DNA of 64,000 nt from G963555815 sp965249615 [NCBI: bacterium] (GTDB lineage: Bacteria; UBA8248; JACPRG01), in NCBI GenBank assembly GCA_965249615.1, contig CBDFMI010000005.1, forward strand, positions 124,001 through 188,000. The letters are read 5' to 3'. Shown piece after piece: positions 1 through 64,000 of the stretch (position 1 is its first letter; every line of letters starts with the position of its first letter). A program made the translations under genes and the position numbers. The notes beneath the pieces were generated by a model. The model was not told the origin of the DNA. It made no database searches and worked only from the letters and a program-made list of their open reading frames with translations.

Positions 1-383
1 CTCTGCGCGAGGCCCGGGGCGGGACCTTCAAGCCGCGTACGGTCAAGGCGGTTAGCGAGCGGCAGTTTCGTTCTTACTTCACGCCCGCAGACGAGAACGG
101 CTGTTTGCAGGTCCGACCCGAGTTGAAACAGCTCGTGCGTTTCGAGCATCACAATCTGATGACGCCAATGCAACACCCTCTCTTCGACTGCGTGTTTATC
201 TGCAACGCCTTGATCTACTTCGATCGTGATTCGAAGCAGACCGTGGTCGACAACCTGGTCAACGCCTTGGCGCCTGGAGGGTTTCTTGTTGTCGGGCCCA
301 CGGAGGGCATCTACGACATGCTTGAGCCGTTGAATCAGATCGACACGTTCTTGTATCGCAAGCCAGCTGGGGGCACGCCATGA
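1..383 (+). CDS. cheR: CheR chemotaxis methyltransferase, C-terminal part (5' end outside window)
   Basis: The frame is open from base 3 with no start, so only about the last 126 residues are present. CheR transfers methyl groups from SAM to glutamates of chemoreceptors. The segment FDCVFICNALIYFD matches the CheR signature usually read as FDxIFCRNVLIYF, and the end (PGGFLVVGPTEG...FLYRK) is the usual CheR C-terminus with its SAM-fold beta-hairpin. It overlaps the cheA start by 4 bp, which suggests translational coupling. cheR-cheA-cheB form one operon. Its third positions are C/G-rich, unlike the genes after 3.55 kb. Confidence 0.88.
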   Translation, partial: LREARGGTFKPRTVKAVSERQFRSYFTPADENGCLQVRPELKQLVRFEHHNLMTPMQHPLFDCVFICNALIYFDRDSKQTVVDNLVNALAPGGFLVVGPTEGIYDMLEPLNQIDTFLYRKPAGGTP

Positions 384-2316
384 GCGATATGTCGGAATAC
401 CTCCAAATATTCCTGGACGAGACGGGTGAGCAGCTCGACAGCCTCGTCGAGAAGCTGCTTATTCTCGAACGCGAGCCCGGCAGAGTAGAGGAGCTTAACG
501 AGGTCTTCCGACTGATCCACTCGATCAAGGGCGCTGCCGGCACGATGGGTTTCGACAACATCACGGTGCTCTCTCACCATTTGGAGAGCCGCTTCGAGAC
601 CTTCCGATCGGGCTTGGCAGGCCTCGACGAGCCGACCATGAACTTGGTCCTGCAGTGCGTTGACTTCCTTCGCGAGTGCGTGCGGCGCCTGCACGACGGC
701 GAGCAGCTGGGCAGCCCTAGCGAACTCCTCGAGAAGCTGGAAGTGCTGGGCGAACAAGCGACGCAAGCCCCGCCGAAGCCAGCGCCAGATCCCCAACCGG
801 GTAGTGCCCCCGAGGCCCCAGGCGACCAGGCGACGCCGGTGGCCGTTGAGCCGGAGCCAGCTTCCCAGACGCAGGAGCAGGAGGCGGCTGGCGACCGCTC
901 GCGGTCCAAAAGCACGGAGACGATGCGGGTCGGCATCGACCGGCTCGATAGCCTGCTGAACCTGGCGGGGGAGCTGATGGTGAACCGGGTTCGCTTCTTC
1001 CAGATCGCCAGCCAGGTGGGCCCGGCGTTCCGAAGGCGCAACCTTGTCCCCCGGGTGCGGGAATTCGGCGAAAGCCTGCGCCGCACCGTCGAGCACCTCC
1101 AGAACATAAGCGACAGCAACAACGATCTGACGCGCGACATCAAGGAGCTCAGGGCCGGCCTGTCCCTCATTGAGGAACAAAACGAGTTGTGGAGCCGAGG
1201 TCGCGAAGGCTTCGCCTTGATCAGCGAGGCGATCGATCAGCTCACCCGCATCTCCGACAGCCTCCAGCAGCGCGTGCTCGACACCCGCATGGTCCCAGTG
1301 GGACCGCTCTTCAATCGCTTTAAGCGTGTCGTGCGCGACATCTCGACCGAGCGTGGCAAGAAAGTCAGCCTGAGCATCCTTGGCGAGAAGACCGAGCTCG
1401 ACAAGCGGATGATTGACGAATTGGGCGAACCGTTGATCCACCTCGTGCGCAACTCGATCGACCACGGTATTGAGCCTCCCGACGTGCGACTCTCACGCGG
1501 CAAGTCCGAGGAGGGCACGATCTTCTTAGAAGCGAGTCACGGCGGCAGCAACGTGTTTATCGTGATACGGGACGACGGCGGCGGCATCGATGTGGCCCGC
1601 ATCAAAGAGCGGCTTGCCGAGCGTGGGCTCCTGGCGCAGGCGGCGATCGCCGAGCTATCCGACGAGCAGGTGCTCGAGTACATCTGGCACCCCGGATTCA
1701 GCACCACCTCGGAGGTCACTGACATCTCTGGCCGGGGCGTAGGCACGGACGCGGTCCGCGCGCGTATTGGTGAACTCAACGGGACGATTGACGTTGAGTC
1801 GGTGCCAGAGCACGGCACAACCTTCACGATCCGGCTGCCGTTGACCCTGGCTATCATTAACAGCCTGTTGATCCGTGTCCGCGGCGTGCTCTTTTCGATC
1901 CCGATTAACGACGTGCGCGAGATCGTAAGAATTCGGGTGGCCGACGTCAGGACGGTCCGCGGCCAACAAACCATTGACGTGCGCGGCGAGTTCCTCCCGC
2001 TCATCGGCATTACCGATGTCTTCCGCTGGCACGATATCAACTACGCGAGCAGCGCGGCGCCGCCACCCGAGGTGTCGAACGATGGTAACTCCGTCGATGC
2101 AGTGATCCTGCAAGCGGGAGACCGGGCCATGGCCCTGCAAGTGGAGGAGCTACTCGGCAGTCAAGAGATTGTGATCAAGTCGCTGTCGACAACTACGTTC
2201 AAATCCGCGGGTTGTCCGGCGCCAGCACTCTTAGCGATGGCGCGGTGTGCCTGATGCTCGACGTTGGCACAGCGATCAACCTGGCCGTCTTCCACACAAG
2301 GGGGCAACCGGAGTGA
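380..2316 (+). CDS. cheA: CheA sensor histidine kinase, with a frameshift near the C-terminus
   Basis: CheA autophosphorylates and passes phosphate to CheY and CheB. Residues 1-105 are the HPt domain, with the phospho-His at about 47 in LIHSIKGAAGTMGF. An Ala/Pro/Glu-rich linker follows (130-180), then a long dimerisation region, the ATPase (N box HLVRNSIDHG near 354, G1 DDGGGID near 397, GRGVGTDA near 450) and a CheW-like domain. The uninterrupted frame ends at 2254 with an atypical tail. Adding one G after base 2188 restores SLSDNYVQIRGLSGAS, as in other CheA proteins, and carries the frame to a stop at 2314-2316 (645 residues). I read this as a one-base deletion or sequencing error. Confidence 0.9.
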
Positions 2317-2423
2317 CCGCACAGCATGAGAACGTGCTCACCGAGCGCCAGCTCGAGGTTTTCGGGAGAGCACTGCTCTGCTTCTGCGTCGCCGAGATGC
2401 GGGGGCGACTGAGTGATGGCTGA
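2313..2423 (+). CDS. Possible 36-residue protein between cheA and cheB
   Basis: A GTG at 2313 overlaps the stop of the corrected cheA frame (GTGA). The frame runs 36 codons and ends at 2421-2423, inside the cheB start. It reads TAQHENVLTERQLEVFGRAL and then LCFCVAEMRGRLSDG. The composition is protein-like, with an amphipathic stretch, and both junctions suggest coupled translation. I do not recognise a family. It could be a small chemotaxis adaptor, a remnant, or chance. Confidence 0.3.
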   Translation: MTAQHENVLTERQLEVFGRALLCFCVAEMRGRLSDG

Positions 2424-3516
2424 GAAACCCACTCGACTCTTGATCGTAGATGACTCTGCCCTGTATCGGCGGATGATCTCCGACGTTCTCCGCAATGTCC
2501 CGGACGTATCGATCGTCGGCCTCGCCCGCAACGGCGAGGACGCTCTGGTGAAGATCAAGGAGTTCGACCCCGATCTTCTGACGCTCGACGTCCAAATGCC
2601 GGACATGGACGGCATTACGCTCCTACGCGAGATCAACCGACGCGGTCTGCGTTCCAAGGCAATCATGGTCAGCAGCTTCACGTCGCACGGAGCCCAGGTG
2701 ACCACCGATGCGCTGCTCGAGGGCGCGTTCGACTTCATCCTCAAGCCTGCTGGGTACGATTTCGACGCGAACCGCCGGGAGCTGCGCGACGCACTCGAAG
2801 AGAAGATCGGCGCCTTCCGCCAGTCCGAGGGCCACGCTCTGGCTGGGGATCAACAACGGCTCCGTGCCGCCGGGGCTACTTCGCCGAGCGTCGTTCCTTC
2901 GCACGACCAGATGCTGCCGTCCGAGTGTCAGGCGGTCATCTTCGGAACATCGACGGGCGGACCCGCTGCGCTCAAGAAAGTGCTCCCCGCACTGCCTGCC
3001 GAACTCCCTGTGCCGGTCCTCGTCGTGCAGCACATGCCGCCCGAGTTCACGCAATCCCTCGCCCAGCGCCTCGACGGGATTTCCGCACTCCACGTTACCG
3101 AGGCCGCAAATGGAGCGGAGGTCAAGGCGGGCAGCGTGCTGATTGCACCTGGGGGGCGGCAGATGAAGCTTGTCAGAGGAAGGGACCGCGTCCAAGCGCG
3201 AATCACGGACGATCCCCCGGAGGACGGGTATCGACCAGCGGCGGACTATCTCCTTCGGTCGGCCATCGAGATTTTTCAGGGCCAGATTCTCTGCGTTATC
3301 ATGACCGGTATGGGCCATGACGGTCTTGAGGGCTGTCGTGCCCTCAAGAAGAGCGGAGGCCACGTCTTCGCGCAAGATCAGCGCGGCTGTGTTGTCTACG
3401 GTATGCCCAAGGCGGCTATCGATGACAGTATCGTCGACCAAGTGGTGCGGCTAGAACGCATTGGTTCCGCGGTCATCTCCCATTTAAAGCGGAGCTCTTG
3501 TACAAGCGATCTTTGA
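2416..3516 (+). CDS. cheB: CheB chemoreceptor methylesterase/glutamine deamidase
   Basis: CheB removes methyl groups from chemoreceptors and so balances CheR during adaptation. The N-terminal receiver domain (about 1-125) has the acidic pair in LIVDDSALYRR and the phospho-Asp near residue 58 in LTLDVQMPDMDG. The C-terminal catalytic domain has the Ser-His-Asp triad: Ser in IFGTSTGGP (near 179), His in VVQHMPPEF (near 205) and Asp in MTGMGHDGLEG (near 302). Total length is 366 residues, normal for CheB. A GTG at 2413 directly precedes the ATG at 2416, so either could be used. It is the last gene of the chemotaxis operon visible here. Confidence 0.95.
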   Translation: MAEKPTRLLIVDDSALYRRMISDVLRNVPDVSIVGLARNGEDALVKIKEFDPDLLTLDVQMPDMDGITLLREINRRGLRSKAIMVSSFTSHGAQVTTDALLEGAFDFILKPAGYDFDANRRELRDALEEKIGAFRQSEGHALAGDQQRLRAAGATSPSVVPSHDQMLPSECQAVIFGTSTGGPAALKKVLPALPAELPVPVLVVQHMPPEFTQSLAQRLDGISALHVTEAANGAEVKAGSVLIAPGGRQMKLVRGRDRVQARITDDPPEDGYRPAADYLLRSAIEIFQGQILCVIMTGMGHDGLEGCRALKKSGGHVFAQDQRGCVVYGMPKAAIDDSIVDQVVRLERIGSAVISHLKRSSCTSDL

Positions 3517-3557
3517 CGCAATAACGGGACTCATCGCGCTTGGCAAGGAGAGTGCCC

Positions 3558-3916
3558 ATGACAAAGATCCTGGTGCTAGACGATTCTGAATTAGTTCGCA
3601 CTGTGCTCTGTGATATGCTCAGTAAAAAGGGATACGAAGTCATTACCGCCGACCGGGGCGAGGACGCGCTCTCCAAGCTGAAGACTGAGCGCCCCCTTTT
3701 GATGATCCTCGATGTCCGGATGCCTGGGATGGACGGGATGGAGGTTCTGGCCCGGGCGAAGGCGGAGTACCCCGCTCTTAAGGTTATTATGCTGACGGGG
3801 GTTGTAGACGAGTGGCTGGCCCAAACGGCCATTTCGGCGGGGGGGCTGCCTTCATCAACAAACCGGTTAAGCCCGACCGGCTGCAGGAGACGATCGACTC
3901 CGTGGTGTCAAAGTGA
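3558..3916 (+). CDS. Single-domain response regulator, frameshifted in a G run
   Basis: This is a CheY-like receiver protein. The acidic pair is Asp8/Asp9 (ILVLDDSE) and the phospho-Asp is 52 in LMILDVRMPGMDG. It starts at the ATG at 3558, with a GGAG about 9 bases upstream. As written the frame leaves the family after AISAGG and runs to 3932. One more G in the seven-G run at 3839-3845 gives AISAGGAAFINKPV, the usual receiver end with its conserved Lys, and a stop at 3914-3916 (119 residues). A homopolymer deletion is the simplest reading. Partner kinase not identified. Codon use resembles the later core genes more than the che genes before it. Confidence 0.85.
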
Positions 3917-4063
3917 AGGTTTTCAAACTTAAGTAAGGGCGTGATAGCTTGGCCCCACCGGGAGGCCTGTTTTTGAACCCCTCCCTCCTCTTTCGCGAAA
4001 CCCCCAGGTTGATATGGGGAATGCCGGAGTTAAAAGGCTAAACTTTGACATGGAGGGAAGATG

Positions 4064-4804
4064 ATGAAATGGCTCATTATCACGGTGGCAATTCTAGCTG
4101 TCAGCATCGCCGGAGTGGCGTTTGCGGGAGACGAGGCGCACTGGGAATACAGCGGACATTCGGGCCCGAAACACTGGGGAGAGCTGGATGCTTCTTTCAA
4201 GATGTGTTCCGAGGGTAAGAACCAATCGCCAGTAGACCTTTCGGGTTTTATAGAAGCCGACCTGGAGCCCATCGTCTTCAACTACAAGACCACCGCAACC
4301 GAAATACTGAACAATGGCCATACTGTTCAGGCTAACTATGCTGGAGGGAGCACGATCGGCATAGGCGAAAACAAATTTGAGCTGAAGCAGTTCCATTTTC
4401 ATGCCCCGAGCGAGAACCGCATCGAGGGGAAGTCGTACCCCATGGAGGCCCACCTGGTGCACGCCGACACTAACGGTAACTTGGCAGTGGTGGCCGTGAT
4501 GCTCGAAGAAGGGGATCGCAACCGCCTCATAGAATCTTTGTCGAGGAAGATGCCCGAAAAGGAGGGGGACAACCATGCCCTTGGTGCGGGTCTGGACGTA
4601 TCGGGGATGCTGCCCAAAGACAGGTCTTACTACAGGTTCAACGGTTCGCTGACGACCCCTCCTTGTTCCGAGGGCGTATGGTGGGTGGTTTTGACAAAGC
4701 CTGTGGGCGTCTCAAAGGAGCAGGTTGAGGCTTTCGAGCGCGTTATGCCTCACCCCAACAACAGGCCGGTACAGCCTGTCAACGCACGCGTTATTCTTGA
4801 ATGA
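4064..4804 (+). CDS. Alpha-class carbonic anhydrase, periplasmic
   Basis: It interconverts CO2 and bicarbonate. The first about 21 residues form a signal peptide (MKWLIITVAILAVSIAGVAFA), so it acts in the periplasm. The zinc ligands are His111 and His113 in QFHFHAPSE and His130 in MEAHLVHAD, the alpha-class arrangement. Cys48 (KMCSEGK) and the Cys in SLTTPPCSEG are placed for the disulfide usual in bacterial alpha enzymes. The active-site Thr lies in the same TTPP segment. Two ATGs occur in tandem, and the second (4064) has the better spacing from GGAGGG. The 246-residue length fits the family. It is followed by a cytochrome gene. Confidence 0.95.
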   Translation: MKWLIITVAILAVSIAGVAFAGDEAHWEYSGHSGPKHWGELDASFKMCSEGKNQSPVDLSGFIEADLEPIVFNYKTTATEILNNGHTVQANYAGGSTIGIGENKFELKQFHFHAPSENRIEGKSYPMEAHLVHADTNGNLAVVAVMLEEGDRNRLIESLSRKMPEKEGDNHALGAGLDVSGMLPKDRSYYRFNGSLTTPPCSEGVWWVVLTKPVGVSKEQVEAFERVMPHPNNRPVQPVNARVILE

Positions 4805-4822
4805 TCTTGCTACTTAGCCATC

Positions 4823-4939
4823 GTGATCCGGGTGGATCTGACTTACGGAGGACTGAATCGCTTTTTCAATGCCGCAATCGATGTGCCCGGTGCGGTGGTG
4901 AACATGCCGATGGGTATCTGGCCAGGAGGGAAACGATAG
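4823..4939 (+). CDS. Possible 38-residue ORF
   Basis: A GTG-initiated frame of 38 codons lies between the carbonic anhydrase and the cytochrome. It reads VIRVDLTYGGLNRFFNAAI and continues DVPGAVVNMPMGIWPGGKR. The composition looks coding, but no family is recognised and no convincing ribosome site precedes it. It could be a degraded gene fragment. Confidence 0.2.
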   Translation: MIRVDLTYGGLNRFFNAAIDVPGAVVNMPMGIWPGGKR

Positions 4940-4967
4940 CACGAAGGTTCATGGAGGAAAGAACGAG

Positions 4968-5399
4968 ATGAGAAGGGGATGGGTCATTTTGGCAGCGTTG
5001 GGCTTGCTCATGGGTGTATTCCACAGTTCCGCCTTCAGCAGCTCCCACCCAGAGGAGAAGTTTCACCAATTAGGGATCTTGGAGACGATGAAGATGAACG
5101 TGAGCGACCTCCAGGGGATCATTGCTGCCCTCCCCGTCTTCGACATGCGGGCCATTTCTAAGCATAGCGATAACATCTCGAGGAGGAATGCCGCTCTATC
5201 TAAAGAGGAGCGCATACCACTCCCGATGCAAGAGCGTTTCAAAAAGCTCAGCGAGTCGGCCTCAAGCATCACTGAATCCGCCAGGGAAGGGGACTTGGAC
5301 GGAATCTTGAATGGTCTAAATGCAGTCCTATCTGGTTGCAACGAGTGCCATATTAATGTCCGGGACCGGGGTGGCATGCATCGTCATCAAGCCCCGTAA
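4968..5399 (+). CDS. Class II (c'-like) cytochrome, exported
   Basis: This is a 143-residue protein with a cleavable signal peptide (about 1-25). A single C-terminal haem-binding CxxCH (Cys124, Cys127, His128 in LSGCNECHINV) follows a stretch predicted to be mostly helical. C-terminal haem attachment on a helical bundle is the layout of class II cytochromes (cytochrome c' and c-556), which handle electrons or bind NO in the periplasm. The exact role is unknown. A good ribosome site (GGAGGAAAG) precedes the ATG. Neighbours are the carbonic anhydrase upstream and a Yip1 protein downstream, so this may be a small envelope gene group. Confidence 0.75.
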   Translation: MRRGWVILAALGLLMGVFHSSAFSSSHPEEKFHQLGILETMKMNVSDLQGIIAALPVFDMRAISKHSDNISRRNAALSKEERIPLPMQERFKKLSESASSITESAREGDLDGILNGLNAVLSGCNECHINVRDRGGMHRHQAP

Positions 5400-5434
5400 A
5401 TTGAAACGAGTGGCACCATTAGAGGGAGAGGGCA

Positions 5435-5953
5435 ATGACCAGTTTTAAGGACCGTATTATCCGCGCTGCCAAGCTAGATGTTCACTTGTATGAAGAGGTT
5501 GAGGCTGACAAGGGCGCACTGCGTCAGGCCATGGGGATTGTCATTCTCTCCAGTATAGCAGCCGGAGTAGGAACTATCGGAACAAGAGGGCTTGGCGGGC
5601 TTTTGTTTGGGACGATCTCAGCCCTCATCCTGTGGTTCCTCTGGGCCTATATCATTTACTTTATTGGCACGAAACTTCTTCCAGAACCGCGGACAAAAGC
5701 AGACTACGGAGCGTTGTTGCGTACTATCGGATTTTCCAGTTCCCCGGGGTTGATTCGGGTATTAGGTATCGTCCCAGGACTGGCAAATGTCGTTTTTCTA
5801 GTCGCCTCAATTTGGATGCTTGTAGCAACGGTGATCGCCGTCAGACAAGCCCTGGATTATACGAGCACATTACGCGCTGTAGGGGTATGCGTGATCGGCT
5901 GGATCGTTCAAACATTAATCTTCATATTATTATTTTCTATTTCGGCGGGTTAG
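5435..5953 (+). CDS. Yip1-family integral membrane protein
   Basis: A 172-residue hydrophobic protein with about five membrane segments (roughly 33-53, 57-78, 103-120, 122-143 and 150-170). The N-terminal amphipathic part (FKDRIIRAAKLDVHLYEEVE) and the spacing of helices match the bacterial YIP1 (PF04893-type) family, whose biochemical role is poorly known. It follows the cytochrome gene by 35 bp in the same direction, after a GAGGGAGAGG ribosome site. Its base composition is lower in G+C than the flanking genes. Confidence 0.7.
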   Translation: MTSFKDRIIRAAKLDVHLYEEVEADKGALRQAMGIVILSSIAAGVGTIGTRGLGGLLFGTISALILWFLWAYIIYFIGTKLLPEPRTKADYGALLRTIGFSSSPGLIRVLGIVPGLANVVFLVASIWMLVATVIAVRQALDYTSTLRAVGVCVIGWIVQTLIFILLFSISAG

Positions 5954-6416
5954 GTAAGACCAGTCTAATGCTTTTTCGCGTAGTCATCAAAACACCAGAT
6001 AACGTGGCATTTTTGTGGGCTCTCATCCTTGGCATCCAAGGGATGGGAGAAGAGTTTCTACCCGCGGCGGCTCCCTCTCGAACCGCCTGCGGGCCGCGAT
6101 GGCCTGAACACCCGTAGCGGAGCTTCACTCCTGAAGGGCGCTGACCCAGGAGATCCCTTGCCAATTTTTGTCGGACATAGCATGATGGGTCCATATTGGT
6201 CATGATCACATGGACGCCAAAACCAGTCGCGGTAGGCAGCCGCGTGCGCGCTGTTGAGGCCCTTGCACACCTGACGCCGTCGGGTCAGGTTCCGATAGAG
6301 AACTAGTCGCGAGGGCATCGTTATAGAGTGAAAGCAGAACAGGGATCGCCGATCCGGAAGCCACGGATCAGCACCGCTGCGCGGTCCTCCGGCCCCCAAT
6401 TACTGGAGCACTGGTT
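5954..6416 (+). other. 463-bp stretch without a supported gene; one strong hairpin
   Basis: I find no convincing coding frame on either strand; the open frames here do not resemble proteins. A strong inverted repeat at 6020-6049 (arms CTCTCATCCTTGG and CCAAGGGATGGGAG around CAT) lies 66 bp past the Yip1 stop. It has no U tract, so it may be an mRNA-end stabiliser or a trace of a lost element. The change from the AT-richer Yip1 gene to the GC-rich methyltransferase falls inside this stretch. Confidence 0.5.
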
Positions 6417-7292
6417 GTGCAGAATGTCGTCCAGTTCATCCAAGCCAATGAACGCAAAGCAGACTTCGACAACATCTACGACTGCGTAGATCCTCGGACG
6501 TACTTCACAACGCTCCGACGGCTCGACTACCAAATCCCCCAGAACGCCAAACCACAGTTTCAAGAGATCTTCGATGATTTTCGGCGCGTCCGAGGGCGCG
6601 ATGCCCTCCGCGTGCTCGACGTCGGATGCTCCTACGGCATCAACGCCGGCCTGTTGAAGTACGACCTGGAGCTGGCTGATCTCTATGGGCATTACTGCAG
6701 CCCTAGCAAAGCCGGCCTCACACCCAGCGAGCTGCGAAGGAACGACCGGCGGTTCTTCGCAGCCAATCACTCCCCCGACGACCTCGAGATCATCGGGATC
6801 GATGCAGCAGCGCACGCCGTTGACTACGCGAAGGACGTCGGCCTGCTCGACGCCGGTGTGGTCTCCGATCTGGAGGAGTCGAGCCTCGACGATAGCGCCA
6901 TCGCCGAGCTAGCTGGATGCAACATCATCATCTCCACCGGATGCGTGGGCTACGTGACGGAAGCGACCTTCGAGCGGTTGCTGGCGGTGTGCGACGTCTC
7001 GCAACCGCCATGGGTGGTCTCCTTCGTGCTACGGATGTTCCCGTACGGAGACATCGCGCAGGTCCTCGCCCGCCACGGACTCGCTACCGTGAGGTATAAA
7101 GATCGAACCTTCATCCAACGCCGCTTCGCGGACCGCGCCGAGCAGTCGGAGGTCATTGCCCAGCTCAAGAGTCGTGGCATCGCGACGGACGGACTCGAAG
7201 ACGAAGGGTGGCTCCATGCCGAGCTCTTCGTATCGATGCCGGCGGAGGAGCTGCAGGTGGCCCGACCGGGATTAACCGACCGCGCATTGTGA
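6417..7292 (+). CDS. SAM-dependent methyltransferase (class I), substrate unknown
   Basis: A 291-residue protein. The class I motif LRVLDVGCSYGIN (residues 65-76) is the glycine-rich SAM site, IIGIDAAAHAVDYAK is motif II with the ribose-binding acidic residue, and CNIIISTGCVGYVT is motif IV/V-like. The C-terminal 90 residues do not tell the substrate. The start is a GTG at 6417; no in-frame ATG lies near. It stands alone, in codons resembling the che genes, and may have been acquired with them. It ends about 75 bp before a bidirectional-looking terminator. Confidence 0.7.
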   Translation: MQNVVQFIQANERKADFDNIYDCVDPRTYFTTLRRLDYQIPQNAKPQFQEIFDDFRRVRGRDALRVLDVGCSYGINAGLLKYDLELADLYGHYCSPSKAGLTPSELRRNDRRFFAANHSPDDLEIIGIDAAAHAVDYAKDVGLLDAGVVSDLEESSLDDSAIAELAGCNIIISTGCVGYVTEATFERLLAVCDVSQPPWVVSFVLRMFPYGDIAQVLARHGLATVRYKDRTFIQRRFADRAEQSEVIAQLKSRGIATDGLEDEGWLHAELFVSMPAEELQVARPGLTDRAL

Positions 7293-7366
7293 GGGGTGCA
7301 AAGACGGGCTACGGTCGTATGTTGGCTTTAGAAAGCGAGCTACGAGCCCTTATTGAACGGACAATC

Positions 7367-7407
7367 AAAGAAAAAGGGGTTAGCCAGTGTGCCTGGCTAA
7401 CCCCTTT
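7367..7407 (-). terminator. Intrinsic terminator of tRNA-fMet, probably bidirectional
   Basis: The arms GGGGTTAGCCA and TGGCTAACCCC pair perfectly around a 7-base loop, extended by A-T pairs. On the minus strand it is followed by TTTTTCTTT, directly after the tRNA. On the plus strand it is followed by TTTATTTTA, so it could also end the methyltransferase transcript. Confidence 0.85.
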
Positions 7408-7413
7408 ATTTTA

Positions 7414-7490
<77 letters not shown>

Positions 7491-7525
7491 ACGCGACGTA
7501 TGTTTAGGAGATTTCCGGCTCCCTG

Positions 7526-7915
7526 TCAAGGTCTGCCGTCCTCTTCCTCCTCGATAAATTCATAGACGGTCTCTCCGGGCTTGACGAGTCCGAGCTCCTC
7601 CCGGGCGATCCGCTCAAGCGTCCTCGGGTCCCCTCGAAGAGTTTCGATCTCCCCCTTGAGTTCCGCGTTCTCTTCTCCAAGCGCGGATATCTCCTCCTCG
7701 GTCACCTGCACCCGCTCCGAGAGCTGGTAGACCTCCAGGACCCCTCCGGGACGAAAGAGGGCGATGGCGAGGACGATGAAAGAGAGAAAAAGGGCGAGCA
7801 AAAACGCCCAACGCCCGCCTCTCAGTGCCTCGGGGAGGAGAAAAGGTATTCTCGGAAATCCACTCCGACTCCTCTTTCTCCTTTTCCTTCTACTCATCGA
7901 CCTGGCGCGGCTCAA
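7526..7915 (-). CDS. ftsB: FtsB/DivIC-type septum formation initiator
   Basis: A bitopic division protein that would link FtsL and FtsQ at the septum. The order is a very basic cytoplasmic N-terminus (SRRKRRKRSRSG), one membrane segment (WAFLLALFLSFIVLAIALF, about 37-55), a coiled coil (LSERVQVTEEEISALGEENAE) and the DivIC end (RIAREELGLVKPGETVYEF). A TTG at 7915 follows GGGAG at good spacing; an ATG at 7897 is the alternative. It follows hemL by about 46 bp and is probably transcribed with it and with the tRNA. Confidence 0.85.
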   Translation of the reverse strand: MSRARSMSRRKRRKRSRSGFPRIPFLLPEALRGGRWAFLLALFLSFIVLAIALFRPGGVLEVYQLSERVQVTEEEISALGEENAELKGEIETLRGDPRTLERIAREELGLVKPGETVYEFIEEEEDGRP

Positions 7916-7961
7916 AAGGGTTCTCCCTTCACGGTCTCTTGCCGCCCTCCCTAAGGGCGGT

Positions 7962-9245
7962 TCACTGTAGGGATTTTAGGACTGTGCGGGCCGCAAGTCC
8001 AGTGCGGGCGATATCATCCTGGGTGTGGGCCGTTGAGATGAAGCCCGCTTCAAACTGAGAAGGGGACAGATTGATGCCTTGTTCCAGCATGGCGTGAAAG
8101 TATCGGGCATATCGTTCAGTGTCCGACCTCTGGGCCGAGGCAAGATCTCGGACGGGCCCCTCAGTGAAAAAGCAGCAGAACATGGACCCCACCCGGTTCA
8201 CCGTGGCCGGAATCCCCACTTCCTCGGCTGCCCTGCTCCATTCCCCCTCCAGCTGGGCCCCCAGGTTCTCTAACAGGTCGTACCAGTCCTTCCCCTTGAG
8301 GGTTTCCAGGGTGGCGATTCCGGCGGCCACGGCGATGGGGTTACCCGAAAGGGTCCCGGCCTGGTAGACAGGGCCCAGGGGGGCCACTTGGTTCATGATG
8401 TCTCGTCTTCCCCCGTAGACCCCCATGGGCAGTCCTCCCCCGATGATCTTCCCAAGACAGGTGATGTCGGGCTGGACACCGTAGAGGGCCTGGGCGCCGC
8501 CGTGGGCCACACGAAAGCCGGTGATGACCTCATCCAGGAGGAGGAGGGCACCTGACCGGGTGGTGAGCCGCCGAAGGGCCGGGAGAAAGTCGGGCTCCGG
8601 GGGGATGACGCCGCAATTTCCAGCCACAGGCTCCACGATGACCGCGGCGATCTCCTGTCCTCGCGCCTTCATCAGGGCCTCCAGGGCCCCGACGTCATTG
8701 AAGGGGATCGTCAACGTCTGGGTGGCAGTGGCGGCGGGGACGCCGGCGCTGTCGGGGACGCCCAGTGTCAGGGGTCCTGACCCCGCCTTTGTCAAAACGC
8801 CGTCGGCGTGGCCGTGGTAACACCCCTCGAACTTGACGATGAAGTCCCGGCCCGTGAATCCCCGGGCGAGGCGAAGCGCGCTCATTGCGGCCTCTGTCCC
8901 CGAGTTCACCAGGCGGATCAGCTCCATAGAGGGAAAGGCCTCTTGGATGAGCCGGGCGAAGCGGATCTCTAATTCCGTTGGGGCGCCGTAGCTCGTCCCC
9001 CGCTCGGCCGTTTCCTGGATGGCCGCCACGACCTCAGGGGCGGCATGACCCAGGATGAGAGGGCCCCAGGAGCCGAGATAGTCGATGTATTCTTTCCCGT
9101 CGACGTCCCAGACCCGCGAGCCCTTGGCCCGGGACGCGAAGCGTGGATGGCCCCCGACGGCCTTAAAAGAGCGAACCGGACTGTTGACACCGCCTACCAT
9201 GAGGCCCTGGGCCTCCTTGAAAAGTTTCTCAGAGCGGGTCGACAT
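7962..9245 (-). CDS. hemL: Glutamate-1-semialdehyde 2,1-aminomutase
   Basis: It makes 5-aminolevulinate from glutamate-1-semialdehyde in the C5 route to haem, with PLP. The PLP lysine sits in CLGKIIGGGLPMG, preceded by the LLLDEVITGFR segment that holds the cofactor-binding Asp. RLVNSGTEAAMSALRLAR and FEGCYHGHAD are further aminomutase signatures. It has 427 residues from the ATG at 9245, the family length. It overlaps the end of mtnP by 17 bp, so the two are likely translated in a coupled way. The C5 pathway agrees with a non-alphaproteobacterial host. Confidence 0.97.
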   Translation of the reverse strand: MSTRSEKLFKEAQGLMVGGVNSPVRSFKAVGGHPRFASRAKGSRVWDVDGKEYIDYLGSWGPLILGHAAPEVVAAIQETAERGTSYGAPTELEIRFARLIQEAFPSMELIRLVNSGTEAAMSALRLARGFTGRDFIVKFEGCYHGHADGVLTKAGSGPLTLGVPDSAGVPAATATQTLTIPFNDVGALEALMKARGQEIAAVIVEPVAGNCGVIPPEPDFLPALRRLTTRSGALLLLDEVITGFRVAHGGAQALYGVQPDITCLGKIIGGGLPMGVYGGRRDIMNQVAPLGPVYQAGTLSGNPIAVAAGIATLETLKGKDWYDLLENLGAQLEGEWSRAAEEVGIPATVNRVGSMFCCFFTEGPVRDLASAQRSDTERYARYFHAMLEQGINLSPSQFEAGFISTAHTQDDIARTGLAARTVLKSLQ

Positions 9246-10107
9246 ATTTTCCAACGAGAAGCCGAAGGCGCTCCCTGGCCTCTTTGGAGATCGCCTCGGG
9301 GGCGGTCAGGAGGGCTCCCTCCAGGGCGTGCTGGCAGTGGCATCCCGCCGCCTGGGGGATCTTGGGGATAATTCGGCGAATGATCTCTCGGGCCATCTCG
9401 ATATTTTTTTTCAAGACGGCGATGACGGCCTCCGTCGTGACGGCCTCCTCCGTCTGATGCCAGCAGTCGTAGTCCGTGGCCAATGCGAGGGTGCCGTAGC
9501 AGATCTCAGCCTCTCGGGCCAGTTTGGCCTCGGGCAGGTTCGTCATGCCGATGACGCTGACCCCCCAGGATCGGTAGATGTGAGACTCCGCGCGAGTCGA
9601 AAACTGAGGCCCCTCCATGCAGAGGTAAGTCCCTCCGGTGTGGACCGTGGCCCCCGCCTCCCGCCCGGCCTCGGCAAAGATGGGGTGGAGCTCAGGGCAG
9701 GTGGGGTCCGCCAGGGCCACGTGAGCGACAAGACCGTCCCCGAAAAAAGTGGAGATCCGCTTGGATGTCCGGTCAAAAAACTGGTCGGGGATGACGATGT
9801 GGCCAGGGGCGATGGACTCCTGCATACTCCCCACGGCGCTCACGGAGAGAATTCGTTCAACGCCGAGGAGCTTCATCCCGTAAATATTGGCCCGGAAGTT
9901 GATCTCGCTTGGGATGATGCGGTGGCCCGAGCCGTGGCGGGCAAGGAAGGCCATGGGCTGGCCTGAGAGGGTTCCCAGGAGGTAGCGGTCTGAAGGGGCT
10001 CCAAAGGGGGTGTCGAGGGAAACCTCCTCTACCCCCTGAAGCTCGGGCATCTCGTAGAGACCACTGCCCCCAATGACGCCGATGCGTGCCTTCCCGCTGT
10101 TTTCCAA
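9229..10107 (-). CDS. mtnP: S-methyl-5'-thioadenosine phosphorylase
   Basis: It splits methylthioadenosine with phosphate into adenine and methylthioribose-1-phosphate (methionine salvage). It belongs to the trimeric PNP/MTAP family: phosphate loop IGVIGGSGLYEMPEL, FLARHGSGHRIIPSEIN, CMEGPQFSTRAES and GMTNLPEAKLAREAE are all present. The 292-residue length is normal. The start is a TTG at 10107 preceded by GGAGG. The adenine it releases could be recovered by apt, which is also in this window. It sits between a small unknown gene and hemL. Confidence 0.95.
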   Translation of the reverse strand: MENSGKARIGVIGGSGLYEMPELQGVEEVSLDTPFGAPSDRYLLGTLSGQPMAFLARHGSGHRIIPSEINFRANIYGMKLLGVERILSVSAVGSMQESIAPGHIVIPDQFFDRTSKRISTFFGDGLVAHVALADPTCPELHPIFAEAGREAGATVHTGGTYLCMEGPQFSTRAESHIYRSWGVSVIGMTNLPEAKLAREAEICYGTLALATDYDCWHQTEEAVTTEAVIAVLKKNIEMAREIIRRIIPKIPQAAGCHCQHALEGALLTAPEAISKEARERLRLLVGKYVDPL

Positions 10108-10112
10108 AAGTG

Positions 10113-10358
10113 TTATTCCTCCAGGCCTTCCCGGAACTGTTCCCAGAGGCGTTGAAAGCGGCTCTCATAGATCATCTCAAAGAGCTGAACCTTTTCCGGA
10201 AAGAACCGTTCGCACTCCTCCCGCACTTCCCGTGCCGCGATGTCAACGTCAATGCGGGGGAGGTCAGAGGTGAGGATGAGGCCACAGACGTGGTCTGCCA
10301 TCCGGCTGAGCTGGTGAGCCTGCTCGCGCTCGATTCGAAAGTGCTCTCCGTTGCTCAT
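10113..10358 (-). CDS. Small conserved-looking protein of unknown function (81 aa)
   Basis: ATG start, 81 residues, highly charged and predicted helical (MSNGEHFRIEREQAHQL, ADHVCGLILTSDLPRID, RFQRLWEQFREGLEE). No signal peptide or membrane segment. It ends 5 bp before the mtnP start, so co-translation is likely. I do not recognise the family. Its position between a lipoprotein gene and mtnP says little about function. Confidence 0.65.
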   Translation of the reverse strand: MSNGEHFRIEREQAHQLSRMADHVCGLILTSDLPRIDVDIAAREVREECERFFPEKVQLFEMIYESRFQRLWEQFREGLEE

Positions 10359-10427
10359 CTTCCCACCCTCAAGAAAGACGCTTCATTTTATGCGGCTGGC
10401 TTCGCCCTCGCGAGGAAGGCAGCCCCC

Positions 10428-10945
10428 TTAAGGCCGCACCTCGTTCACGAATCCCCGAGAGGGGCGGAGGATCACAGAGAAGACTTGACCCGTCACTCCG
10501 GGGCGCAACTCGTACCGGAGATGGCTGTCGACAGTCATCAGGTACCCCAGGGTGGAGCCGCGCCGGATCACCGGGCGAAGACTCCACGTCTCGAATTCGG
10601 GAGCGAATTGGAGCGGGACGCCCCCAAACTCTTCACCTGGAATATCGGCGATTCGTCTCACAAGCTTGTCCCGTTCCAGCTCGCCCAGGGATTCGGTCCG
10701 AAAGACCAGATCAGACAGGGGGAGCAAGGAAAGGGTCTCTTCCCCTTTTCGATCCAGAACGACCGCCAGGGGATGGGACTGTTCACTGCCCCGGGCGTAA
10801 ATCAAGGTGGCCATGTAGGGGCCCACTTCCAGAGGCGAAAGAAGGCGCACGAGCTCATCGGGCGGGCGAGCGGCGCGCAGGCCGAAAGCCCTCCGGCAAA
10901 AAGGGTCAAAAGCCACATCCGTCGAAAACGCCTCCGAAGACCCAT
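10428..10945 (-). CDS. Putative lipoprotein of unknown function, frameshifted after the signal peptide
   Basis: The ATG at 10945 has GAGGAGG 8 bases upstream and begins MGLRRRFRRMWLLTLFAGG followed by LSAC. This is a textbook lipoprotein signal with the lipidated Cys at 23. After APLARP the family-like body continues in the next frame (PDELVRLLSPLEVGPYMATL...). Adding one C to the three-C run at 10860-10862 (minus strand) joins them into 172 residues. The body is beta-rich and shows no known domain. It would be anchored in the outer or inner membrane. The longer frame starting at 11021 overlaps yjbQ and lacks the signal, so I reject that start. Confidence 0.7.
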
Positions 10946-10962
10946 TGCCATTTCCTCCTCTA

Positions 10963-11376
10963 TCATTCGCCGATGATCTTGATGACCACTCGTTTTCGCC
11001 GCTGACCGTCAAATTCCGCATAGTAGACTTGCTGCCATGGACCGAGGTCCAACTTGCCCTTGGTGACAGGGAGCATGACCTGGTGATGCATCAGGAGATT
11101 TTTCAGGTGGGCGTCGCCGTTCGTCTCCCCGGTCTGATGGTGGCGATAATCCGGCCCTTCGGGGGCCAGCTTCTGAAGCCACTCGTCGATGTCGTCGATG
11201 AGGCCGGGCTCGGCATCGTTGACATAGACGCTGGCGGTGATGTGCATGGCGGAAACCAAGGCTAAGCCCTCCTGTATTTTACTCTTCTTGAGGGCATCTT
11301 CCACGTCCTTGGTGATATTGATGTACTCGCGGTGTCCCCGGGTGTTAAACGAGAGATGCTCTGTGTGAGATTTCAT
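10963..11376 (-). CDS. YjbQ / UPF0047 family protein
   Basis: It belongs to the YjbQ family, described as having weak thiamine-phosphate synthase activity, with unclear physiological role. Signatures are [51 protein letters not shown] and [22 protein letters not shown], with the conserved His and Asn residues that form the metal/anion site. The ATG at 11376 gives 137 residues, the family size; the longer frame adds an unrelated N-terminus. It follows asd by about 58 bp and precedes the lipoprotein gene by 17 bp. Confidence 0.9.
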
Positions 11377-11434
11377 CCCAGGCCTTCCCGCAAACTGTAA
11401 ACAAAAACCGGCGTGCTCTTGGGCTGAAGAGAAC

Positions 11435-12472
11435 TCACCGCCCCCGGGCGGGGACACGCAGGAGGTTTTTCTCTACAAGGACCTCTGCGATCTGGACGGC
11501 GTTCAGGGCGGCTCCCTTGCGCAAGTTATCAGCCACGATCCACAGATTTAGGCCGTTTTCGACGCTGGCATCCTCTCGGATCCGGCCCACATAGGTTTCG
11601 TCTTTTCCCGCCACATCTCGGGCGAGGGGATAGACGTCGTGCTGGGGAGAATCATAGACGACGAGCCCCGGTGACTCGGAGAGGATCGCCCGGGCGTCGT
11701 TGGCCGTGAGAGGTCTCTCCGTTTCAATATTGACGGATTCGGAGTGACAGTGAAAGACCGGGACTCGAACGGTCGTCGCACTGAGCCGCATCTCAGGCTC
11801 TCCCAGGATTTTCTGGGTCTCCTGGACAATCTTGGTCTCCTCATCACAAGACCCATCTTCCAGGAAGCCCCCGATGTGGGGCAGGCAGTTGAAGGCGATC
11901 TCGTGGGGGTAAACCTCACGCGCGGCCTTCTGGAAGGTGAGGAGGTCTCGGACCTGCTGTTCGAGCTCCGTCATGGCTCGTTTTCCTGTCCCCGAGACAG
12001 ACTGGTAGGTCGAGACCACCACACGCTGGATGTGGGCGGCGTCGTGTAGGGGTTTTAGGACCACGACCATCTGGGTCGTGGAGCAGTTGGGGTTCGCGAT
12101 AAGCCCCTGATGGGTCTCCAGGGCCTGCGGGTTCACCTCCGGGACCACCAGGGGGACGTGAGGGGCCATCCGAAAGGCGCTCGTGTTATCGACCACGACG
12201 GCCCCCGCCTCGATGGCAGCCGGGGCAAATTCATGACTTCGCGGGGCACCGGCGGAAAAGAAGGCCAGGTCGATTCCCTCAAAGCTATCCTTCTGGAGTC
12301 GATTGGTTCGATAGTCCTGGTCCCGGAAGGTGAGGGCGGTCCCCTCAGAGCGATCCGACGACAGGAGTCGAAGCTCCGCCACCGGAAACTTTCGCTCCTC
12401 CAAGACCCGAAGGATCTCGTTTCCAACGGCCCCCGTGGCGCCCACGACGGCCACGTTTAGGAGGTCCCCCAT
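11435..12472 (-). CDS. asd: Aspartate-semialdehyde dehydrogenase
   Basis: It reduces aspartyl phosphate to aspartate semialdehyde, the branch point to lysine/DAP, threonine and methionine. N-terminal NADP-binding fold with [18 protein letters not shown], catalytic Cys in [11 protein letters not shown] (near 130), [12 protein letters not shown] and the substrate-binding [13 protein letters not shown]. The length of 345 residues is normal. It lies 2 bp after leuB in a leucine operon, while the dap genes it feeds lie about 48 kb away in the same window. Confidence 0.97.
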
Positions 12473-12474
12473 GA

Positions 12475-13581
12475 TCAGGTTCCCTCCCGGACGGCTTGGG
12501 CGATGAGACTGCTCATCTCTCGAGTGCCAAGGGGCTGAGCTCCCGGGGAGGCGATATCAGCCGTTCGGCCCCCCTTCTCCAAAACCTGCACAACGGCCCT
12601 CTCCACCGCTTGAGCCCCCTCCCGCTGCCCCAGGGCGAATTCCAGCATCATCCCGGTGGAGAGGATGGTGGCGATAGGGTTAGCGATATTGCGGCCCGTG
12701 ATCTCGGGGGCAGTGCCGTGGACCGGCTCAAAGAGCCCTCTTGGGCCCTCGTCTCCCCGGGATCCGAGGCTGGCCGAGGGGAGCATCCCGATGGAGCCCG
12801 TCAGCATGGCCGCCTCATCGCTCAGGATATCCCCGAAGAGGTTTCCCGTCAGCAAGACATCGAACTGCCTGGGGTCCCGGATGAGCTGCATGGCGCAATT
12901 GTCCACGTACATGTGCTCGATTTCGATCTCGGGAAACTCCGCGCTCACTCCGGACACCACTTCTCGCCACAGTTGACTGCTCTCCAAGACGTTGGCCTTG
13001 TCGACAGAAGTGACCTTCTTGCGGCGCCCTTGGGCCAGCTCAAAGGCCAGGCGGGCGACCCGCTCGATCTCGGAGGTGGTGTACGTGAGGGTGTTGATGG
13101 CCCGGTGGCCCTTACCCTCTTTTTTGATGCCTTTCGGGGTCCCAAAGTAGAGGCCGCCCGTGAGCTCCCGAAGAACCAGGAGGTCGAGACCACGGACGAC
13201 CTCGGCCCGAAGAGAAGAGGCGCCGATCAGGGGCTCATAGAGGCGGGCCGGGCGAAGATTGGCAAAGAGACCGAGCCGACCCCTCAGGGGGAGTAGCGCC
13301 CCTATCTCTGGCCTCTCTTCAGACTTGAGATTGTCCCATTTCGGCCCTCCGACCGCCCCCAGGAGAATCGCATCGCTGCGCTGGCAAAGATTGAAAGTCT
13401 CCTCCGGCAGGGCGGTTCCTGCGGCGTCGATGGCCGCGCCCCCCACCAGGGCTTCCTGAACGTTGAATTGAAGGCCAAACCGCTCTTCGACGGCCCGAAG
13501 GACCTCCACGGCGCCCGCGGTCACCTCGGGTCCGATCCCGTCTCCGGGCAAAAGGGCGATTTGGTAAGCTTGGGTCGTCAC
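12475..13581 (-). CDS. leuB: 3-isopropylmalate dehydrogenase
   Basis: It oxidises and decarboxylates 3-isopropylmalate to 2-oxoisocaproate with NAD, the third leucine step. Signatures: IALLPGDGIGPEV at the N-terminus, LLGAVGGPKW, GLYFGTPKG, SVDKANVLESS and NLFGDILSDEAAMLTGSIGM. I prefer the GTG at 13581, which has GGGAGG five bases upstream and gives the standard N-terminus and 368 residues. An ATG at 13629 would add 16 residues and has no clear ribosome site. It lies between leuD and asd. Confidence 0.95.
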   Translation of the reverse strand: MTTQAYQIALLPGDGIGPEVTAGAVEVLRAVEERFGLQFNVQEALVGGAAIDAAGTALPEETFNLCQRSDAILLGAVGGPKWDNLKSEERPEIGALLPLRGRLGLFANLRPARLYEPLIGASSLRAEVVRGLDLLVLRELTGGLYFGTPKGIKKEGKGHRAINTLTYTTSEIERVARLAFELAQGRRKKVTSVDKANVLESSQLWREVVSGVSAEFPEIEIEHMYVDNCAMQLIRDPRQFDVLLTGNLFGDILSDEAAMLTGSIGMLPSASLGSRGDEGPRGLFEPVHGTAPEITGRNIANPIATILSTGMMLEFALGQREGAQAVERAVVQVLEKGGRTADIASPGAQPLGTREMSSLIAQAVREGT

Positions 13582-13631
13582 GCCGGCCTCCCGAGAAGTG
13601 GCTTTTTTGATTCCGGTCTCGGCGGACATTT

Positions 13632-14195
13632 TTACTGGCTCGGTGGGAGCATTCCGCTGGCCTTGGCGTAGGCGAAGACGTCTCCCGCCTCAAGAATGGG
13701 CAGAACCTCGCCCAGCGACTTCAGGCGAAAGTTTTTGTCGCTCCTCAGGTTGAGAATTTTTTCCTCCCCCACCCGGATCTCCGCCTCATCTCCCGTCCGG
13801 AAGTGATCGATGAGCCTCTCCTCGCACTCAAAGGGGAGGAGGTATCCACCGTTCACGCAGTTTCTATAAAAGATCCGGGCGTAGAATTCGGCCACGACAG
13901 CCTCGACACCCGCCGCCTCAAGGGAAATCGGGGCGTGTTCCCTTGAGGATCCACAGCCGAAATTCTTTCCGGCCAGAATGATCCGGAAGGGGGGCGCTTC
14001 TTCCTGGAAGAGGGGGCGGTTTCCCTCGGGTAGACCGGCGGCGCCGTCCGGAAGTCCCGAGAGGGCGTACTGAGCGAACATCTTCCGCTCTTCAGGGATA
14101 GCGGGATTCAGGTTTAGATATTGGGCCGGGATAATCTGGTCCGTGTCAATGTCGTCTCCCACGACATAGACGGGACCTCGAATGAAATCCTTCAT
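13632..14195 (-). CDS. leuD: 3-isopropylmalate dehydratase small subunit
   Basis: With LeuC it isomerises 2-isopropylmalate to 3-isopropylmalate. The swivel-domain protein shows GDDIDTDQIIPAQYL near the start and FGCGSSREHAPISL, the substrate loop of small subunits. It has 187 residues, slightly longer than the 165-residue short type, with a C-terminal extension. The ATG at 14195 has GGGAGGGAC before it. It lies about 31 bp after leuC. Confidence 0.96.
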   Translation of the reverse strand: MKDFIRGPVYVVGDDIDTDQIIPAQYLNLNPAIPEERKMFAQYALSGLPDGAAGLPEGNRPLFQEEAPPFRIILAGKNFGCGSSREHAPISLEAAGVEAVVAEFYARIFYRNCVNGGYLLPFECEERLIDHFRTGDEAEIRVGEEKILNLRSDKNFRLKSLGEVLPILEAGDVFAYAKASGMLPPSQ

Positions 14196-14226
14196 GGTTT
14201 CTGTCCCTCCCCGCAGGCGATGACCC

Positions 14227-15525
14227 TCAGTTAAGAAACACCCTGGGGTCCGTGATCTTCCCGGTCACGGCAGAGGCGGCGACCGTGAGGGGGGAGGCGA
14301 GAAAGACCTCGGCCTCCTTGCTCCCCATCCGTCCGGGAAAGTTTCGGCTCGTGGAGGAGATGCACTTGAGGGCCCGGTTGAGTCGGCCGAAGGTGTCAGA
14401 GGGACCCCCGAGGCAGGCGGCGCAAGAGGGGGGGCCGAGCTGGGCACCGGCGTTCGTGAAGATGTCAAAGAGGCTTTCGCCGTCCACAGATTCCGTGTGG
14501 AGGCGCCGGGCGATCTCGGTCGTGGCGGGGACGACGAAGGTGTCGATCTTCACTTGGGACCCCTTCATGATCTTTGCAGCCGCCAGAAAGTCTGTGATCT
14601 TTCCGCCCGTACAGGATCCGATATAGGCCCGGTCGAGCTGGACGTCTTCGAGCTCTCGGGCCAGGGCGTGGTTGTCGGGGGAGTGGGGCTTAGCCACCGC
14701 GGGCTCGAGGTCAGCGGCGCGGTAGCGGCGGACACTGTGATAGCGGGCGTCCGGGTCGCTGGAGAATTCCTCAAAGGGTTTCTGGGTCTTGGAGCGGACA
14801 AACTCCCGTGTCACCTCGTCGGAGGCGATGACGCCGTTTTTTCCACCCGCCTCGATGACCATGTTGCAAAGCGTCATGCGTTCCTCGATGTTCAGGGACG
14901 CCATCGCGGAACCCGCGTACTCCATGGCGCGGTAGGTCGCCCCGCCGACCCCGATGTCTCCAATGATGCGAAGGATGAGGTCTTTCGCCATGAGATAGGG
15001 GGGGAGTTCTCCCTCGATCTCAAACCGCATGGTCTCAGGGACTTTCAGCCAAAGCTTCCCGGTTCCGAAGACAAACCCCGCGTCGGTGTTTCCGATGCCG
15101 GTGGCGAATTCTCCGAAGGCCCCCGCCGTGCAGGAATGAGAATCAGTTCCAAAGAGAACCTCACCGGGCCGTGTGTGACCCTCTTCGGGAAGGGCGATGT
15201 GGCAAACTCCTTTGTATTTCTCGCCTCCAACGTCGTAAAAATATCGAATTCCCTGCTCGTCCACGAACTGCCGCAGGATGTCGACGTTTCGGCGGGATTT
15301 TTGATCGGCCGTGAAGATGAAGTGGTCCGGGATGATCACAATCTTCTCGGGGTCCCAGACCCGGGCCGATTTCCCGAACTTCTTGCGGAAGATGCCGATG
15401 GTCCCCGGCCCGCAGATGTCGTGGGTCATCATGACGTCGACGTTGACCCACACGGTCTCGCCCTGCGAGAGGGTCTTGCGGCCCGCAGCCTTGGCCAGGA
15501 TCTTCTCTGTCAGCGTCATCCCCAT
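14227..15525 (-). CDS. leuC: 3-isopropylmalate dehydratase large subunit (aconitase superfamily)
   Basis: Large subunit with the [4Fe-4S] cluster ligands in FGTDSHSCTAGAFG, YIGSCTGGK and PPSCAACLGGPSD. At about 430 residues it is of the short LeuC/HacA-like type common outside gamma- and betaproteobacteria, and fits with a separate leuD. I start it at the ATG at 15525 (MGMTLTEKILAKAAG); 15519 is nearly as good. The longer frame from 15582 begins at the predicted transcription start and is unlikely. It is the first gene of the leuC-leuD-leuB-asd operon. Confidence 0.94.
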   Translation of the reverse strand: MGMTLTEKILAKAAGRKTLSQGETVWVNVDVMMTHDICGPGTIGIFRKKFGKSARVWDPEKIVIIPDHFIFTADQKSRRNVDILRQFVDEQGIRYFYDVGGEKYKGVCHIALPEEGHTRPGEVLFGTDSHSCTAGAFGEFATGIGNTDAGFVFGTGKLWLKVPETMRFEIEGELPPYLMAKDLILRIIGDIGVGGATYRAMEYAGSAMASLNIEERMTLCNMVIEAGGKNGVIASDEVTREFVRSKTQKPFEEFSSDPDARYHSVRRYRAADLEPAVAKPHSPDNHALARELEDVQLDRAYIGSCTGGKITDFLAAAKIMKGSQVKIDTFVVPATTEIARRLHTESVDGESLFDIFTNAGAQLGPPSCAACLGGPSDTFGRLNRALKCISSTSRNFPGRMGSKEAEVFLASPLTVAASAVTGKITDPRVFLN

Positions 15526-15585
15526 TTCCCAGTATCCCTTTCTTTCTTTAACACTTAACAGGGGAAGCTTATGCCTGAACACCTT

Positions 15586-15614
15586 AATATAGCGAACTCC
15601 TCCGCCCGCTTCAA
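15586..15614 (-). promoter_or_regulatory. Sigma70-type promoter of the leu-asd operon
   Basis: On the minus strand TTGAAG (15614-15609), a 17-base spacer and TATATT (15591-15586) lie 60 bp before the leuC start. The predicted start of transcription is near 15579, leaving a leader of about 54 nt with no obvious attenuator. Confidence 0.6.
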
Positions 15615-15631
15615 GGGAAAGGCCGATCCGT

Positions 15632-15660
15632 TTGCATTCTGGTGATCATGAAATTATTCT
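15632..15660 (+). promoter_or_regulatory. Possible promoter for the SRPBCC gene
   Basis: TTGCAT, 17 bases, then TATTCT, about 50 bp before the ATG at 15710. It lies back to back with the leuC promoter. The match to consensus is moderate. Confidence 0.4.
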
Positions 15661-15709
15661 ATGATCTGCCATGTCATCTCCCTAGAGATGGCGGGCCCTG
15701 AGGGGCGGG

Positions 15710-16330
15710 ATGGGAAGAATTGTCATTAAAGAGGTGTTGCCTGCGGACCCACCGGCCGTCTGGGAGGTCGTCAGTGACCCCCGACGGGCTGCCGAATGGA
15801 TCGAAGGCGAGGACTTCGTCCAGGTCGAATCAGGCCAGGAGACCGGTCCCCGGACTGCATGGGTTTCGCGAATCCGACTCTTGGGGTTCCCTTTCCACGT
15901 CCGCGGCAGGAGGCTCGACTGGGCCCCTCTGGAGCGCATCAAGGCCCTCTTGGAGGGCCCTTTCGGCTTTCGGATGCTTGAAACCTTTAGGCTGGAGCCT
16001 CATGTCCTTGGGACCGAGTGGACCTGGGCCAGAGATTACGCCCTCTCAGGGGGAAACCTGGGGGATTGGCTTGACCGAAGATGGGGCCAACGGCTCCTGG
16101 AGCAGCGGGCAGGGCGTTCCGTGGCGAACCTCGTTCGTCTTCTCCGACGAGAGGGTGGGCCTCCCGAGTCCGCCCTCTCAGTCTTCACAGAGAGGCCGAC
16201 GGACAGGCCTTGGGGACTGGACAGCGCCCCTGGCATCTCCTCCTCTGTAAGAGAAGGAGAAACAGGGGAAACGACGGAGCCTAACCACCGGAGGGAGGCA
16301 GTTCCTTCCGTTCAAGAGAAAGGCAGGTAA
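15710..16330 (+). CDS. SRPBCC-fold (polyketide cyclase/START-like) protein
   Basis: The N-terminal about 150 residues have the SRPBCC pattern: IVIKEVLPADPPAVWEVVSD with the Trp, DPRRAAEWI, alternating strands and a long C-terminal helix (RRWGQRLLEQRAGRSVANL). Such proteins bind hydrophobic ligands. The ligand is unknown. The last about 55 residues are charged and probably disordered. The gene ends 3 bp before a PIG-L deacetylase gene, so the two are likely co-transcribed. That might point to a shared glycoconjugate or thiol substrate, but this is weak. Confidence 0.65.
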   Translation: MGRIVIKEVLPADPPAVWEVVSDPRRAAEWIEGEDFVQVESGQETGPRTAWVSRIRLLGFPFHVRGRRLDWAPLERIKALLEGPFGFRMLETFRLEPHVLGTEWTWARDYALSGGNLGDWLDRRWGQRLLEQRAGRSVANLVRLLRREGGPPESALSVFTERPTDRPWGLDSAPGISSSVREGETGETTEPNHRREAVPSVQEKGR

Positions 16331-16333
16331 GAC

Positions 16334-17053
16334 ATGGAACCCGCGGCAGACCCGCGCCGGGTCCTCGTCGTCGGCGCTCATCCGGACGACCTCGACTTCG
16401 GGTGCAGTGGCACCGTGGCCCTTTGGACGCAACAGGGCAAGACAGTGAATTACTGTCTTGCGACCAGCGGCGAGAAGGGTTTTGAGAAAGACCTCCCCGT
16501 GGAGGAGCGCATGCGGATTCGGGAGGAAGAACAGCGCGCTGCCGCTCGTCTCGTGGGGGTTCAAGAGGTCACCTTCCTTCGGGAGCCGGACGGGGAGGTG
16601 GTCAACACGCTGGCCCTCCGCGGGCGCATCGTTGAGGTCATCCGTCGGACAAGGCCCGAGGCGATCATCTCCACCGACCCGGCGGACCGGAGGTTCGACA
16701 ATTTCTACCGCTACCACCCGGACCATCGGGCAGTGTCCGAGGCCGTCTATGACGCGCTCTATCCGGCTTGCGGGAACCGCTTCTTCTATCCCCACCTCCT
16801 CGAGCAGGGCCTCCTTCCCCACTGCGTCAAGGAGATCTTCTTCGGCCCTCTCACGGCAGAGCCCAATTTCTACGTGGACATCAGCGAGACCATTGACCTC
16901 AAGCTCAAGGCCCTTGAGTGCCACCGAAGTCAGCTCGCGGACCGGGACGGACTTGAAGACATGATCCGAGATTGGGCCCGGGAAATCGGGGCGCCCAAGT
17001 CGATCCCCTTCGCAGAGGCCTACCGAAGAATCGCTATGCCGGAAGGAGAATAG
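16334..17053 (+). CDS. PIG-L family zinc deacetylase
   Basis: A 239-residue LmbE/PIG-L-like N-deacetylase, the fold used for GlcNAc-type groups in lipid anchors and in mycothiol or bacillithiol synthesis. The metal site is VVGAHPDDLDFGCSG (His-Pro-Asp-Asp) plus the distal His in RYHPDHRAVSEAV. REPDGEVVNTLALRGRIVEVIR is also typical. No signal peptide, so it is cytoplasmic. A second PIG-L gene lies 2.1 kb further on. The substrate cannot be told from sequence. Confidence 0.88.
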   Translation: MEPAADPRRVLVVGAHPDDLDFGCSGTVALWTQQGKTVNYCLATSGEKGFEKDLPVEERMRIREEEQRAAARLVGVQEVTFLREPDGEVVNTLALRGRIVEVIRRTRPEAIISTDPADRRFDNFYRYHPDHRAVSEAVYDALYPACGNRFFYPHLLEQGLLPHCVKEIFFGPLTAEPNFYVDISETIDLKLKALECHRSQLADRDGLEDMIRDWAREIGAPKSIPFAEAYRRIAMPEGE

Positions 17054-17124
17054 GCCCTCTTTCCCACCTGTTTGGTTTTTCCGAGCTCAAATCTTGCCGT
17101 TTCAAGAGAGAGGGTGTGAGTGGT

Positions 17125-17649
17125 TTAGAACTCGATGAGGGAGAAGACCTCATGGTTTTTAAGTCGCTCTCGCCCCTTGAGGAAAGTCAGTTCGATCAGG
17201 AAGGCGAGCCCTATCACGACCCCCTGCAATTTCTCCACCAGCTCAACGGCCGCCACCGAGGTCCCCCCGGTCGCCAGGAGATCATCCACCACCAGGACCC
17301 GGTCCCCCTGCCGCACAGAGTCCTCGTGGATCTCCAGCTCGTCCGTCCCGTACTCCAGTTCGTACTGGGTCTTGATGGTCCGGTAGGGGAGTTTTCCCCC
17401 TTTTCGGATGAGGATGACGCCGCAGTTGAGCTTGTAGGCCAGAGGGGCCCCGAAGACAAAGCCCCGGGCCTCGGCCGCCACGATTAGGTCCACTTTTTGG
17501 TCGATGTAGTGGTCCCCGATGAGGTCGATGGCGGTCACAAAGGCTTGGCCGTTGGACAGGAGCGTCGTGATGTCCTTGAAAAGGACCCCTTTCTTTGGGA
17601 AGTCCGGGATATCCCGGATCATGCCTTTGAGCTCTTGAGGTCCCAACAT
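17125..17649 (-). CDS. apt: Adenine phosphoribosyltransferase
   Basis: It makes AMP from adenine and PRPP (purine salvage). Type I PRTase with the PRPP loop VLVVDDLLATGGT, the N-terminal IPDFPKKGVLFKDITTLL and AAEARGFVFGAPLAYKL, all diagnostic of Apt. The length is 174 residues. It is the last gene of a three-gene minus-strand group with the LysM/M23 lipoprotein 11 bp upstream. It could recycle adenine released by MtnP. Confidence 0.97.
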   Translation of the reverse strand: MLGPQELKGMIRDIPDFPKKGVLFKDITTLLSNGQAFVTAIDLIGDHYIDQKVDLIVAAEARGFVFGAPLAYKLNCGVILIRKGGKLPYRTIKTQYELEYGTDELEIHEDSVRQGDRVLVVDDLLATGGTSVAAVELVEKLQGVVIGLAFLIELTFLKGRERLKNHEVFSLIEF

Positions 17650-17660
17650 GATGTCTCCCT

Positions 17661-18404
17661 TCAGGGCAAAAAGAAGAGGGGGTCCTGAGGTGAGGTTCGG
17701 TTTCGGATCTCAAAGTGCAGATGAGGACCCGTTGAGCGCCCCGTGTTCCCCACGAGGGCGATAGCCTCCCCTTGGCGGACCTGTTGTCCTACCTTCACCA
17801 GATTTTTCCGGTTATGCGCATAGACGGAGTGGAAACCGCTGGCATGCCGAAGTATGACCATCAGGCCATACCCGCCAGGCCCCCTGTCACTGAAGATGAC
17901 CGTCCCCTCCTCGGCGGCCCGGATGGGGGTCCCGGTCACGGCGGCGATGTCAACGCCCTGGTGCATTTGGTGGCCTCTTCGGCCGAAGGGGGAAGTCAGG
18001 GAGCCGCGAAGAGGCCAGTCGAAGTCCAGTTCTCCCGGGATGATCACGCTGGCCTCGGCGTCGGGGATGACCCCTCGAGGCGACTCCCCGGGCGCCTTCG
18101 TCACCCTCGCCTTTCTCGACGGCACCTTCCGGACCCGCCTGGCCCCTGGGATAAAGAGCCGGGTTCCCTTTCGAATCTTCCTCGGATCTGCAATGTGGTT
18201 CGCCTTGGCGAGATCCTGCACCTCCACTCCGTAAGTTCGGGCGATCCGATACAGGGTCTCGCCAGGCTTGATGACGTGATAAACGCCTCGTCTTCGAAGA
18301 TCTTTCTGCGATCCAAAGCGAAGTGATCCACACCCGGAAAGGAACGCGAGAACAAGAATGCCTCCCACGAGGAGGCCGCGTCGCTTCCTCACTTTCTGTG
18401 CCAC
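17661..18404 (-). CDS. LysM and M23 peptidase-domain lipoprotein (NlpD/EnvC-like)
   Basis: A cell-wall protein of 247 residues. The N-terminus (KRRGLLVGGILVLAFLSGCG) is a lipoprotein signal with Cys25. A LysM domain follows (YHVIKPGETLYRIARTYGV..., about 41-86), a basic linker, then an M23 domain (about 130-245) with HQMHQGVDIAA, SVYAHNRKN and GPHLHFEIRN. HxxxD and HLH zinc residues are retained, so it may be an active endopeptidase rather than only an amidase activator. It starts at GTG 18404; a GTG at 18392 is possible. Confidence 0.92.
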   Translation of the reverse strand: MAQKVRKRRGLLVGGILVLAFLSGCGSLRFGSQKDLRRRGVYHVIKPGETLYRIARTYGVEVQDLAKANHIADPRKIRKGTRLFIPGARRVRKVPSRKARVTKAPGESPRGVIPDAEASVIIPGELDFDWPLRGSLTSPFGRRGHQMHQGVDIAAVTGTPIRAAEEGTVIFSDRGPGGYGLMVILRHASGFHSVYAHNRKNLVKVGQQVRQGEAIALVGNTGRSTGPHLHFEIRNRTSPQDPLFFLP

Positions 18405-18427
18405 CTCCTCAGCGGAGGACCCACCGG

Positions 18428-18886
18428 TTATCCCTTGGAGCAGGCGGCCATCGCCTGCTCAACGGCGGAGACGGGGTCAATTGCCCGAGCCACCTCGTCG
18501 GGCGCAACGCGACAGCCAAGACTTATAACGGGTTTTCCCATTTGGAGGGCGAAGGCCAACTCCGACAGGGTGCCGTAGCTTCCGTCCAGGGCGATGAGAG
18601 ATCGCGCCGTCCGGACCAGGACCGCGTTTCGGGCATAGCCCATACCCGTCACGACCGGGACGTCCACGTAGGGATTTCCCTCTTCCGCTTGATGTCCGGG
18701 CAGAATCCCGACGGTGAGCCCGCCCGCCTCTTGGGCGCCCTTGCAGGCGGCCTCCATGACACCCCCCAGCCCTCCGCAGACGAGGACCGCCCCCCTTTGG
18801 GCGATCTCCCGGCCTACGTCGTAAGCCTGGGCGCAAACCTCTTGGGAGGACTCGCTCCCTCCGATAACGCCGATCATGGTCTTCAT
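18428..18886 (-). CDS. SLOG-fold (TIGR00725/LOG-like) protein
   Basis: A 152-residue Rossmann-like nucleotide-binding protein. IGVIGGSESS at the N-terminus, VLVCGGLGGVMEAACKGA, and YARNAVLVRTARSLIAL match the TIGR00725 branch. The PGGxGTxxE motif of LOG phosphoribohydrolases is replaced by DGSYGTLSE, which keeps GTxxE but lacks PGG, so cytokinin-type hydrolysis should not be assumed. It heads the group SLOG-M23-apt. Confidence 0.82.
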   Translation of the reverse strand: MKTMIGVIGGSESSQEVCAQAYDVGREIAQRGAVLVCGGLGGVMEAACKGAQEAGGLTVGILPGHQAEEGNPYVDVPVVTGMGYARNAVLVRTARSLIALDGSYGTLSELAFALQMGKPVISLGCRVAPDEVARAIDPVSAVEQAMAACSKG

Positions 18887-19188
18887 CTCGCCCTCATCTA
18901 AGAGATCTTTGATCTTCTGGACTCAAACCGGTCAGGGGGCAAGTCTTAAACTCGCCATTCCCTGCTTCAGGATACCTTCCGACCTACGGACGATCAACGC
19001 TCAGGGCTAATCCCTCAATCATCAATAAATCAGGCAAGGGCGAACCTGTGATGAAATGTGGGTATCCTGACCTCGACTGAGAATGATAGTGATAGTGTTC
19101 ACTGGCAGGGGGGTATCTGGAAAATTCCAACTTTAGGTGAGTATATCATTTGAGCTGCTCCCGTTCATCTCTGGAAAAAAGGTGAGGC
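18887..19188. other. 302-bp divergent intergenic region with a weak Fur-box-like motif
   Basis: No gene is seen. At 19079-19097 three tandem GATAAT-like hexamers (GAGAAT GATAGT GATAGT) match 13 of 19 positions of the Fur consensus, which is weak. The last 24 bases (19164-19187) are a leader motif shared with tldD, described separately. Confidence 0.3.
19164..19187 (+). repeat. 24-nt leader motif, copy 1 (before the second PIG-L gene)
   Basis: The run TTCATCTCTGGAAAA, then A, then AGGTGAGG lies directly before the ATG. It matches 32962-32985 before tldD at 23 of 24 positions. It includes the ribosome-binding AGGTGAGG. The genes it precedes are unrelated. Confidence 0.6.
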
Positions 19189-19916
19189 ATGATGGAGCCA
19201 AACGATTTGACACCCCTTCCTGAGGATTGGGACCGCGCGCTGGCGATTGTCGCCCATCCAGATGATTTGGATATGGGGCGGCAAGCGCGGTGGCGCGTTG
19301 GACCTCACAAGGAAAGCTGGTGCGCTACCTTCTGGTCACGCGGGGCGAGGCGGGCATCAACTCCATGGCGCCGGAGAAGGTGGGGCCCCTTCGCGAAGAG
19401 GAAGAGCGCAAAGGCGCACGCATCGTGGGCGTGGAATCCGTTGAATTCCTCGATTATCAAGATGGGATCATCGAATATAGACTCTCCTTGCGGCGCGATC
19501 TCTCCCGGGCGATCCGAAGGCACCGGCCGGAAGTTTTGGTTACCCTGTCCCACCACATGACATGGGGGGGCGGGGCGCTCAACATGGCGGATCACCGCTG
19601 GGTGACCATGGCGGTACTGGACGCGGCGAAGGACGCCGGCAACCGCTGGATCTTTCCTGAGTTGATTTCGGAAGGTGCTGAACCTTGGAACGGTGTGCGG
19701 ATGGTGTTGCTCAGCGGTTCTCCTTATTCAACGCACACGGTCGATGTGTCTGGATTTCTGGAAAAGGGCATCGCCTCTTTAGAACAGCACCGTGTCTACA
19801 TGGAAAACCTTCCCTATGAATTCGACTTCCGGGCGTTCCTGCGCGGCCGGGCCGTGGAGATGGGAAAACGTGCGGGATGTGAATTCGCCGAATCCTTTGA
19901 AACCATTAAGATCTAG
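19189..19916 (+). CDS. PIG-L family deacetylase, second copy, frameshifted
   Basis: LmbE/PIG-L-like deacetylase. As written, AIVAHPDDLDMGRQARW breaks the family. Adding one T after 19272 gives AHPDDLDYGAASAVARW and joins the long downstream frame (SQGKLVRYLLVTRGEAGIN ... ADHRWVTMAVLDAA). The whole is then 242 residues, and the metal ligands HPDD and ADHRWV are intact. ATG 19189 or 19192 follows AGGTGAGG. About the same size as the copy at 16.3 kb but clearly diverged from it. Either a recently inactivated gene or a one-base assembly error. Confidence 0.82.
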
Positions 19917-20012
19917 GGTGTGGGGGAGGGCGGCCTAACTTAAACTAAAATGTTAAGTATTGTCTGCTATCTTACTTGATTGCAAAAGAAACAGGCTTTC
20001 TCTATTTCTGGC

Positions 20013-21680
20013 TCACCGGGTGACGGCGCCTTCGGACGCGGACGAAACCAAACGGGCGTACTTGGCCATGACGCCGGTTGTGTAACGCGCCGGCGGGGGC
20101 TTCCATTGGCTGAGCCGATCTTTTAGTTCTTTGTCTGACAACTCAACCGACAGCTTGCGGGCGGCCACGTCAAAGGTAATCGTGTCGCCATTGCGGAGAG
20201 CGGCGATTGGGCCGCCGACAGCTGCCTCGGGGGCGACGTGGCCGGCCATGAGGCCGTGCGTTGCCCCTGAGAAGCGGCCGTCCGTCAACAGGGCCACCGA
20301 ATCGCCGAGACCGGCGCCCACGATGGCCGCTGTGACGCCGAGCATCTCGCGCATCCCGGGCCCCCCCTTGGGCCCCTCATAGCGGATAACCACCACGTCA
20401 CCCTTTGAAATTTCCCGTTTCTGGACTGCTGCGAAGGCGTCCTCCTCCCGATCGAAGACCCGGGCCGGGCCCTGGTGGGTCATCCGCTTGTGGCCGGCGG
20501 CCTTCAGGACGCAGCCCTCGGGGGCGAGATTTCCTTTCAGGATGACAAGCCCGCCGGTCGGCTTGATGGGATTTGAGATGGGTCGTACGACCTCCTGACC
20601 GGGAGTCTCGACCGCGCTCTTTGCCTCTTCTCCGATGGTGCGCCCCGTGACGGTTCGCTCATCGGCGTTGAGAAGCCCGGCCTCGAAGAGCCGGCTGGCG
20701 ACGAGGCGAACCCCGCCGGCGCGGTGGAGGTCCGTGGCGACAAAACGCCCCCCCGGCTTCAGGTCGCAGAGGACGGGTACGCGGGAACTGATCGAGTCGA
20801 AATCTTCGATGGCCAGCGGGACGTCCATCTCTTGGGCGATGGCCAGGAGGTGCAGAACGCCGTTTGTCGAACCGCCCGTCGCGGCGATGGAGGCGATGGC
20901 GTTCTCGAGGGCGCCGCGCGTGATGATCTGGCTTGGGCGAAGGTCGCGGCGAAGGAGGTCCATCACTATCTGACCCGCCTGGAAAGCGGCCTCGTCCTTT
21001 TGAGAGTCCATGGCAGGGACCTCCCCGAGCCCCATCGGAGATATGCCGAGGAGATCTAGGGCCGTGGCCATTGTATTTGCAGTGAACTGGCCCCCGCAGG
21101 CACCGGCCCCAGGGCAGGCGCTGCCCTCCAGCTCCCGGAGCTCCTCCATCGTCATCTTGCCGGCGGCCTGGGCGCCGACGGCCTCGAAGACGTCCTGAAT
21201 AGTCACGTCTCTACCCTGGAACCGGCCGGGCTGGATCGAGCCGCCATAGAGCACGAGAGAGGGAACATCCAGGCGGGCGAGGGCCATGACGGTCCCCGGG
21301 TTGGTCTTGTCGCAGCCGGAGAGGGCGACGACGGCGTCGAAGTGATGGCCGCGGGCAACGAGCTCAATCGAGTCAGCGATGACCTCGCGACTGACCAGGG
21401 ACGCCTTCATCCCCTCCGCCCCCATGGAGATCCCGTCGGAGACAGAGACCGTGTTGAACTCGATGGGCGTCCCGCCCGCGGCGCGGACCCCCTCCTTCAC
21501 CTTGGCCGCCAGCCGTCGCAGGTGATAGTTGCAGGGCATCACCTCGATCCATGTGTTCGCGATCCCGACGAGAGGGCGGGCGATGTCCTCGTCGGTGAAG
21601 CCGACCGCCTTGAGCATCGCGCGGGCCGGGGCTCGATCAGGCCCTTCCGTGATGGCGCGGCTTCTGTGTTTCAGGGTCAT
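20013..21680 (-). CDS. ilvD: Dihydroxy-acid dehydratase
   Basis: It dehydrates 2,3-dihydroxy acids to 2-oxo acids, the shared step to valine, isoleucine and (via 2-oxoisovalerate) leucine. It supplies the substrate chain used by leuCDB of this window. Fe-S cluster cysteines are in [21 protein letters not shown] and [18 protein letters not shown]; the C-terminal part has [13 protein letters not shown]. The ATG at 21680 gives 555 residues, the family length; the longer frame adds a non-family N-terminus. It follows the SagB-type gene by 16 bp. Confidence 0.96.
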
Positions 21681-21696
21681 CACTGGGTTCTCCTCG

Positions 21697-23232
21697 TTAC
21701 TTCTTTCGCTTCGCCGGCCTGCCGAGGGCGACCAAAAACATAACACTCTTGTCTCCCGCGTGGGGTGAAAAGAAGGCATTCACGGCATCGTCGAAGAAGG
21801 TGAGACCGGTGGCCCCGAACCCCTGTCCGTAGGCTGAGAGATAAATCTTGCCGCCGAGGATGGCGGCCTCCAGCTGGGCGGCCCGGTAGCCCCGGTTTCC
21901 GAACCGCTCCAGGACCGTCTTCAAGTCCGACAGGAAATAGATATTCACGCTGGCGTCCGCTGGCAACTCCTGTCCGAGCCCGAGGTGACCGGCCTCACCG
22001 CGAAACTGACCCTTCTTCAACTGTTCGAGGGCCCGTTCCTTGCTATGGAAGACATAGGTGCCGGCCGCAAGACCCTCGACGTCGTTCACGATCAGATAAA
22101 GACTGTTGAGGCACGGTGAGGCCGACCCGAGGAAATCCCCCGGGATACCTCGGGTCGAACGGTCAAGGGCGGTTGAGAGCTGTTGGAAGGTGATGGGCTC
22201 CTTGGCAAACTCACGAGCTGATCCCCGTCGCAGGATGACGTCAAAGATGGATTCTTGGGGGAGCTCTGCGTCGGTGAGAGGTTTAAGGGCAAGGAGTCTC
22301 CCCGAGGGCGGGGGGCCCTTGGGGGATGAAATGGTGCCATGCCAGTCGGCCGCCTCTTCCTCGGAGATCAGCGAAGAGGTTTCGTGCATTGCCCGGATGG
22401 CCGGATAATCAGTCTCGCTCTCGGACAAGGGGAGGGTTTCCAGGCGAAGCGGGGCCACCTTCGGAGAGGGCGGAGGCGTCCCTTCATCCTCCCCGAGGGA
22501 CACCAGGGCCAGGGCCACCTCTCGGTCGCTGTCGACCCCCAGGAGGGAGTTGACCTCCGTGTCCACGAAGCCGAGGGCGACTCGAGACGGGACGTCGTGA
22601 GCGGCAGAAACCGCGAGGAGGTTCGCCAGGATTGTGCCGGAATCCCAGAAACAGTGCCGGTAGGCTCGCGCCTGGTATTTCCAGGAGTTTCGCCAGTAGG
22701 TGCTGGTGAGGACTGCGATGGCGGGCGCCCTCCCCACGGAGGCCTCTTGTCCGCTTGCCCGTATTAGGACCGAACGGTGATCGCCTGCGCGAAGCAAACG
22801 GACTGAAAAATCGTGGACGCCGTAGTGGTAGACACCGGCCTCAAGGCCGGGGAGGTCGCCACAGACGAGATAGAGCTCGATGTGGTAAAGGGCCCCTGTG
22901 CAGGCGGCGGCCCGAAAGTACAACTCGCCTCCCGTGTAGGTTCGCTTCTTGGTGATCCCGGCAGACAAGAAGAAGATCCGCGACAGGGTCTCTAAATCGG
23001 GGGTGCAACTCTTGTGGGATCCTTCGCCCGAGGCTGAAATGGCCGAAAGGGCCGACCCCTTCAAGGGGGTGCCCTCCCTGGGCAGCGGGATGGGTTTTAG
23101 CGTGGAATACACCTTGTAGGGCAAAGGCTGGTTCTCCCAGTCCATATAATGAGGGTTTGAGTAGATGCTGGCTTGGGAGTGTTTGGTCTGGTTGTGATAC
23201 GTCCAGGTTGCTTCGAGGTCACGATTTCCCAA
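21697..23232 (-). CDS. SagB-type FMN oxidoreductase with tandem nitroreductase domains
   Basis: A 511-residue protein with two nitroreductase-fold repeats (about 70-250 and 320-505). The N-terminus (YHNQTKHS ... [13 protein letters not shown]) is typical of SagB/ThcOx-like dehydrogenases, which oxidise azolines to azoles in some peptide natural products. The first repeat has [16 protein letters not shown] and [20 protein letters not shown]; the second has RRGSAREF and the [20 protein letters not shown] helix. No cyclodehydratase or precursor gene is nearby, so the substrate is open. TTG start at 23232 after GGAG. Probably co-transcribed with ilvD. Confidence 0.85.
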
Positions 23233-23317
23233 TGAACTGCTCCAAAAGAAGCCCCGGGAAGTGAGAGATGGGGTTTTGCCAGGGAGGCTGGAATGGTCGT
23301 TCCTGTCTTGGCCCGTT

Positions 23318-23836
23318 TTATTCGATCTTGACTACCTTGACGTCGAAGGTCAGCGTCTTTCCAGCCAACGGGTGGTTGAAATCCAAGACGACCAATTCCT
23401 CTTTGATCTCGTGAACCCTGAAGCGTTGAAGGTTCCCTGATGGATCTCGCGCAACCAGCTCCTCGCCCGCTTTCTGGAGGTCCTCTGGAACCAGCGCTTT
23501 CTCCACCTCCACGAAGGCGTCAGGGTTGAGCGTTCCGTAGGCCTTCTCAGGTTCCAGGGTGACCGTTTTCGTATCCCCCTCCACCAGACCCAGGATGGCG
23601 GCCTGGAGGGCGGGGAGGATCTGCCCTGAACCCTGGGTATAGGTGAGGGGTTCCTCTCCGACGTTGCTTTCAACCTCCGTCTTGTCCGGGAGGGTGAGTG
23701 TGTACTCGATGGAAACCTGCTTGCCGTCGGCCACCCCCTCCTGCGCCTTTGCGCTGTCTGCGACAACCCAGAGCAATAAAGACACAAAGACGACAAGCAG
23801 CGGAGAGGTTCCCGCAATTCGTCTGGGCAATTTCAT
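23318..23836 (-). CDS. FKBP-type (SlyD-like) peptidyl-prolyl isomerase, exported
   Basis: A proline isomerase/chaperone. From the ATG near 23836 it has a signal peptide (PLLVVFVSLLLWVVADSAKA) and a mature domain of about 140 residues. VSIEYTLTLPDKTEVESN, GSGQILPALQAAILGL and the C-terminal DFNHPLAGKTLTFDVKV are SlyD-like, with the insert-in-flap region between them. SlyD itself is cytoplasmic, so an exported form would help fold periplasmic proteins. It stands alone between the SagB-type gene and the bactofilin gene. Confidence 0.92.
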   Translation of the reverse strand: MKLPRRIAGTSPLLVVFVSLLLWVVADSAKAQEGVADGKQVSIEYTLTLPDKTEVESNVGEEPLTYTQGSGQILPALQAAILGLVEGDTKTVTLEPEKAYGTLNPDAFVEVEKALVPEDLQKAGEELVARDPSGNLQRFRVHEIKEELVVLDFNHPLAGKTLTFDVKVVKIE

Positions 23837-23963
23837 GGCCACGACTCCTTCTTCCGCCGCGTGACTAGATTCGCGTGAGATGGGGTACACGCAAGCGCCA
23901 ATAAGTCTGGTGGGTCTGTCAGCTTTCTCTTCTTCACTATAAATGCAGGCGAATATGAATGAA

Positions 23964-24362
23964 TCAAGCTTCTTGGAGCTTGACGCTGCCTTTCACCGTG
24001 GCGCCGTCTTCCATCTGAAGCCTGGCGGCCTTCAGTTCTCCTTCGAAGTGAGCTGTTTTATCAAGCTTGACCAGCCCCTTGGCCATTAGGGTTCCTTTGA
24101 AATCCCCTCGGATAACCACGTTCTCGCTCTGAATATTCGCCTCGACCTTTCCCCCTTCTTCGATGCTCACTTGGTGTGCTTCCAGATGGACCTCGCCGGT
24201 CAAAGTTCCCCGGACCACGAGGTCTCCTCTTCCCGTCACCTTTCCGCTGAAGGTGATCCCCTGGCCGACCAGAGAGCAGTGGGTTTCGGCTGGACTGCGG
24301 GTGTCGGCCAGCACATCGAGTAGAGCCCCGCCTTGGCTACCCACTTTTTTTTCTTCCGACAT
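23964..24362 (-). CDS. Bactofilin
   Basis: A polymer-forming cytoskeletal protein of about 132 residues that often acts in cell shape or polar organisation. The core is a right-handed beta-helix of short repeats: TFSGKVTGRGDLVVRGTL, HQVSIEEGGKVEANIQ, ENVVIRGDFKGTL and KTAHFEGELKAARL. The ATG at 24362 (MSEEKKVGSQ) gives the usual short N-terminal tail; the frame extends to 24548 but that part is unlike any bactofilin. The LysM/M23 protein at 17.7 kb could be a functional partner, as seen elsewhere, but they are not adjacent. Confidence 0.88.
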   Translation of the reverse strand: MSEEKKVGSQGGALLDVLADTRSPAETHCSLVGQGITFSGKVTGRGDLVVRGTLTGEVHLEAHQVSIEEGGKVEANIQSENVVIRGDFKGTLMAKGLVKLDKTAHFEGELKAARLQMEDGATVKGSVKLQEA

Positions 24363-24736
24363 CACGACACCCCCCTTGAAATATTCAGCGCACCGAATCC
24401 CCTGTCTGACAAGTGTCAACCCCTCTTCCCAGGAGACCCCCATTGGCCTCAATTGGGGGAGGGTGCAGAACCTCTTCCTGGGAGCAAAGAGAATCGTCCC
24501 TCCGCTCGCCCGTATTGGCGTCCCACGCTGGGTTTGGTATTGCCCCACCAGTCTATCTGATTTTCTTGCCCAGGGGAGCTTTTGATCGGGCGCACCAGGT
24601 TTGGGGTTCCGGGCGGATTGCGCTCATTGCGCTCAGCGACAGGGGGGATGTCACGGCGGATGAGGGCATACCCGGTAAAGAGACGCCCAGCTTGGGTTCT
24701 GCGGGATTCCGGGGTTTTCAAAGACCCCGAAAAGGC
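24363..24736. other. About 370 bp with no supported gene
   Basis: The open frames here are short and lack family features. The region is upstream of both the bactofilin (minus) and the VCBS gene (plus) and presumably holds their control signals. Only the plus promoter at 24737 is clear to me. Confidence 0.4.
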
Positions 24737-24766
24737 TTGACAGTCAGAGGGTGAGCAAGATATATT
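24737..24766 (+). promoter_or_regulatory. Promoter of the first VCBS/ASPIC gene
   Basis: A perfect TTGACA (24737-24742), 18 bases, then TATATT (24761-24766). Predicted transcription start near 24774, giving a leader of about 180 nt before the ATG at 24952. Confidence 0.65.
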
Positions 24767-24778
24767 CAGAATATATCT
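24758..24778. promoter_or_regulatory. Perfect 21-bp palindrome over the -10 box (operator candidate)
   Basis: AGATATATTC and GAATATATCT are exact reverse complements around a central A. The palindrome covers the -10 box and the expected transcription start, the usual place for a repressor operator. The cognate regulator is not identifiable here. Confidence 0.6.
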
Positions 24779-24951
24779 CAATTCTTCAATGTGATGGAAG
24801 TAGGGGGATATGTCCTTCCAAGCAGCAATTCTCACCTAGGGAGACAGATGAGGGAGAGCACGAGGGTTTCAGGGAAGGGAGTCTGAGGCCTGCGTCACCA
24901 GCTTGTCTCGGCGCTGTAGAGGTTCAAGGTCACCTATTGGAGGAGATGGTC

Positions 24952-27210
24952 ATGGAGAAGGGAAGGTGTCGTTGGATGGTTGCGGTCCTTGCGGCCATCG
25001 GAGTTGCGGGATTTGTCTACGGACACGCCGCAACGTCGGCACGGGCGGCAGGAGAAGAGGTCTTCTCACGATCTGAAATTAAACCATTCATTAACGCTTC
25101 CGGTGCGCTAAACCACGCCAGCACCTCGTGGGTCATGGAGACCATGTCGAACGGGGTGTGTGTGGGAGATTTTAACGGTGACAACTGGGACGATCTGTTC
25201 TTTCCTAGCGATAACGCGCCCGACGCCCCTTCGGGGTTCTTTGCTGCGTTCCAGGACCACGACAACAAGCTGTACATCAACCGAGGGGACCAGGACGGTG
25301 ATGGTATCCCTGAATTTGACGAAGTCTCGAAGACTGCCAAAGTGACAGGCCAGGGGACCAAGGGCATTGGTTGCACCGTGGGCGATTACAACAATGACGG
25401 CAGAGCGGATCTCTATATCACCGCTGGCCAGCGTGGATTTGGCTTTCAAGGACACGGCGGTATCCGGCTAGAGGGAGGAAAACGAGTACAGATGCTCCCC
25501 ACGGATGTTTTTGTTTCGGAGAGGACCGACGGCTTCTATGAGTGTGAGGGAGCAAACATCCTTTACCGGAACGACGGCAACGACGCCGCTGGTGTCCCGA
25601 GCTTTACCGATGTGACGGATGAGGCGGGGGTGGCTGAATGCCGGCACGGTTCCTCCGCCGCCTTTGGAGACATTGACCTCGATGGCGATCTCGATCTCAT
25701 GGTCGGCAACTTCGTTGAGTCCGAGTGGTGGTTTTTCAACGAGGAGAACTTTAACGGTACGCGGGACACCCTCTTCGAGAATAAAGGGGACGGGACATTC
25801 ACCGATATCACCGAGCAGGCCGGGGTAGGCGGCCGAAAGATGGTCAGCTATAGGTGGGAAGGCCAGAAGATAGCCGCCTTTAATTCCGACGTCAAAGACT
25901 CAAAGGGCCGGACGGTGGGCGAAGATCACTCTACCACGCACGTGGTTGGGTTTTTGGACTATGACGGGGACCGCTTCCCCGATCTCATCTCCGTCTCTGA
26001 CGCTCCTGGAGTGATTTCCATCTTCCACAACAACGGCGACAACACCTTCACCGATGTGACGGAAGCGTCAGCGACTGACATAGCCGGGGATTGGATGGGG
26101 ATTGCCTTTGCGGACGTGGATGGTGACGGCGATCTCGATATGTTCAACTCGAACTTTGGTTCGGACTGGTTTACCAAAAGGAAGGCCTCGGATACGTACA
26201 TGATCGCCGACGCCGGCGAGTTTAACCGCTGGAACAAGGGTTCGCCCGCAAACAAGCTCTGGCGTTTCGACGGTGTCAGGGAGATAGAAATAGATGGCCG
26301 GAAGGTTCCGGTGCCCGTTATCGCCGACCTTTCGCGTTCCTTGAGTATCGAGTGGGGTGAAGTCCCGCCGGCGACGCTTGACCCTGAGCTGATTCTTCGC
26401 GACGAGTCATACTCCCCGATGGGGCTGGAGCATACGGAGTTCGGATTCGGCAGCATATTTTTCGACTTTGACAACGATACCCACCAGGACCTCTACTTCG
26501 TCGGCTCAATCATCCGCGGTTGCGGCGATACAAAATGCCAGCCACCGCCGGGCGGTGAGCGCTTTAACCAGCGCGGCCCTGGACGGCTTCTGCAAAATCT
26601 GGGCAAGGAAGGCATGTATTGGCGCGACGTGACCTTCGATACCCAGACTTTCAACATCGACCAGGAAAATTATGAGACCCGTGAGCGGGTTGCTTGGGAT
26701 TATCATGAGCAGGGCCGAGGGGTCGCCAAAGGCGATTTCAACAACGACGGCTATGTTGACTTTGTGGTGAGCAATCTCGGGGGTCCCGACTCCAACCTTG
26801 CCGACACCCCGACCCTTCCAAACGGCATGAAGGAGTTCAGGCCCGGTCCCTCCTTCCTCTACCTCAACCCTGGGTATGACAACCACTGGCTCAAGGTGAA
26901 GCTCGAGGGAAACAAATCGAACCGTGACGGTATCGGCGCGATCGCTCGCGTGACGCTTCCCAGCGGCAGGGTGCTCATTGAGCAGGTCACCTCTGGGACG
27001 AGCTACCTCTCGAACCACTCCTTCACCCTGATGTTCGGCCTCGGTAAGGCCAAGAGGGTGTCGAAGCTCGAGATCAGCTGGCCCTCTGGCGAGGTGGATT
27101 CCTTCACGAACGTCAGAGTGAACCGAACCCTCAAGGTCACTGAGGGCGGAAAGCTGGAAAGGGTCAATGTAGCGGGCACAGGCCCCAAGGGAAGCTCCAT
27201 GATGAGGTAG
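24952..27210 (+). CDS. Secreted VCBS/FG-GAP repeat protein with C-terminal ASPIC/UnbV domain (paralog 1)
   Basis: A 752-residue exported protein. The N-terminus (RWMVAVLAAIGVAGFVYGHA) is a signal peptide. Many Ca-binding FG-GAP/VCBS loops follow: DFNGDNWDDLF, DQDGDGIPEFDE, DYNNDGRADLY, DIDLDGDLDLM, DYDGDRFPDLI, DVDGDGDLDMF and DFNNDGYVDFV, indicating a beta-propeller. The last about 100 residues are an ASPIC/UnbV domain (RDGIGAIARVTLPSG ... KLEISWPSGEVDSF). Six Cys positions outside the signal are shared with the paralog at 28.0 kb. I start at 24952, which has GGAGG 8 bases upstream. The role is unknown; such proteins act at the cell surface or in redox enzymes. Confidence 0.88.
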   Translation: MEKGRCRWMVAVLAAIGVAGFVYGHAATSARAAGEEVFSRSEIKPFINASGALNHASTSWVMETMSNGVCVGDFNGDNWDDLFFPSDNAPDAPSGFFAAFQDHDNKLYINRGDQDGDGIPEFDEVSKTAKVTGQGTKGIGCTVGDYNNDGRADLYITAGQRGFGFQGHGGIRLEGGKRVQMLPTDVFVSERTDGFYECEGANILYRNDGNDAAGVPSFTDVTDEAGVAECRHGSSAAFGDIDLDGDLDLMVGNFVESEWWFFNEENFNGTRDTLFENKGDGTFTDITEQAGVGGRKMVSYRWEGQKIAAFNSDVKDSKGRTVGEDHSTTHVVGFLDYDGDRFPDLISVSDAPGVISIFHNNGDNTFTDVTEASATDIAGDWMGIAFADVDGDGDLDMFNSNFGSDWFTKRKASDTYMIADAGEFNRWNKGSPANKLWRFDGVREIEIDGRKVPVPVIADLSRSLSIEWGEVPPATLDPELILRDESYSPMGLEHTEFGFGSIFFDFDNDTHQDLYFVGSIIRGCGDTKCQPPPGGERFNQRGPGRLLQNLGKEGMYWRDVTFDTQTFNIDQENYETRERVAWDYHEQGRGVAKGDFNNDGYVDFVVSNLGGPDSNLADTPTLPNGMKEFRPGPSFLYLNPGYDNHWLKVKLEGNKSNRDGIGAIARVTLPSGRVLIEQVTSGTSYLSNHSFTLMFGLGKAKRVSKLEISWPSGEVDSFTNVRVNRTLKVTEGGKLERVNVAGTGPKGSSMMR

Positions 27211-27235
27211 GTTTTTCCTGCAGACGAAAGATTAA

Positions 27236-27273
27236 CGAAAACCCCGCCGATGTCCGGCGGGGTTTTCGTTTTT
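27236..27273 (+). terminator. Strong intrinsic terminator after VCBS gene 1
   Basis: A 14-bp perfect stem (CGAAAACCCCGCCG with CGGCGGGGTTTTCG), 5-base loop and T run. Confidence 0.93.
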
Positions 27274-27501
27274 GTTAATAGAATGTTTCTGAGCCTTAAA
27301 GTTTCTTCTTAACTATCTCTTCTACATGTCTTGTTTTCGTGCAGACGAGGGGGGTGGGGAGGCACAGGCAGACGCCCCTCGAAGGGCTGTGCGGAAGGTG
27401 TGAATTAGTTGTTGGAACGTTGTGGATGGACGCCCGGCGACGGGCGTCTGTGATGGATTTGCAGGGAGACAAAAAATTCCAGACACCCCCTAAAAAAGTA
27501 C

Positions 27502-27531
27502 TTGACAGCCAATTAAGGAACGGGGTATCGT
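27502..27531 (+). promoter_or_regulatory. Probable promoter of the second VCBS/ASPIC gene
   Basis: A perfect TTGACA (27502-27507), 18 bases, then TATCGT. The 18-base spacing equals that of the first VCBS gene's promoter. Only AT-rich sequence and a 5-base lysine-like run precede it. Confidence 0.5.
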
Positions 27532-28000
27532 GGCCGTCAATCAGGTTACATCTTTAGGGGAAGCGGCCTAGAAAGCGTGGGCGCGGGTGTCTTGGCGCAG
27601 CGGATGTGACGCCCGGTATTGGTTTTTGGGACCCCTAATAAAGAGACGTCGTAACAGCCAGGAGTGGGGAAGGCGCTCTCAGTGACGTACCTGCCCCGAC
27701 GGGTTGGGCCCGGAGCGAGTTTCCCCGTTTTGGTTGTTCCCATCTGGTAGGGAGGATATCCACTGGAAATCGCCGGAAGTAAAAGAGACGGAGGCAGCGA
27801 TTGGTCCCCGTTGTATCGGCGGTTAACACTTTCAAAGGGAGGGGATGCATATGTAACACAAGGCACCAAAGGCTGTACAGGAGGGGGGCCGACGCCTCCT
27901 TTCTGGGGTTCCAAAGGTAGTTATCAATAAATTTTGGTAAGTACCTGAGACACCCGTAGACATGCCAGGAAGTCATATGACATCTATGGGAGGAAAGTTC
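27532..28000 (+). other. Long untranslated leader (about 460 nt) of VCBS gene 2
   Basis: No supported gene lies between the promoter and the ATG at 28001. The sequence is GC-rich, with several GGAGG-like sites and a short hairpin at 27879-27900 (AGGAGG / CCTCCT). I match it to no riboswitch I know. A leader of this length before a gene with high-expression codons suggests mRNA-level control or a processed RNA. Confidence 0.4.
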
Positions 28001-30340
28001 ATGGGAAAGCCTAGGAGATGTCGCGGGATAATTTCAGTCCTCGCGGCTATCGGAGTTGCGGGATTCCTCTTCGGACATCTTGCGACGTCAGAGGCAGGCC
28101 ACTCAGGAACAATTTCACGCGACAAGATCAAGCCCTTCACTAACGCCAAGGAGGCAATCGGCAACCACTACAACACAACCTGGATGATGGAGACGATGGG
28201 TGCCGGCGTCTGCGCCGTTGACGTGAACAACGACGGCTGGGACGACATCATCATCTCTAACGACAACCACTCCCAGTCGATAACGAAATTCTTCCGCGAG
28301 TGGACCGACTTCAAAACCGCGTTCTACCTGAACCGTGGCGACAAGGACGGGGACGGTATTCCTGAGTTTGAAGAGGTCTCGGAGAAGGCCGGAATCGCTG
28401 GAATAGGCTCCAAGGACATCGGATGCTCCGTTGGCGACTATGACAACGACGGCGACATCGACCTTTACATCACCGCTGGTGTGAGGGGGATGGGTGTCGT
28501 TGGAACTGACGGTGTCCGTATCGCCACCGTCACGACCATCGCCAAGGGTTACAAGGGCGAGACCCGCATCCAGGGTCCCTTCCCTCCGGACGTCTTTGTT
28601 TCCTACAAGCTGGACGGACGCCTTGAGTGTGAGGCTGGGAACAAGGAAGAAGGCGGAAGGTCCCACCTTTACAGAAACGACGGCAATGACTCGAATGGCA
28701 TTCCGAGGTTTACCGATGTTGCAGAAGCCGCGAACGTGCTGAACTGCCGTCAGGGCAGCACCTCCAGCTTCGTCGACATCGACCTGGATGGCGACCTGGA
28801 CCTTTTCGTCGGCAACTGGGTGGACTCGGACTGGATGGCGTTTAACGAGGAAGAGTTCTTTAACGCCTACCTGAACCAGCTCTTCGAGAACAACGGCGAC
28901 GGCACCTTCACCAACATCACGGCCACCGCTGGTGACACCGACCGCAAGGGGTACACCTTCAAGTTTAACGGCGAAAGGATTCCCATTTTTAACCCTGAGC
29001 TGAGAGACGCGAAGGGGCGGACGGTGGGTGAGGACGGTCACATCACCCACGTCGTGTCCTTCATGGACTACGACAACGACCGCTACCCTGACCTGTTCGC
29101 CGTTGCGGACTCTCCGGGCGGAACAATCGCCATTTTCCACAACAACGGTGACAACACCTTTACCGACGTGTCAGAATCGGCGGGAACGGATGTTGCCGGT
29201 GAGTGGATGGGGATCGCCTGGGGTGACATTGACAACGACGGCGACCTTGACATGGAAAACTCTAACTTCGGGTCCGACTGGTACTCGAAGATCAAGAACA
29301 CTGGTGAGCTGTTCATGCTGGAGTCCTCGGACTTCAACCGCTGGGGCAAAGGCAAGACCTCCAACTCGGTCTGGCGGTTCAACGGTGTGAAGGAAGCCCA
29401 CTTCCCGGAGACCAAGTCCCCCCACAAGAATGTCCTGGCTCCGGACATCAGTGACATCACCCGCGCCATTCACATCGAGTGGGGTGCAATGCCCCCGCTG
29501 ACGACGGACCACAACGAAGTCTACAAGCTTCAGTCGTACATCCCGCTGGGATGGGAGAACACGGAGTTTTCCTTCGGAAACGTGTTCCTCGACTTCGACA
29601 ACGATGGTCACATCGATGCGTACCTCGTCGGTTCACTGGGGCGTGGTTGTGGCGACCACAAGTGCTCGGCTGAGACTGGCGAGCTGCCACCTGGCGCTGA
29701 GCAGTTCAAGCTGCGAGGCCCTGGACGTCTCCTCCAGAACCTGGGTCGAGAGGGTATGTACTGGCGTGAAGTGACCCTCGAGACTCAGACCTTCAACATC
29801 GAGGACGTCAACTACAAGACTGGTGAGCGTCTGGCTATCGACTACCACGAAGAAGGCCGCGGTATTGCCAAGGGTGACTTCAACAACGACGGTTACCCTG
29901 ACATCGTGGTCCTCAACGCTGGTGGTCCGGCAGACAACCGCCCAGGGACTCCGGTGGAGCCTTGGGGACTGATGCAGTTCCGTGGTGGCCCGACCCAGCT
30001 GTTCATGAACCCTGGCTACGACAACCACTGGCTCAAGTTCAAGCTGGAAGGCACGAAGACCAACCGTTCCGCCATCGGCGCGGTTGTGCGCGTGTGGACC
30101 CCCAGCGGCAACCTGACAGTGGAGCAGGTGAACTCTGGAATGGGTTACCTCTCGAACCACTCGCTGCACCTCCTGTTCGGCCTTGGCCAGGACAGCGAAG
30201 CGAGCAAGGTCGAGATTTCATGGCCGTCCGGTCAGGTGGACACCTTCACGAACGTGAAAGCGGACCAATTCGTCAAGGTCACCGAGGGCGGTAAGATGGA
30301 GAAGATGGGGAGAGACGTCATGGGTCGCAGCCCGAATTAA
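28001..30340 (+). CDS. Secreted VCBS/FG-GAP repeat protein with C-terminal ASPIC/UnbV domain (paralog 2)
   Basis: A 779-residue paralog of the preceding gene. Signal peptide (RGIISVLAAIGVAGFLFGHL) nearly identical in DNA to that of paralog 1. Ca-binding loops include DVNNDGWDDII, DYDNDGDIDLY, DIDLDGDLDLF, DYDNDRYPDLF, DIDNDGDLDME, DFDNDGHIDAY and DFNNDGYPDIV. The C-terminal ASPIC/UnbV domain has RSAIGAVVRVWTPSG ... EISWPSGQVDTF. The same six cysteines are kept (for example RGCGDHKC). Codons are strongly biased (Arg CGT/CGC, C-ending Asn, Asp, Phe), unlike neighbouring genes, so high expression is likely. Start 28001 after GGGAGGA. Confidence 0.9.
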   Translation: MGKPRRCRGIISVLAAIGVAGFLFGHLATSEAGHSGTISRDKIKPFTNAKEAIGNHYNTTWMMETMGAGVCAVDVNNDGWDDIIISNDNHSQSITKFFREWTDFKTAFYLNRGDKDGDGIPEFEEVSEKAGIAGIGSKDIGCSVGDYDNDGDIDLYITAGVRGMGVVGTDGVRIATVTTIAKGYKGETRIQGPFPPDVFVSYKLDGRLECEAGNKEEGGRSHLYRNDGNDSNGIPRFTDVAEAANVLNCRQGSTSSFVDIDLDGDLDLFVGNWVDSDWMAFNEEEFFNAYLNQLFENNGDGTFTNITATAGDTDRKGYTFKFNGERIPIFNPELRDAKGRTVGEDGHITHVVSFMDYDNDRYPDLFAVADSPGGTIAIFHNNGDNTFTDVSESAGTDVAGEWMGIAWGDIDNDGDLDMENSNFGSDWYSKIKNTGELFMLESSDFNRWGKGKTSNSVWRFNGVKEAHFPETKSPHKNVLAPDISDITRAIHIEWGAMPPLTTDHNEVYKLQSYIPLGWENTEFSFGNVFLDFDNDGHIDAYLVGSLGRGCGDHKCSAETGELPPGAEQFKLRGPGRLLQNLGREGMYWREVTLETQTFNIEDVNYKTGERLAIDYHEEGRGIAKGDFNNDGYPDIVVLNAGGPADNRPGTPVEPWGLMQFRGGPTQLFMNPGYDNHWLKFKLEGTKTNRSAIGAVVRVWTPSGNLTVEQVNSGMGYLSNHSLHLLFGLGQDSEASKVEISWPSGQVDTFTNVKADQFVKVTEGGKMEKMGRDVMGRSPN

Positions 30341-30389
30341 TGGGCAGGAGCCTGTGAGGAACTAAACCTTTCCTCAAGAGAAGTACAGC

Positions 30390-30427
30390 AGAGACCCCGC
30401 CGCATCTTCGGCGGGGTCTCTGTTTTT
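30390..30427 (+). terminator. Strong intrinsic terminator after VCBS gene 2
   Basis: A 13-bp perfect stem (AGAGACCCCGCCG with CGGCGGGGTCTCT), 6-base loop, then GTTTTT. Confidence 0.93.
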
Positions 30428-30507
30428 ATGTGGTAAAATGTGACATTCCTCATGGGGCGCGCTGAAGGGGCTTTGTGGCGAAGCGGTCAGTAAGAGGGAA
30501 GAGTTCG

Positions 30508-30786
30508 ATGGCGTATATCATCGCCGAGCCGTGTATCGAAGAGAAGGACAAGACCTGCGTTGAAGTGTGTCCGGTCGACTGCATTTACGAGGGGCCGGAG
30601 ATGCTCTATATCCACCCGGAGGACTGTATCGACTGTGCCGCCTGCGAGTCGGTCTGCCCGGTGACGGCGATCTTTGAGGAGGGCGAGGTCCCTGAAGAGT
30701 GGAAACACTACGTTGAAATCAACAAGCAGTTCTTTGTAGATCACCCCGACGTGAAGCCCGCCACCAAGAAGGGCTATGTGGCTTGA
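30508..30786 (+). CDS. 7Fe-type (3Fe-4S/4Fe-4S) ferredoxin
   Basis: A 92-residue soluble electron carrier. Cluster motifs are [18 protein letters not shown] and [17 protein letters not shown]. The first cluster lacks the second Cys of a canonical CxxCxxC, as in 3Fe-4S sites of FdxA-type ferredoxins. The C-terminal 35 residues ([20 protein letters not shown]) are the extension usual in this group. ATG 30508 after AGAGGGAAGAG. Its stop overlaps the TTG of the next gene (TTGA), which couples their translation. Confidence 0.93.
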
Positions 30787-31622
30787 CCCCTGAGGGCGAG
30801 AAACTCCGCGTCCGCATCTCATCGGACGCCACGCTTATCTACCCGATAGTTTCGGGCACCTTTCCAAACATCGCTCACATCACGGTTCAGGTATCGGACG
30901 AGAAGGGGCCAGTCCCCGGGGCCCGAATTGAGTGGGCCGCCACCACCGGCTATCTCCCGCAAAACTTTTCGAGAAAGACCGACGCGGAAGGCCGAGGGTT
31001 CGCCTCCTTTTATTCTGGGGAGCCCGTGGAGGCCGACATCATCGCTCACGTCACAAAGCCGGGTTGTCAGAAAACTTCGGCCCAGCTCACCCTGAGTGTT
31101 CAGCGGGGCAGGGTCCGCGTGATCGTGAAGAACACGCCCCAGATAGGGGACATCTACCTGAACGGAGAGAAAAAGGGGACCGGGGGCGTCGCGTATGAGG
31201 TCGATGAGCCGGGTGTTTACACCCTCAGCTGGGGAGACGTGAAAGGGTACATTAAACCCGTGGCGGGAGACCTGCCCGTAAACCCGCATTACAGCGCAGA
31301 ACCCCTTCAGGTTGATGCGACCTACCGGGAGCGTGCGAAACCGGGGGACCATGTGAGACTGACAGTGTTTGCAATGGCCCTCTTCGATGAGGCGACTGGC
31401 ATCCCGAACCCGCTTCCAAAGGCCACTGTAGCTCTCGGCGACGGGCGGGTGATGACATCTGACCGGTCAGGTCGGGTGGTGTCCGACCTGAAAGCCGACA
31501 CTGGCCCTCTGAGCATCCAGGTGACCCACGAAGAGTTGTTGGGGAAGGAGGGATTGGCGACGGTTGAGATTGGAAAGGCCGATCAGTTTGCGGTGGTGAA
31601 CCTGGGCAGGATCAACAGATAA
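30783..31622 (+). CDS. Protein with Ig-like/PEGA-like domains, coupled to ferredoxin
   Basis: A 279-residue beta-rich protein. Residues about 8-110 resemble a Big-1/invasin Ig domain ([19 protein letters not shown] ... [16 protein letters not shown]). Residues about 115-165 look PEGA-like ([19 protein letters not shown] ... [16 protein letters not shown]). The C-terminal part resembles a carboxypeptidase-regulatory repeat ([20 protein letters not shown]). Such domains are usually extracytoplasmic, yet no signal peptide is visible. The TTG start overlaps the ferredoxin stop. Function unknown. Confidence 0.6.
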
Positions 31623-31624
31623 TT

Positions 31625-31936
31625 TCAGGTCTTCGAGTCCATCTCCTCGGTTCTGTTCTTCGCGTACTCCGCGCTCGTTCCCTGCATAAATTTCCTGGCT
31701 TCATCCCAGTCCTCGAGAGAAAGGGCCTCGAGATAGACCATCATCCGCATCGCGCTGACCGTCTCCTCGTCGAGCCCTAGCTCCTTCGCCATCTCTCGGT
31801 TACTTTTGTGGGGATGCTCAATCACCACGTCTTGAGAGAAGCGGGGGTCTCCTCGGTGAACCTGATGCGCACCGCTGTGAGCGTAGATGTAATCCTTATG
31901 CTTCTCGTAGAGTGCTTTGGAGAATTTAACCGGCAC
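31625..31936 (-). CDS. Small protein of unknown function, coupled to the Fe-S protein gene
   Basis: A 103-residue, charged, mostly helical protein. GTG start at 31936, overlapping the end of the upstream gene by 11 bp. YAHSGAHQVHRGDPRF is His-rich and could bind a metal or cofactor. EMAKELGLDEETVSAMRMM looks like a helix-turn-helix-sized helical pair, but I cannot call DNA binding. It ends 2 bp from the convergent Ig-like gene. Family not recognised. Confidence 0.65.
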   Translation of the reverse strand: MPVKFSKALYEKHKDYIYAHSGAHQVHRGDPRFSQDVVIEHPHKSNREMAKELGLDEETVSAMRMMVYLEALSLEDWDEARKFMQGTSAEYAKNRTEEMDSKT

Positions 31937-32834
31937 TTTGACCGCCTTCGTCCGTTGTTTGATCCTCGGCGTCTATCTTCGGCTTCATCTTGTAGTTGAT
32001 ATCCCCAACGGGGCAGACCTTTGTACATTCAAAACAAGAGCCCAAGAATTGCGTTCCACCCGGCCCCAACGCCTCGATCAGGTGGAAAAACTCGTCCGAA
32101 TACGTCATCTGTGTCCGCTTGAAAGGATCGGATTCGCTGATGACGGTATCCATGAACTTCATGGTGTGCTCGGAGCCCATAAAGCGCGCCCTGCTCGAGC
32201 AGCGGAGCTGATTGAAAGAGGCCCACTTCACCCGTCCCTTCTCGATAGCCCCGTCCAGACAGCCGCCCTGGCTTGAAGGGCACACATCCATGCAGAGTGT
32301 GCTCTTCTTCTCCATCCAGAGCTTAACGCACTGGGGGGCCGGGCAGGGGTTGACTCGCAACTTCCCATCGGGCTGAAGAGGCATCGTGGTTAAAATGGCC
32401 GTGAACTCGATCTTGCAGCCGTACCTTGGATGGAGGACGAGATTATTGATGCCTCGCGCGCCGAGGCCCGCCTCTTCCGCCATCAGCTCCATGCTCATCC
32501 ACGGTTGCAGGCCGTCCTTGTACTCCATCGGCACCATCACCGCGTAATAGCCGCACTCCTTCTCAATAAAATCCTCGATTGCCTGGGCCGCGGCCAGACG
32601 CTTTCCCATCCGGTAGGCCTTGGAGACCATGGGGATGCGGGCGTCTCCGGCGTGGAGGGCCCCGTAGGTCGCGGCGTAGCCTGCAAGGACCACGATGCTC
32701 TTCGTCCCCGGAAGAATCTCATCGGTTTGATGGCCGGGAGGAGTCCTCGCGTCGACGCTTTCTGGAGAAGCGATGCCGACGTCCAACGCCCCCGCCTTTT
32801 TGGCGGTATCTTTTGTTTGTTCCTCAATGGTCAT
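31926..32834 (-). CDS. QueG/reductive-dehalogenase-like Fe-S protein
   Basis: About 302 residues, cytoplasmic (no twin-Arg or Sec signal). The N-terminal half resembles the corrinoid-binding fold of epoxyqueuosine reductase and reductive dehalogenases: KSIVVLAGYAATYGAL, EDFIEKECGYYAVMVPM, EEAGLGARGINNLVLHPRYG. Cys residues lie in NPCPAPQC, LCMDVCPSSQGGC and CFECTKVCPVGDI. The order is not that of QueG (two adjacent ferredoxin motifs), so it is not a clear QueG. ATG 32834 has GAGGG 8 bases upstream and is better than the TTG at 32867. Substrate unknown. Confidence 0.72.
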   Translation of the reverse strand: MTIEEQTKDTAKKAGALDVGIASPESVDARTPPGHQTDEILPGTKSIVVLAGYAATYGALHAGDARIPMVSKAYRMGKRLAAAQAIEDFIEKECGYYAVMVPMEYKDGLQPWMSMELMAEEAGLGARGINNLVLHPRYGCKIEFTAILTTMPLQPDGKLRVNPCPAPQCVKLWMEKKSTLCMDVCPSSQGGCLDGAIEKGRVKWASFNQLRCSSRARFMGSEHTMKFMDTVISESDPFKRTQMTYSDEFFHLIEALGPGGTQFLGSCFECTKVCPVGDINYKMKPKIDAEDQTTDEGGQSAG

Positions 32835-32890
32835 GTGAAGGGCCCTCGTGATTTCATCCTTGGGCAAAGAGCCAAATTCTTATATTCTTA

Positions 32891-32919
32891 ATTATCCCAC
32901 GCCTTCCCAGGCAGGTCAA
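32891..32919 (-). promoter_or_regulatory. Promoter of the QueG-like gene
   Basis: On the minus strand TTGACC (32919-32914), a 17-base spacer and GATAAT (32896-32891). Each hexamer matches consensus at 5 of 6. About 57 bp before the start at 32834. Confidence 0.65.
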
Positions 32920-32961
32920 AATTTTGGCCCGCACAGCACAGCATTCCCAATGTGCGCTGTT

Positions 32962-32985
32962 TTCATCTCTGGAAAAGAGGTGAGG
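32962..32985 (+). repeat. 24-nt leader motif, copy 2 (before tldD)
   Basis: The run TTCATCTCTGGAAAA, then G, then AGGTGAGG. Identical to 19164-19187 except for one base, and ends 2 bases before the tldD ATG. Confidence 0.6.
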
Positions 32986-32987
32986 AA

Positions 32988-34445
32988 ATGAAGAGAGAGA
33001 TAAGGGATGTCATCGGGGCGGCCCTCCACCACCTAAAAAGCCGCGGGGCGACCTACGGAGAGGTCCGCTATGTGACATCGCGCTGTGAGCGCTTACTGGT
33101 TAAAAACGGGGTCCTTCAAACCGTATCTCAGGGTGACGACGGGGGGTTCGGCCTGAGGGTGATCTATCGGGGTGCCTGGGGTTTCTCTTCGACCCCAGGG
33201 GAGGAAGAAGAGGCTCTTGTTCGGACGGCCGATCTGGCCCTCTCTGTGGCCGAGGCCGCCTCGCGCCTCAACCGGGAGCCTGTGACCCTTGCCGAGAGTT
33301 ACCCCCACGTGGACACCTTTCAAGGGGTCTGCGCCGAAGACCCCTTTGCGGTCCCCCTTGGGCAAAAAATTGATCTTCTGGTGCGAGCCACTGAGGCCCT
33401 GCAAAGCCCCCGGACGGTCCAGGCGATGGGACTTCTGACAAGTCTTCGGGTGGAGAAAATGTTTGCGACCACCGAGGGGGCCCACATCGAGCAGTGCTTT
33501 ACAGAGACCGGGGGGGGGATCACCTGCACCGTGGCCGAGGGGGCCGATGTCCAGCGCCGCTCCTTCCCGATGGGCCACGGGGGAGATTTCGCCCAGAGGG
33601 GCTATGAGTTTATTCGGGAGATGGGACTGGTGGAAGCGGCCCCCCGGGTCCGGGAGGAGGCCCTGGCGCTCCTCAAAGCCCCCCCTGTGCCGGGTGGGGA
33701 GTGGAACGTCATCCTCGACGGGAGCCAGGTAGGCCTTCAGGTCCATGAGTCCTGCGGGCACCCAGTCGAGCTGGATAGAGTTTACGGAGACGAGGTCAGC
33801 CTCGCTGGGGGGAGTTTCCTGACGCCCGAGAAGCGCGGCAATTTTCGCTACGGGTCTCCTCTTGTTCACATCGTGGCCGACGCCACCATCCCCGGGGGAC
33901 TTGGGACCTTCGGTTACGACGATGAAGGGGTCCGGGCCACACGAACGCCCATCATCAAAGAGGGCCGCTTTGTGGATTATCTCACCTCCCGGGAGACCGC
34001 CGCCCGGCTGGGAGAGGTGAGCAATGGGTGTATGCGGGCTGAAAGCTGGAACCGCATCCCTCTTATTCGGATGGTCAACCTCAACCTGGAGCCCGGGGGA
34101 AAAGGGGCTCCAAGTCTGGAGGAGCTCATCGCCGACACCCGCCGGGGCCTCTACATGGTCACCAATAAGAGCTGGAGCATTGACGACCTTCGCCTTCACT
34201 TCCAGTTCGGCTGCGAGGCGGCCTGGGAGATCCGAGACGGGCGCCTGGGGACCCTTTATAAGAATCCTGTCTACTCAGGGATCACGCCTAAGTTCTGGGG
34301 CGGTTTGGACGCCGTCTGCGGGATCGGCGAGTGGAGGATGTGGGGGCTTCCGAACTGCGGAAAGGGAGTCCCCATACAGACCGCCCACGTGGGGCACGGC
34401 GCCGCCCCCGCCCGGTTCCGGGGTGTGACGGTGCGGGGGGCCTGA
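32988..34445 (+). CDS. tldD: TldD metalloprotease family protein
   Basis: With TldE/PmbA it forms a heterodimeric zinc peptidase that trims unfolded or leader peptides (known from microcin B17 and CcdA). The metal motif HESCGHPVELD is the TldD variant of HExxxH. The N-terminus has YGEVRYVTSRCERLLVKNGV, and the C-terminus has CGIGEWRMWGLPNCGKG. The product has 485 residues from ATG 32988 after AGGTGAGG. The stop overlaps the pmbA start (TGATG), fitting an obligate pair. Its possible link to the SagB-type gene (peptide modification) is speculative, as that gene is 10 kb away. Confidence 0.94.
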   Translation: MKREIRDVIGAALHHLKSRGATYGEVRYVTSRCERLLVKNGVLQTVSQGDDGGFGLRVIYRGAWGFSSTPGEEEEALVRTADLALSVAEAASRLNREPVTLAESYPHVDTFQGVCAEDPFAVPLGQKIDLLVRATEALQSPRTVQAMGLLTSLRVEKMFATTEGAHIEQCFTETGGGITCTVAEGADVQRRSFPMGHGGDFAQRGYEFIREMGLVEAAPRVREEALALLKAPPVPGGEWNVILDGSQVGLQVHESCGHPVELDRVYGDEVSLAGGSFLTPEKRGNFRYGSPLVHIVADATIPGGLGTFGYDDEGVRATRTPIIKEGRFVDYLTSRETAARLGEVSNGCMRAESWNRIPLIRMVNLNLEPGGKGAPSLEELIADTRRGLYMVTNKSWSIDDLRLHFQFGCEAAWEIRDGRLGTLYKNPVYSGITPKFWGGLDAVCGIGEWRMWGLPNCGKGVPIQTAHVGHGAAPARFRGVTVRGA

Positions 34446-35827
34446 TGCTGGGAGCCGACCGGGCCTTGACGTTGCTCGAGGAGATTTTGAAGGCGGCCCC
34501 CGCCTCGGTTCGTGTGGAGGCGACCCTTCGGGCCCAGGATGGAGGCTACACCCGGTTCGCCCGTTCCCGCGTCCACCAGAGTGCGGAGGAGTCGGACGCC
34601 CGGGTGAGTCTGCGGGTGGGCCTCGGCGAGCAGGTGGGGATCGCCTCGACGAACAGGTTGGACAAATCCTCTTTGAAGGTTTGCATGGAGGGCGCCCTTC
34701 GGGCCGCTGAGGCGAGCCCCCCGGTCCTGGCCCTGGGCCCTCAGGCGCCTCCCCGCCCCATTCCTCCCCTGGAGCTTTTTGACGAGGAGACGGCCGCCTG
34801 GGGGCCCTCGGAGCGTGCCGAAACCCTTCGCGGGATCTTCGAGACGAAAAACGCGGGTCCCGGTGGGGCAGGGGCCACATTTGCAGGCGCCATCTCGACG
34901 GGGAAGGAAGAGCAGGTGACCGCCAACTCGGCAGGGTTGAGAGCATATCTAGCGGGAACCTATGCCGAGGTGAGCCTTATCGCAGAGGGGGAGGCTGACG
35001 GAGACTATACCCCTTCAGGATACGCAAGCGCCGCCTCCCGCAGGGTGGGGCATCTTGACTTTCTGGGCCTTGGAGAGCGGGCCTTGAAGAAATGCCGACT
35101 GGCCGTTCATCCCAAAGCCCTCCCCGCCGGGGTTTACCCCGTGCTCCTTGAGCCTCCGGCCCTGGCCGAGATCCTCCACTGGCTTTGCTACATCGGTCTG
35201 GGGGCCCAGGCGCATCTCGACGGGCGCGGCTTTATGAGCGGGAGGATAGGAGAGGAGATCACGGGCACTTCCTTTTCCCTCTGGGACGACGGCCAAAACC
35301 CTTCGGGTTTTCCTGTCCCCTTTGATTTCGAGGGGACCCCCAAGCGTCGGGTCTCTCTCATCGAGAAGGGGGTAGCGCGGGGAATCGTCATGGACTCTGC
35401 CCAGGCCAAAAGGGCGGCAGGGACCTCGACGGGCCACGCCGCCTCCTTCGACCTCTCGGCCGAATCCTCCCCCAAAAATATTTTTGTCGCCGAAGGCGAG
35501 ACTTCTTTTGAGGATCTTCCGACCACGTTGGACCGGGGCCTCTGGGTGAGCCGGTTTCATTACGTGAACGGTTACCTTCACCCCCCCACCTGTCTCATGA
35601 CGGGCATGACCCGGGACGGGACATTCTGGGTCGAGGACGGTCAGGTGCGTCACGCTGTCCACAACCTTCGCTTTACCCAGGGGATGCTAGAGGCCTTCCG
35701 AGGGATTCGAGCCATCAGCAAAGAGCGCTGGTGCTTGGGATCGAGGGGGGAGTGGGGACCCCATTGTGTGGTCCCTGCGATGATCCTCGACGCCTTTTGT
35801 TTCAGTGGCGGCACACCCTCGTCATGA
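34445..35827 (+). CDS. pmbA: PmbA/TldE-like partner of TldD
   Basis: A 460-residue second subunit of the TldD/TldE peptidase; this subunit lacks the metal motif. TRFARSRVHQSAEESDARVSL near the start and FDFEGTPKRRVSLIEKGVARG, GHAASF and LDRGLWVSRFHYVNGYLHPP in the C-terminal half are typical. ATG 34445 overlaps the tldD stop by one base. A longer frame from 34331 runs inside tldD and is rejected. It ends 8 bp from the convergent HtrA gene. Confidence 0.92.
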   Translation: MLGADRALTLLEEILKAAPASVRVEATLRAQDGGYTRFARSRVHQSAEESDARVSLRVGLGEQVGIASTNRLDKSSLKVCMEGALRAAEASPPVLALGPQAPPRPIPPLELFDEETAAWGPSERAETLRGIFETKNAGPGGAGATFAGAISTGKEEQVTANSAGLRAYLAGTYAEVSLIAEGEADGDYTPSGYASAASRRVGHLDFLGLGERALKKCRLAVHPKALPAGVYPVLLEPPALAEILHWLCYIGLGAQAHLDGRGFMSGRIGEEITGTSFSLWDDGQNPSGFPVPFDFEGTPKRRVSLIEKGVARGIVMDSAQAKRAAGTSTGHAASFDLSAESSPKNIFVAEGETSFEDLPTTLDRGLWVSRFHYVNGYLHPPTCLMTGMTRDGTFWVEDGQVRHAVHNLRFTQGMLEAFRGIRAISKERWCLGSRGEWGPHCVVPAMILDAFCFSGGTPSS

Positions 35828-35835
35828 AGGGTGAA

Positions 35836-37239
35836 TTAGGGCTGCTTTTTCAGGGCGAGGAAGAGGGTGCCCCGGTCTCGATTGATGAGGAGAAGGGTGG
35901 AGGGATTCTTCTGGGCCTCTTCGATGAGGCGGTGGTAGACCGGGAGAGCGGTGACCTTCTGGCTATTGATCTCCAAGATCACGTCCCCAGGCCGAAGACC
36001 GGAGCTCTGGGCGGGGCTGTCGTTTTCCACCCGGGACACGATGACGCCCTCATTGGTCTCAAGGTTCAGTTGTCTTGCAAGGTCCGGGGGAAGGGCGCCG
36101 ACCTCGATGCCCAAGCGTTCCAGCGGAATAGACTGCTTCGGGGCCTCTAAGTCTCCTAGGCGGACCTCCAGGTCAAGGGAGTCAAACTTCCTCATGACTT
36201 CGAGATGGACCTGAGACCCAGGCTCGGTGCCCCCCACAAAGCGGGGCAGGTCCTCCACCCTCTGGATAGACTTCCCGTTGAATTTCAAAATCACATCGCC
36301 TTGGCGAATTCCTCCGGCCGCGGCCGGTCCCCCTTCGGTCACCTCGGCCACCAGGGCCCCTTCCTTTGTCCTAAGGCCGAGGGACTGGGCAAGGTCCTGG
36401 GTCACCTCCTGGATGACGACGCCGAGCCAGCCCCGGCGTACCTCACCGTGGGCCACCAGGTCTGAGAGGACGTGTTTGGCGAGGTTGATGGGGATGGCGA
36501 AACCCACTCCCAAGCTGTCTCTGACGATGGCCGTGTTAATGCCGATGACCTCGCCCTGAGCGTTCAGGAGGGGGCCTCCGGAGTTGCCCACGTTGATGTA
36601 GGCGTCCGTCTGGATATAGTTATCGTAGGGTCCAGACCCGATGATTCTGCCCTTGGCGCTCACCACGCCCACCGTGACAGTCTGAGCAAGGCCAAAGGGG
36701 CTCCCAATCGCCATGGCCCATTCCCCCACCTCGAGTCGGTCCGAGTCCCCCAACATTGCCGCGGGCAGGGGTTCCCCGACCTCGATGCGGAGGAGGGCAA
36801 GGTCTGTGTTGGCGTCCGTCCCGATGACTTCGGCGTCAAATTCACGACGGTCGTGGAGGGAGACCTTGATGCGCGCGGCCTTATCTATCACGTGGAAATT
36901 GGTCAAGATGAGGCCCTTTGGGTCGATGATAAAGCCGGAACCCAGGCTGTGGCGGCCCGGGTTGTCCTGCTGAGGTCCAAAGTCAGGAACAACCTCGGGA
37001 TAATTGCGACGGCCCGGCGGTCCACCAAAGCGTCCGGGAAACCGCCGGGACGGGACGGGCTCCGTGGTGCTGATATTGACGACCATGGGCTTTTGGGATT
37101 TGGCGATTTCGACAAAAGTGCGAGAACCAAAGGGATGGGGGTCGTTCCCTTGCGCCCTCGCCTCAGAATGTAGTGCCCAGAGGGCGAGGAAGATAGCCCC
37201 GCTAAGTGCGAGAACTCTCTGTGGAGGGGACCGTTCCAT
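35836..37239 (-). CDS. HtrA/DegP-family periplasmic serine protease
   Basis: It degrades or refolds misfolded envelope proteins. Signal peptide (LALSGAIFLALWALHSEARA), protease domain with His in LTNFHVID, Asp in NTDLALLRIE and Ser in NSGGPLLN, then two PDZ domains (about 270-365 and 375-460). The length of 467 residues and two PDZ domains match DegP/DegQ. The Gly/Arg/Pro-rich LA-loop region (RFPGRFGGPPGRRNYPEV) is present. ATG 37239 follows a GGGGGG site. The transposon is inserted 123 bp upstream. Confidence 0.96.
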   Translation of the reverse strand: MERSPPQRVLALSGAIFLALWALHSEARAQGNDPHPFGSRTFVEIAKSQKPMVVNISTTEPVPSRRFPGRFGGPPGRRNYPEVVPDFGPQQDNPGRHSLGSGFIIDPKGLILTNFHVIDKAARIKVSLHDRREFDAEVIGTDANTDLALLRIEVGEPLPAAMLGDSDRLEVGEWAMAIGSPFGLAQTVTVGVVSAKGRIIGSGPYDNYIQTDAYINVGNSGGPLLNAQGEVIGINTAIVRDSLGVGFAIPINLAKHVLSDLVAHGEVRRGWLGVVIQEVTQDLAQSLGLRTKEGALVAEVTEGGPAAAGGIRQGDVILKFNGKSIQRVEDLPRFVGGTEPGSQVHLEVMRKFDSLDLEVRLGDLEAPKQSIPLERLGIEVGALPPDLARQLNLETNEGVIVSRVENDSPAQSSGLRPGDVILEINSQKVTALPVYHRLIEEAQKNPSTLLLINRDRGTLFLALKKQP

Positions 37240-37334
37240 CCAAACCCCCCGTCACTGTCATGGGTCCGTCTCTTGGGAAGTGCTCATCTGGGTCGCATTG
37301 ACGCCAGAACCTTTGGGTGCTAGTTTGACTTTAT

Positions 37335-37369
37335 CCCCTTAAGAGTCTTTTTGTAAAGGGGGTTTTTTT
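37335..37369 (+). terminator. Terminator-like hairpin at the transposon insertion site
   Basis: CCCCTT and AAGGGG form a 6-bp stem with a loop of about 15 bases, followed by seven T. The T run is the part duplicated by the transposon. No plus-strand gene ends here, so before insertion it may have been a leader hairpin for the downstream isomerase gene, or is fortuitous. Confidence 0.35.
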
Positions 37370-37370
37370 A
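37362..37370. repeat. Target-site duplication, left copy (GTTTTTTTA)
   Basis: Nine bases identical to 40453-40461, directly abutting the left terminal repeat. IS1595-family elements usually give 8 bp, so the outer G may match by chance. Confidence 0.85.
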
Positions 37371-37397
37371 GGGACTTATATACTTACCACGCACAAA
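37371..37397 (+). repeat. Left terminal inverted repeat
   Basis: Starts GGGACTTATATACTT. Pairs with the reverse complement of 40426-40452 at 22 of 27 positions. It contains the last codons and TAA stop of vsr. Confidence 0.88.
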
Positions 37398-37779
37398 ACT
37401 TCTTGATCTTCTGTTTGACCTTCCGGGCTTCCTTTAGTTCGCACTCCCAAATAATCTGAGTCTTCCAGCCTATACGTTTGAGTGCGGCCATAGTCTCGCC
37501 GTCGCGTTCCTTGTTCCGTCTCAATTTCGGCCCCCAATAGGCCTGGTTCGTCTTCGGAACGTTTCTTCCGGCCCGGCAGTTGTGCCCGTGCCAAAAGCAG
37601 CCATGCAGGAAGATCGCCCGCTTATGTCGAGTGAAGGCGATGTCGGGCTTGCCCGGCAACGTGGACAAGTTCGTCCGGTATCCCCGATAGCTCATTGCCC
37701 AAACAAGCCGACGCAGCCGCATCTCCGGCTTGGTATCTTTCGACCGCACCTTCTTCATGTGCGGACGGCTCACCATCAC
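37384..37779 (-). CDS. vsr: Very short patch repair (Vsr) endonuclease
   Basis: A 131-residue nuclease that nicks 5' of T in T:G mismatches arising from deaminated 5-methylcytosine, protecting DNA methylated by the companion enzyme. Family residues are all present: RSKDTKPEMRLRRLVW, the catalytic Asp in LPGKPDIAFTRHKRAIF, HGCFWHGHNC (zinc/His site), PKTNQAYWGPKL and IWECEL. The start overlaps the nuclease gene stop by 4 bp (ATGA). The last four residues (FCAW) are coded in the transposon's left repeat. Confidence 0.95.
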   Translation of the reverse strand: MMVSRPHMKKVRSKDTKPEMRLRRLVWAMSYRGYRTNLSTLPGKPDIAFTRHKRAIFLHGCFWHGHNCRAGRNVPKTNQAYWGPKLRRNKERDGETMAALKRIGWKTQIIWECELKEARKVKQKIKKFCAW

Positions 37780-38573
37780 CGGACCCTCTCAATCCAATCA
37801 TCGCTGAACCTGACAAGAGTAAGGACGTGCTGAGGCTCAAGAAGGCCTGGATGCCGGTTGATGCGGAATTTATACGCCGATCCGGGTACTTCCTTTTTGA
37901 CAGTGAATTGAGCGCCGTGGGGCTGCCAAGTGAATACATGCGTTCCCGTCGCCACGTTAAATCCTTCTAGATTGCTATTGCGATTGACCTCCCATCTATA
38001 GTCGGAAGGAGAATACCGGGTCGCCTCATATTCAAAAATGGTGAACTGTAAGGCGTCCATGTTCCGCATCAACACGACGATCCGTAGGTCATCATGCTCG
38101 TTCAAGGATTGATTCACGCGGTCGTTCCAGACGTTCAGGACGGCCTCTCCGGTCGCCGCCACGTTCTCCATTGGATCGTTAATCCCATAAGAGAAAATGG
38201 GCGAATTGCGTCCTGTTATGAGACGAACCGTAAGTTGCTCGAACGGCCTACGAGACTTGACGGTTTTCGCCGACCATGAGCAACCGTTCCAGAGAACATC
38301 GGTCACGCCTAAAGGCTGATCCCGGTGAGTTCCGCTGATAGAATCGGCGAAAATGCCCGCGAAATCGTTGCCAGTAATGTCAGCGTGTCCAACGGCTCGC
38401 GAGCGCGACGTCGTCGGGAAATTCGCCCAGAGGGTAAGGCCCCCTACGCGCTGGCCCTCTTCCGCGAAGCCTTGGCCGCCTGGACGACACTCAAAACCCC
38501 TTTGATTCCCGCCATAGCCAAGGGAACCGGAACCGCGTTGCCAGCCTGCTTGCGGGCTTGGCCGTCGTTGCAA
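37776..38573 (-). CDS. Putative type II restriction endonuclease (PD-(D/E)xK-like), start uncertain
   Basis: Its place between a C5-methyltransferase and vsr, on the same strand with overlaps, argues for the cognate restriction enzyme. GVTDVLWNGCSWSAKTV (Asp92 ... Ser101-x-Lys103 in the longest frame) fits a PD-(D/E)xK core with S-x-K, followed by VRLITGRNSPIFSYGI. Convincing protein sequence begins near DITGNDFAGIFADSISG (residue 65). No in-frame ATG or GTG precedes it; the TTG at 38573 lies 130 bp inside the methyltransferase gene. The N-terminus is therefore unresolved: a rare start, or an indel near 38.4 kb. Specificity unknown. Confidence 0.72.
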   Translation of the reverse strand: MQRRPSPQAGWQRGSGSLGYGGNQRGFECRPGGQGFAEEGQRVGGLTLWANFPTTSRSRAVGHADITGNDFAGIFADSISGTHRDQPLGVTDVLWNGCSWSAKTVKSRRPFEQLTVRLITGRNSPIFSYGINDPMENVAATGEAVLNVWNDRVNQSLNEHDDLRIVVLMRNMDALQFTIFEYEATRYSPSDYRWEVNRNSNLEGFNVATGTHVFTWQPHGAQFTVKKEVPGSAYKFRINRHPGLLEPQHVLTLVRFSDDWIERVR

Positions 38574-39454
38574 ACGATCTCAAAGGAATCCGGGAATCCT
38601 TGGAGCCGCAGTTGCTCTCGCGGAGTGAGCCGCCGCTCCCCGTCCACGAGGAGATAATTATACGACGCGCCCGCCCGCAACGCGCAAGAGTACGGATAAC
38701 TGGATATGTTCCCGCCCTTGTTCTCATGCCAAACGGCGGGCTTATGCTCGCTCTTATGGGCGGCCCGCCGACGCTTTAGAATGCGCTCGCTCACGTAGAA
38801 CTTCGGATCGGGGTCCGTCTCCAGAATCTCGGAGAGCGGCTTCATGGGGATTCCGCCTTCCGGCCAGGGAAACTCATCGAACTCGTCCATTGTCGCCGCA
38901 ATAAATACGCGCTCTCTTTTTTGGGGGAGACCGAAATCGAGAGCGTTTAGCACTTTCCAAGAGACGCAATAGTCTAACTCTTCCAACGCGCCGACGATGC
39001 GCTCCATCGTCTCGCCTCGGTTGATCGTCGTGAGTTGCTTCACGTTTTCCAGTAGAACGGCGCGCGGCCTCTTGGCTTCCAAGAGCCTTACGATCTCAAA
39101 GAACAGCGTTCCTCGAATGTCGCTGAACCCGTCCCGTTTTCCGATTATCGAGAACGGTTGGCAAGGGAAACCAGCGAGAAATAGGTCGTGATCGGGAACC
39201 ATCTTCGGCGTGATCCGGGATATGTCACCCTTTGGGCGTATCCCGAAATTTTGCTCATACGCGACGCGGCTCTCCTCGTCCACGTCGCAAGCTAAGACGC
39301 ATTTCATCCCAAACGAACTCGCGGCTAAGTGGAATCCTCCGATTCCGCAAAACATATCGACGAACGTATTTAAGCCCCTGAGATAGGCGGGCGGTTTCTT
39401 GGTGGCCGCCACGCTTTTGACCATTGCCGGAAACGCGGGGTATTGATCGCTCAC
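38444..39454 (-). CDS. DNA (cytosine-5) methyltransferase
   Basis: A 336-residue modification enzyme. Motif I VDMFCGIGGFHLA, catalytic motif IV AGFPCQPFSIIGKRDGF (Cys98), motif VI LLENVKQL, motif VIII QKRERVF, then the variable region that sets the target and motif X KQAGNAVPVPLAMAG. The start is probably GTG 39454, overlapping the transposase stop as GTGA; ATG 39424 is the alternative. The frame runs further upstream only within the transposase gene. The variable region is short, suggesting a mono-specific enzyme. The Vsr partner supports C5 methylation as the product. Confidence 0.94.
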   Translation of the reverse strand: MSDQYPAFPAMVKSVAATKKPPAYLRGLNTFVDMFCGIGGFHLAASSFGMKCVLACDVDEESRVAYEQNFGIRPKGDISRITPKMVPDHDLFLAGFPCQPFSIIGKRDGFSDIRGTLFFEIVRLLEAKRPRAVLLENVKQLTTINRGETMERIVGALEELDYCVSWKVLNALDFGLPQKRERVFIAATMDEFDEFPWPEGGIPMKPLSEILETDPDPKFYVSERILKRRRAAHKSEHKPAVWHENKGGNISSYPYSCALRAGASYNYLLVDGERRLTPREQLRLQGFPDSFEIVCNDGQARKQAGNAVPVPLAMAGIKGVLSVVQAAKASRKRASA

Positions 39455-40404
39455 GTCGTCAAATTCTTGTAGGTGAGCCTGCGCCCTTCCATGCCCGCCA
39501 CCAGCGCGCGGATGAAGTTGATACCGCAACTTCCGTCGCCGTTCTTGTCGAAGGCGGGCAGGTCCTTGGTGTTCAGCCGGAATACGAATTCGTCCACGTA
39601 TCGCTGTAAGTGTTTTACGCTGAGATGGTGAAAAGTGCCGTGATAGCCGCGCTTGAACAAGGCCCAAAAACTCTCGACGCTATTGGTGTGCGCCACTCCG
39701 TTGACGTATTCGCCCGCGCCATGATTTACGGCCTTGTGGCGGTATTCCTTCAAGCCCCTGTAGGATAGGTGCTCGTCGGTATAAGGGTTCGATCCCTTGG
39801 CGACGTGCGCTCTGACCGCTCCCTTGAGCGTCCGGCTTTTGAGGTTCTTCAATACGCTGGCCCGGACCTCTCCCCTCCGATTGCTCGCGCCGAACACGAC
39901 GGCTCTGCCGACAGGCCCCCGGCCCATGTTCAACCGCTTGCTCCGGTGTCGATTCTTCTCCTTGCCGCCTATAAACGTCTCGTCCGCCTCGACGGAGCCG
40001 CTGATCCGCCCATTCGTTTGGCAAGCCTCGCGGATACGGTGGAGCATGAACCATGCGGATTTTTGGGTAATTCCGATCTCTTTGGCGAGTTGAACCGACG
40101 AGATGCCTTTACGAGCCGCGCTGAGAAGGTGCATGGCGAAGAGCCATTTCCGCACTGGAATGTGGGAGCCTTCCATAACCGTACCGGTCCGTGTCGTAAA
40201 CTGCTTCCGGCAGGACTTGCAAGTATAGATTTTCCCTTGGCGGATCTTGTATACTGCGCCATGGCCGCAATGAAGGCATAATATTCCGCCAGGCCAGCGA
40301 GCTGACTCCATGTAATCCCTGGCGGCAGTCTCGTCAGGGAATTGGCTAAAGAACTGAAAAGATGAGGGTTGCTTAATATTGACGTATTGTTTTTTCTTTT
40401 TCAT
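39451..40404 (-). CDS. IS1595-family transposase
   Basis: A 317-residue DDE enzyme of the ISXO2/IS1595 type. N-terminal zinc ribbon (CLHCGHGAVYKIRQGKIY, then TCKSCRKQF), helix-turn-helix region (SSVQLAKEIGITQKSAWFML), then the catalytic core with Asp in SVEADETFIGGKEKN, Asp in YTDEHLSY and Glu in HTNSVESFWALFKRG. No truncation. It starts at ATG 40404 with only a weak AGG before it. Its stop overlaps the methyltransferase start. Lys/Asn-rich codons in its N-terminus differ from host genes. Confidence 0.95.
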   Translation of the reverse strand: MKKKKQYVNIKQPSSFQFFSQFPDETAARDYMESARWPGGILCLHCGHGAVYKIRQGKIYTCKSCRKQFTTRTGTVMEGSHIPVRKWLFAMHLLSAARKGISSVQLAKEIGITQKSAWFMLHRIREACQTNGRISGSVEADETFIGGKEKNRHRSKRLNMGRGPVGRAVVFGASNRRGEVRASVLKNLKSRTLKGAVRAHVAKGSNPYTDEHLSYRGLKEYRHKAVNHGAGEYVNGVAHTNSVESFWALFKRGYHGTFHHLSVKHLQRYVDEFVFRLNTKDLPAFDKNGDGSCGINFIRALVAGMEGRRLTYKNLTT

Positions 40405-40410
40405 ACCTAT

Positions 40411-40439
40411 AATATAAGGCCTTCATTTGTGTTTGTCAA
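40411..40439 (-). promoter_or_regulatory. Transposon promoter, -35 box at the inner edge of the right terminal repeat
   Basis: On the minus strand TTGACA (40439-40434), 17 bases, TATATT (40416-40411). Expected transcription start near 40404, the transposase ATG itself, so the mRNA would be leaderless or nearly so. Confidence 0.75.
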
Positions 40440-40452
40440 GTATATAAATCCC
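40426..40452 (-). repeat. Right terminal inverted repeat
   Basis: Reads GGGATTTATATACTT inward on the minus strand. Contains the TTGACA of the transposon promoter. Confidence 0.88.
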
Positions 40453-40461
40453 GTTTTTTTA
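40453..40461. repeat. Target-site duplication, right copy (GTTTTTTTA)
   Basis: Identical to 37362-37370. It lies 28 bp before the start of the isomerase gene. Confidence 0.85.
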
Positions 40462-40488
40462 TGGCAAAAGTCAGCAGGAGCACCCCTC

Positions 40489-41582
40489 TTGGGCGAACCA
40501 GCAAAGGGCCTTCTAGACGATCCCGCTCACCGAAGCCGAGTGGATCGCCATGGCATGTTCGAGATTCTGGGGAGATGGCCAGAGCAGTGGGCGGAAGCGA
40601 CGAAGCTGGCGCGCCAAGTGGCCGACTGCCGGGACTCGAAGGGCCTAGATGAAACCGCCCATGTCGTCGTAGCGGGTATGGGGGGGTCAGCTATCGGGGG
40701 GGACCTCCTTCGCTCCTGCACGTCGGACACCCTCGGCGTTCCCCTCGCTGTCTCCAGGTCACACCTGCCCCCCGCCTTCGTGGGCGGGAAGACGCTCTTC
40801 ATTGCCGTCAGTTACTCCGGGAACACCGAGGAGACCCTGTCGGCCGCCGCCCTTGCCCGTCGGGCGGGCGCCCGGGTGATCGCCGTGGCGAGCGGGGGGA
40901 GGCTTGCGGCCGAATGCCAAGAGAGAGGCGAACAGGTGATTTGCGTTCCTTCTGGGCTTCCACCCCGCCAGGCCCTCGCTTTCCTCTTTTTGCCTCTTCT
41001 GGGTTTGCTTCAAGGGTTGGGTTTCCTGGGCGACCAGACAGCGGCCATGGAAGAGACAGAAAGGCTCCTGAAGGTTCTGGTGGACCGCCACGGACCGGAT
41101 CGGCCAAGTGGCGAAAATCCCGCCAAGGACTTGGCGGCGGCTCTTTTTGAGCGGGTCCCCGTCATCTACGGTGTCCAGGACAGGACTGACGCTGTCGCCG
41201 TGAGGTGGCGGGGTCAGTTTCACGAGAACAGCAAGGTCTGGGCCTCGGCCAACGTCCTTCCCGAGCTGGACCACAACGAGGTGACGGCCTTTGCCTCCCT
41301 CCCAGAGCTGACACGGGCGCGCCTCCACGTCGTCTTCCTCGAGGACAGTGAGGACAGCCCTCGGATCACTCGCCAGATTGAGCTGACGCGGGACCTTATC
41401 GCCCCGCAGGTGGCTGGGGTGACCCGCGCGAGGACCGAGGGGGAGGGCCGCTTGTCGCGACTCTTCTCCCTCATTGTGCTGGGCGATTTCGTCAGTTGCT
41501 ATCTGGCCCTGCTCTACGGTGTAGACCCTCTCCCCGTCCCTGTTATCGAAAGTTTAAAAAGGGCGCTGGCGGAGGGCGAGGG

Positions 41583-41586
<4 letters not shown>
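40489..41586 (+). CDS. Bifunctional phosphoglucose/phosphomannose isomerase
   Basis: It interconverts glucose-6-P or mannose-6-P with fructose-6-P. A tandem SIS-domain protein of about 365 residues. [14 protein letters not shown] and [16 protein letters not shown] bind the sugar phosphate, and the C-terminal LDHNEVTAF is typical of the bifunctional family. The start is probably TTG 40489 after AGGAG (8-base spacing); the open frame further upstream belongs to the transposon. The transposon has separated it from whatever lay upstream. Its stop overlaps the lepA start (ATGA). Confidence 0.92.
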
Positions 41587-43382
<1,796 letters not shown>

Positions 43383-43394
43383 GAGAAGATTTAG

Positions 43395-43424
43395 AGGACA
43401 GGAGACCAAGGTCTCCTATATAAT
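43395..43424 (+). promoter_or_regulatory. lepB promoter with a palindrome in its spacer
   Basis: A perfect TATAAT at 43419-43424, with AGGACA 18 bases upstream (4 of 6 to consensus). Between them is a perfect palindrome, GGAGACCAAGGTCTCC (43401-43416), whose 2-base centre is too small for an RNA loop, so a protein-binding operator is more likely. Confidence 0.5.
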
Positions 43425-43492
43425 TTCAGGAAACCGGAGTGTTTTAAGAACACGGTCCGTGACTCCCAGGACATAAGGAAAACGTTTTCACC

Positions 43493-44233
43493 ATGATGAG
43501 AGATCCTGCGACCCAAGACGACCTTCTTCGAGAAACCCCTCAGGACGTAGGGCGGAAGAAAAAGAGAAAAAGCCTCTTTCGAGAGTACGCTGAGGCCATC
43601 CTGATGGCTCTTGTCTTGGCCCTGCTGTTGAGGGCCTTTGTGGTCCAGGCCTTTAAAATCCCTTCAGGTTCCATGAAGGAGACCCTTCAGATCGGGGATC
43701 ATATCCTGGTGAACAAGTTTCTCTACCGGACTTGGTCCAAGGAAGACCTGGCGGAAGTTTTCGAGGTCATCCCCTTCCTGGGAGACGCGATCAAAAGCTT
43801 CACCGTACGCATCCCCTTCTACTACCATTTTCGCTTCAAGGATGTTCGGCGTGGCGACGTGGTGGTCTTTAAATTCCCTAGAGATGAGAGTCGGGATTTC
43901 ATCAAACGGGTGATCGGTTTATCGGGGGAGGTGGTGGAGGTCCGGGGCCGCACCGTGTTCATCGATGGCGAACCCTTGGATGAACCCTACGCCCAGTACG
44001 ACGAAGTGGGGCCTCAGGGGTCCTTCGCCACGCGCGAGCGCTACGGGCCGGAACGTGTCCCCGAGGGGCACCTCTTCATGATGGGTGATAACCGGGACAA
44101 CAGCCTCGATAGCCGGGCCTGGGGATTCCTCAACATGGACAACGTCAAGGGGGAGGCCTTCATCGTCTACTGGTCCTGGAATGGGGGCGACACATCGGTC
44201 CGTTGGAGCCGCTTGGGACACCTCCTCTTCTGA
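43493..44233 (+). CDS. lepB: Signal peptidase I
   Basis: It cuts signal peptides of exported proteins at the outer face of the inner membrane. One N-terminal anchor (AILMALVLALLLRAFVV, about 35-51), catalytic Ser60 in KIPSGSMKETL, catalytic Lys near 138 in DFIKRVIGLSGEVV and the GDNRDNSLDSRAWG box. Length 246 residues. It has a basic cytoplasmic tail (GRKKKRKS). Starts at one of two tandem ATGs. Its expected clients here include the carbonic anhydrase, cytochrome, FKBP and VCBS proteins. Confidence 0.97.
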   Translation: MMRDPATQDDLLRETPQDVGRKKKRKSLFREYAEAILMALVLALLLRAFVVQAFKIPSGSMKETLQIGDHILVNKFLYRTWSKEDLAEVFEVIPFLGDAIKSFTVRIPFYYHFRFKDVRRGDVVVFKFPRDESRDFIKRVIGLSGEVVEVRGRTVFIDGEPLDEPYAQYDEVGPQGSFATRERYGPERVPEGHLFMMGDNRDNSLDSRAWGFLNMDNVKGEAFIVYWSWNGGDTSVRWSRLGHLLF

Positions 44234-44359
44234 GAGGAGAGGGGCGGTTCACCGTCGAGACAGCGTTTAGCTGGGGCTTAGTTTTCTTCTCCCATCGTCA
44301 CTGCCAGCCTTTTTTGACCACCCACCATCCTGCTTAAAACCCTGAGAAGGGCCATCTCC

Positions 44360-45214
44360 TCACTTGGAGCTCCCCCGAGTGGGAATGGAGTCTTCTTCTC
44401 CCTTGGGCCCTCTCGGAAGGGTTCCCAGGCACTCGGAGAGGTGGGCGAACTCCTCAATGCCGAGGGTCTCGGCCCGCCTCCTCGGGTCCACCCCGGCTTC
44501 CCGAATGGCCTCAGCCAGCTCCCCCGTCGCCACCCAACGCGGATAAAGAGCCTTGAGATTATTGAGAAGCGTTTTTCGTCTCTGGGAGAAGCTTGCCCGC
44601 AAGACTTGATCGAAGAGATCGGGGTCTTTCAAAGCGACTCGGGGGGTGCGTCTCGGGGTGATCCGAATCACGGTGGACGAGACCCTGGGCGGAGGAGAAA
44701 AGGCCTTGGGCGGCACATCGAAGCCCAGAGTCACCTCGTTCCAGAGCTGGACGGCGATGGAGAGGGTTCCATAAGCCTTTCGGCCGGGCTGCGCCGAAAG
44801 TCGCTGGGCCACCTCCTTCTGGAGCATGAGGATCATCTTGTCGACGGTCTCGCGAAGGGGAAGAAGTCGTAAGAGGATGCCCGTGGCGGCGTAGTAGGGC
44901 AGGTTTCCGACGATCGTAATCCCAGGGCCGAGGGAGGCGAAATCGAACGAGAGCGCGTTGGCCTGAAGAATTTCGACGTGGGGGACCTCGGCGAATTCTC
45001 GCTTCAGCCGAGAGACCAGGTCGGAGTCGATCTCAAGGGCCGTGAGGTGCCCTCCACCTGAGAGAACCCGGGCCAGACGTCGGGTCAGGGCCCCCCGGCC
45101 CGCCCCGATCTCCAGGACCCGCTCCTTGCCCCCCAGGTGGGCGAAGGCCGCTATCCGGTCGAGGACGTGGCGGTTCCTCAGGAAGTGCTGGCCGATGGGG
45201 GGGCGTCGGGTCAT
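44360..45214 (-). CDS. rsmA: 16S rRNA (adenine1518/1519-N6) dimethyltransferase
   Basis: KsgA/RsmA dimethylates two adjacent adenines in helix 45 of 16S rRNA, a late check of small-subunit assembly. GQHFLRN at the start, SAM motif VLEIGAGRGALTRRL, and the catalytic NLPYY. The C-terminal helical domain has FSQRRKTLLNNL. Length 284 residues. Its ATG overlaps the pdxA stop (ATGA), the common pdxA-ksgA arrangement. Confidence 0.97.
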   Translation of the reverse strand: MTRRPPIGQHFLRNRHVLDRIAAFAHLGGKERVLEIGAGRGALTRRLARVLSGGGHLTALEIDSDLVSRLKREFAEVPHVEILQANALSFDFASLGPGITIVGNLPYYAATGILLRLLPLRETVDKMILMLQKEVAQRLSAQPGRKAYGTLSIAVQLWNEVTLGFDVPPKAFSPPPRVSSTVIRITPRRTPRVALKDPDLFDQVLRASFSQRRKTLLNNLKALYPRWVATGELAEAIREAGVDPRRRAETLGIEEFAHLSECLGTLPRGPKGEEDSIPTRGSSK

Positions 45215-46296
45215 AACCGAACAGAGGGGCCCTTTTGTCTCCTCAAGTGGCGGGCCCGCTGAAGGGTGAGCCTTGAGGCCAAGCGCAGGGCGGCGATGAG
45301 ACCCTCGGGGTCGGCCTTGCCCTGGCCCGCGATGTCAAAAGCAGTTCCGTGGGCGGGTGAGGTTCGCACGAAGGGAAGCCCCAAGGTGACGTTGACGGCT
45401 TTTTGGCGGCCAAGAACCTTGGCGGCGATGAGGCCCTGGTCGTGATACATGGCCAGGATGGCTCGAAAGCGCCGGGGGCGGGCAAAGAGCGCGTCTGCGG
45501 GAAAGGGCCCCTGGACCGAGACTCCCTCACTTGTGGCCTGTCGCACCGCGGGCAGGATCTTTTGTTTCTCTTCGGACCCCAGAAGGCCCGACTCCCCTGA
45601 GTGGGGGTTGAGCGCGCAGACGCCGATTGAGGAGTCCTTTTGGCCCAGATCCTTCAGGCATTCGTTAAGGAGACGGAGCTTGGACAGGACGGCCTGGGTG
45701 CTGATGGCCCGTGAAACCTTCGAGAGGGGGAGGTGGGTTGTGACGAGGCCGATCCAGCCCTGCCGGATAAAAAAGGCCATCATGTAATCCTGAGCCTGAC
45801 AGAGATCGGCGAGGAGCTCCGTGTGCCCGGGACAGTGGATCCCCGCCAGGTCCCAGGAAACCTTGTGGATAGGGGCCGTGACGACGGCGTCCACCTGTCC
45901 CGAGAGGGCCAGCTGGGTTGCCCGGCGGACATAGGCGAGGGAGGCCTTTCCGGCCGGTGCGCTCGTCTCTCCGACACGGATGCCCCGCAGGCGCGTTTCC
46001 CCCTCGTGCCAGAGGGCGGGGGAGAGGGTCTTGTGCAAGCGGCTTTCTCCCTTCGGTCTGACGGTATGAAGACGGGAGAGGCTGGCGACAAGGCCGAGGG
46101 AGCGAGCCGTTTCCGCGAGCCAGCCCCGGTGTCCAACCACCAGGAGATGGCTTTCTTTGAGCACATGGGGGTCCTCCAGGGCCTTGAGGACGATCTCGGG
46201 ACCGATCCCCGCGGGGTCCCCCATAGTGAGGGCAATCCGAGGCAGGGTGGGGCTCCCGGGGCCGTGAGTGAGGTGTTCCCCTCTGGGGGCTTTCAT
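45211..46296 (-). CDS. pdxA: 4-hydroxythreonine-4-phosphate dehydrogenase
   Basis: It oxidises 4-phosphohydroxythreonine in the DXP-dependent vitamin B6 route. ALTMGDPAGIGPEIVLKAL, the metal-binding His in CPGHTELLADL and MYHDQGLIAAKVL, and FVRTSPAHGTAFDIAG are present. I use the ATG at 46296 (361 residues), which leaves a slightly long N-terminal tail (KAPRGEHLTHGPGSP). It supplies PLP used by hemL and lysA of this window. Co-translated with rsmA. Confidence 0.96.
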   Translation of the reverse strand: MKAPRGEHLTHGPGSPTLPRIALTMGDPAGIGPEIVLKALEDPHVLKESHLLVVGHRGWLAETARSLGLVASLSRLHTVRPKGESRLHKTLSPALWHEGETRLRGIRVGETSAPAGKASLAYVRRATQLALSGQVDAVVTAPIHKVSWDLAGIHCPGHTELLADLCQAQDYMMAFFIRQGWIGLVTTHLPLSKVSRAISTQAVLSKLRLLNECLKDLGQKDSSIGVCALNPHSGESGLLGSEEKQKILPAVRQATSEGVSVQGPFPADALFARPRRFRAILAMYHDQGLIAAKVLGRQKAVNVTLGLPFVRTSPAHGTAFDIAGQGKADPEGLIAALRLASRLTLQRARHLRRQKGPSVRL

Positions 46297-46506
46297 GCGG
46301 AGGGATTCTACCACGCGGTTGACTTTTCGAAGGCAAATGCGTAAGATTCAAGCCCATTCAGCGGGATAAAACCCCGCTAACCCACGCATTTTTCCACGTT
46401 TTTAGCAAGTCCGGTGTTTTCGCCCAGTAGGGGGGATTCCCCGGCCGATGGAGTGGACTAGGTCTCGACTTAGAAGCGACTCGGAGAAGCCATATCAGCG
46501 CCTTGT

Positions 46507-46524
46507 TCGCCCCAAAAGGGGCGA
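46507..46524 (+). promoter_or_regulatory. Hairpin in the gltA leader
   Basis: TCGCCCC and GGGGCGA pair around AAAA, 30 bases before the gltA ATG. No T run, so it is not a terminator. It might affect ribosome access. The rest of the 240-bp gap between pdxA and gltA shows nothing clear. Confidence 0.3.
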
Positions 46525-46554
46525 GAAGTTTGGGTCGTGACAAGAGGGGACACA

Positions 46555-47706
46555 ATGGCTAAACAAGCTGTGGAAAAAACAGAATACGCCAGGGGATTAG
46601 AGGGCGTTGTCACAAACGAGACGGCCGTCGGCTACGTGGATGGTGTGAAAGGGCAACTCGTCTATCGGGGTTACAGTATTGACGACCTCGCCGAGCATTC
46701 CAGCTACGAGGAGACGGCCTACCTTCTGCTCTTTGGAAAGCTTCCGGCCCAGCAGGAGTTGGATGGTTTTAAGGCGAAACTCGTCAGCCATCGGCCCATC
46801 CCCGGCCAGGTCATCGATGTCCTGAGGGCTCTTCCACGTTCCGCCCACCCCATGGCGATGCTTCGGACCGGAATTTCCGCCCTCGGCTGTTTTAACCCCA
46901 AGGCGGATCAGGCCACTGTTGAGAATGACACCGAGATTGGCTTCAAACTCATCGCCCAAATGGCGACGGTTACGGCGGCCGTTGCTCGGATTCGAAAAGG
47001 GGCGGATCCCGTGGATCCGGACCCCTCACTCGACCACACGGCCAACTTCCTCTACATGGCTGGCGGGGAGAAGGCCGATCCTTTCATTGCCCGTGTCATG
47101 GACGTCGCCCTCATCCTTCACGCGGACCATGGGAATAACGCCTCAACCTTCAGCTGTATGGCGGTCAATTCCTCTCTCTCGGATCTTTATTCCGCCATCG
47201 TGGCGGGCATCGGCAGCCTCAAGGGGCCCCTTCATGGAGGGGCGAACGAGCAGGCCCTGAAGGAGCTTCTCTCTATCGGTTCCCAGGATCATGTAGATGA
47301 CTACGTTAAGAAGCGCCTTGAGGAGAAGAAGAAGTTCATCGGTTTTGGCCACCGGGTTTACAAGACCTATGACCCCCGGGCCAAGATCCTGGGCCGATAC
47401 TCCAAGGAGGTGACCGAGCGGAAAGGGATGGATCGCCTCTATGAGACCGCCAGGCGGCTCGAAGAGCAAGTGGTCGCCGAGTTCGGCGAGCGGGGAATCT
47501 TCACGAATGTGGACTTCTACTCGGGGACCATTTACCACAGCCTGGGTTTCGAGGCCCCGATGTTCACCACGCTGTTTGCCGTCAGCCGCATCGCTGGCTG
47601 GGTGGCTCGGATTCTGGAATACCTTCCTGAAAACCGGCTCTTTCGCCCTCGGGCGCTCTATGTGGGAGAGCTCGAGGCCCACTACATACCGATTGATCAG
47701 CGCTGA
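46555..47706 (+). CDS. gltA: Citrate synthase
   Basis: It condenses acetyl-CoA and oxaloacetate. A 383-residue, short (Gram-positive/archaeal-like) type without the NADH-binding N-terminal domain. GQLVYRGYSIDDLAEHSSYEE at the start, catalytic His in LHADHGNNASTFS, GPLHGGANEQAL and FGHRVYKTYDPRA, and the Asp region FYSGTIYHSLG. ATG 46555 after AGAGGGG. It heads gltA-icd-mdh. A 2-methylcitrate synthase role cannot be excluded by sequence but the neighbours argue for the TCA cycle. Confidence 0.95.
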   Translation: MAKQAVEKTEYARGLEGVVTNETAVGYVDGVKGQLVYRGYSIDDLAEHSSYEETAYLLLFGKLPAQQELDGFKAKLVSHRPIPGQVIDVLRALPRSAHPMAMLRTGISALGCFNPKADQATVENDTEIGFKLIAQMATVTAAVARIRKGADPVDPDPSLDHTANFLYMAGGEKADPFIARVMDVALILHADHGNNASTFSCMAVNSSLSDLYSAIVAGIGSLKGPLHGGANEQALKELLSIGSQDHVDDYVKKRLEEKKKFIGFGHRVYKTYDPRAKILGRYSKEVTERKGMDRLYETARRLEEQVVAEFGERGIFTNVDFYSGTIYHSLGFEAPMFTTLFAVSRIAGWVARILEYLPENRLFRPRALYVGELEAHYIPIDQR

Positions 47707-47792
47707 GCTATCAAGCGTGGTTGGAAAAGAGAATCCCCTAAGCGGGAGGGGGAGGATGGACCTTCCGCAGGGCGGGATCATAGGAGTGAGGC

Positions 47793-49028
<1,236 letters not shown>

Positions 49029-49041
49029 TGGTGAGGTTTCT

Positions 49042-49971
49042 ATGAGAAGACCGAAGATCACCGTCGTGGGATCCGGAAACGTCGGGGCCACGGCCGCCCA
49101 TTGGGCCGTTGGCAAGGGGCTTGGGGACGTGGTCCTGATCGATATCGTCGAAGGAGTGCCCCAGGGCAAGGGCCTGGATCTCCTCCAGGCCGGGCCTGTG
49201 GAGGGTTTTGACTGCCGCGTCGTCGGCTCCAACAGCTACGCCGATACCCAGGGCTCTGACGTGGTGGTCATCACGGCCGGGGTTCCCCGAAAGCCGGGGA
49301 TGAGCCGGGAAGATCTCCTCGACACCAACGCCAAGATCATGAAGTCCGTGACTCAGGAAGTGGTCAAGGCCTCCCCCAACACCATCCTCCTCATCGTCTC
49401 TAATCCGCTGGACGTCATGGCGTATGTGGCAAAGCAGGTGAGCGGGTTCCCCCGGGAACGGGTGGTTGGTATGGCGGGTATTTTGGATACGGCCCGCTTT
49501 CGAACCTTCATCGCCGAGGCGGCAGGGGTCTCGGTAGAGGACATCATGGCCCTTGTCCTTGGCGGCCACGGAGACTCCATGGTCCCCTTGGTCCGGTGCA
49601 CCTCCATCGGGGGGATCCCGGTGACCGAGTTTCTTCCCAAAGAAAAGATCGATGAGATTGTCGAGCGGACGCGAAACGGCGGGGCGGAGATCGTGAGCTA
49701 TCTCAAGATGGGGAGCGCCTTCTACGCTCCGGGGGCGGCCATTGTCCAGATGCTGGAGGCCATCTTGAAGGATAAAAAACGGATCCTCCCCTGTTCGGCC
49801 TACCTCGAAGGGGAGTATGGCGTTGAGGGTGTCTTTCTCGGTGTTCCTGTCAAGCTTGGCGCTCGGGGGATGGAAGGGGTTATTGAGGTCCCCCTCGCCG
49901 ATGAGGAACGCGGGGCCCTCATGAAGTCGGCCAAGGCGGTTCAGGGCTCCATTCAGCACTTAAAGCTTTGA
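49042..49971 (+). CDS. mdh: Malate dehydrogenase (LDH-like type)
   Basis: NAD-dependent malate/oxaloacetate interconversion. A 309-residue member of the LDH-like MDH3 group. Nucleotide fold [30 protein letters not shown] (Arg of the substrate loop), [13 protein letters not shown] and catalytic His in [13 protein letters not shown]. Arg at the loop position supports malate rather than lactate. Its stop overlaps a possible TTG of the next gene. Confidence 0.96.
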
Positions 49972-49982
49972 GGGCCGAAGGA

Positions 49983-52298
49983 ATGAACCTGACCCATGCA
50001 ACCTCGCAGGGAGAGGCAGGGTCGGGTCCAGCCCTTCGGGAAATCCAGGGCATCCTGAATGGGCGGCGGCTCGTCGTCGTCTCCAACCGGGCGCCCTATG
50101 CGCGCCATCGTAGAGAGGGAAAGGTCCGATGGGTGCGCGCAACCGGTGGGCTCGTCTCCGCTCTGGACCCCGTGCTTCAGCGATGCCGGGGACTTTGGAT
50201 TGCCGCCGGGACCCTGAATGCCGACGGGACCGCTGAGGATTCCCAGGGGCCTGTCGCCCTCCCCCCCGATGATCCTCTCTACACCCTCCAGCGTGTATGG
50301 CTCACCGAAGCCGAGGTCCGAGGCTTCTACTCTGGATTCTCGAACGGCGTCCTCTGGCCCCTGTGCCATCTTCAGATGGACAAGGTGCGCTATCGACAGG
50401 CCGCCTGGCGCCGCTATCGAGAGGTGAATGAAAAGTTTGCCGCCGCCGTGGCGGAATCCGCCCGGCCCGATGACGTCATCTGGTGGCAGGATTACCATCT
50501 CGCTCTGGCCCCCGCCTTTCTAAGGGCCCAAAGGCCCGACCTCCTCCAAATCCATTTCTGGCATGTTCCCTGGCCCCCCTGGGACATCTTTCGGACCTGC
50601 CCTTGGCGGGCCGATCTCCTAGAGGGCCTCCTCGCCAACGATCTCCTGGGATTTCACCTTCAGCGGTTTTGCGACAACTTCCTCCACTGTGCCTTGGCGG
50701 CCCTGGGGGTGCGGGCCACTGGGGAGGAGGGGGAATTCCGCCACCAAGAACGAACAGGGCAGGTGAGTCCTTTTCCCATCAGTATTGATTTTGAAGAATG
50801 GGAGCGAAACGCCCAGTCCCCCTCAGTAGAGCGCCATCGCCGCCGTCTCTCACACCCCTTCGAGGTGATGGGGATCGGCGTGGAACGTTTGGACTATACA
50901 AAGGGGATTCTGGAGCGTTTCATTGCCCTAGAGCGTTTCTATGATCGCTACCCCGAACACAGGGGCCGGGTGGGGTTTGTTCAGGTGGCAGTGCCCAGCC
51001 GGGCCCAGTTGGCTGACTATCAGGACTATCGGGCGAAGGTCGAAGCGCAGATTAATCGCATCAATCAACGCTATCAGGTGGGGGATTCTCCGCCCGTCCA
51101 GTTTCTCTACCGGAGCCTGCCCCGGGATGAGCTCATCGCCCGCTATCGCCTGGCGGACTTTGCCATCGTGAGTTCGCTCCATGACGGGATGAACCTGGTG
51201 GCCAAGGAGTTCATCGCTTGTCAGGTGGACCAAAAGGGTATCCTCATCTGTAGTGAGTTCGCCGGTGCCGCCGAGGAGCTGGAGAACGCCCTGATCATTA
51301 ATCCCTACGACTCCGAGAGCTTTGCGCAGACCCTGAAAGAGGCCGTCGAGATGCCAGCCGAGGAACAGGCCCAGCGGATGGAAGGGCTGCGTGGCCACGT
51401 CGCCCGGTATCATATCTTCAAGTGGTGCGCCGATATCCTGGGCGCCGCCCCCAAAGGGGCCGCTCCCCCTTTCATCAGGAGTCCCGAGCCACCCCCGCCA
51501 GGGACTTCTGCCCGTCCCCTGAAGACCGACGCAGAGGCCGCCAAGGCGAGCTTCGCAACCACCCCGACTCCTGCGCTTCTCCTTGACTACGACGGGACCC
51601 TCACCCCCATCGCTCCATCTCCCCAGTCGGCCCGGCTCTCAGCGAGGGCGATAGGCCTTCTGGAGGGACTCAAGGGGTGCGGGGTGTCCGTCGGGATCTT
51701 GAGTGGACGCGCCCTCTCCGATCTGAAGGAACGTGTCCCCCTCTTCGGGATCACGCTGTCCGGAAACCACGGTTTGGAGGTGGAGGGACCGGAGGGCTCC
51801 TGGCACCATCCCGAAGCAGTCCAAAGACGACCTCTTCTTGCTCGTCTGGCCTCTTCTCTCGGCAAGACCTTCAATGAGGAGTCGGGCGTTTGGGTGGAGG
51901 ACAAGGGGTTCTCCCTTAGCCTCCATTACCGCGGGTCTCCTCCTGAGCGAACTGCCGTTATTCGGTCGAGGGCAGAGGCCGTGGCCTCAGATTTTGTGGG
52001 GATTAGGCTCCGCCGAGGGAAAAAGGTGATAGAATTTCGCCCAGACGTGGACTGGGATAAGGGGAGCCTGCTTCTTCGCCTGATGAAGGAATGGCGGCCG
52101 GGGTGGGTCCTCTATGCCGGAGACGACGAGACGGACGAGGACGCCTTTCGGGCGGTGGTCGGCGGAGGTTGGGAGGGAATGGCCTTGCGGGTTGGAGAAT
52201 TTTCTTCCTCGACCTGGGCGACCCATTGGGCGAAAGACCCGGAGGAGCTGCTGGGTTTTCTTGACTTCCTTCTTTCGGCAAAGAGGAATGGGCCATGA
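49983..52298 (+). CDS. Bifunctional trehalose-6-phosphate synthase/phosphatase (OtsA-OtsB fusion)
   Basis: A 771-residue fusion. Residues about 20-490 are the GT20 synthase (LVVVSNRAPYARHRR, WWQDYHLALAP, FWHVPWPPWDIF, VERLDYTKGILERF, SSLHDGMNLVAKEFIACQ), joining UDP-glucose and glucose-6-P. Residues about 525-770 are the HAD phosphatase (LLLDYDGTLTPIAPS, SGRALSDLKERV, YAGDDETDEDAFRAV), releasing trehalose. The product is an osmo- and stress protectant. The MscS gene overlaps its stop by 4 bp, so making an osmolyte and releasing osmolytes are encoded together. ATG 49983 preferred over TTG 49968. Confidence 0.95.
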   Translation: MNLTHATSQGEAGSGPALREIQGILNGRRLVVVSNRAPYARHRREGKVRWVRATGGLVSALDPVLQRCRGLWIAAGTLNADGTAEDSQGPVALPPDDPLYTLQRVWLTEAEVRGFYSGFSNGVLWPLCHLQMDKVRYRQAAWRRYREVNEKFAAAVAESARPDDVIWWQDYHLALAPAFLRAQRPDLLQIHFWHVPWPPWDIFRTCPWRADLLEGLLANDLLGFHLQRFCDNFLHCALAALGVRATGEEGEFRHQERTGQVSPFPISIDFEEWERNAQSPSVERHRRRLSHPFEVMGIGVERLDYTKGILERFIALERFYDRYPEHRGRVGFVQVAVPSRAQLADYQDYRAKVEAQINRINQRYQVGDSPPVQFLYRSLPRDELIARYRLADFAIVSSLHDGMNLVAKEFIACQVDQKGILICSEFAGAAEELENALIINPYDSESFAQTLKEAVEMPAEEQAQRMEGLRGHVARYHIFKWCADILGAAPKGAAPPFIRSPEPPPPGTSARPLKTDAEAAKASFATTPTPALLLDYDGTLTPIAPSPQSARLSARAIGLLEGLKGCGVSVGILSGRALSDLKERVPLFGITLSGNHGLEVEGPEGSWHHPEAVQRRPLLARLASSLGKTFNEESGVWVEDKGFSLSLHYRGSPPERTAVIRSRAEAVASDFVGIRLRRGKKVIEFRPDVDWDKGSLLLRLMKEWRPGWVLYAGDDETDEDAFRAVVGGGWEGMALRVGEFSSSTWATHWAKDPEELLGFLDFLLSAKRNGP

Positions 52299-53398
52299 TT
52301 AATATCGCTGGGATCAATCTTAACTTGATTACCCAGGCGGCTATCCCCATCGCCGTCTTTGTTGGCGTGACCCTCCTGGCTTTTTTGGCCCGCCGGTTTC
52401 TCTTCGTCCTCTTTCGGAGGTTGTCCCGGCGAACCCAGACCCCCTTAGATGACATCCTGATCAACTCAATAAAAGGGGCTTCTATTCTCTGGTGTTTCGT
52501 CCTTGGGATCTATTTCGCTCTTGCCTCGGCAGAGGTGCCGCCCACTCTGGCCGCAAATGCGGGGCTTGTGCTGAGCTCGCTCATTATCATGTCGGTCACC
52601 TTGGCCTCGGCGAACACCCTTGTCCAGTTCATGATTCACTATGTGACCCGCACGAAGATTGACATCCCCATTACAGGCCTCTCGAGCACCATTATCCGGG
52701 TGGTGGTGCTGGGGACCGGCACCGTTGTCCTCCTGGGGAACCTGGGGGTTTCCATCACGCCGCTCGTAACGGCCATGGGGGTCGGGGGTCTTGCAGCGGC
52801 CCTGGCTTTCAGGAGCACCCTCGCCAATCTTTTCTCGGGCGTTCATCTCCTCATCGAGAAGCCCATCAGGGTGGGCGACTATATCAAGCTGGGCTCTGGG
52901 GAGGAGGGCTACGTCATCGATATCGGATGGCGGACGACTCGCATTCGCATGTTGCCGAATAACGTGATCATTCTACCGAACGAAAAACTGGCCGAAAGTA
53001 TCATCACGAATTACAATCTCCCCGAACGGGCCATGTCCCTCCTCATCCGGGTCGGGGTGAGCTACGATTCTGACCCGGACCACATAGAGCGGGTCCTCAT
53101 CGAAGAGACAAAGGAAGCAACGGGAAAAGTCCCCGGCCTGCTCGAGGACCCTCCCCCCTTTGTCCGGTTCATCCCGGGTTTTGGAGATTCCTCGCTGGAC
53201 TTCACCCTCATCTGCCGGGTGGCTGAGTTTGTGGACCAGTACCGGGTGCAGCATGAGTTGAGGAAGCGTATCTTCAATCGGTTCAAGGCCGAGGGGATTA
53301 CGATCCCGTTCCCCATCCGGACCGTCGAACTGAAGGGGGCACCCTCGCCCGAGGGAGTGACGGCCCGCGCGATATCCAAGAGCCCCCCCGAAATCTAA
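52295..53398 (+). CDS. Small-conductance mechanosensitive channel (MscS family)
   Basis: An inner-membrane channel that opens on hypo-osmotic shock. About 367 residues. Several membrane segments (ITQAAIPIAVFVGVTLLAFL near the start, SILWCFVLGIYFALASAEVP, then ANAGLVLSSLIIMSVTLA), and the pore helix GVGGLAAALAFRSTLANLFSG. The beta domain has VGDYIKLGSGEEGYVIDIGW, and the C-terminus a typical alpha/beta domain. Longer than E. coli MscS at its N-terminus. ATG overlaps the trehalose gene stop (ATGA), indicating coupled synthesis. Confidence 0.94.
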   Translation: MINIAGINLNLITQAAIPIAVFVGVTLLAFLARRFLFVLFRRLSRRTQTPLDDILINSIKGASILWCFVLGIYFALASAEVPPTLAANAGLVLSSLIIMSVTLASANTLVQFMIHYVTRTKIDIPITGLSSTIIRVVVLGTGTVVLLGNLGVSITPLVTAMGVGGLAAALAFRSTLANLFSGVHLLIEKPIRVGDYIKLGSGEEGYVIDIGWRTTRIRMLPNNVIILPNEKLAESIITNYNLPERAMSLLIRVGVSYDSDPDHIERVLIEETKEATGKVPGLLEDPPPFVRFIPGFGDSSLDFTLICRVAEFVDQYRVQHELRKRIFNRFKAEGITIPFPIRTVELKGAPSPEGVTARAISKSPPEI

Positions 53399-53635
53399 AA
53401 AGAGGGGCCCTGAAGCGAAAGGGGGCGGGGGCCAAGAGTCGTCGGAGTCCGCCATGGAAGGTGCTGCCGCAGATGGTATGATCGACGCCGGTTGAAACGC
53501 ACTCCCTTACCCGTGGTACCCTTGTTGCAGTGAACTCTGCATGATGGGTAACTGAGGCCTCGGAGAAGACAAGGGGCCTTTGGGGGAGGCGCTTGAGCCT
53601 CGAGAAGAGGTTGCGGGAAAGGAGATAAGGGAAAC

Positions 53636-54388
53636 ATGGCGGGTTCTATGGAGACCGTCGAACGAACGGGATTTGGGACGACAGAACGGCGAGACGCCTG
53701 GTGGCTTCAACCCCTCGCGGTGGCTGTGGGTTTGAGCTTGTTCGGGCTTTACTCCACCTGGGCGGCGCTTCAGGGTCAGAATTATTATGCTGAGCCCTAT
53801 CTCTCTCCTTTCTATTCTCCATTGATCCTGGTCAATTGGTGGCCCCTTTCCCCTGCCATTCTTATTTTGTGGGCGCCCCTGGGATTTCGAGCGACCTGCT
53901 ATTACTACCGAAAGGCGTATTATCGCGCCTATTTCCTTGATCCCCCCGCCTGCGCCGTGGGGGAGTTCAAGGGGCGGAAGTACCGGGGTGAAATGGCCTT
54001 CCCCTTCATCCTTCAGAACCTCCACCGGTACTTTCTCTATCTGGCTCTCGTCGTCTTGGCCTTCTTGTGGTACGACACCGTCAAGGCCTTCTTCTTTCCA
54101 GAGGGGTTCAACATCGGGGTGGGGACGTTGATCCTCCTCGCCAACGTGGTCCTTTTGTCCTTCTACACCTTTTCTTGCCACAGCCTGAGGTATCTCGTCG
54201 GAGGGAACCTCGATTGCTTTTCCTGCGTCACGTTCGGCGGGGGCAGGCACAAGGTGTGGAACAAGGTAAGCGCCCTGAACCGCCATCACATGCTCTGGGC
54301 TTGGACCAGCCTGTTCATGGTGGGTTTCTCCGATTTCTACGTGAGAATGGTGGCGTCCGGGCTCATCCAGGATGTTAAATTTTTCTAA
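53636..54388 (+). CDS. sdhC: Succinate dehydrogenase/fumarate reductase membrane anchor, single 5-TM type
   Basis: A 250-residue anchor with about five membrane helices (24-46, 60-85, 118-142, 151-177, 215-238), carrying possible haem or quinone-site His in NLHRYF, SCHSLRYL and LNRHHMLWAW. A single five-helix anchor, with gene order anchor-flavoprotein-iron protein, resembles the mycobacterial Sdh1 group rather than the SdhC+SdhD type. This is inference from topology. It overlaps sdhA by one base (TAATG). Confidence 0.85.
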   Translation: MAGSMETVERTGFGTTERRDAWWLQPLAVAVGLSLFGLYSTWAALQGQNYYAEPYLSPFYSPLILVNWWPLSPAILILWAPLGFRATCYYYRKAYYRAYFLDPPACAVGEFKGRKYRGEMAFPFILQNLHRYFLYLALVVLAFLWYDTVKAFFFPEGFNIGVGTLILLANVVLLSFYTFSCHSLRYLVGGNLDCFSCVTFGGGRHKVWNKVSALNRHHMLWAWTSLFMVGFSDFYVRMVASGLIQDVKFF

Positions 54389-56181
54389 TGGAAGCTTACG
54401 AAACTCACGAACACGACGTGGTGGTGGTTGGCGCGGGCGGGGCCGGTCTCTGGGCGGCCATCGAGGCGTCAGCCCAGGGGGCATCGGTGGGATTGGTGTG
54501 CAAGTCCCTCCTGGGGAAGGCCCACACCGTGATGGCGGAGGGCGGGATCGCTGCGGCCATGGCCAGTGTGGATCCAGAGGACAGCTGGCAGACCCACTTC
54601 CGGGACACCATGCGCGGCGGAAAGATGCTGAACCATTGGAGGATGGCCCAAATCCACGCCCAGGAGTCCCCCGATAGGGTCCGTGAGCTGGAGTCCTGGG
54701 GGGCCCTTTTCGACCGCACCCCCGATGGGACTGTCCTGCAGCGCCCTTTCGGAGGTCACCGCTGGCGCAGGCTCTGTCACGTTGGGGATCGGACTGGCTT
54801 GGAGATGATCCGAACCCTCCAGGATAGAGCGGTGCACATGGACATCCCGGTCTACATGGAGTGCACCCTCACCCACCTCCTTAAAGATGGAGACCGGATT
54901 GCCGGCGTCTTTGGCTACTGGCGGGAGAGCGGCCGCTTCGTCCTCTTCAAGGCGAAGTCCGTGATCCTCGCCACCGGGGGCATCGGGATGGCCTACAAGA
55001 TCACCTCGAACTCCTGGGAGTACACGGGAGACGGGATGAACATGGCCTATGACGCCGGGGCCGAGTTGGTGGACATGGAGTTCGTCCAATTCCACCCGAC
55101 CGGGATGATCTGGCCTCCTGGGGTCATCGGCATCCTCGTTACGGAGGGGGTCCGCGGGGACGGTGGTGTCCTGAAGAACTCCGAGGGCGAGCGATTTATG
55201 TTCCGCTATATCCCCGAGATGTTTCGATCGGAGACAGCCGAGACGGAAGAAGAGGCTGAGCGCTGGCTTGCCCGGGACAAGACCGCCCGGAGGCCACCGG
55301 AGCTGCTGACGCGCGATGTGGTGGCGCGAGCCATCTTGAACGAAGTGAAGGAGGGGCGGGGCAGCGAGCACGGCGGGGTCTACCTCGATATTTCGCACAA
55401 GCCCAGCGATTACGTCAAAAAGAAATTGCCCAGCATGTACGTTCAGTTTCTCGAATTGGCGGACGTGGACATCACCCAACAGCCCATGGAAGTAGGGCCC
55501 ACCACCCATTACATGATGGGCGGGGTGAGGGTGGACCCCGAGAGTGCAGCGACCACAGTTCCCGGCCTGTTTGCGGCCGGTGAGGCGGCGGCGGGCCTGC
55601 ACGGGGCCAATCGACTCGGGGGCAACTCCCTTTCTGACCTTCTGGTCTTTGGGCGGAGAGCGGGTTTGGGGGCGGTTGAGTACGCAAGGGGGTTGGACTC
55701 GGAACCAAAAGTTTACTCGGAGGAGATACAACGGGCGGCTGGGGAGATGCTTCAGCCCTTCGAGCGTTCAACAGGGGAGGACCCCTACGCCATCCACCGC
55801 GACCTGCGAGAGATTATGCAGCAATACGTCGGCATCATCCGTACCGAGGCGGATCTTCGAACGGGCCTGGAACGTCTGGCCGAGCTGAAGGAACGGGCAG
55901 CCCACGTGAAGGTGGAGAGCTCCCGCCTCTACCACCCGGGCTGGCATCTCACCAGGGACCTCACCTCCATGATCACGTCCTCCGAGGCCATCGCCCTAAG
56001 CGCCCTGGAGCGGAAGGAGAGTCGAGGGGCACATACCCGAGCAGATTTTCCGGACAGTGACCCCGAGTTAGGAAAGGGGAACACGGTTGTTTACCGGCAG
56101 GGAGACCATATGAAGGTGAAATTCGTCCCCTTGCCCGAGATGCCCGAAGAGCTGAAGCGACTCCTTGGAGACAGCAAATAA
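54388..56181 (+). CDS. sdhA: Succinate dehydrogenase/fumarate reductase flavoprotein subunit
   Basis: Oxidises succinate (or reduces fumarate) at FAD. FAD fold VVVVGAGGAGLWAAIEA, covalent-FAD His in GKAHTVMAEGGIAAAM, substrate and capping region FVQFHPTGMI, active Arg region RDVVARAI and LHGANRLGGNSLSDLLVFG. Length 597 residues. With gltA, icd, mdh and sucCD it completes most of an oxidative TCA cycle. The direction of the reaction cannot be read from sequence alone. Confidence 0.96.
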   Translation: MEAYETHEHDVVVVGAGGAGLWAAIEASAQGASVGLVCKSLLGKAHTVMAEGGIAAAMASVDPEDSWQTHFRDTMRGGKMLNHWRMAQIHAQESPDRVRELESWGALFDRTPDGTVLQRPFGGHRWRRLCHVGDRTGLEMIRTLQDRAVHMDIPVYMECTLTHLLKDGDRIAGVFGYWRESGRFVLFKAKSVILATGGIGMAYKITSNSWEYTGDGMNMAYDAGAELVDMEFVQFHPTGMIWPPGVIGILVTEGVRGDGGVLKNSEGERFMFRYIPEMFRSETAETEEEAERWLARDKTARRPPELLTRDVVARAILNEVKEGRGSEHGGVYLDISHKPSDYVKKKLPSMYVQFLELADVDITQQPMEVGPTTHYMMGGVRVDPESAATTVPGLFAAGEAAAGLHGANRLGGNSLSDLLVFGRRAGLGAVEYARGLDSEPKVYSEEIQRAAGEMLQPFERSTGEDPYAIHRDLREIMQQYVGIIRTEADLRTGLERLAELKERAAHVKVESSRLYHPGWHLTRDLTSMITSSEAIALSALERKESRGAHTRADFPDSDPELGKGNTVVYRQGDHMKVKFVPLPEMPEELKRLLGDSK

Positions 56182-56925
56182 ATGAATGAGGCGGTCCTGA
56201 GAGTCTTCCGTGGCAACGCGGACGGGGGAGAGGAGAAAGAATACCGGATTCCGGTTACCACCGGCATGGTGGTCCTGGACGCCATCCACCACATTCAGGG
56301 ACACATGGCACCGGACCTCGCCGTTCGCTGGAACTGCAAGGCGGGAAAGTGCGGCTCATGCGGCGCGGAGGTCAACGGAAAGCCCCGCCTGATGTGCAAG
56401 ACCCGCATGGACGAGTTCCCTGAAGGAGAGCACATCACGGTCCATCCCATGAAGGCCTTCACGGTGGTCAAGGATCTGGTGACCGATGTCTCCTGGAATT
56501 ATGAGGTCAATAAAAAAATCGCGCCTTTCAGCCCTAAGCCCAATACCGACTGGAAGATGTATCAAGACGACGTGGATCGGGTGCAAGAGTTCCGTAAGTG
56601 TATCGAGTGCTTTCTCTGTCAGGACGTCTGTCATGTCCTAAGGAACCACGACCAAAAGCACGTCTTCGCTGGCCCCCGATTTTTCGTGAGGGTGGCAGGT
56701 CTGGAGATGCACCCCCTGGACGGCCTTTCTCGAACAAAATACTTGAAGGAGGTAGCGGGGATCTCGCTTTGCAACATCACCAAGTGTTGCACGGAAGTTT
56801 GCCCCGAGCATATCACCATTACCGACAACGCCATCATCCCCCTCAAGGAGCGGGTGGTGGATGACTACTACGATCCCCTCCGGTGGCTCTTTCGGAAAAT
56901 CATGGGGAAGAAGAGGGCTGAATAG
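56182..56925 (+). CDS. sdhB: Succinate dehydrogenase/fumarate reductase iron-sulfur subunit
   Basis: Carries electrons from FAD to the quinone site. [2Fe-2S] ligands in CKAGKCGSCGAEVNGKPRLM plus the next Cys; C-terminal ligands CIECFLCQDVCHVL and LCNITKCCTEVCPEHI. Length 247 residues, comparable to the mycobacterial Sdh1 iron protein. ATG follows the sdhA stop directly. The full SdhCAB set is present with no separate second anchor gene nearby. Confidence 0.96.
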   Translation: MNEAVLRVFRGNADGGEEKEYRIPVTTGMVVLDAIHHIQGHMAPDLAVRWNCKAGKCGSCGAEVNGKPRLMCKTRMDEFPEGEHITVHPMKAFTVVKDLVTDVSWNYEVNKKIAPFSPKPNTDWKMYQDDVDRVQEFRKCIECFLCQDVCHVLRNHDQKHVFAGPRFFVRVAGLEMHPLDGLSRTKYLKEVAGISLCNITKCCTEVCPEHITITDNAIIPLKERVVDDYYDPLRWLFRKIMGKKRAE

Positions 56926-57039
56926 CTGTCAGATACTGGGGCGGCACAGTCTTCGACTCGAAGGGCCGAGCGCTGTCCACCTTCCCCCTTTTTCTAGAGC
57001 TTTGATTCGGACCTGCTTGAAGGTTTTAAAGAGGGCAAT

Positions 57040-58212
57040 GTGAAAATCCACGAATATCAAGCCAAGGCGATCCTCAAAGACTTTGGTATTCCCGTCCCCA
57101 AGGGAGGCGTGGCGGAGACCCCAGAGAAATCCGGCTCCATCGCCAAGGAGCTCGGCGGTACTGTGGTGGTCAAGGCCCAGATCCATGCGGGGGGAAGGGG
57201 AAAAGGAGGAGGGGTGAAGCTGGTGAAAGGGCCCGCGGAGGCCGAAAAAGTCGCCCGCGCCCTCCTTGGCAGTCAACTGGTCACACCCCAGACGGGGCCC
57301 GAGGGTCAACAGGTCAAGCAAGTCCTCATCGAGGAGGCCGTGGAGACCGACGCGGAGCTTTATCTCGGGATTGTCCTCGACCGGGCCCGAGCCGCCCCTG
57401 TGGTGATGGCGAGCCGGGCAGGGGGGATGGAGATCGAAGAGGTGGCGGCCACCTCGCCCGACCAGATCCTGACCGAGGTGGTGAACCCCACCCTCGGACT
57501 GATGGCCTACCAGGGCAGGAGACTTGGCTTTGGCCTGGACCTAAAGAAAGAACTTGCTCAGGGCGTCGCCGGTGTGGCTCAAAACCTCTGCCGACTTTAT
57601 GCGGCCAGGGATTGCACGCTGGCCGAGATCAATCCCCTCGTCCTGGTGCGGGGGGGGCAGGTCTTGGCCCTGGACGCGAAGCTCGACTTTGACGACAATG
57701 CCCTCTTCCGACACGAAGAGATCCGCGCCCTTCGGGATCTCGACGAGGAGGCACCCCTTGAGATCGAGGCCTCCAAGCACAACCTCAACTACATCAAGCT
57801 CGACGGGAACGTGGGCTGCATGGTGAACGGGGCGGGGCTTGCCATGGCCACCATGGACCTCATCCAGCTCGCCGGGGCCGCGCCGGCCAACTTTCTGGAT
57901 GTGGGCGGGGGGGCCACGGAGGAGATGGTGGAACACGCCTTTCGGATCCTGGTCTCGGACGAGGATGTCCATGCCATCTTCATCAACATTTTTGGCGGGA
58001 TCATGCAAACGGACCGCCTGGCCCGGGGACTCGTCCGGGGAATCCAGGCGACGGGCCTCAATCTCCCGATCGTGGTCCGGATGGTGGGGACGAACGAGGA
58101 GGAGGGGTGGCGGATCCTGAAGGAATCAAAGCTGAACTTCCTTCAGGCCGTCGACATGAAAGACGCCGCCCAGAAACTAAGTGGTCTTCTCCAATCCGGG
58201 GAGATGCGATGA
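57040..58212 (+). CDS. sucC: Succinyl-CoA synthetase beta subunit
   Basis: Converts succinyl-CoA to succinate with ATP/GTP formation, together with SucD. ATP-grasp domain with [28 protein letters not shown] and the C-terminal CoA-ligase part ([37 protein letters not shown]). Length 390 residues. GTG start at 57040 after AGAGGG. The stop overlaps the sucD ATG (ATGA). It follows sdhB by 114 bp and may be in the same transcript. Confidence 0.97.
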
Positions 58213-59099
58213 GCGTCTTGGTCAACCTGGACACCCGGCTGGTCGTTCAGGGGATGGGCCGCCACGGGAGCTTTCACGCCGCCCGCTGCCAGGAATACGG
58301 GAAGGCTCAGGGGGTTGAGCGACAGGTGGTGGCCGGCGTCACACCAGGGAAGGGGGGGACCCAAGTGGACGGGATTCCCCTCTTTAACACGGTGGACCAG
58401 GCCGTCCGGGAGGCAGGGGCCAACGCCTCGCTCATCTTTGTGCCCGGTCCCTTTGCGGCTGATGCCATCCTGGAGGCCGTCGATGCGGGTCTTTCCCTCG
58501 CCGTCTGTATCACCGAGGGGATCCCCGTTTTGGATATGCTTTCCGTCCACCGCGCCCTCACTGGTGGCGCCACCCGTCTCATCGGCCCCAACTGTCCGGG
58601 GGTCATCTCTCCAGGCCAGTGCAAGGTGGGGATCATGCCCGGCCATATCCACCGAGAAGGGGAGGTTGGGGTGGTGTCCAGGAGTGGCACCCTGACCTAC
58701 GAGGTGGTGGCCCAGCTGACGGCCCTTGGGATCGGCCAGTCCGCCTGCATGGGGATCGGAGGAGACCCCATCATCGGGACGAGCTTTGTAGACGCCTTAA
58801 AACTCCTTGCCCAGGACTCGCAGACAACGGCCGTCTGTCTCATCGGTGAGATTGGAGGAGGGGCCGAGGAGGAGGCGGCTGAGTTCATTCGGGCGGGCGG
58901 ATTTAAAAAGCCGGTCGTTGCGTTCATCGCCGGCCAGACGGCCCCACCGGGACGACGCATGGGACACGCGGGGGCCATCATCTCTGGGGGAAAAGGGACG
59001 GCGGCGGCGAAGGTGGCGGCCCTCGAGGCGGCGGGGGCGACCCTCTGCCGAAGCCCAGCCGATATGGGAGAGACGATAGCGAAGATTCTCGGCCGCTGA
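58209..59099 (+). CDS. sucD: Succinyl-CoA synthetase alpha subunit
   Basis: Catalytic partner of SucC. N-terminal CoA-binding fold ([17 protein letters not shown]), [31 protein letters not shown], and the phospho-His in [14 protein letters not shown]. Length 296 residues. The longer frame begins within sucC and is not used. The common GxxGxxG region reads GMGRHGS, slightly unusual but functional in related enzymes. Confidence 0.97.
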
Positions 59100-59237
59100 T
59101 CACAGACCGTGGAGACATGGAAACCCCGGTCTCCTTCCAGCATTTCCTTCCCGCCAGACGCAGTCCTTTCATTGACTTAGGGTCGGCCCCGTGATAATCT
59201 TCTTAGGGCATTCGTAGGTTCTTCCGAGGACATCCAG

Positions 59238-60524
59238 GTGGAAGATTTCGAATACCGGGACGGCGAGCTCTTTTGCGAAGAGGTTCCTCTTCGGGAGATC
59301 GCTGAGGGGGTCGGGACGCCCTGCTACGTTTACAGTAGCTCCTCTCTGACCCGCCAATTCCGGGCCTTCGACGAGGCCTTTCGCGACCTTCCCCACCTTA
59401 TTTGCTTTGCCATGAAAGCCAATGAGAACCTCGCCGTCCTCAAGCTCTTCGCCAACCTGGGGGGCGGGGTTGACATTGTCTCGGGGGGCGAGCTTTTCCG
59501 GGCCCTTGAGGCGGGGGTTCCGCCGGAGCGCATCGTCTTCGCGGGGGTAGGGAAATCAACCGAAGAGATCATCATGGCCCTCAAGCGGGGCATCCTGATG
59601 TTCAATGTGGAGTCGCCTGAGGAACTGGATGAGATCAATCACGTGGCAAAGAATTTTGGCCGAAAGGCGCCCGTGGCCCTTCGGGTGAACCCCGACGTGG
59701 ACCCGGAAACTCACCCCTATATCTCCACGGGTCTGAGGAAGAGTAAGTTCGGTATGGACATTTCCCTCGCCCTGGAGGAATACCGACGGGCGACGGGAAT
59801 GGAGTTTGTGGAAGTCCTGGGGCTCCATTCGCACATCGGCTCCCAGATCACCTCTATCGGCCCCTTCGCAGACGCTGTCGATAAGACATTGGCGCTCGTG
59901 GGGCGATTGCGCGAGGTCGGAGTCACCATCCGTTATCTCAATCTGGGGGGTGGCCTTGGGATTGCTTATCAGAGCGAGACCCCCCCTGGACCCGCTGAGC
60001 TTGCCGAGACCCTTGTGCCCCGCCTTCGCCAGATGGACCTCACGCTTCTCTTAGAGCCGGGGCGCCATCTGGTCGGCAACGCGGGAGTCCTGTTGAGCAA
60101 GGTGCTCTACCGAAAGGAGACTCCGGTCAAACGATTTATCGTGGCCGACGCCGCTATGAACGACCTGCTGCGCCCGAGCCTTTACGAGGCCTACCATGAG
60201 GTCCGTCCCTTGTCCGCCACGAGCCCTCGGCCCGCTCTTCAGAAGGCGGACCTGGTGGGTCCCATTTGCGAGAGCGGCGATTTTCTGGCCCTGGACCGAG
60301 ACCTGCCCGACCTGAAGGCGGGGGACCTGTTCGCGGTAATGAGCGCCGGGGCCTACGGTTTCTCCATGTCCTCCAACTACAACGCCCGTCCCCGTGTACC
60401 AGAGGTCTTGGTAAAGGGGGGGGAACATTTTGTCGTCCGGAAGCGAGAGACCTATCACGACCTCATCCGGGGAGAGAAGATCCCCCCCTTCTTGACGAAC
60501 GGACAGGGGGAGGGCCGGTCATGA
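59238..60524 (+). CDS. lysA: Diaminopimelate decarboxylase
   Basis: Decarboxylates meso-DAP to lysine with PLP. PLP lysine in FAMKANENLAVL, LRVNPDVDPETHPYISTG, LNLGGGLGIAY, LLEPGRHLVGNAG and the active Cys region GPICESGDFLA. Length 428 residues. GTG start at 59238 with a weak ribosome site. Its stop overlaps the dapF ATG. First gene of the lysA-dapF-dapA-ctpA-dapB group, so cell-wall DAP and lysine are controlled together. Confidence 0.97.
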   Translation: MEDFEYRDGELFCEEVPLREIAEGVGTPCYVYSSSSLTRQFRAFDEAFRDLPHLICFAMKANENLAVLKLFANLGGGVDIVSGGELFRALEAGVPPERIVFAGVGKSTEEIIMALKRGILMFNVESPEELDEINHVAKNFGRKAPVALRVNPDVDPETHPYISTGLRKSKFGMDISLALEEYRRATGMEFVEVLGLHSHIGSQITSIGPFADAVDKTLALVGRLREVGVTIRYLNLGGGLGIAYQSETPPGPAELAETLVPRLRQMDLTLLLEPGRHLVGNAGVLLSKVLYRKETPVKRFIVADAAMNDLLRPSLYEAYHEVRPLSATSPRPALQKADLVGPICESGDFLALDRDLPDLKAGDLFAVMSAGAYGFSMSSNYNARPRVPEVLVKGGEHFVVRKRETYHDLIRGEKIPPFLTNGQGEGRS

Positions 60525-61372
60525 AGCAGACTTCGAAGAGTCGAACGGGGAAGGCCATCCCTTTTCATAAGATGCAGGGGGGTGGCAACGACTTCATCCT
60601 GATCGACAACCGGTCCGCCGGCCTGGATCCGGGGAATATTCGAGAATTTGTGAGAAAGGTCTGTCGAAGGGGTCTCTCGGCGGGCGCAGACGGCCTCATC
60701 CTCCTGGAGGAGAGCGAGCGGGCGAATTTCCGCTGGCATTACTTCAACTCCGACGGGGGCCGGGCCGAGATGTGCGGGAACGGCAGCCGCTGTGCCGCCC
60801 GTCTGGCCCATCTCCTGGGGGTGGCCCCTGACCGACTCACCTTTGAGAGTGATGTGGGGATCATCGCGGCCGAGGTGAAGGGTTCCCGGGTGAAGGTCAG
60901 GCTCGTGGATCCTTCGACTGTCGAGAGCGGGATCGAGATCGGTCTCAGCGGGGTCTCGCACCGCCTCCACACGATAAACACCGGTGTCCCCCATGTGGTC
61001 GAGTTTGTTGAAGACTTAGACTCCATGGATGTCGTGGGGGTGGGTGCTCCCGTCCGACATCATGAGCGGTTTGCTCCCGAGGGGACGAACGTCAACTTCG
61101 TCCGCCTGCTGGACCCAGGAACCCTTGCGGTTCGGACCTACGAGCGGGGGGTAGAGGAGGAAACCCTGGCCTGCGGGACGGGCTCTGTCGCCGCGGCCCT
61201 GGTGGCGGCGGAGATCGGTAGGGCCAAGTCCCCTGTTGACGTTCGGGCTCGAAGCGGGGAGATTCTCCAGGTCTCCTTCTCACGGCGTGGAGACCGGTTC
61301 AAGGAGGTCGACTTGGACGGGGAGACCGCGCTCGTCTACGAAGGGGTGTTGCTCGAAGAGGCCTGGTGCTAG
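60521..61372 (+). CDS. dapF: Diaminopimelate epimerase
   Basis: Converts LL-DAP to meso-DAP for peptidoglycan and lysine. A two-Cys racemase: first Cys in EMCGNGSRCAARLA, second in EETLACGTGSVAAALVA. FHKMQGGGNDFILIDN at the N-terminus and INTGVPHVVEFVEDL in the middle. 283 residues from the ATG at 60521, which overlaps the lysA stop. dapA follows after 17 bp. Presence of dapF implies an LL-DAP route (dapE or dapL branch elsewhere). Confidence 0.97.
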   Translation: MKQTSKSRTGKAIPFHKMQGGGNDFILIDNRSAGLDPGNIREFVRKVCRRGLSAGADGLILLEESERANFRWHYFNSDGGRAEMCGNGSRCAARLAHLLGVAPDRLTFESDVGIIAAEVKGSRVKVRLVDPSTVESGIEIGLSGVSHRLHTINTGVPHVVEFVEDLDSMDVVGVGAPVRHHERFAPEGTNVNFVRLLDPGTLAVRTYERGVEEETLACGTGSVAAALVAAEIGRAKSPVDVRARSGEILQVSFSRRGDRFKEVDLDGETALVYEGVLLEEAWC

Positions 61373-61389
61373 GAAAAAGGGGGAGGCCC

Positions 61390-62265
61390 ATGTTCAAAGG
61401 TTCGATGGTTGCCCTTGTCACACCTTTTCGAAATGGGGACGTGGACGAGGGCGCCCTTCGTGACCTCATCGAGTTTCAGATTGCCAGTGGGACCCACGCC
61501 ATCGTCTCCTGCGGGACGACGGGAGAGTCCCCCGCTCTTTCCCCAGCGGAGTACGAGCGGGTGATTGATCTGACCTTGGAGGTGGTGGCGGGACGGGTTC
61601 CCGTTATTGTCGGCACCGGTTCCAACTCGACGGCCGAATCCATCCGCAAGACCTCCCGCGCCAAGAAGGCGGGCGTCGACGCGGCCCTGGTCATCGTTCC
61701 TTACTACAACAAGCCGACACAGGAGGGCCTCCATCAGCATTTTCAGGCCGTAGCGGAAGCGGTGGACCTCCCCATTCTCCTTTACAATGTCCCGGGGCGC
61801 ACCGCGACGAACCTCCTGCCGGAAACGGTCGCCCGCCTGGCCGAGATTCCCAACATCGTGGGGATCAAAGAGGCGGCGGGTTCCTTCCAGCAGGCGAGCG
61901 ACGTCATTGGCCTTTGCCCCCCGAAGTTTTGCGTCATCTCGGGAGATGATTTTCTTGCCTTGCCCCTGTTGATGGTGGGTGGAAAGGGAGTGATCTCCGT
62001 GACGGCGAATGTGGCTCCCGTTGACGTGGCCGAGCTTTGCAACGCCATCGATAAAGGCGACTGGGCTCGGGCCCGGGGGCTTCACTATAAGCTGCGTCCC
62101 CTGAACCACGCCATGTTCTTTGAGAGCAACCCCATTCCCGTAAAGACGGCCCTTGGGCTCATGGGAAAATGTACAGGGGAGATGCGCCTCCCTCTTTCGT
62201 CGATGGGGGAACCCAATCGGCAACGGCTCAGCCAGGTTATGCGAGAATATGGTCTTTTGAACTGA
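61390..62265 (+). CDS. dapA: 4-hydroxy-tetrahydrodipicolinate synthase
   Basis: Condenses pyruvate and aspartate semialdehyde (made by Asd), the first committed DAP step. Schiff-base Lys in IVGIKEAAGSFQQA, VSCGTTGESPALSPAEYERV, Tyr of the triad in VVPYYNKPTQEGLHQHF and NVPGRTATNLLPET. 291 residues from ATG 61390 after GGGGGAGG. The longer frame (61366) overlaps dapF and is not needed. Confidence 0.98.
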   Translation: MFKGSMVALVTPFRNGDVDEGALRDLIEFQIASGTHAIVSCGTTGESPALSPAEYERVIDLTLEVVAGRVPVIVGTGSNSTAESIRKTSRAKKAGVDAALVIVPYYNKPTQEGLHQHFQAVAEAVDLPILLYNVPGRTATNLLPETVARLAEIPNIVGIKEAAGSFQQASDVIGLCPPKFCVISGDDFLALPLLMVGGKGVISVTANVAPVDVAELCNAIDKGDWARARGLHYKLRPLNHAMFFESNPIPVKTALGLMGKCTGEMRLPLSSMGEPNRQRLSQVMREYGLLN

Positions 62266-62299
62266 AAGGTCTTTCTATTCTCTTTTCTCTGGGGTTGGG

Positions 62300-63925
62300 A
62301 TGAGAAATCTTTTGAATCGGGCAGTGATTGTCTTCCTCTTGTTCTTCGGCGCCCTTGTGGCGTTGCCCACTGCCAGCGAGGCGCAGGGGCATCCCTCCGT
62401 CGCAGATCAGCCTGACCTACAGAAAGAGCCCTCTTCGGATCCCTGCCTGAAATTTTTCGAAGAAGTCTTCCGCATAATCGAGAGAAACCACGTCGCAGAC
62501 CCTTCAGTCAAGAGCCTCATGTCGGGGGCGATTGAGGGTTTGAGGAAGGAGGCGGGGGCCGACCTTGTTGAGAGGGAGGGGACGCCCGTCCTTCGGATAG
62601 CCGGCAGGGAGTTGCAACTCTCCATCACGGAAGATGCGAAAAAAAGCCTAAGGGAGTTCTCGCAGGTCTACGACTTTCTGAGAGAGGGCATACCCGCGGA
62701 GCGGGAGCACGGGGACCTCGCCTACGCCGCCGTTGAGGGGATGCTGACGGCCCTCGACCCTCACAGCCATCTCCTGCGGCCCGAGACCTTTGGGGAGTTC
62801 CGGACCGAAACCCGCGGGGAGTTCAGTGGCCTTGGGATCGAGATCACCCTCCGGGAAGACAAGCTGATGGTGGTGGCCCCCATCGAGGGGACGCCGGCCT
62901 ATCGAGCAGGTGTCCGGTCCAGGGACGAGATCGTCGAGATCGACGGGGTCAGCACCAGTGGGATGAACCTGTTCGAGTCCGTCCGCAGGATGCGGGGGGA
63001 CAGGGGCACCCAGGTCACGCTGACCATCCGGCGGGAGAGATCGCCGGGCCCTCTGTCCTTCACCCTGACCCGGGAGGTCATCAAGATCCGAAGTGTCCGC
63101 TCCAACATCCTGGAGGGGGACGTCGGCTATATTCGGATCCGAAGTTTTCTTGAGACGACCGGGGAGGATCTCCGCAGCGCCCTTCGGGACCTGACGGACC
63201 AAGAGATCAACGGCCTCATCTTAGACCTTCGAAATAACCCGGGGGGGCTCCTTCATCAGGCTGTCGAGGTGGCCGACGCTTTCCTCGAAAAGAGCTCTCT
63301 CATCGTCTCCACCCGCGCAAGACGTCCGGACCAGAACCTCAAATTTATTGACCGGAAAAGGGGCCCTTACGAGGAGATCCCTCTTGTGGTCCTGGTCAAT
63401 TCTGGCAGCGCCAGCGCGGCCGAGATCGTCTCAGGGGCCCTTCAGGACCTCGACCGGGGTCTCATCCTCGGACGGCGGACCTTTGGAAAAGGCTCCGTCC
63501 AATCTATCATCCCCCTCAGTGACGGTTCCGGTCTTCGTCTCACCACCTCCCACTATTACACTCCCCACGGGCGGGACATCCACGAGAAGGGTCTCCTGCC
63601 GGACATCCTTATCTCCCAGCCCGGAGACAATGCGGGAGAGGTCCTCCGCGAGCGAGACCTCGTCACTTACCACCAAAGGGGTGTCAGGCCCGAGGACGAT
63701 GTGGATCGCCCCACACGGAACCCGGGCCAGCCCTTGAGACCTCTTCTCGGCTCCCCGGAAGATCATCAGTTAGAGATAGCTCGAAGGCTCCTGGCGGAAC
63801 ACCCCACGGCGGACGTCTACGAGTTGTTCACCTACGCCAATCGCGAGCTTGAGTTGGTGGGGTCCACCTCTCAAACGCCTGAGGCCTCAGACTCCCAGGC
63901 CGACGACCTGGGGGAGGAGAGATGA
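62300..63925 (+). CDS. C-terminal processing protease (S41, CtpA-like)
   Basis: A periplasmic tail-specific protease. Signal peptide (AVIVFLLFFGALVALPTASE), PDZ domain (about 175-255: GEFSGLGIEITLREDKLMVV), then the S41 core with Ser in VLVNSGSASAAEIVSGAL and Lys in RTFGKGSVQSI. Length 541 residues, with a C-terminal tail (QPLRPLLGSPEDHQLEIARR). Targets may include peptidoglycan hydrolases such as the M23 lipoprotein. It sits inside the dap group, and dapB overlaps its stop (ATGA). Confidence 0.95.
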   Translation: MRNLLNRAVIVFLLFFGALVALPTASEAQGHPSVADQPDLQKEPSSDPCLKFFEEVFRIIERNHVADPSVKSLMSGAIEGLRKEAGADLVEREGTPVLRIAGRELQLSITEDAKKSLREFSQVYDFLREGIPAEREHGDLAYAAVEGMLTALDPHSHLLRPETFGEFRTETRGEFSGLGIEITLREDKLMVVAPIEGTPAYRAGVRSRDEIVEIDGVSTSGMNLFESVRRMRGDRGTQVTLTIRRERSPGPLSFTLTREVIKIRSVRSNILEGDVGYIRIRSFLETTGEDLRSALRDLTDQEINGLILDLRNNPGGLLHQAVEVADAFLEKSSLIVSTRARRPDQNLKFIDRKRGPYEEIPLVVLVNSGSASAAEIVSGALQDLDRGLILGRRTFGKGSVQSIIPLSDGSGLRLTTSHYYTPHGRDIHEKGLLPDILISQPGDNAGEVLRERDLVTYHQRGVRPEDDVDRPTRNPGQPLRPLLGSPEDHQLEIARRLLAEHPTADVYELFTYANRELELVGSTSQTPEASDSQADDLGEER

Positions 63926-64000
63926 TCCGGGTCATCCTAGCTGGGGCTGCCGGGCGCATGGGAGAGCGCATCCTCCACGCCCTGGTCGAGTCAAAAGATT
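63922..64000 (+). CDS. dapB: 4-hydroxy-tetrahydrodipicolinate reductase, N-terminal part (cut by window end)
   Basis: The ATG at 63922 overlaps the ctpA stop and follows GGGGGAGGAGAG. The first residues, MIRVILAGAAGRMGERILHA, are the DapB NAD(P)-binding signature. DapB reduces the DapA product. Only 26 codons lie in the window. Confidence 0.93.
   Translation, partial: MIRVILAGAAGRMGERILHALVESKD

What the first reader, a model, noticed from the sequence alone, without database searches (positions are those of the whole stretch)
37371..40452. Complete IS1595-type transposon that carries a methyltransferase, nuclease and Vsr repair cassette
Seen: inverted repeats at both ends (22 of 27 positions), identical 9-bp flanks (GTTTTTTTA), and four minus-strand genes with overlapping ends. 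The vsr stop codon lies inside the left repeat and the transposase starts 48 bp from the right end. Known: IS1595 elements can carry passengers, and Vsr enzymes often accompany C5 methyltransferases. Inference: the whole restriction-modification-repair unit moves as a single transposon, using the transposase promoter for its defence genes. Vsr would limit the C-to-T mutation load of the methylase in each new host. I do not recall this exact arrangement being described.
Basis: partly seen in the sequence, partly recalled or inferred. Interest (0 to 1): 0.88.

Follow-up and report, generated by a model that had tools for sequence, protein, structure and literature searches.

The report
Jumping gene carrying restriction-modification and repair
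A small bacterial jumping gene carries, inside its own ends and behind its own promoter, a DNA-methylating enzyme, a presumed partner DNA-cutting enzyme (broken in this copy) and a repair enzyme, and distantly related elements of the same design turn up elsewhere, so this kind of transposon seems to have picked up such defence cassettes more than once.

Summary
Window 37371-40452 is an IS1595-family unit transposon: 22/27 inverted repeats, GTTTTTTTA on both sides, minus-strand genes tnpA > C5 methyltransferase > nuclease > vsr. The nuclease gene is broken: against intact relatives (54-67% identical) it lacks 26 nt and changes frame, so this copy has methylase plus Vsr without an intact nuclease. 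An intact relative models as a restriction-enzyme-like fold. The cargo belongs inside the ends: four other elements with IS1595-type ends enclose tnpA plus an R-M cassette (L001, L105, L014, L023). L023 carries a different C5 methylase and a different nuclease (a PADLOC Type II family) and also ends in vsr. The same cassettes occur without transposase, and transposase and cargo trees disagree, so capture was probably repeated. In the window the terminal repeat supplies the -35 box of a good tnpA promoter, and the methylase start overlaps the tnpA stop, so cargo is probably expressed with the transposase. Passenger-carrying IS1595 elements, R-M on transposons and methylase-Vsr pairs are known separately; the searches I made listed no report of this combination. 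New variant of a known kind.

The parts
37362..37370 (+). left copy of the flanking direct repeat GTTTTTTTA (target-site duplication, 8 or 9 bp)
   Evidence: identical to 40453-40461
37371..37397 (+). left (cargo-end) terminal inverted repeat GGGACTTATATACTTACCACGCACAAA
37384..37779 (-). vsr: very-short-patch repair endonuclease, 131 aa, GTG start in a 4-nt overlap with the nuclease stop; stop codon inside the terminal repeat
   Evidence: Pfam PF03852 2.8e-24, TIGR00632 128.5 bits against a cut-off of 97.85; aligns with the Vsr structure 1cw0
37776..38490 (-). nuclease gene, broken: N-terminal stretch and body in different frames, 26 nt missing near 38396 against intact relatives
   Evidence: fold from relative L110
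38444..39454 (-). C5-cytosine DNA methyltransferase, 336 aa, GTG start in a 4-nt overlap with the tnpA stop
   Evidence: PF00145 1.2e-77; nearest solved structure M.HhaI
39451..40404 (-). IS1595-family transposase, 317 aa
   Evidence: PF12762 7.7e-39, PF12760 6.4e-13; NF033547 196.2 bits against a cut-off of 75
40411..40439 (-). promoter-like site TTGACA-17-TATATT; -35 box inside the right terminal repeat, 6 nt between the -10 box and the tnpA ATG
40426..40452 (-). right (transposase-end) terminal inverted repeat GGGATTTATATACTTGACAAACACAAA
40453..40461 (+). right copy of the flanking direct repeat GTTTTTTTA

Best explanation
It is a 3.08-kb IS1595-family unit transposon (a passenger-carrying 'transporter IS') that captured a Type II R-M-Vsr cassette. 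Transcription probably starts from a promoter half-supplied by the terminal repeat and runs through tnpA into methylase, nuclease and vsr as one message, with overlapping stop and start codons. The transposase cuts at both outer ends, so the whole operon moves together and leaves a short AT-rich duplication. On arrival the methylase would protect the recipient before or while the nuclease is made, and Vsr would repair T:G mismatches from deaminated 5-methylcytosine. In this copy the nuclease has since been lost by deletion and frameshift, leaving methylase and Vsr. Shown in sequence: ends, duplication, gene order, overlaps, promoter match, broken nuclease, other elements of the same design. 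Inferred: transposition activity, a single transcript, enzyme activities, order of loss.
For: Family assignments; ends and flanking repeat. Other elements that enclose R-M cargo: L001 (ends 21/24, flanks 7/8), L014 (21/24, 8/8), L023 (24/24, flanks 1/8); L105 (ends 1029-3798, flanks aaataaat/taataaat, tnpA-M-R open, with overlaps). The L023 nuclease matches PADLOC REase_II at 1.3e-121. Of 80 transposase loci 50 have both ends by my criteria, 46 of these with an 8/8 duplication. Promoter: in 29 elements with tnpA close to the repeat, a hexamer with 5 or more of 6 matches to TATAAT sits at spacing 17 in 9 of 29, against 4 of 435 at the 15 other spacings. A coupled downstream ORF in 14 of 50, and also in window, L001, L014 and L105. 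Nuclease model of L110: pLDDT 88.4; all 50 listed structural rows (13 different proteins, EcoRV alone 23 rows) are restriction enzymes, MutH or Holliday-junction resolvases by title, best Z 9.2 over 175 residues, 3ndh. Transposase, methylase and nuclease trees scatter the transposon-borne members.
Against: The window nuclease is not intact. The flanking repeat is 9 bp where this family shows 8; it could be 8 plus one chance base. 1 of 40 shuffles gives an equally good inverted repeat. No second copy or empty site of this element could be sought. L023 has no target duplication (1/8). L101/L102, one locus held twice, keeps only a 3' remnant of the transposase. A strong -10 at spacing 17 is seen in window, L001 and L105 but not in L014 or L023, and not in 20 of the 29 elements. 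Foldseek alone gave no PDB match below E 0.001, and the tool notes that unmatched models often reach Z 7 to 8.
Confidence: 0.85

Rival explanations
1. A plain IS1595 element landed beside a resident methylase-nuclease-vsr locus, and the left 'end' is a chance match.
For: Homologous cassettes with vsr occur without transposase in the held flanks (L002-L005, L008, L015, L018), and 1 of 40 shuffles gave an equal inverted repeat.
Against: The left arm is an exact copy of the end motif, and none lies between tnpA and the methylase; it lies beyond vsr, and both ends share the flanking repeat. L001, L105, L014 and L023 also have ends beyond their R-M genes.
Confidence: 0.05
2. The element is a decaying remnant: the nuclease is broken, and transposase, methylase and vsr survive only by recency.
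For: Frameshifted nuclease; L101/L102 shows similar decay (transposase remnant, nuclease stop).
Against: tnpA, methylase and vsr are open with intact domains. Over 28 distinct loci (33 rows less 5 duplicates) the nuclease is interrupted in 4 and the methylase in none, which fits loss of R before M in a real R-M system.
Confidence: 0.3
3. Methylase plus Vsr is the functional unit (a Dcm/Vsr-like epigenetic pair), and the nuclease is incidental.
For: Of the three cargo genes only these two are intact here.
Against: The nuclease frame is open in L001, L105, L014 and L023, and no Vsr was found in L001, L014 or L105. The nuclease sits beside the methylase in the 33 rows examined, but those rows were chosen because both genes matched.
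Confidence: 0.12

Closest known systems
IS1595-family transposons with passengers ('tIS'): tISCpe8 (lincomycin resistance), MTnSag1, ISNha5 (PMC5704250 passages; PMC11891212 passage; Siguier 2009 not held)
   Same: IS1595 transposase, short terminal repeats, passenger genes inside the ends
   Different: Passengers named in the passages are antibiotic resistance and a regulator; a methyltransferase is named only for another IS family (IS1380). No R-M-Vsr operon is named there
R-M on IS-flanked composite or putative mobile elements: PaeR7I with IS1/IS5, PluTI, a Rhizobium plasmid system (PMC3031569 passages; the last two seen only as citations)
   Same: R-M genes moved by transposable elements
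   Different: There the R-M lies between IS copies or is caught in a cointegrate; here it is inside one IS-sized unit, coupled to its transposase
Tn7-like transposons with R-M cargo (PMC8649781 passages)
   Same: Transposon with defence cargo; R-M is the commonest defence cargo there
   Different: Different transposase machinery (Tn7 core genes); here one small transposase gene whose stop overlaps the cargo
Stand-alone Type II R-M-V clusters (L002-L005, L008, L015, L018 for type A; Rhizobium pRL11 for type B)
   Same: Homologous methylase and nuclease with a Vsr gene
   Different: No IS1595 transposase found in the held flanks (type A) or annotated in the stretch viewed (type B)

Membership tests
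IS1595 family insertion sequence (passenger-carrying, tIS) | IS1595/ISXO2-type transposase domain above curated cut-off | tested here: met
   PF12762 133.6 bits (cut-off 27), NF033547 196.2 bits (cut-off 75)
IS1595 family insertion sequence (passenger-carrying, tIS) | N-terminal zinc ribbon | tested here: met
   PF12760 48.9 bits, cut-off 25.4
IS1595 family insertion sequence (passenger-carrying, tIS) | terminal inverted repeats at both outer ends | tested here: met
   22/27; end motif exact at both ends
IS1595 family insertion sequence (passenger-carrying, tIS) | 8-bp target duplication (length recalled; 46 of 50 complete elements here, a count biased by my criteria) | tested here: inconclusive
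   9 identical bp with a T run; 8 plus a chance base cannot be told from 9
IS1595 family insertion sequence (passenger-carrying, tIS) | passenger genes between the ends | tested here: met
   methylase, broken nuclease and vsr lie within 37371-40452
IS1595 family insertion sequence (passenger-carrying, tIS) | transposition | not testable with these tools
   no genome held, so no second copy or empty site
Type II restriction-modification system | DNA methyltransferase with intact C5 domain | tested here: met
   PF00145 261.9 bits over residues 31-316
Type II restriction-modification system | intact partner nuclease in this copy | tested here: not met
   26-nt gap and frame change
Type II restriction-modification system | nuclease family has a restriction-endonuclease fold (tested on relative L110) | tested here: met
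   model pLDDT 88.4; 50 of 50 listed rows (13 different proteins) are restriction enzymes or related nucleases by title, best Z 9.2, 4.1 A, 175 residues; Foldseek alone no E below 0.001
Type II restriction-modification system | cleavage and protection at one recognition sequence | not testable with these tools
   specificity unknown; M.HhaI as nearest solved methylase is only a lead
Vsr mismatch endonuclease | Vsr domain above cut-off | tested here: met
   TIGR00632 128.5 bits against 97.85
Vsr mismatch endonuclease | T:G nicking at the methylase motif | not testable with these tools
   biochemical
composite transposon | two IS copies flanking the cargo | tested here: not met
   one transposase gene in the element and one pair of end motifs in 64 kb

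The most novel reading that the evidence does not exclude
This branch of IS1595 transposons is a general shuttle for DNA-methylation and R-M cassettes: new cassettes are repeatedly captured just behind tnpA, come under a promoter half-built into the terminal repeat, and are carried between bacteria and also in viral contigs. The R-M operon would then act as an addiction module for the transposon, with Vsr as an optional add-on that lowers the mutational cost of the methylase, also after the nuclease is lost.
Probability: 0.4. Interest if true: 0.68.

Novelty: new variant of a known kind. Interest (0 to 1): 0.56.

Why it matters
How R-M systems jump between distant bacteria is often inferred from phylogeny. 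Here are IS-sized vehicles with defined ends that place an R-M operon behind a transposase, apparently captured several times, some in viral contigs. That makes testable how methylation and restriction are timed on arrival, whether R-M stabilises its own transposon, and whether Vsr accompanies such movement. The type-A nuclease family also has no Pfam match above threshold, no NCBIfam match for the window copy and no PDB relative by sequence.

Tried and rejected
Copies and empty sites: no genome is held for the window. In the genome of L001 the transposase occurs once. Among 50 genomes searched as relatives of it (itself included), one other had a match at or below 1e-60, at 44% identity. No listed match outside that genome covered the first 2,190 bases beside the element, so no empty site could be read. 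The nuclease profile hit 1 of 398 genomes of that phylum, L001's own. The L105 nuclease has no match at 1e-5 in 72,556 plasmid records and one, 30% identical, in 50,697 phage records. The L105 transposase matches 5 phage records, all under 60% identity. The window transposase matches 463 plasmid records, all under 60%, best listed row 44.6%; I viewed two of them: hypothetical genes or an ATPase follow the transposase, and I did not examine the ends.

Nuclease by sequence: window copy without a convincing Pfam match (best E 0.1), no NCBIfam or PADLOC match. In the 11-member alignment two single members had implausible weak Pfam hits; L110 had one weak PADLOC REase_II hit, E 0.0047. No PDB relative by profile. 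Foldseek gave nothing below E 0.001, so the fold rests on VIA-align and the uniformity of its list.

Composite transposon rejected (one transposase gene). A chance repeat is not excluded by shuffles alone (1 of 40) but by the motif and by homologous elements. Guessing the recognition motif from M.HhaI or HinP1I similarity was not pursued. The host taxon was not determined.

Literature: each search listed at most 20 papers (of 144, 52, 265, 60, 8, 1388, 31 and 2 that matched). Passages only were seen of eight papers. One of them, PMC10214660, reports a type I R-M cluster upstream of an IS1595 copy in Acidithiobacillus caldus: R-M beside, not said to be inside, the IS.

Rows dropped: transposase tree 79 of 84 (L080, L083, L095, L097 short, L088 with a stop). 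Methylase tree 25 of 33 rows (4 duplicates and 4 type-B rows left out); nuclease tree 24 (L010 also left out). Of the 33 rows, 5 pairs are duplicates: L011/L107, L014/L111, L017/L018, L108/L109, L101/L102. The 46 of 50 count is biased, because my completeness rule used either the duplication or very good ends.

Full report
What is there. On the minus strand of 37371-40452 lie tnpA (39451-40404), a C5 methyltransferase (39454-38444), a nuclease gene and vsr (37779-37384), between inverted repeats of 22/27 matches and inside a 9-bp direct repeat GTTTTTTTA. Domains: IS1595 transposase with zinc ribbon, C-5 methylase, Vsr; the nuclease has no convincing Pfam, NCBIfam or PADLOC family. The element is 55.2% G+C, its 5-kb flanks 61.8% and 61.0%. 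It lies between an HtrA-like minus-strand gene whose start is at 37239 and a plus-strand sugar-isomerase-like gene (names are my reading of the translations), so it need not have broken a gene.

Correction: the nuclease is broken. Aligned with homologues L110 (67% over the body) and L105 (54%), whose frames are open, the window gene has its N-terminal segment (PYPLGEFPDDV...) in one frame and its body (AVGHADITG...) in another, with 26 nt missing near 38396. In the model of L110 this region is part of the first helix, residues 31-46. The ORF listed as 265 aa starts in out-of-frame methylase sequence. So the copy in hand has methylase and Vsr, not a complete R-M system.

Do the ends include the cargo? 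A genome-collection scan with the nuclease found 10 homologous loci; one, L001 (a gammaproteobacterial MAG), has tnpA-methylase-nuclease with ends 519/3233 and flanks ATTTTTTG/ATTTTTTT. A viral-contig scan with the nuclease alignment gave 9 loci, among them L014: tnpA, a KilA-N gene, methylase, nuclease, ends 21/24, duplication 8/8. A scan with the methylase alignment kept 80 loci, of which two had a neighbouring IS1595 transposase: L111 (the same contig as L014) and L105 (ends 1029 and 3798, tnpA-methylase-nuclease open and overlapping, flanks 7/8, a terminase small subunit gene beside it). A scan with the transposase kept 80 loci; among them L023 has tnpA, a different C5 methylase (37% identical to the window's over 166 residues), a nuclease without BLASTP similarity to the window's (best E 6.6) that matches PADLOC REase_II at 1.3e-121, and a Vsr (43%), within ends that match 24/24 but without a duplication (1/8). 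L101/L102 (one locus held twice) is a relative of L023 with a tnpA remnant, no Vsr hit and a stop in the nuclease. So R-M cargo lies inside the ends in five elements and is of two kinds (A: window, L001, L014, L105; B: L023); Vsr is the last gene in one member of each kind.

How common is cargo here? Of the 80 transposase loci 50 have two recognisable ends, 46 of them with an 8/8 duplication; lengths run from 1174 to 4114 bp; 30 of 50 have at least 500 bp beyond tnpA, and 14 of 50 have an ORF of at least 100 aa starting within -30 to +60 nt of the tnpA stop. Of 20 proteins from these and the R-M elements scanned by Pfam, hits include N6/N4 methylases (L051; L069 with an Mrr nuclease domain), C5 methylases (L023, L062), Vsr (L023), KilA-N (L014, L076), P63C (L045, L077), RhuM (L069, L089), PIN (L074) and SocA-like (L096); 7 of the 20 had no family.

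Promoter and coupling. The right end supplies TTGACA; TATATT follows at 17 nt and the tnpA ATG 6 nt later, 11 of 12 consensus matches; the scan found 3 such sites in 3.5 kb against 1.7 expected, so the match counts only because of where it lies. The position would suit a leaderless or nearly leaderless message (inference). Across 29 elements with tnpA near the repeat, hexamers with 5 or more matches to TATAAT occur at spacing 17 in 9 of 29 and at the 15 other spacings 4 times in 435; the elements are related, so this is not a probability. Of the five R-M elements, window, L001 and L105 have it, L014 and L023 do not. The junction of tnpA with the next gene is -4 nt in the window and L105, 0 in L001, +8 in L023, and about -14 in L014, where a KilA-N gene comes first.

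Repeated capture. The four type-A transposon-borne methylases need 4 label changes among 25 homologues, at least 3 forced by well-supported branches, and the same holds for the nucleases among 24; shuffled labels do as well (mean 3.8), that is, the transposon-borne ones are not clustered. In the transposase tree (79 rows) the type-A carriers fall in separate places, with at least 3 changes forced among the labelled rows; 71 unlabelled rows were not counted. The L105 transposase is 67% identical to that of L023, while its cargo is of the window's kind. The nuclease nearest to the window's is in L110, without a transposase in the held flanks. The type-B nuclease also occurs on plasmids: of 18 records with a match I viewed 4, each with a cytosine methyltransferase beside it, none with an annotated transposase in the stretch, one with vsr upstream; that annotation is incomplete.

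Nature of the nuclease. The L110 model (11 sequences, pLDDT 88.4) gives, by VIA-align, 3ndh (Z 9.2, 4.1 A, 175 residues), HinP1I (7.9), Eco15I/NhoI, EcoRV, NaeI, DpnI, SwaI, HincII, two resolvases, MutH and PvuII: 50 of 50 listed rows, 13 different proteins, all restriction enzymes or related nucleases by title; most are PD-(D/E)XK enzymes by recall. Against this, Foldseek gave no E below 0.001, and Z 7 to 8 is common for unmatched models (note). Over 33 rows (28 distinct loci) the nuclease is interrupted in 5 rows (4 loci: window, L009, L010, L101/L102; L104 aligned only to residue 212) and the methylase in none. Loss of R while M stays is what a genuine R-M pair should show (established knowledge).

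Known versus new. Passenger-carrying IS ('tIS') are described; IS1595 examples are tISCpe8 (lincomycin resistance), MTnSag1 and ISNha5 (a regulator), and a methyltransferase is named for another family (PMC5704250, PMC11891212, passages). R-M on IS-flanked elements and laboratory IS-linked movement are described (PMC3031569, passages), and R-M is the commonest defence cargo of Tn7-like transposons (PMC8649781, passages). Eight full-text searches, each listing at most 20 papers, listed none on an IS1595 element with an R-M or Vsr cassette inside; apart from passages of eight papers I saw titles and abstract starts only. Siguier 2009, Khan 2010 and Furuta 2010 are not held, and ISfinder could not be searched. 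So the combination is best called a new variant of a known kind.

Noticed in passing
L069:4414-8148: IS1595 element with 8/8 duplication carrying a RhuM-family gene and a 538-aa N6/N4 methylase with an Mrr-type nuclease domain: another R-M-like cargo of a different type.
   Followed up: partly
L010:1850-4001: Nuclease gene of an R-M locus split by about 2.1 kb of other DNA that holds a 389-aa ORF (2595-3764), perhaps a transposase (not tested); the nuclease pieces also show a stop and a frame change.
   Followed up: partly
L101, L102 (one locus held twice): Type-B element with only a 3' remnant of tnpA, open methylase, a stop in the nuclease, right end motif at L101:5385 just after the nuclease.
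   Followed up: partly
L014, L045, L069, L076, L077, L089: IS1595 elements in viral contigs carry a KilA-N, P63C or RhuM gene directly behind tnpA; reason unknown.
   Followed up: no
L105:4499-5176: A terminase small subunit gene lies beside the R-M transposon, so the element probably sits in a phage or prophage.
   Followed up: partly
window 24751-27210 and 27962-30340: Two similar long secreted-looking repeat proteins in tandem (FG-GAP-like by eye).
   Followed up: no
genomes of L002 and L010 (handles G002, G010): 13 and 12 genome matches to the L001 transposase, though no IS1595 transposase lies in the held flanks of their R-M loci.
   Followed up: no
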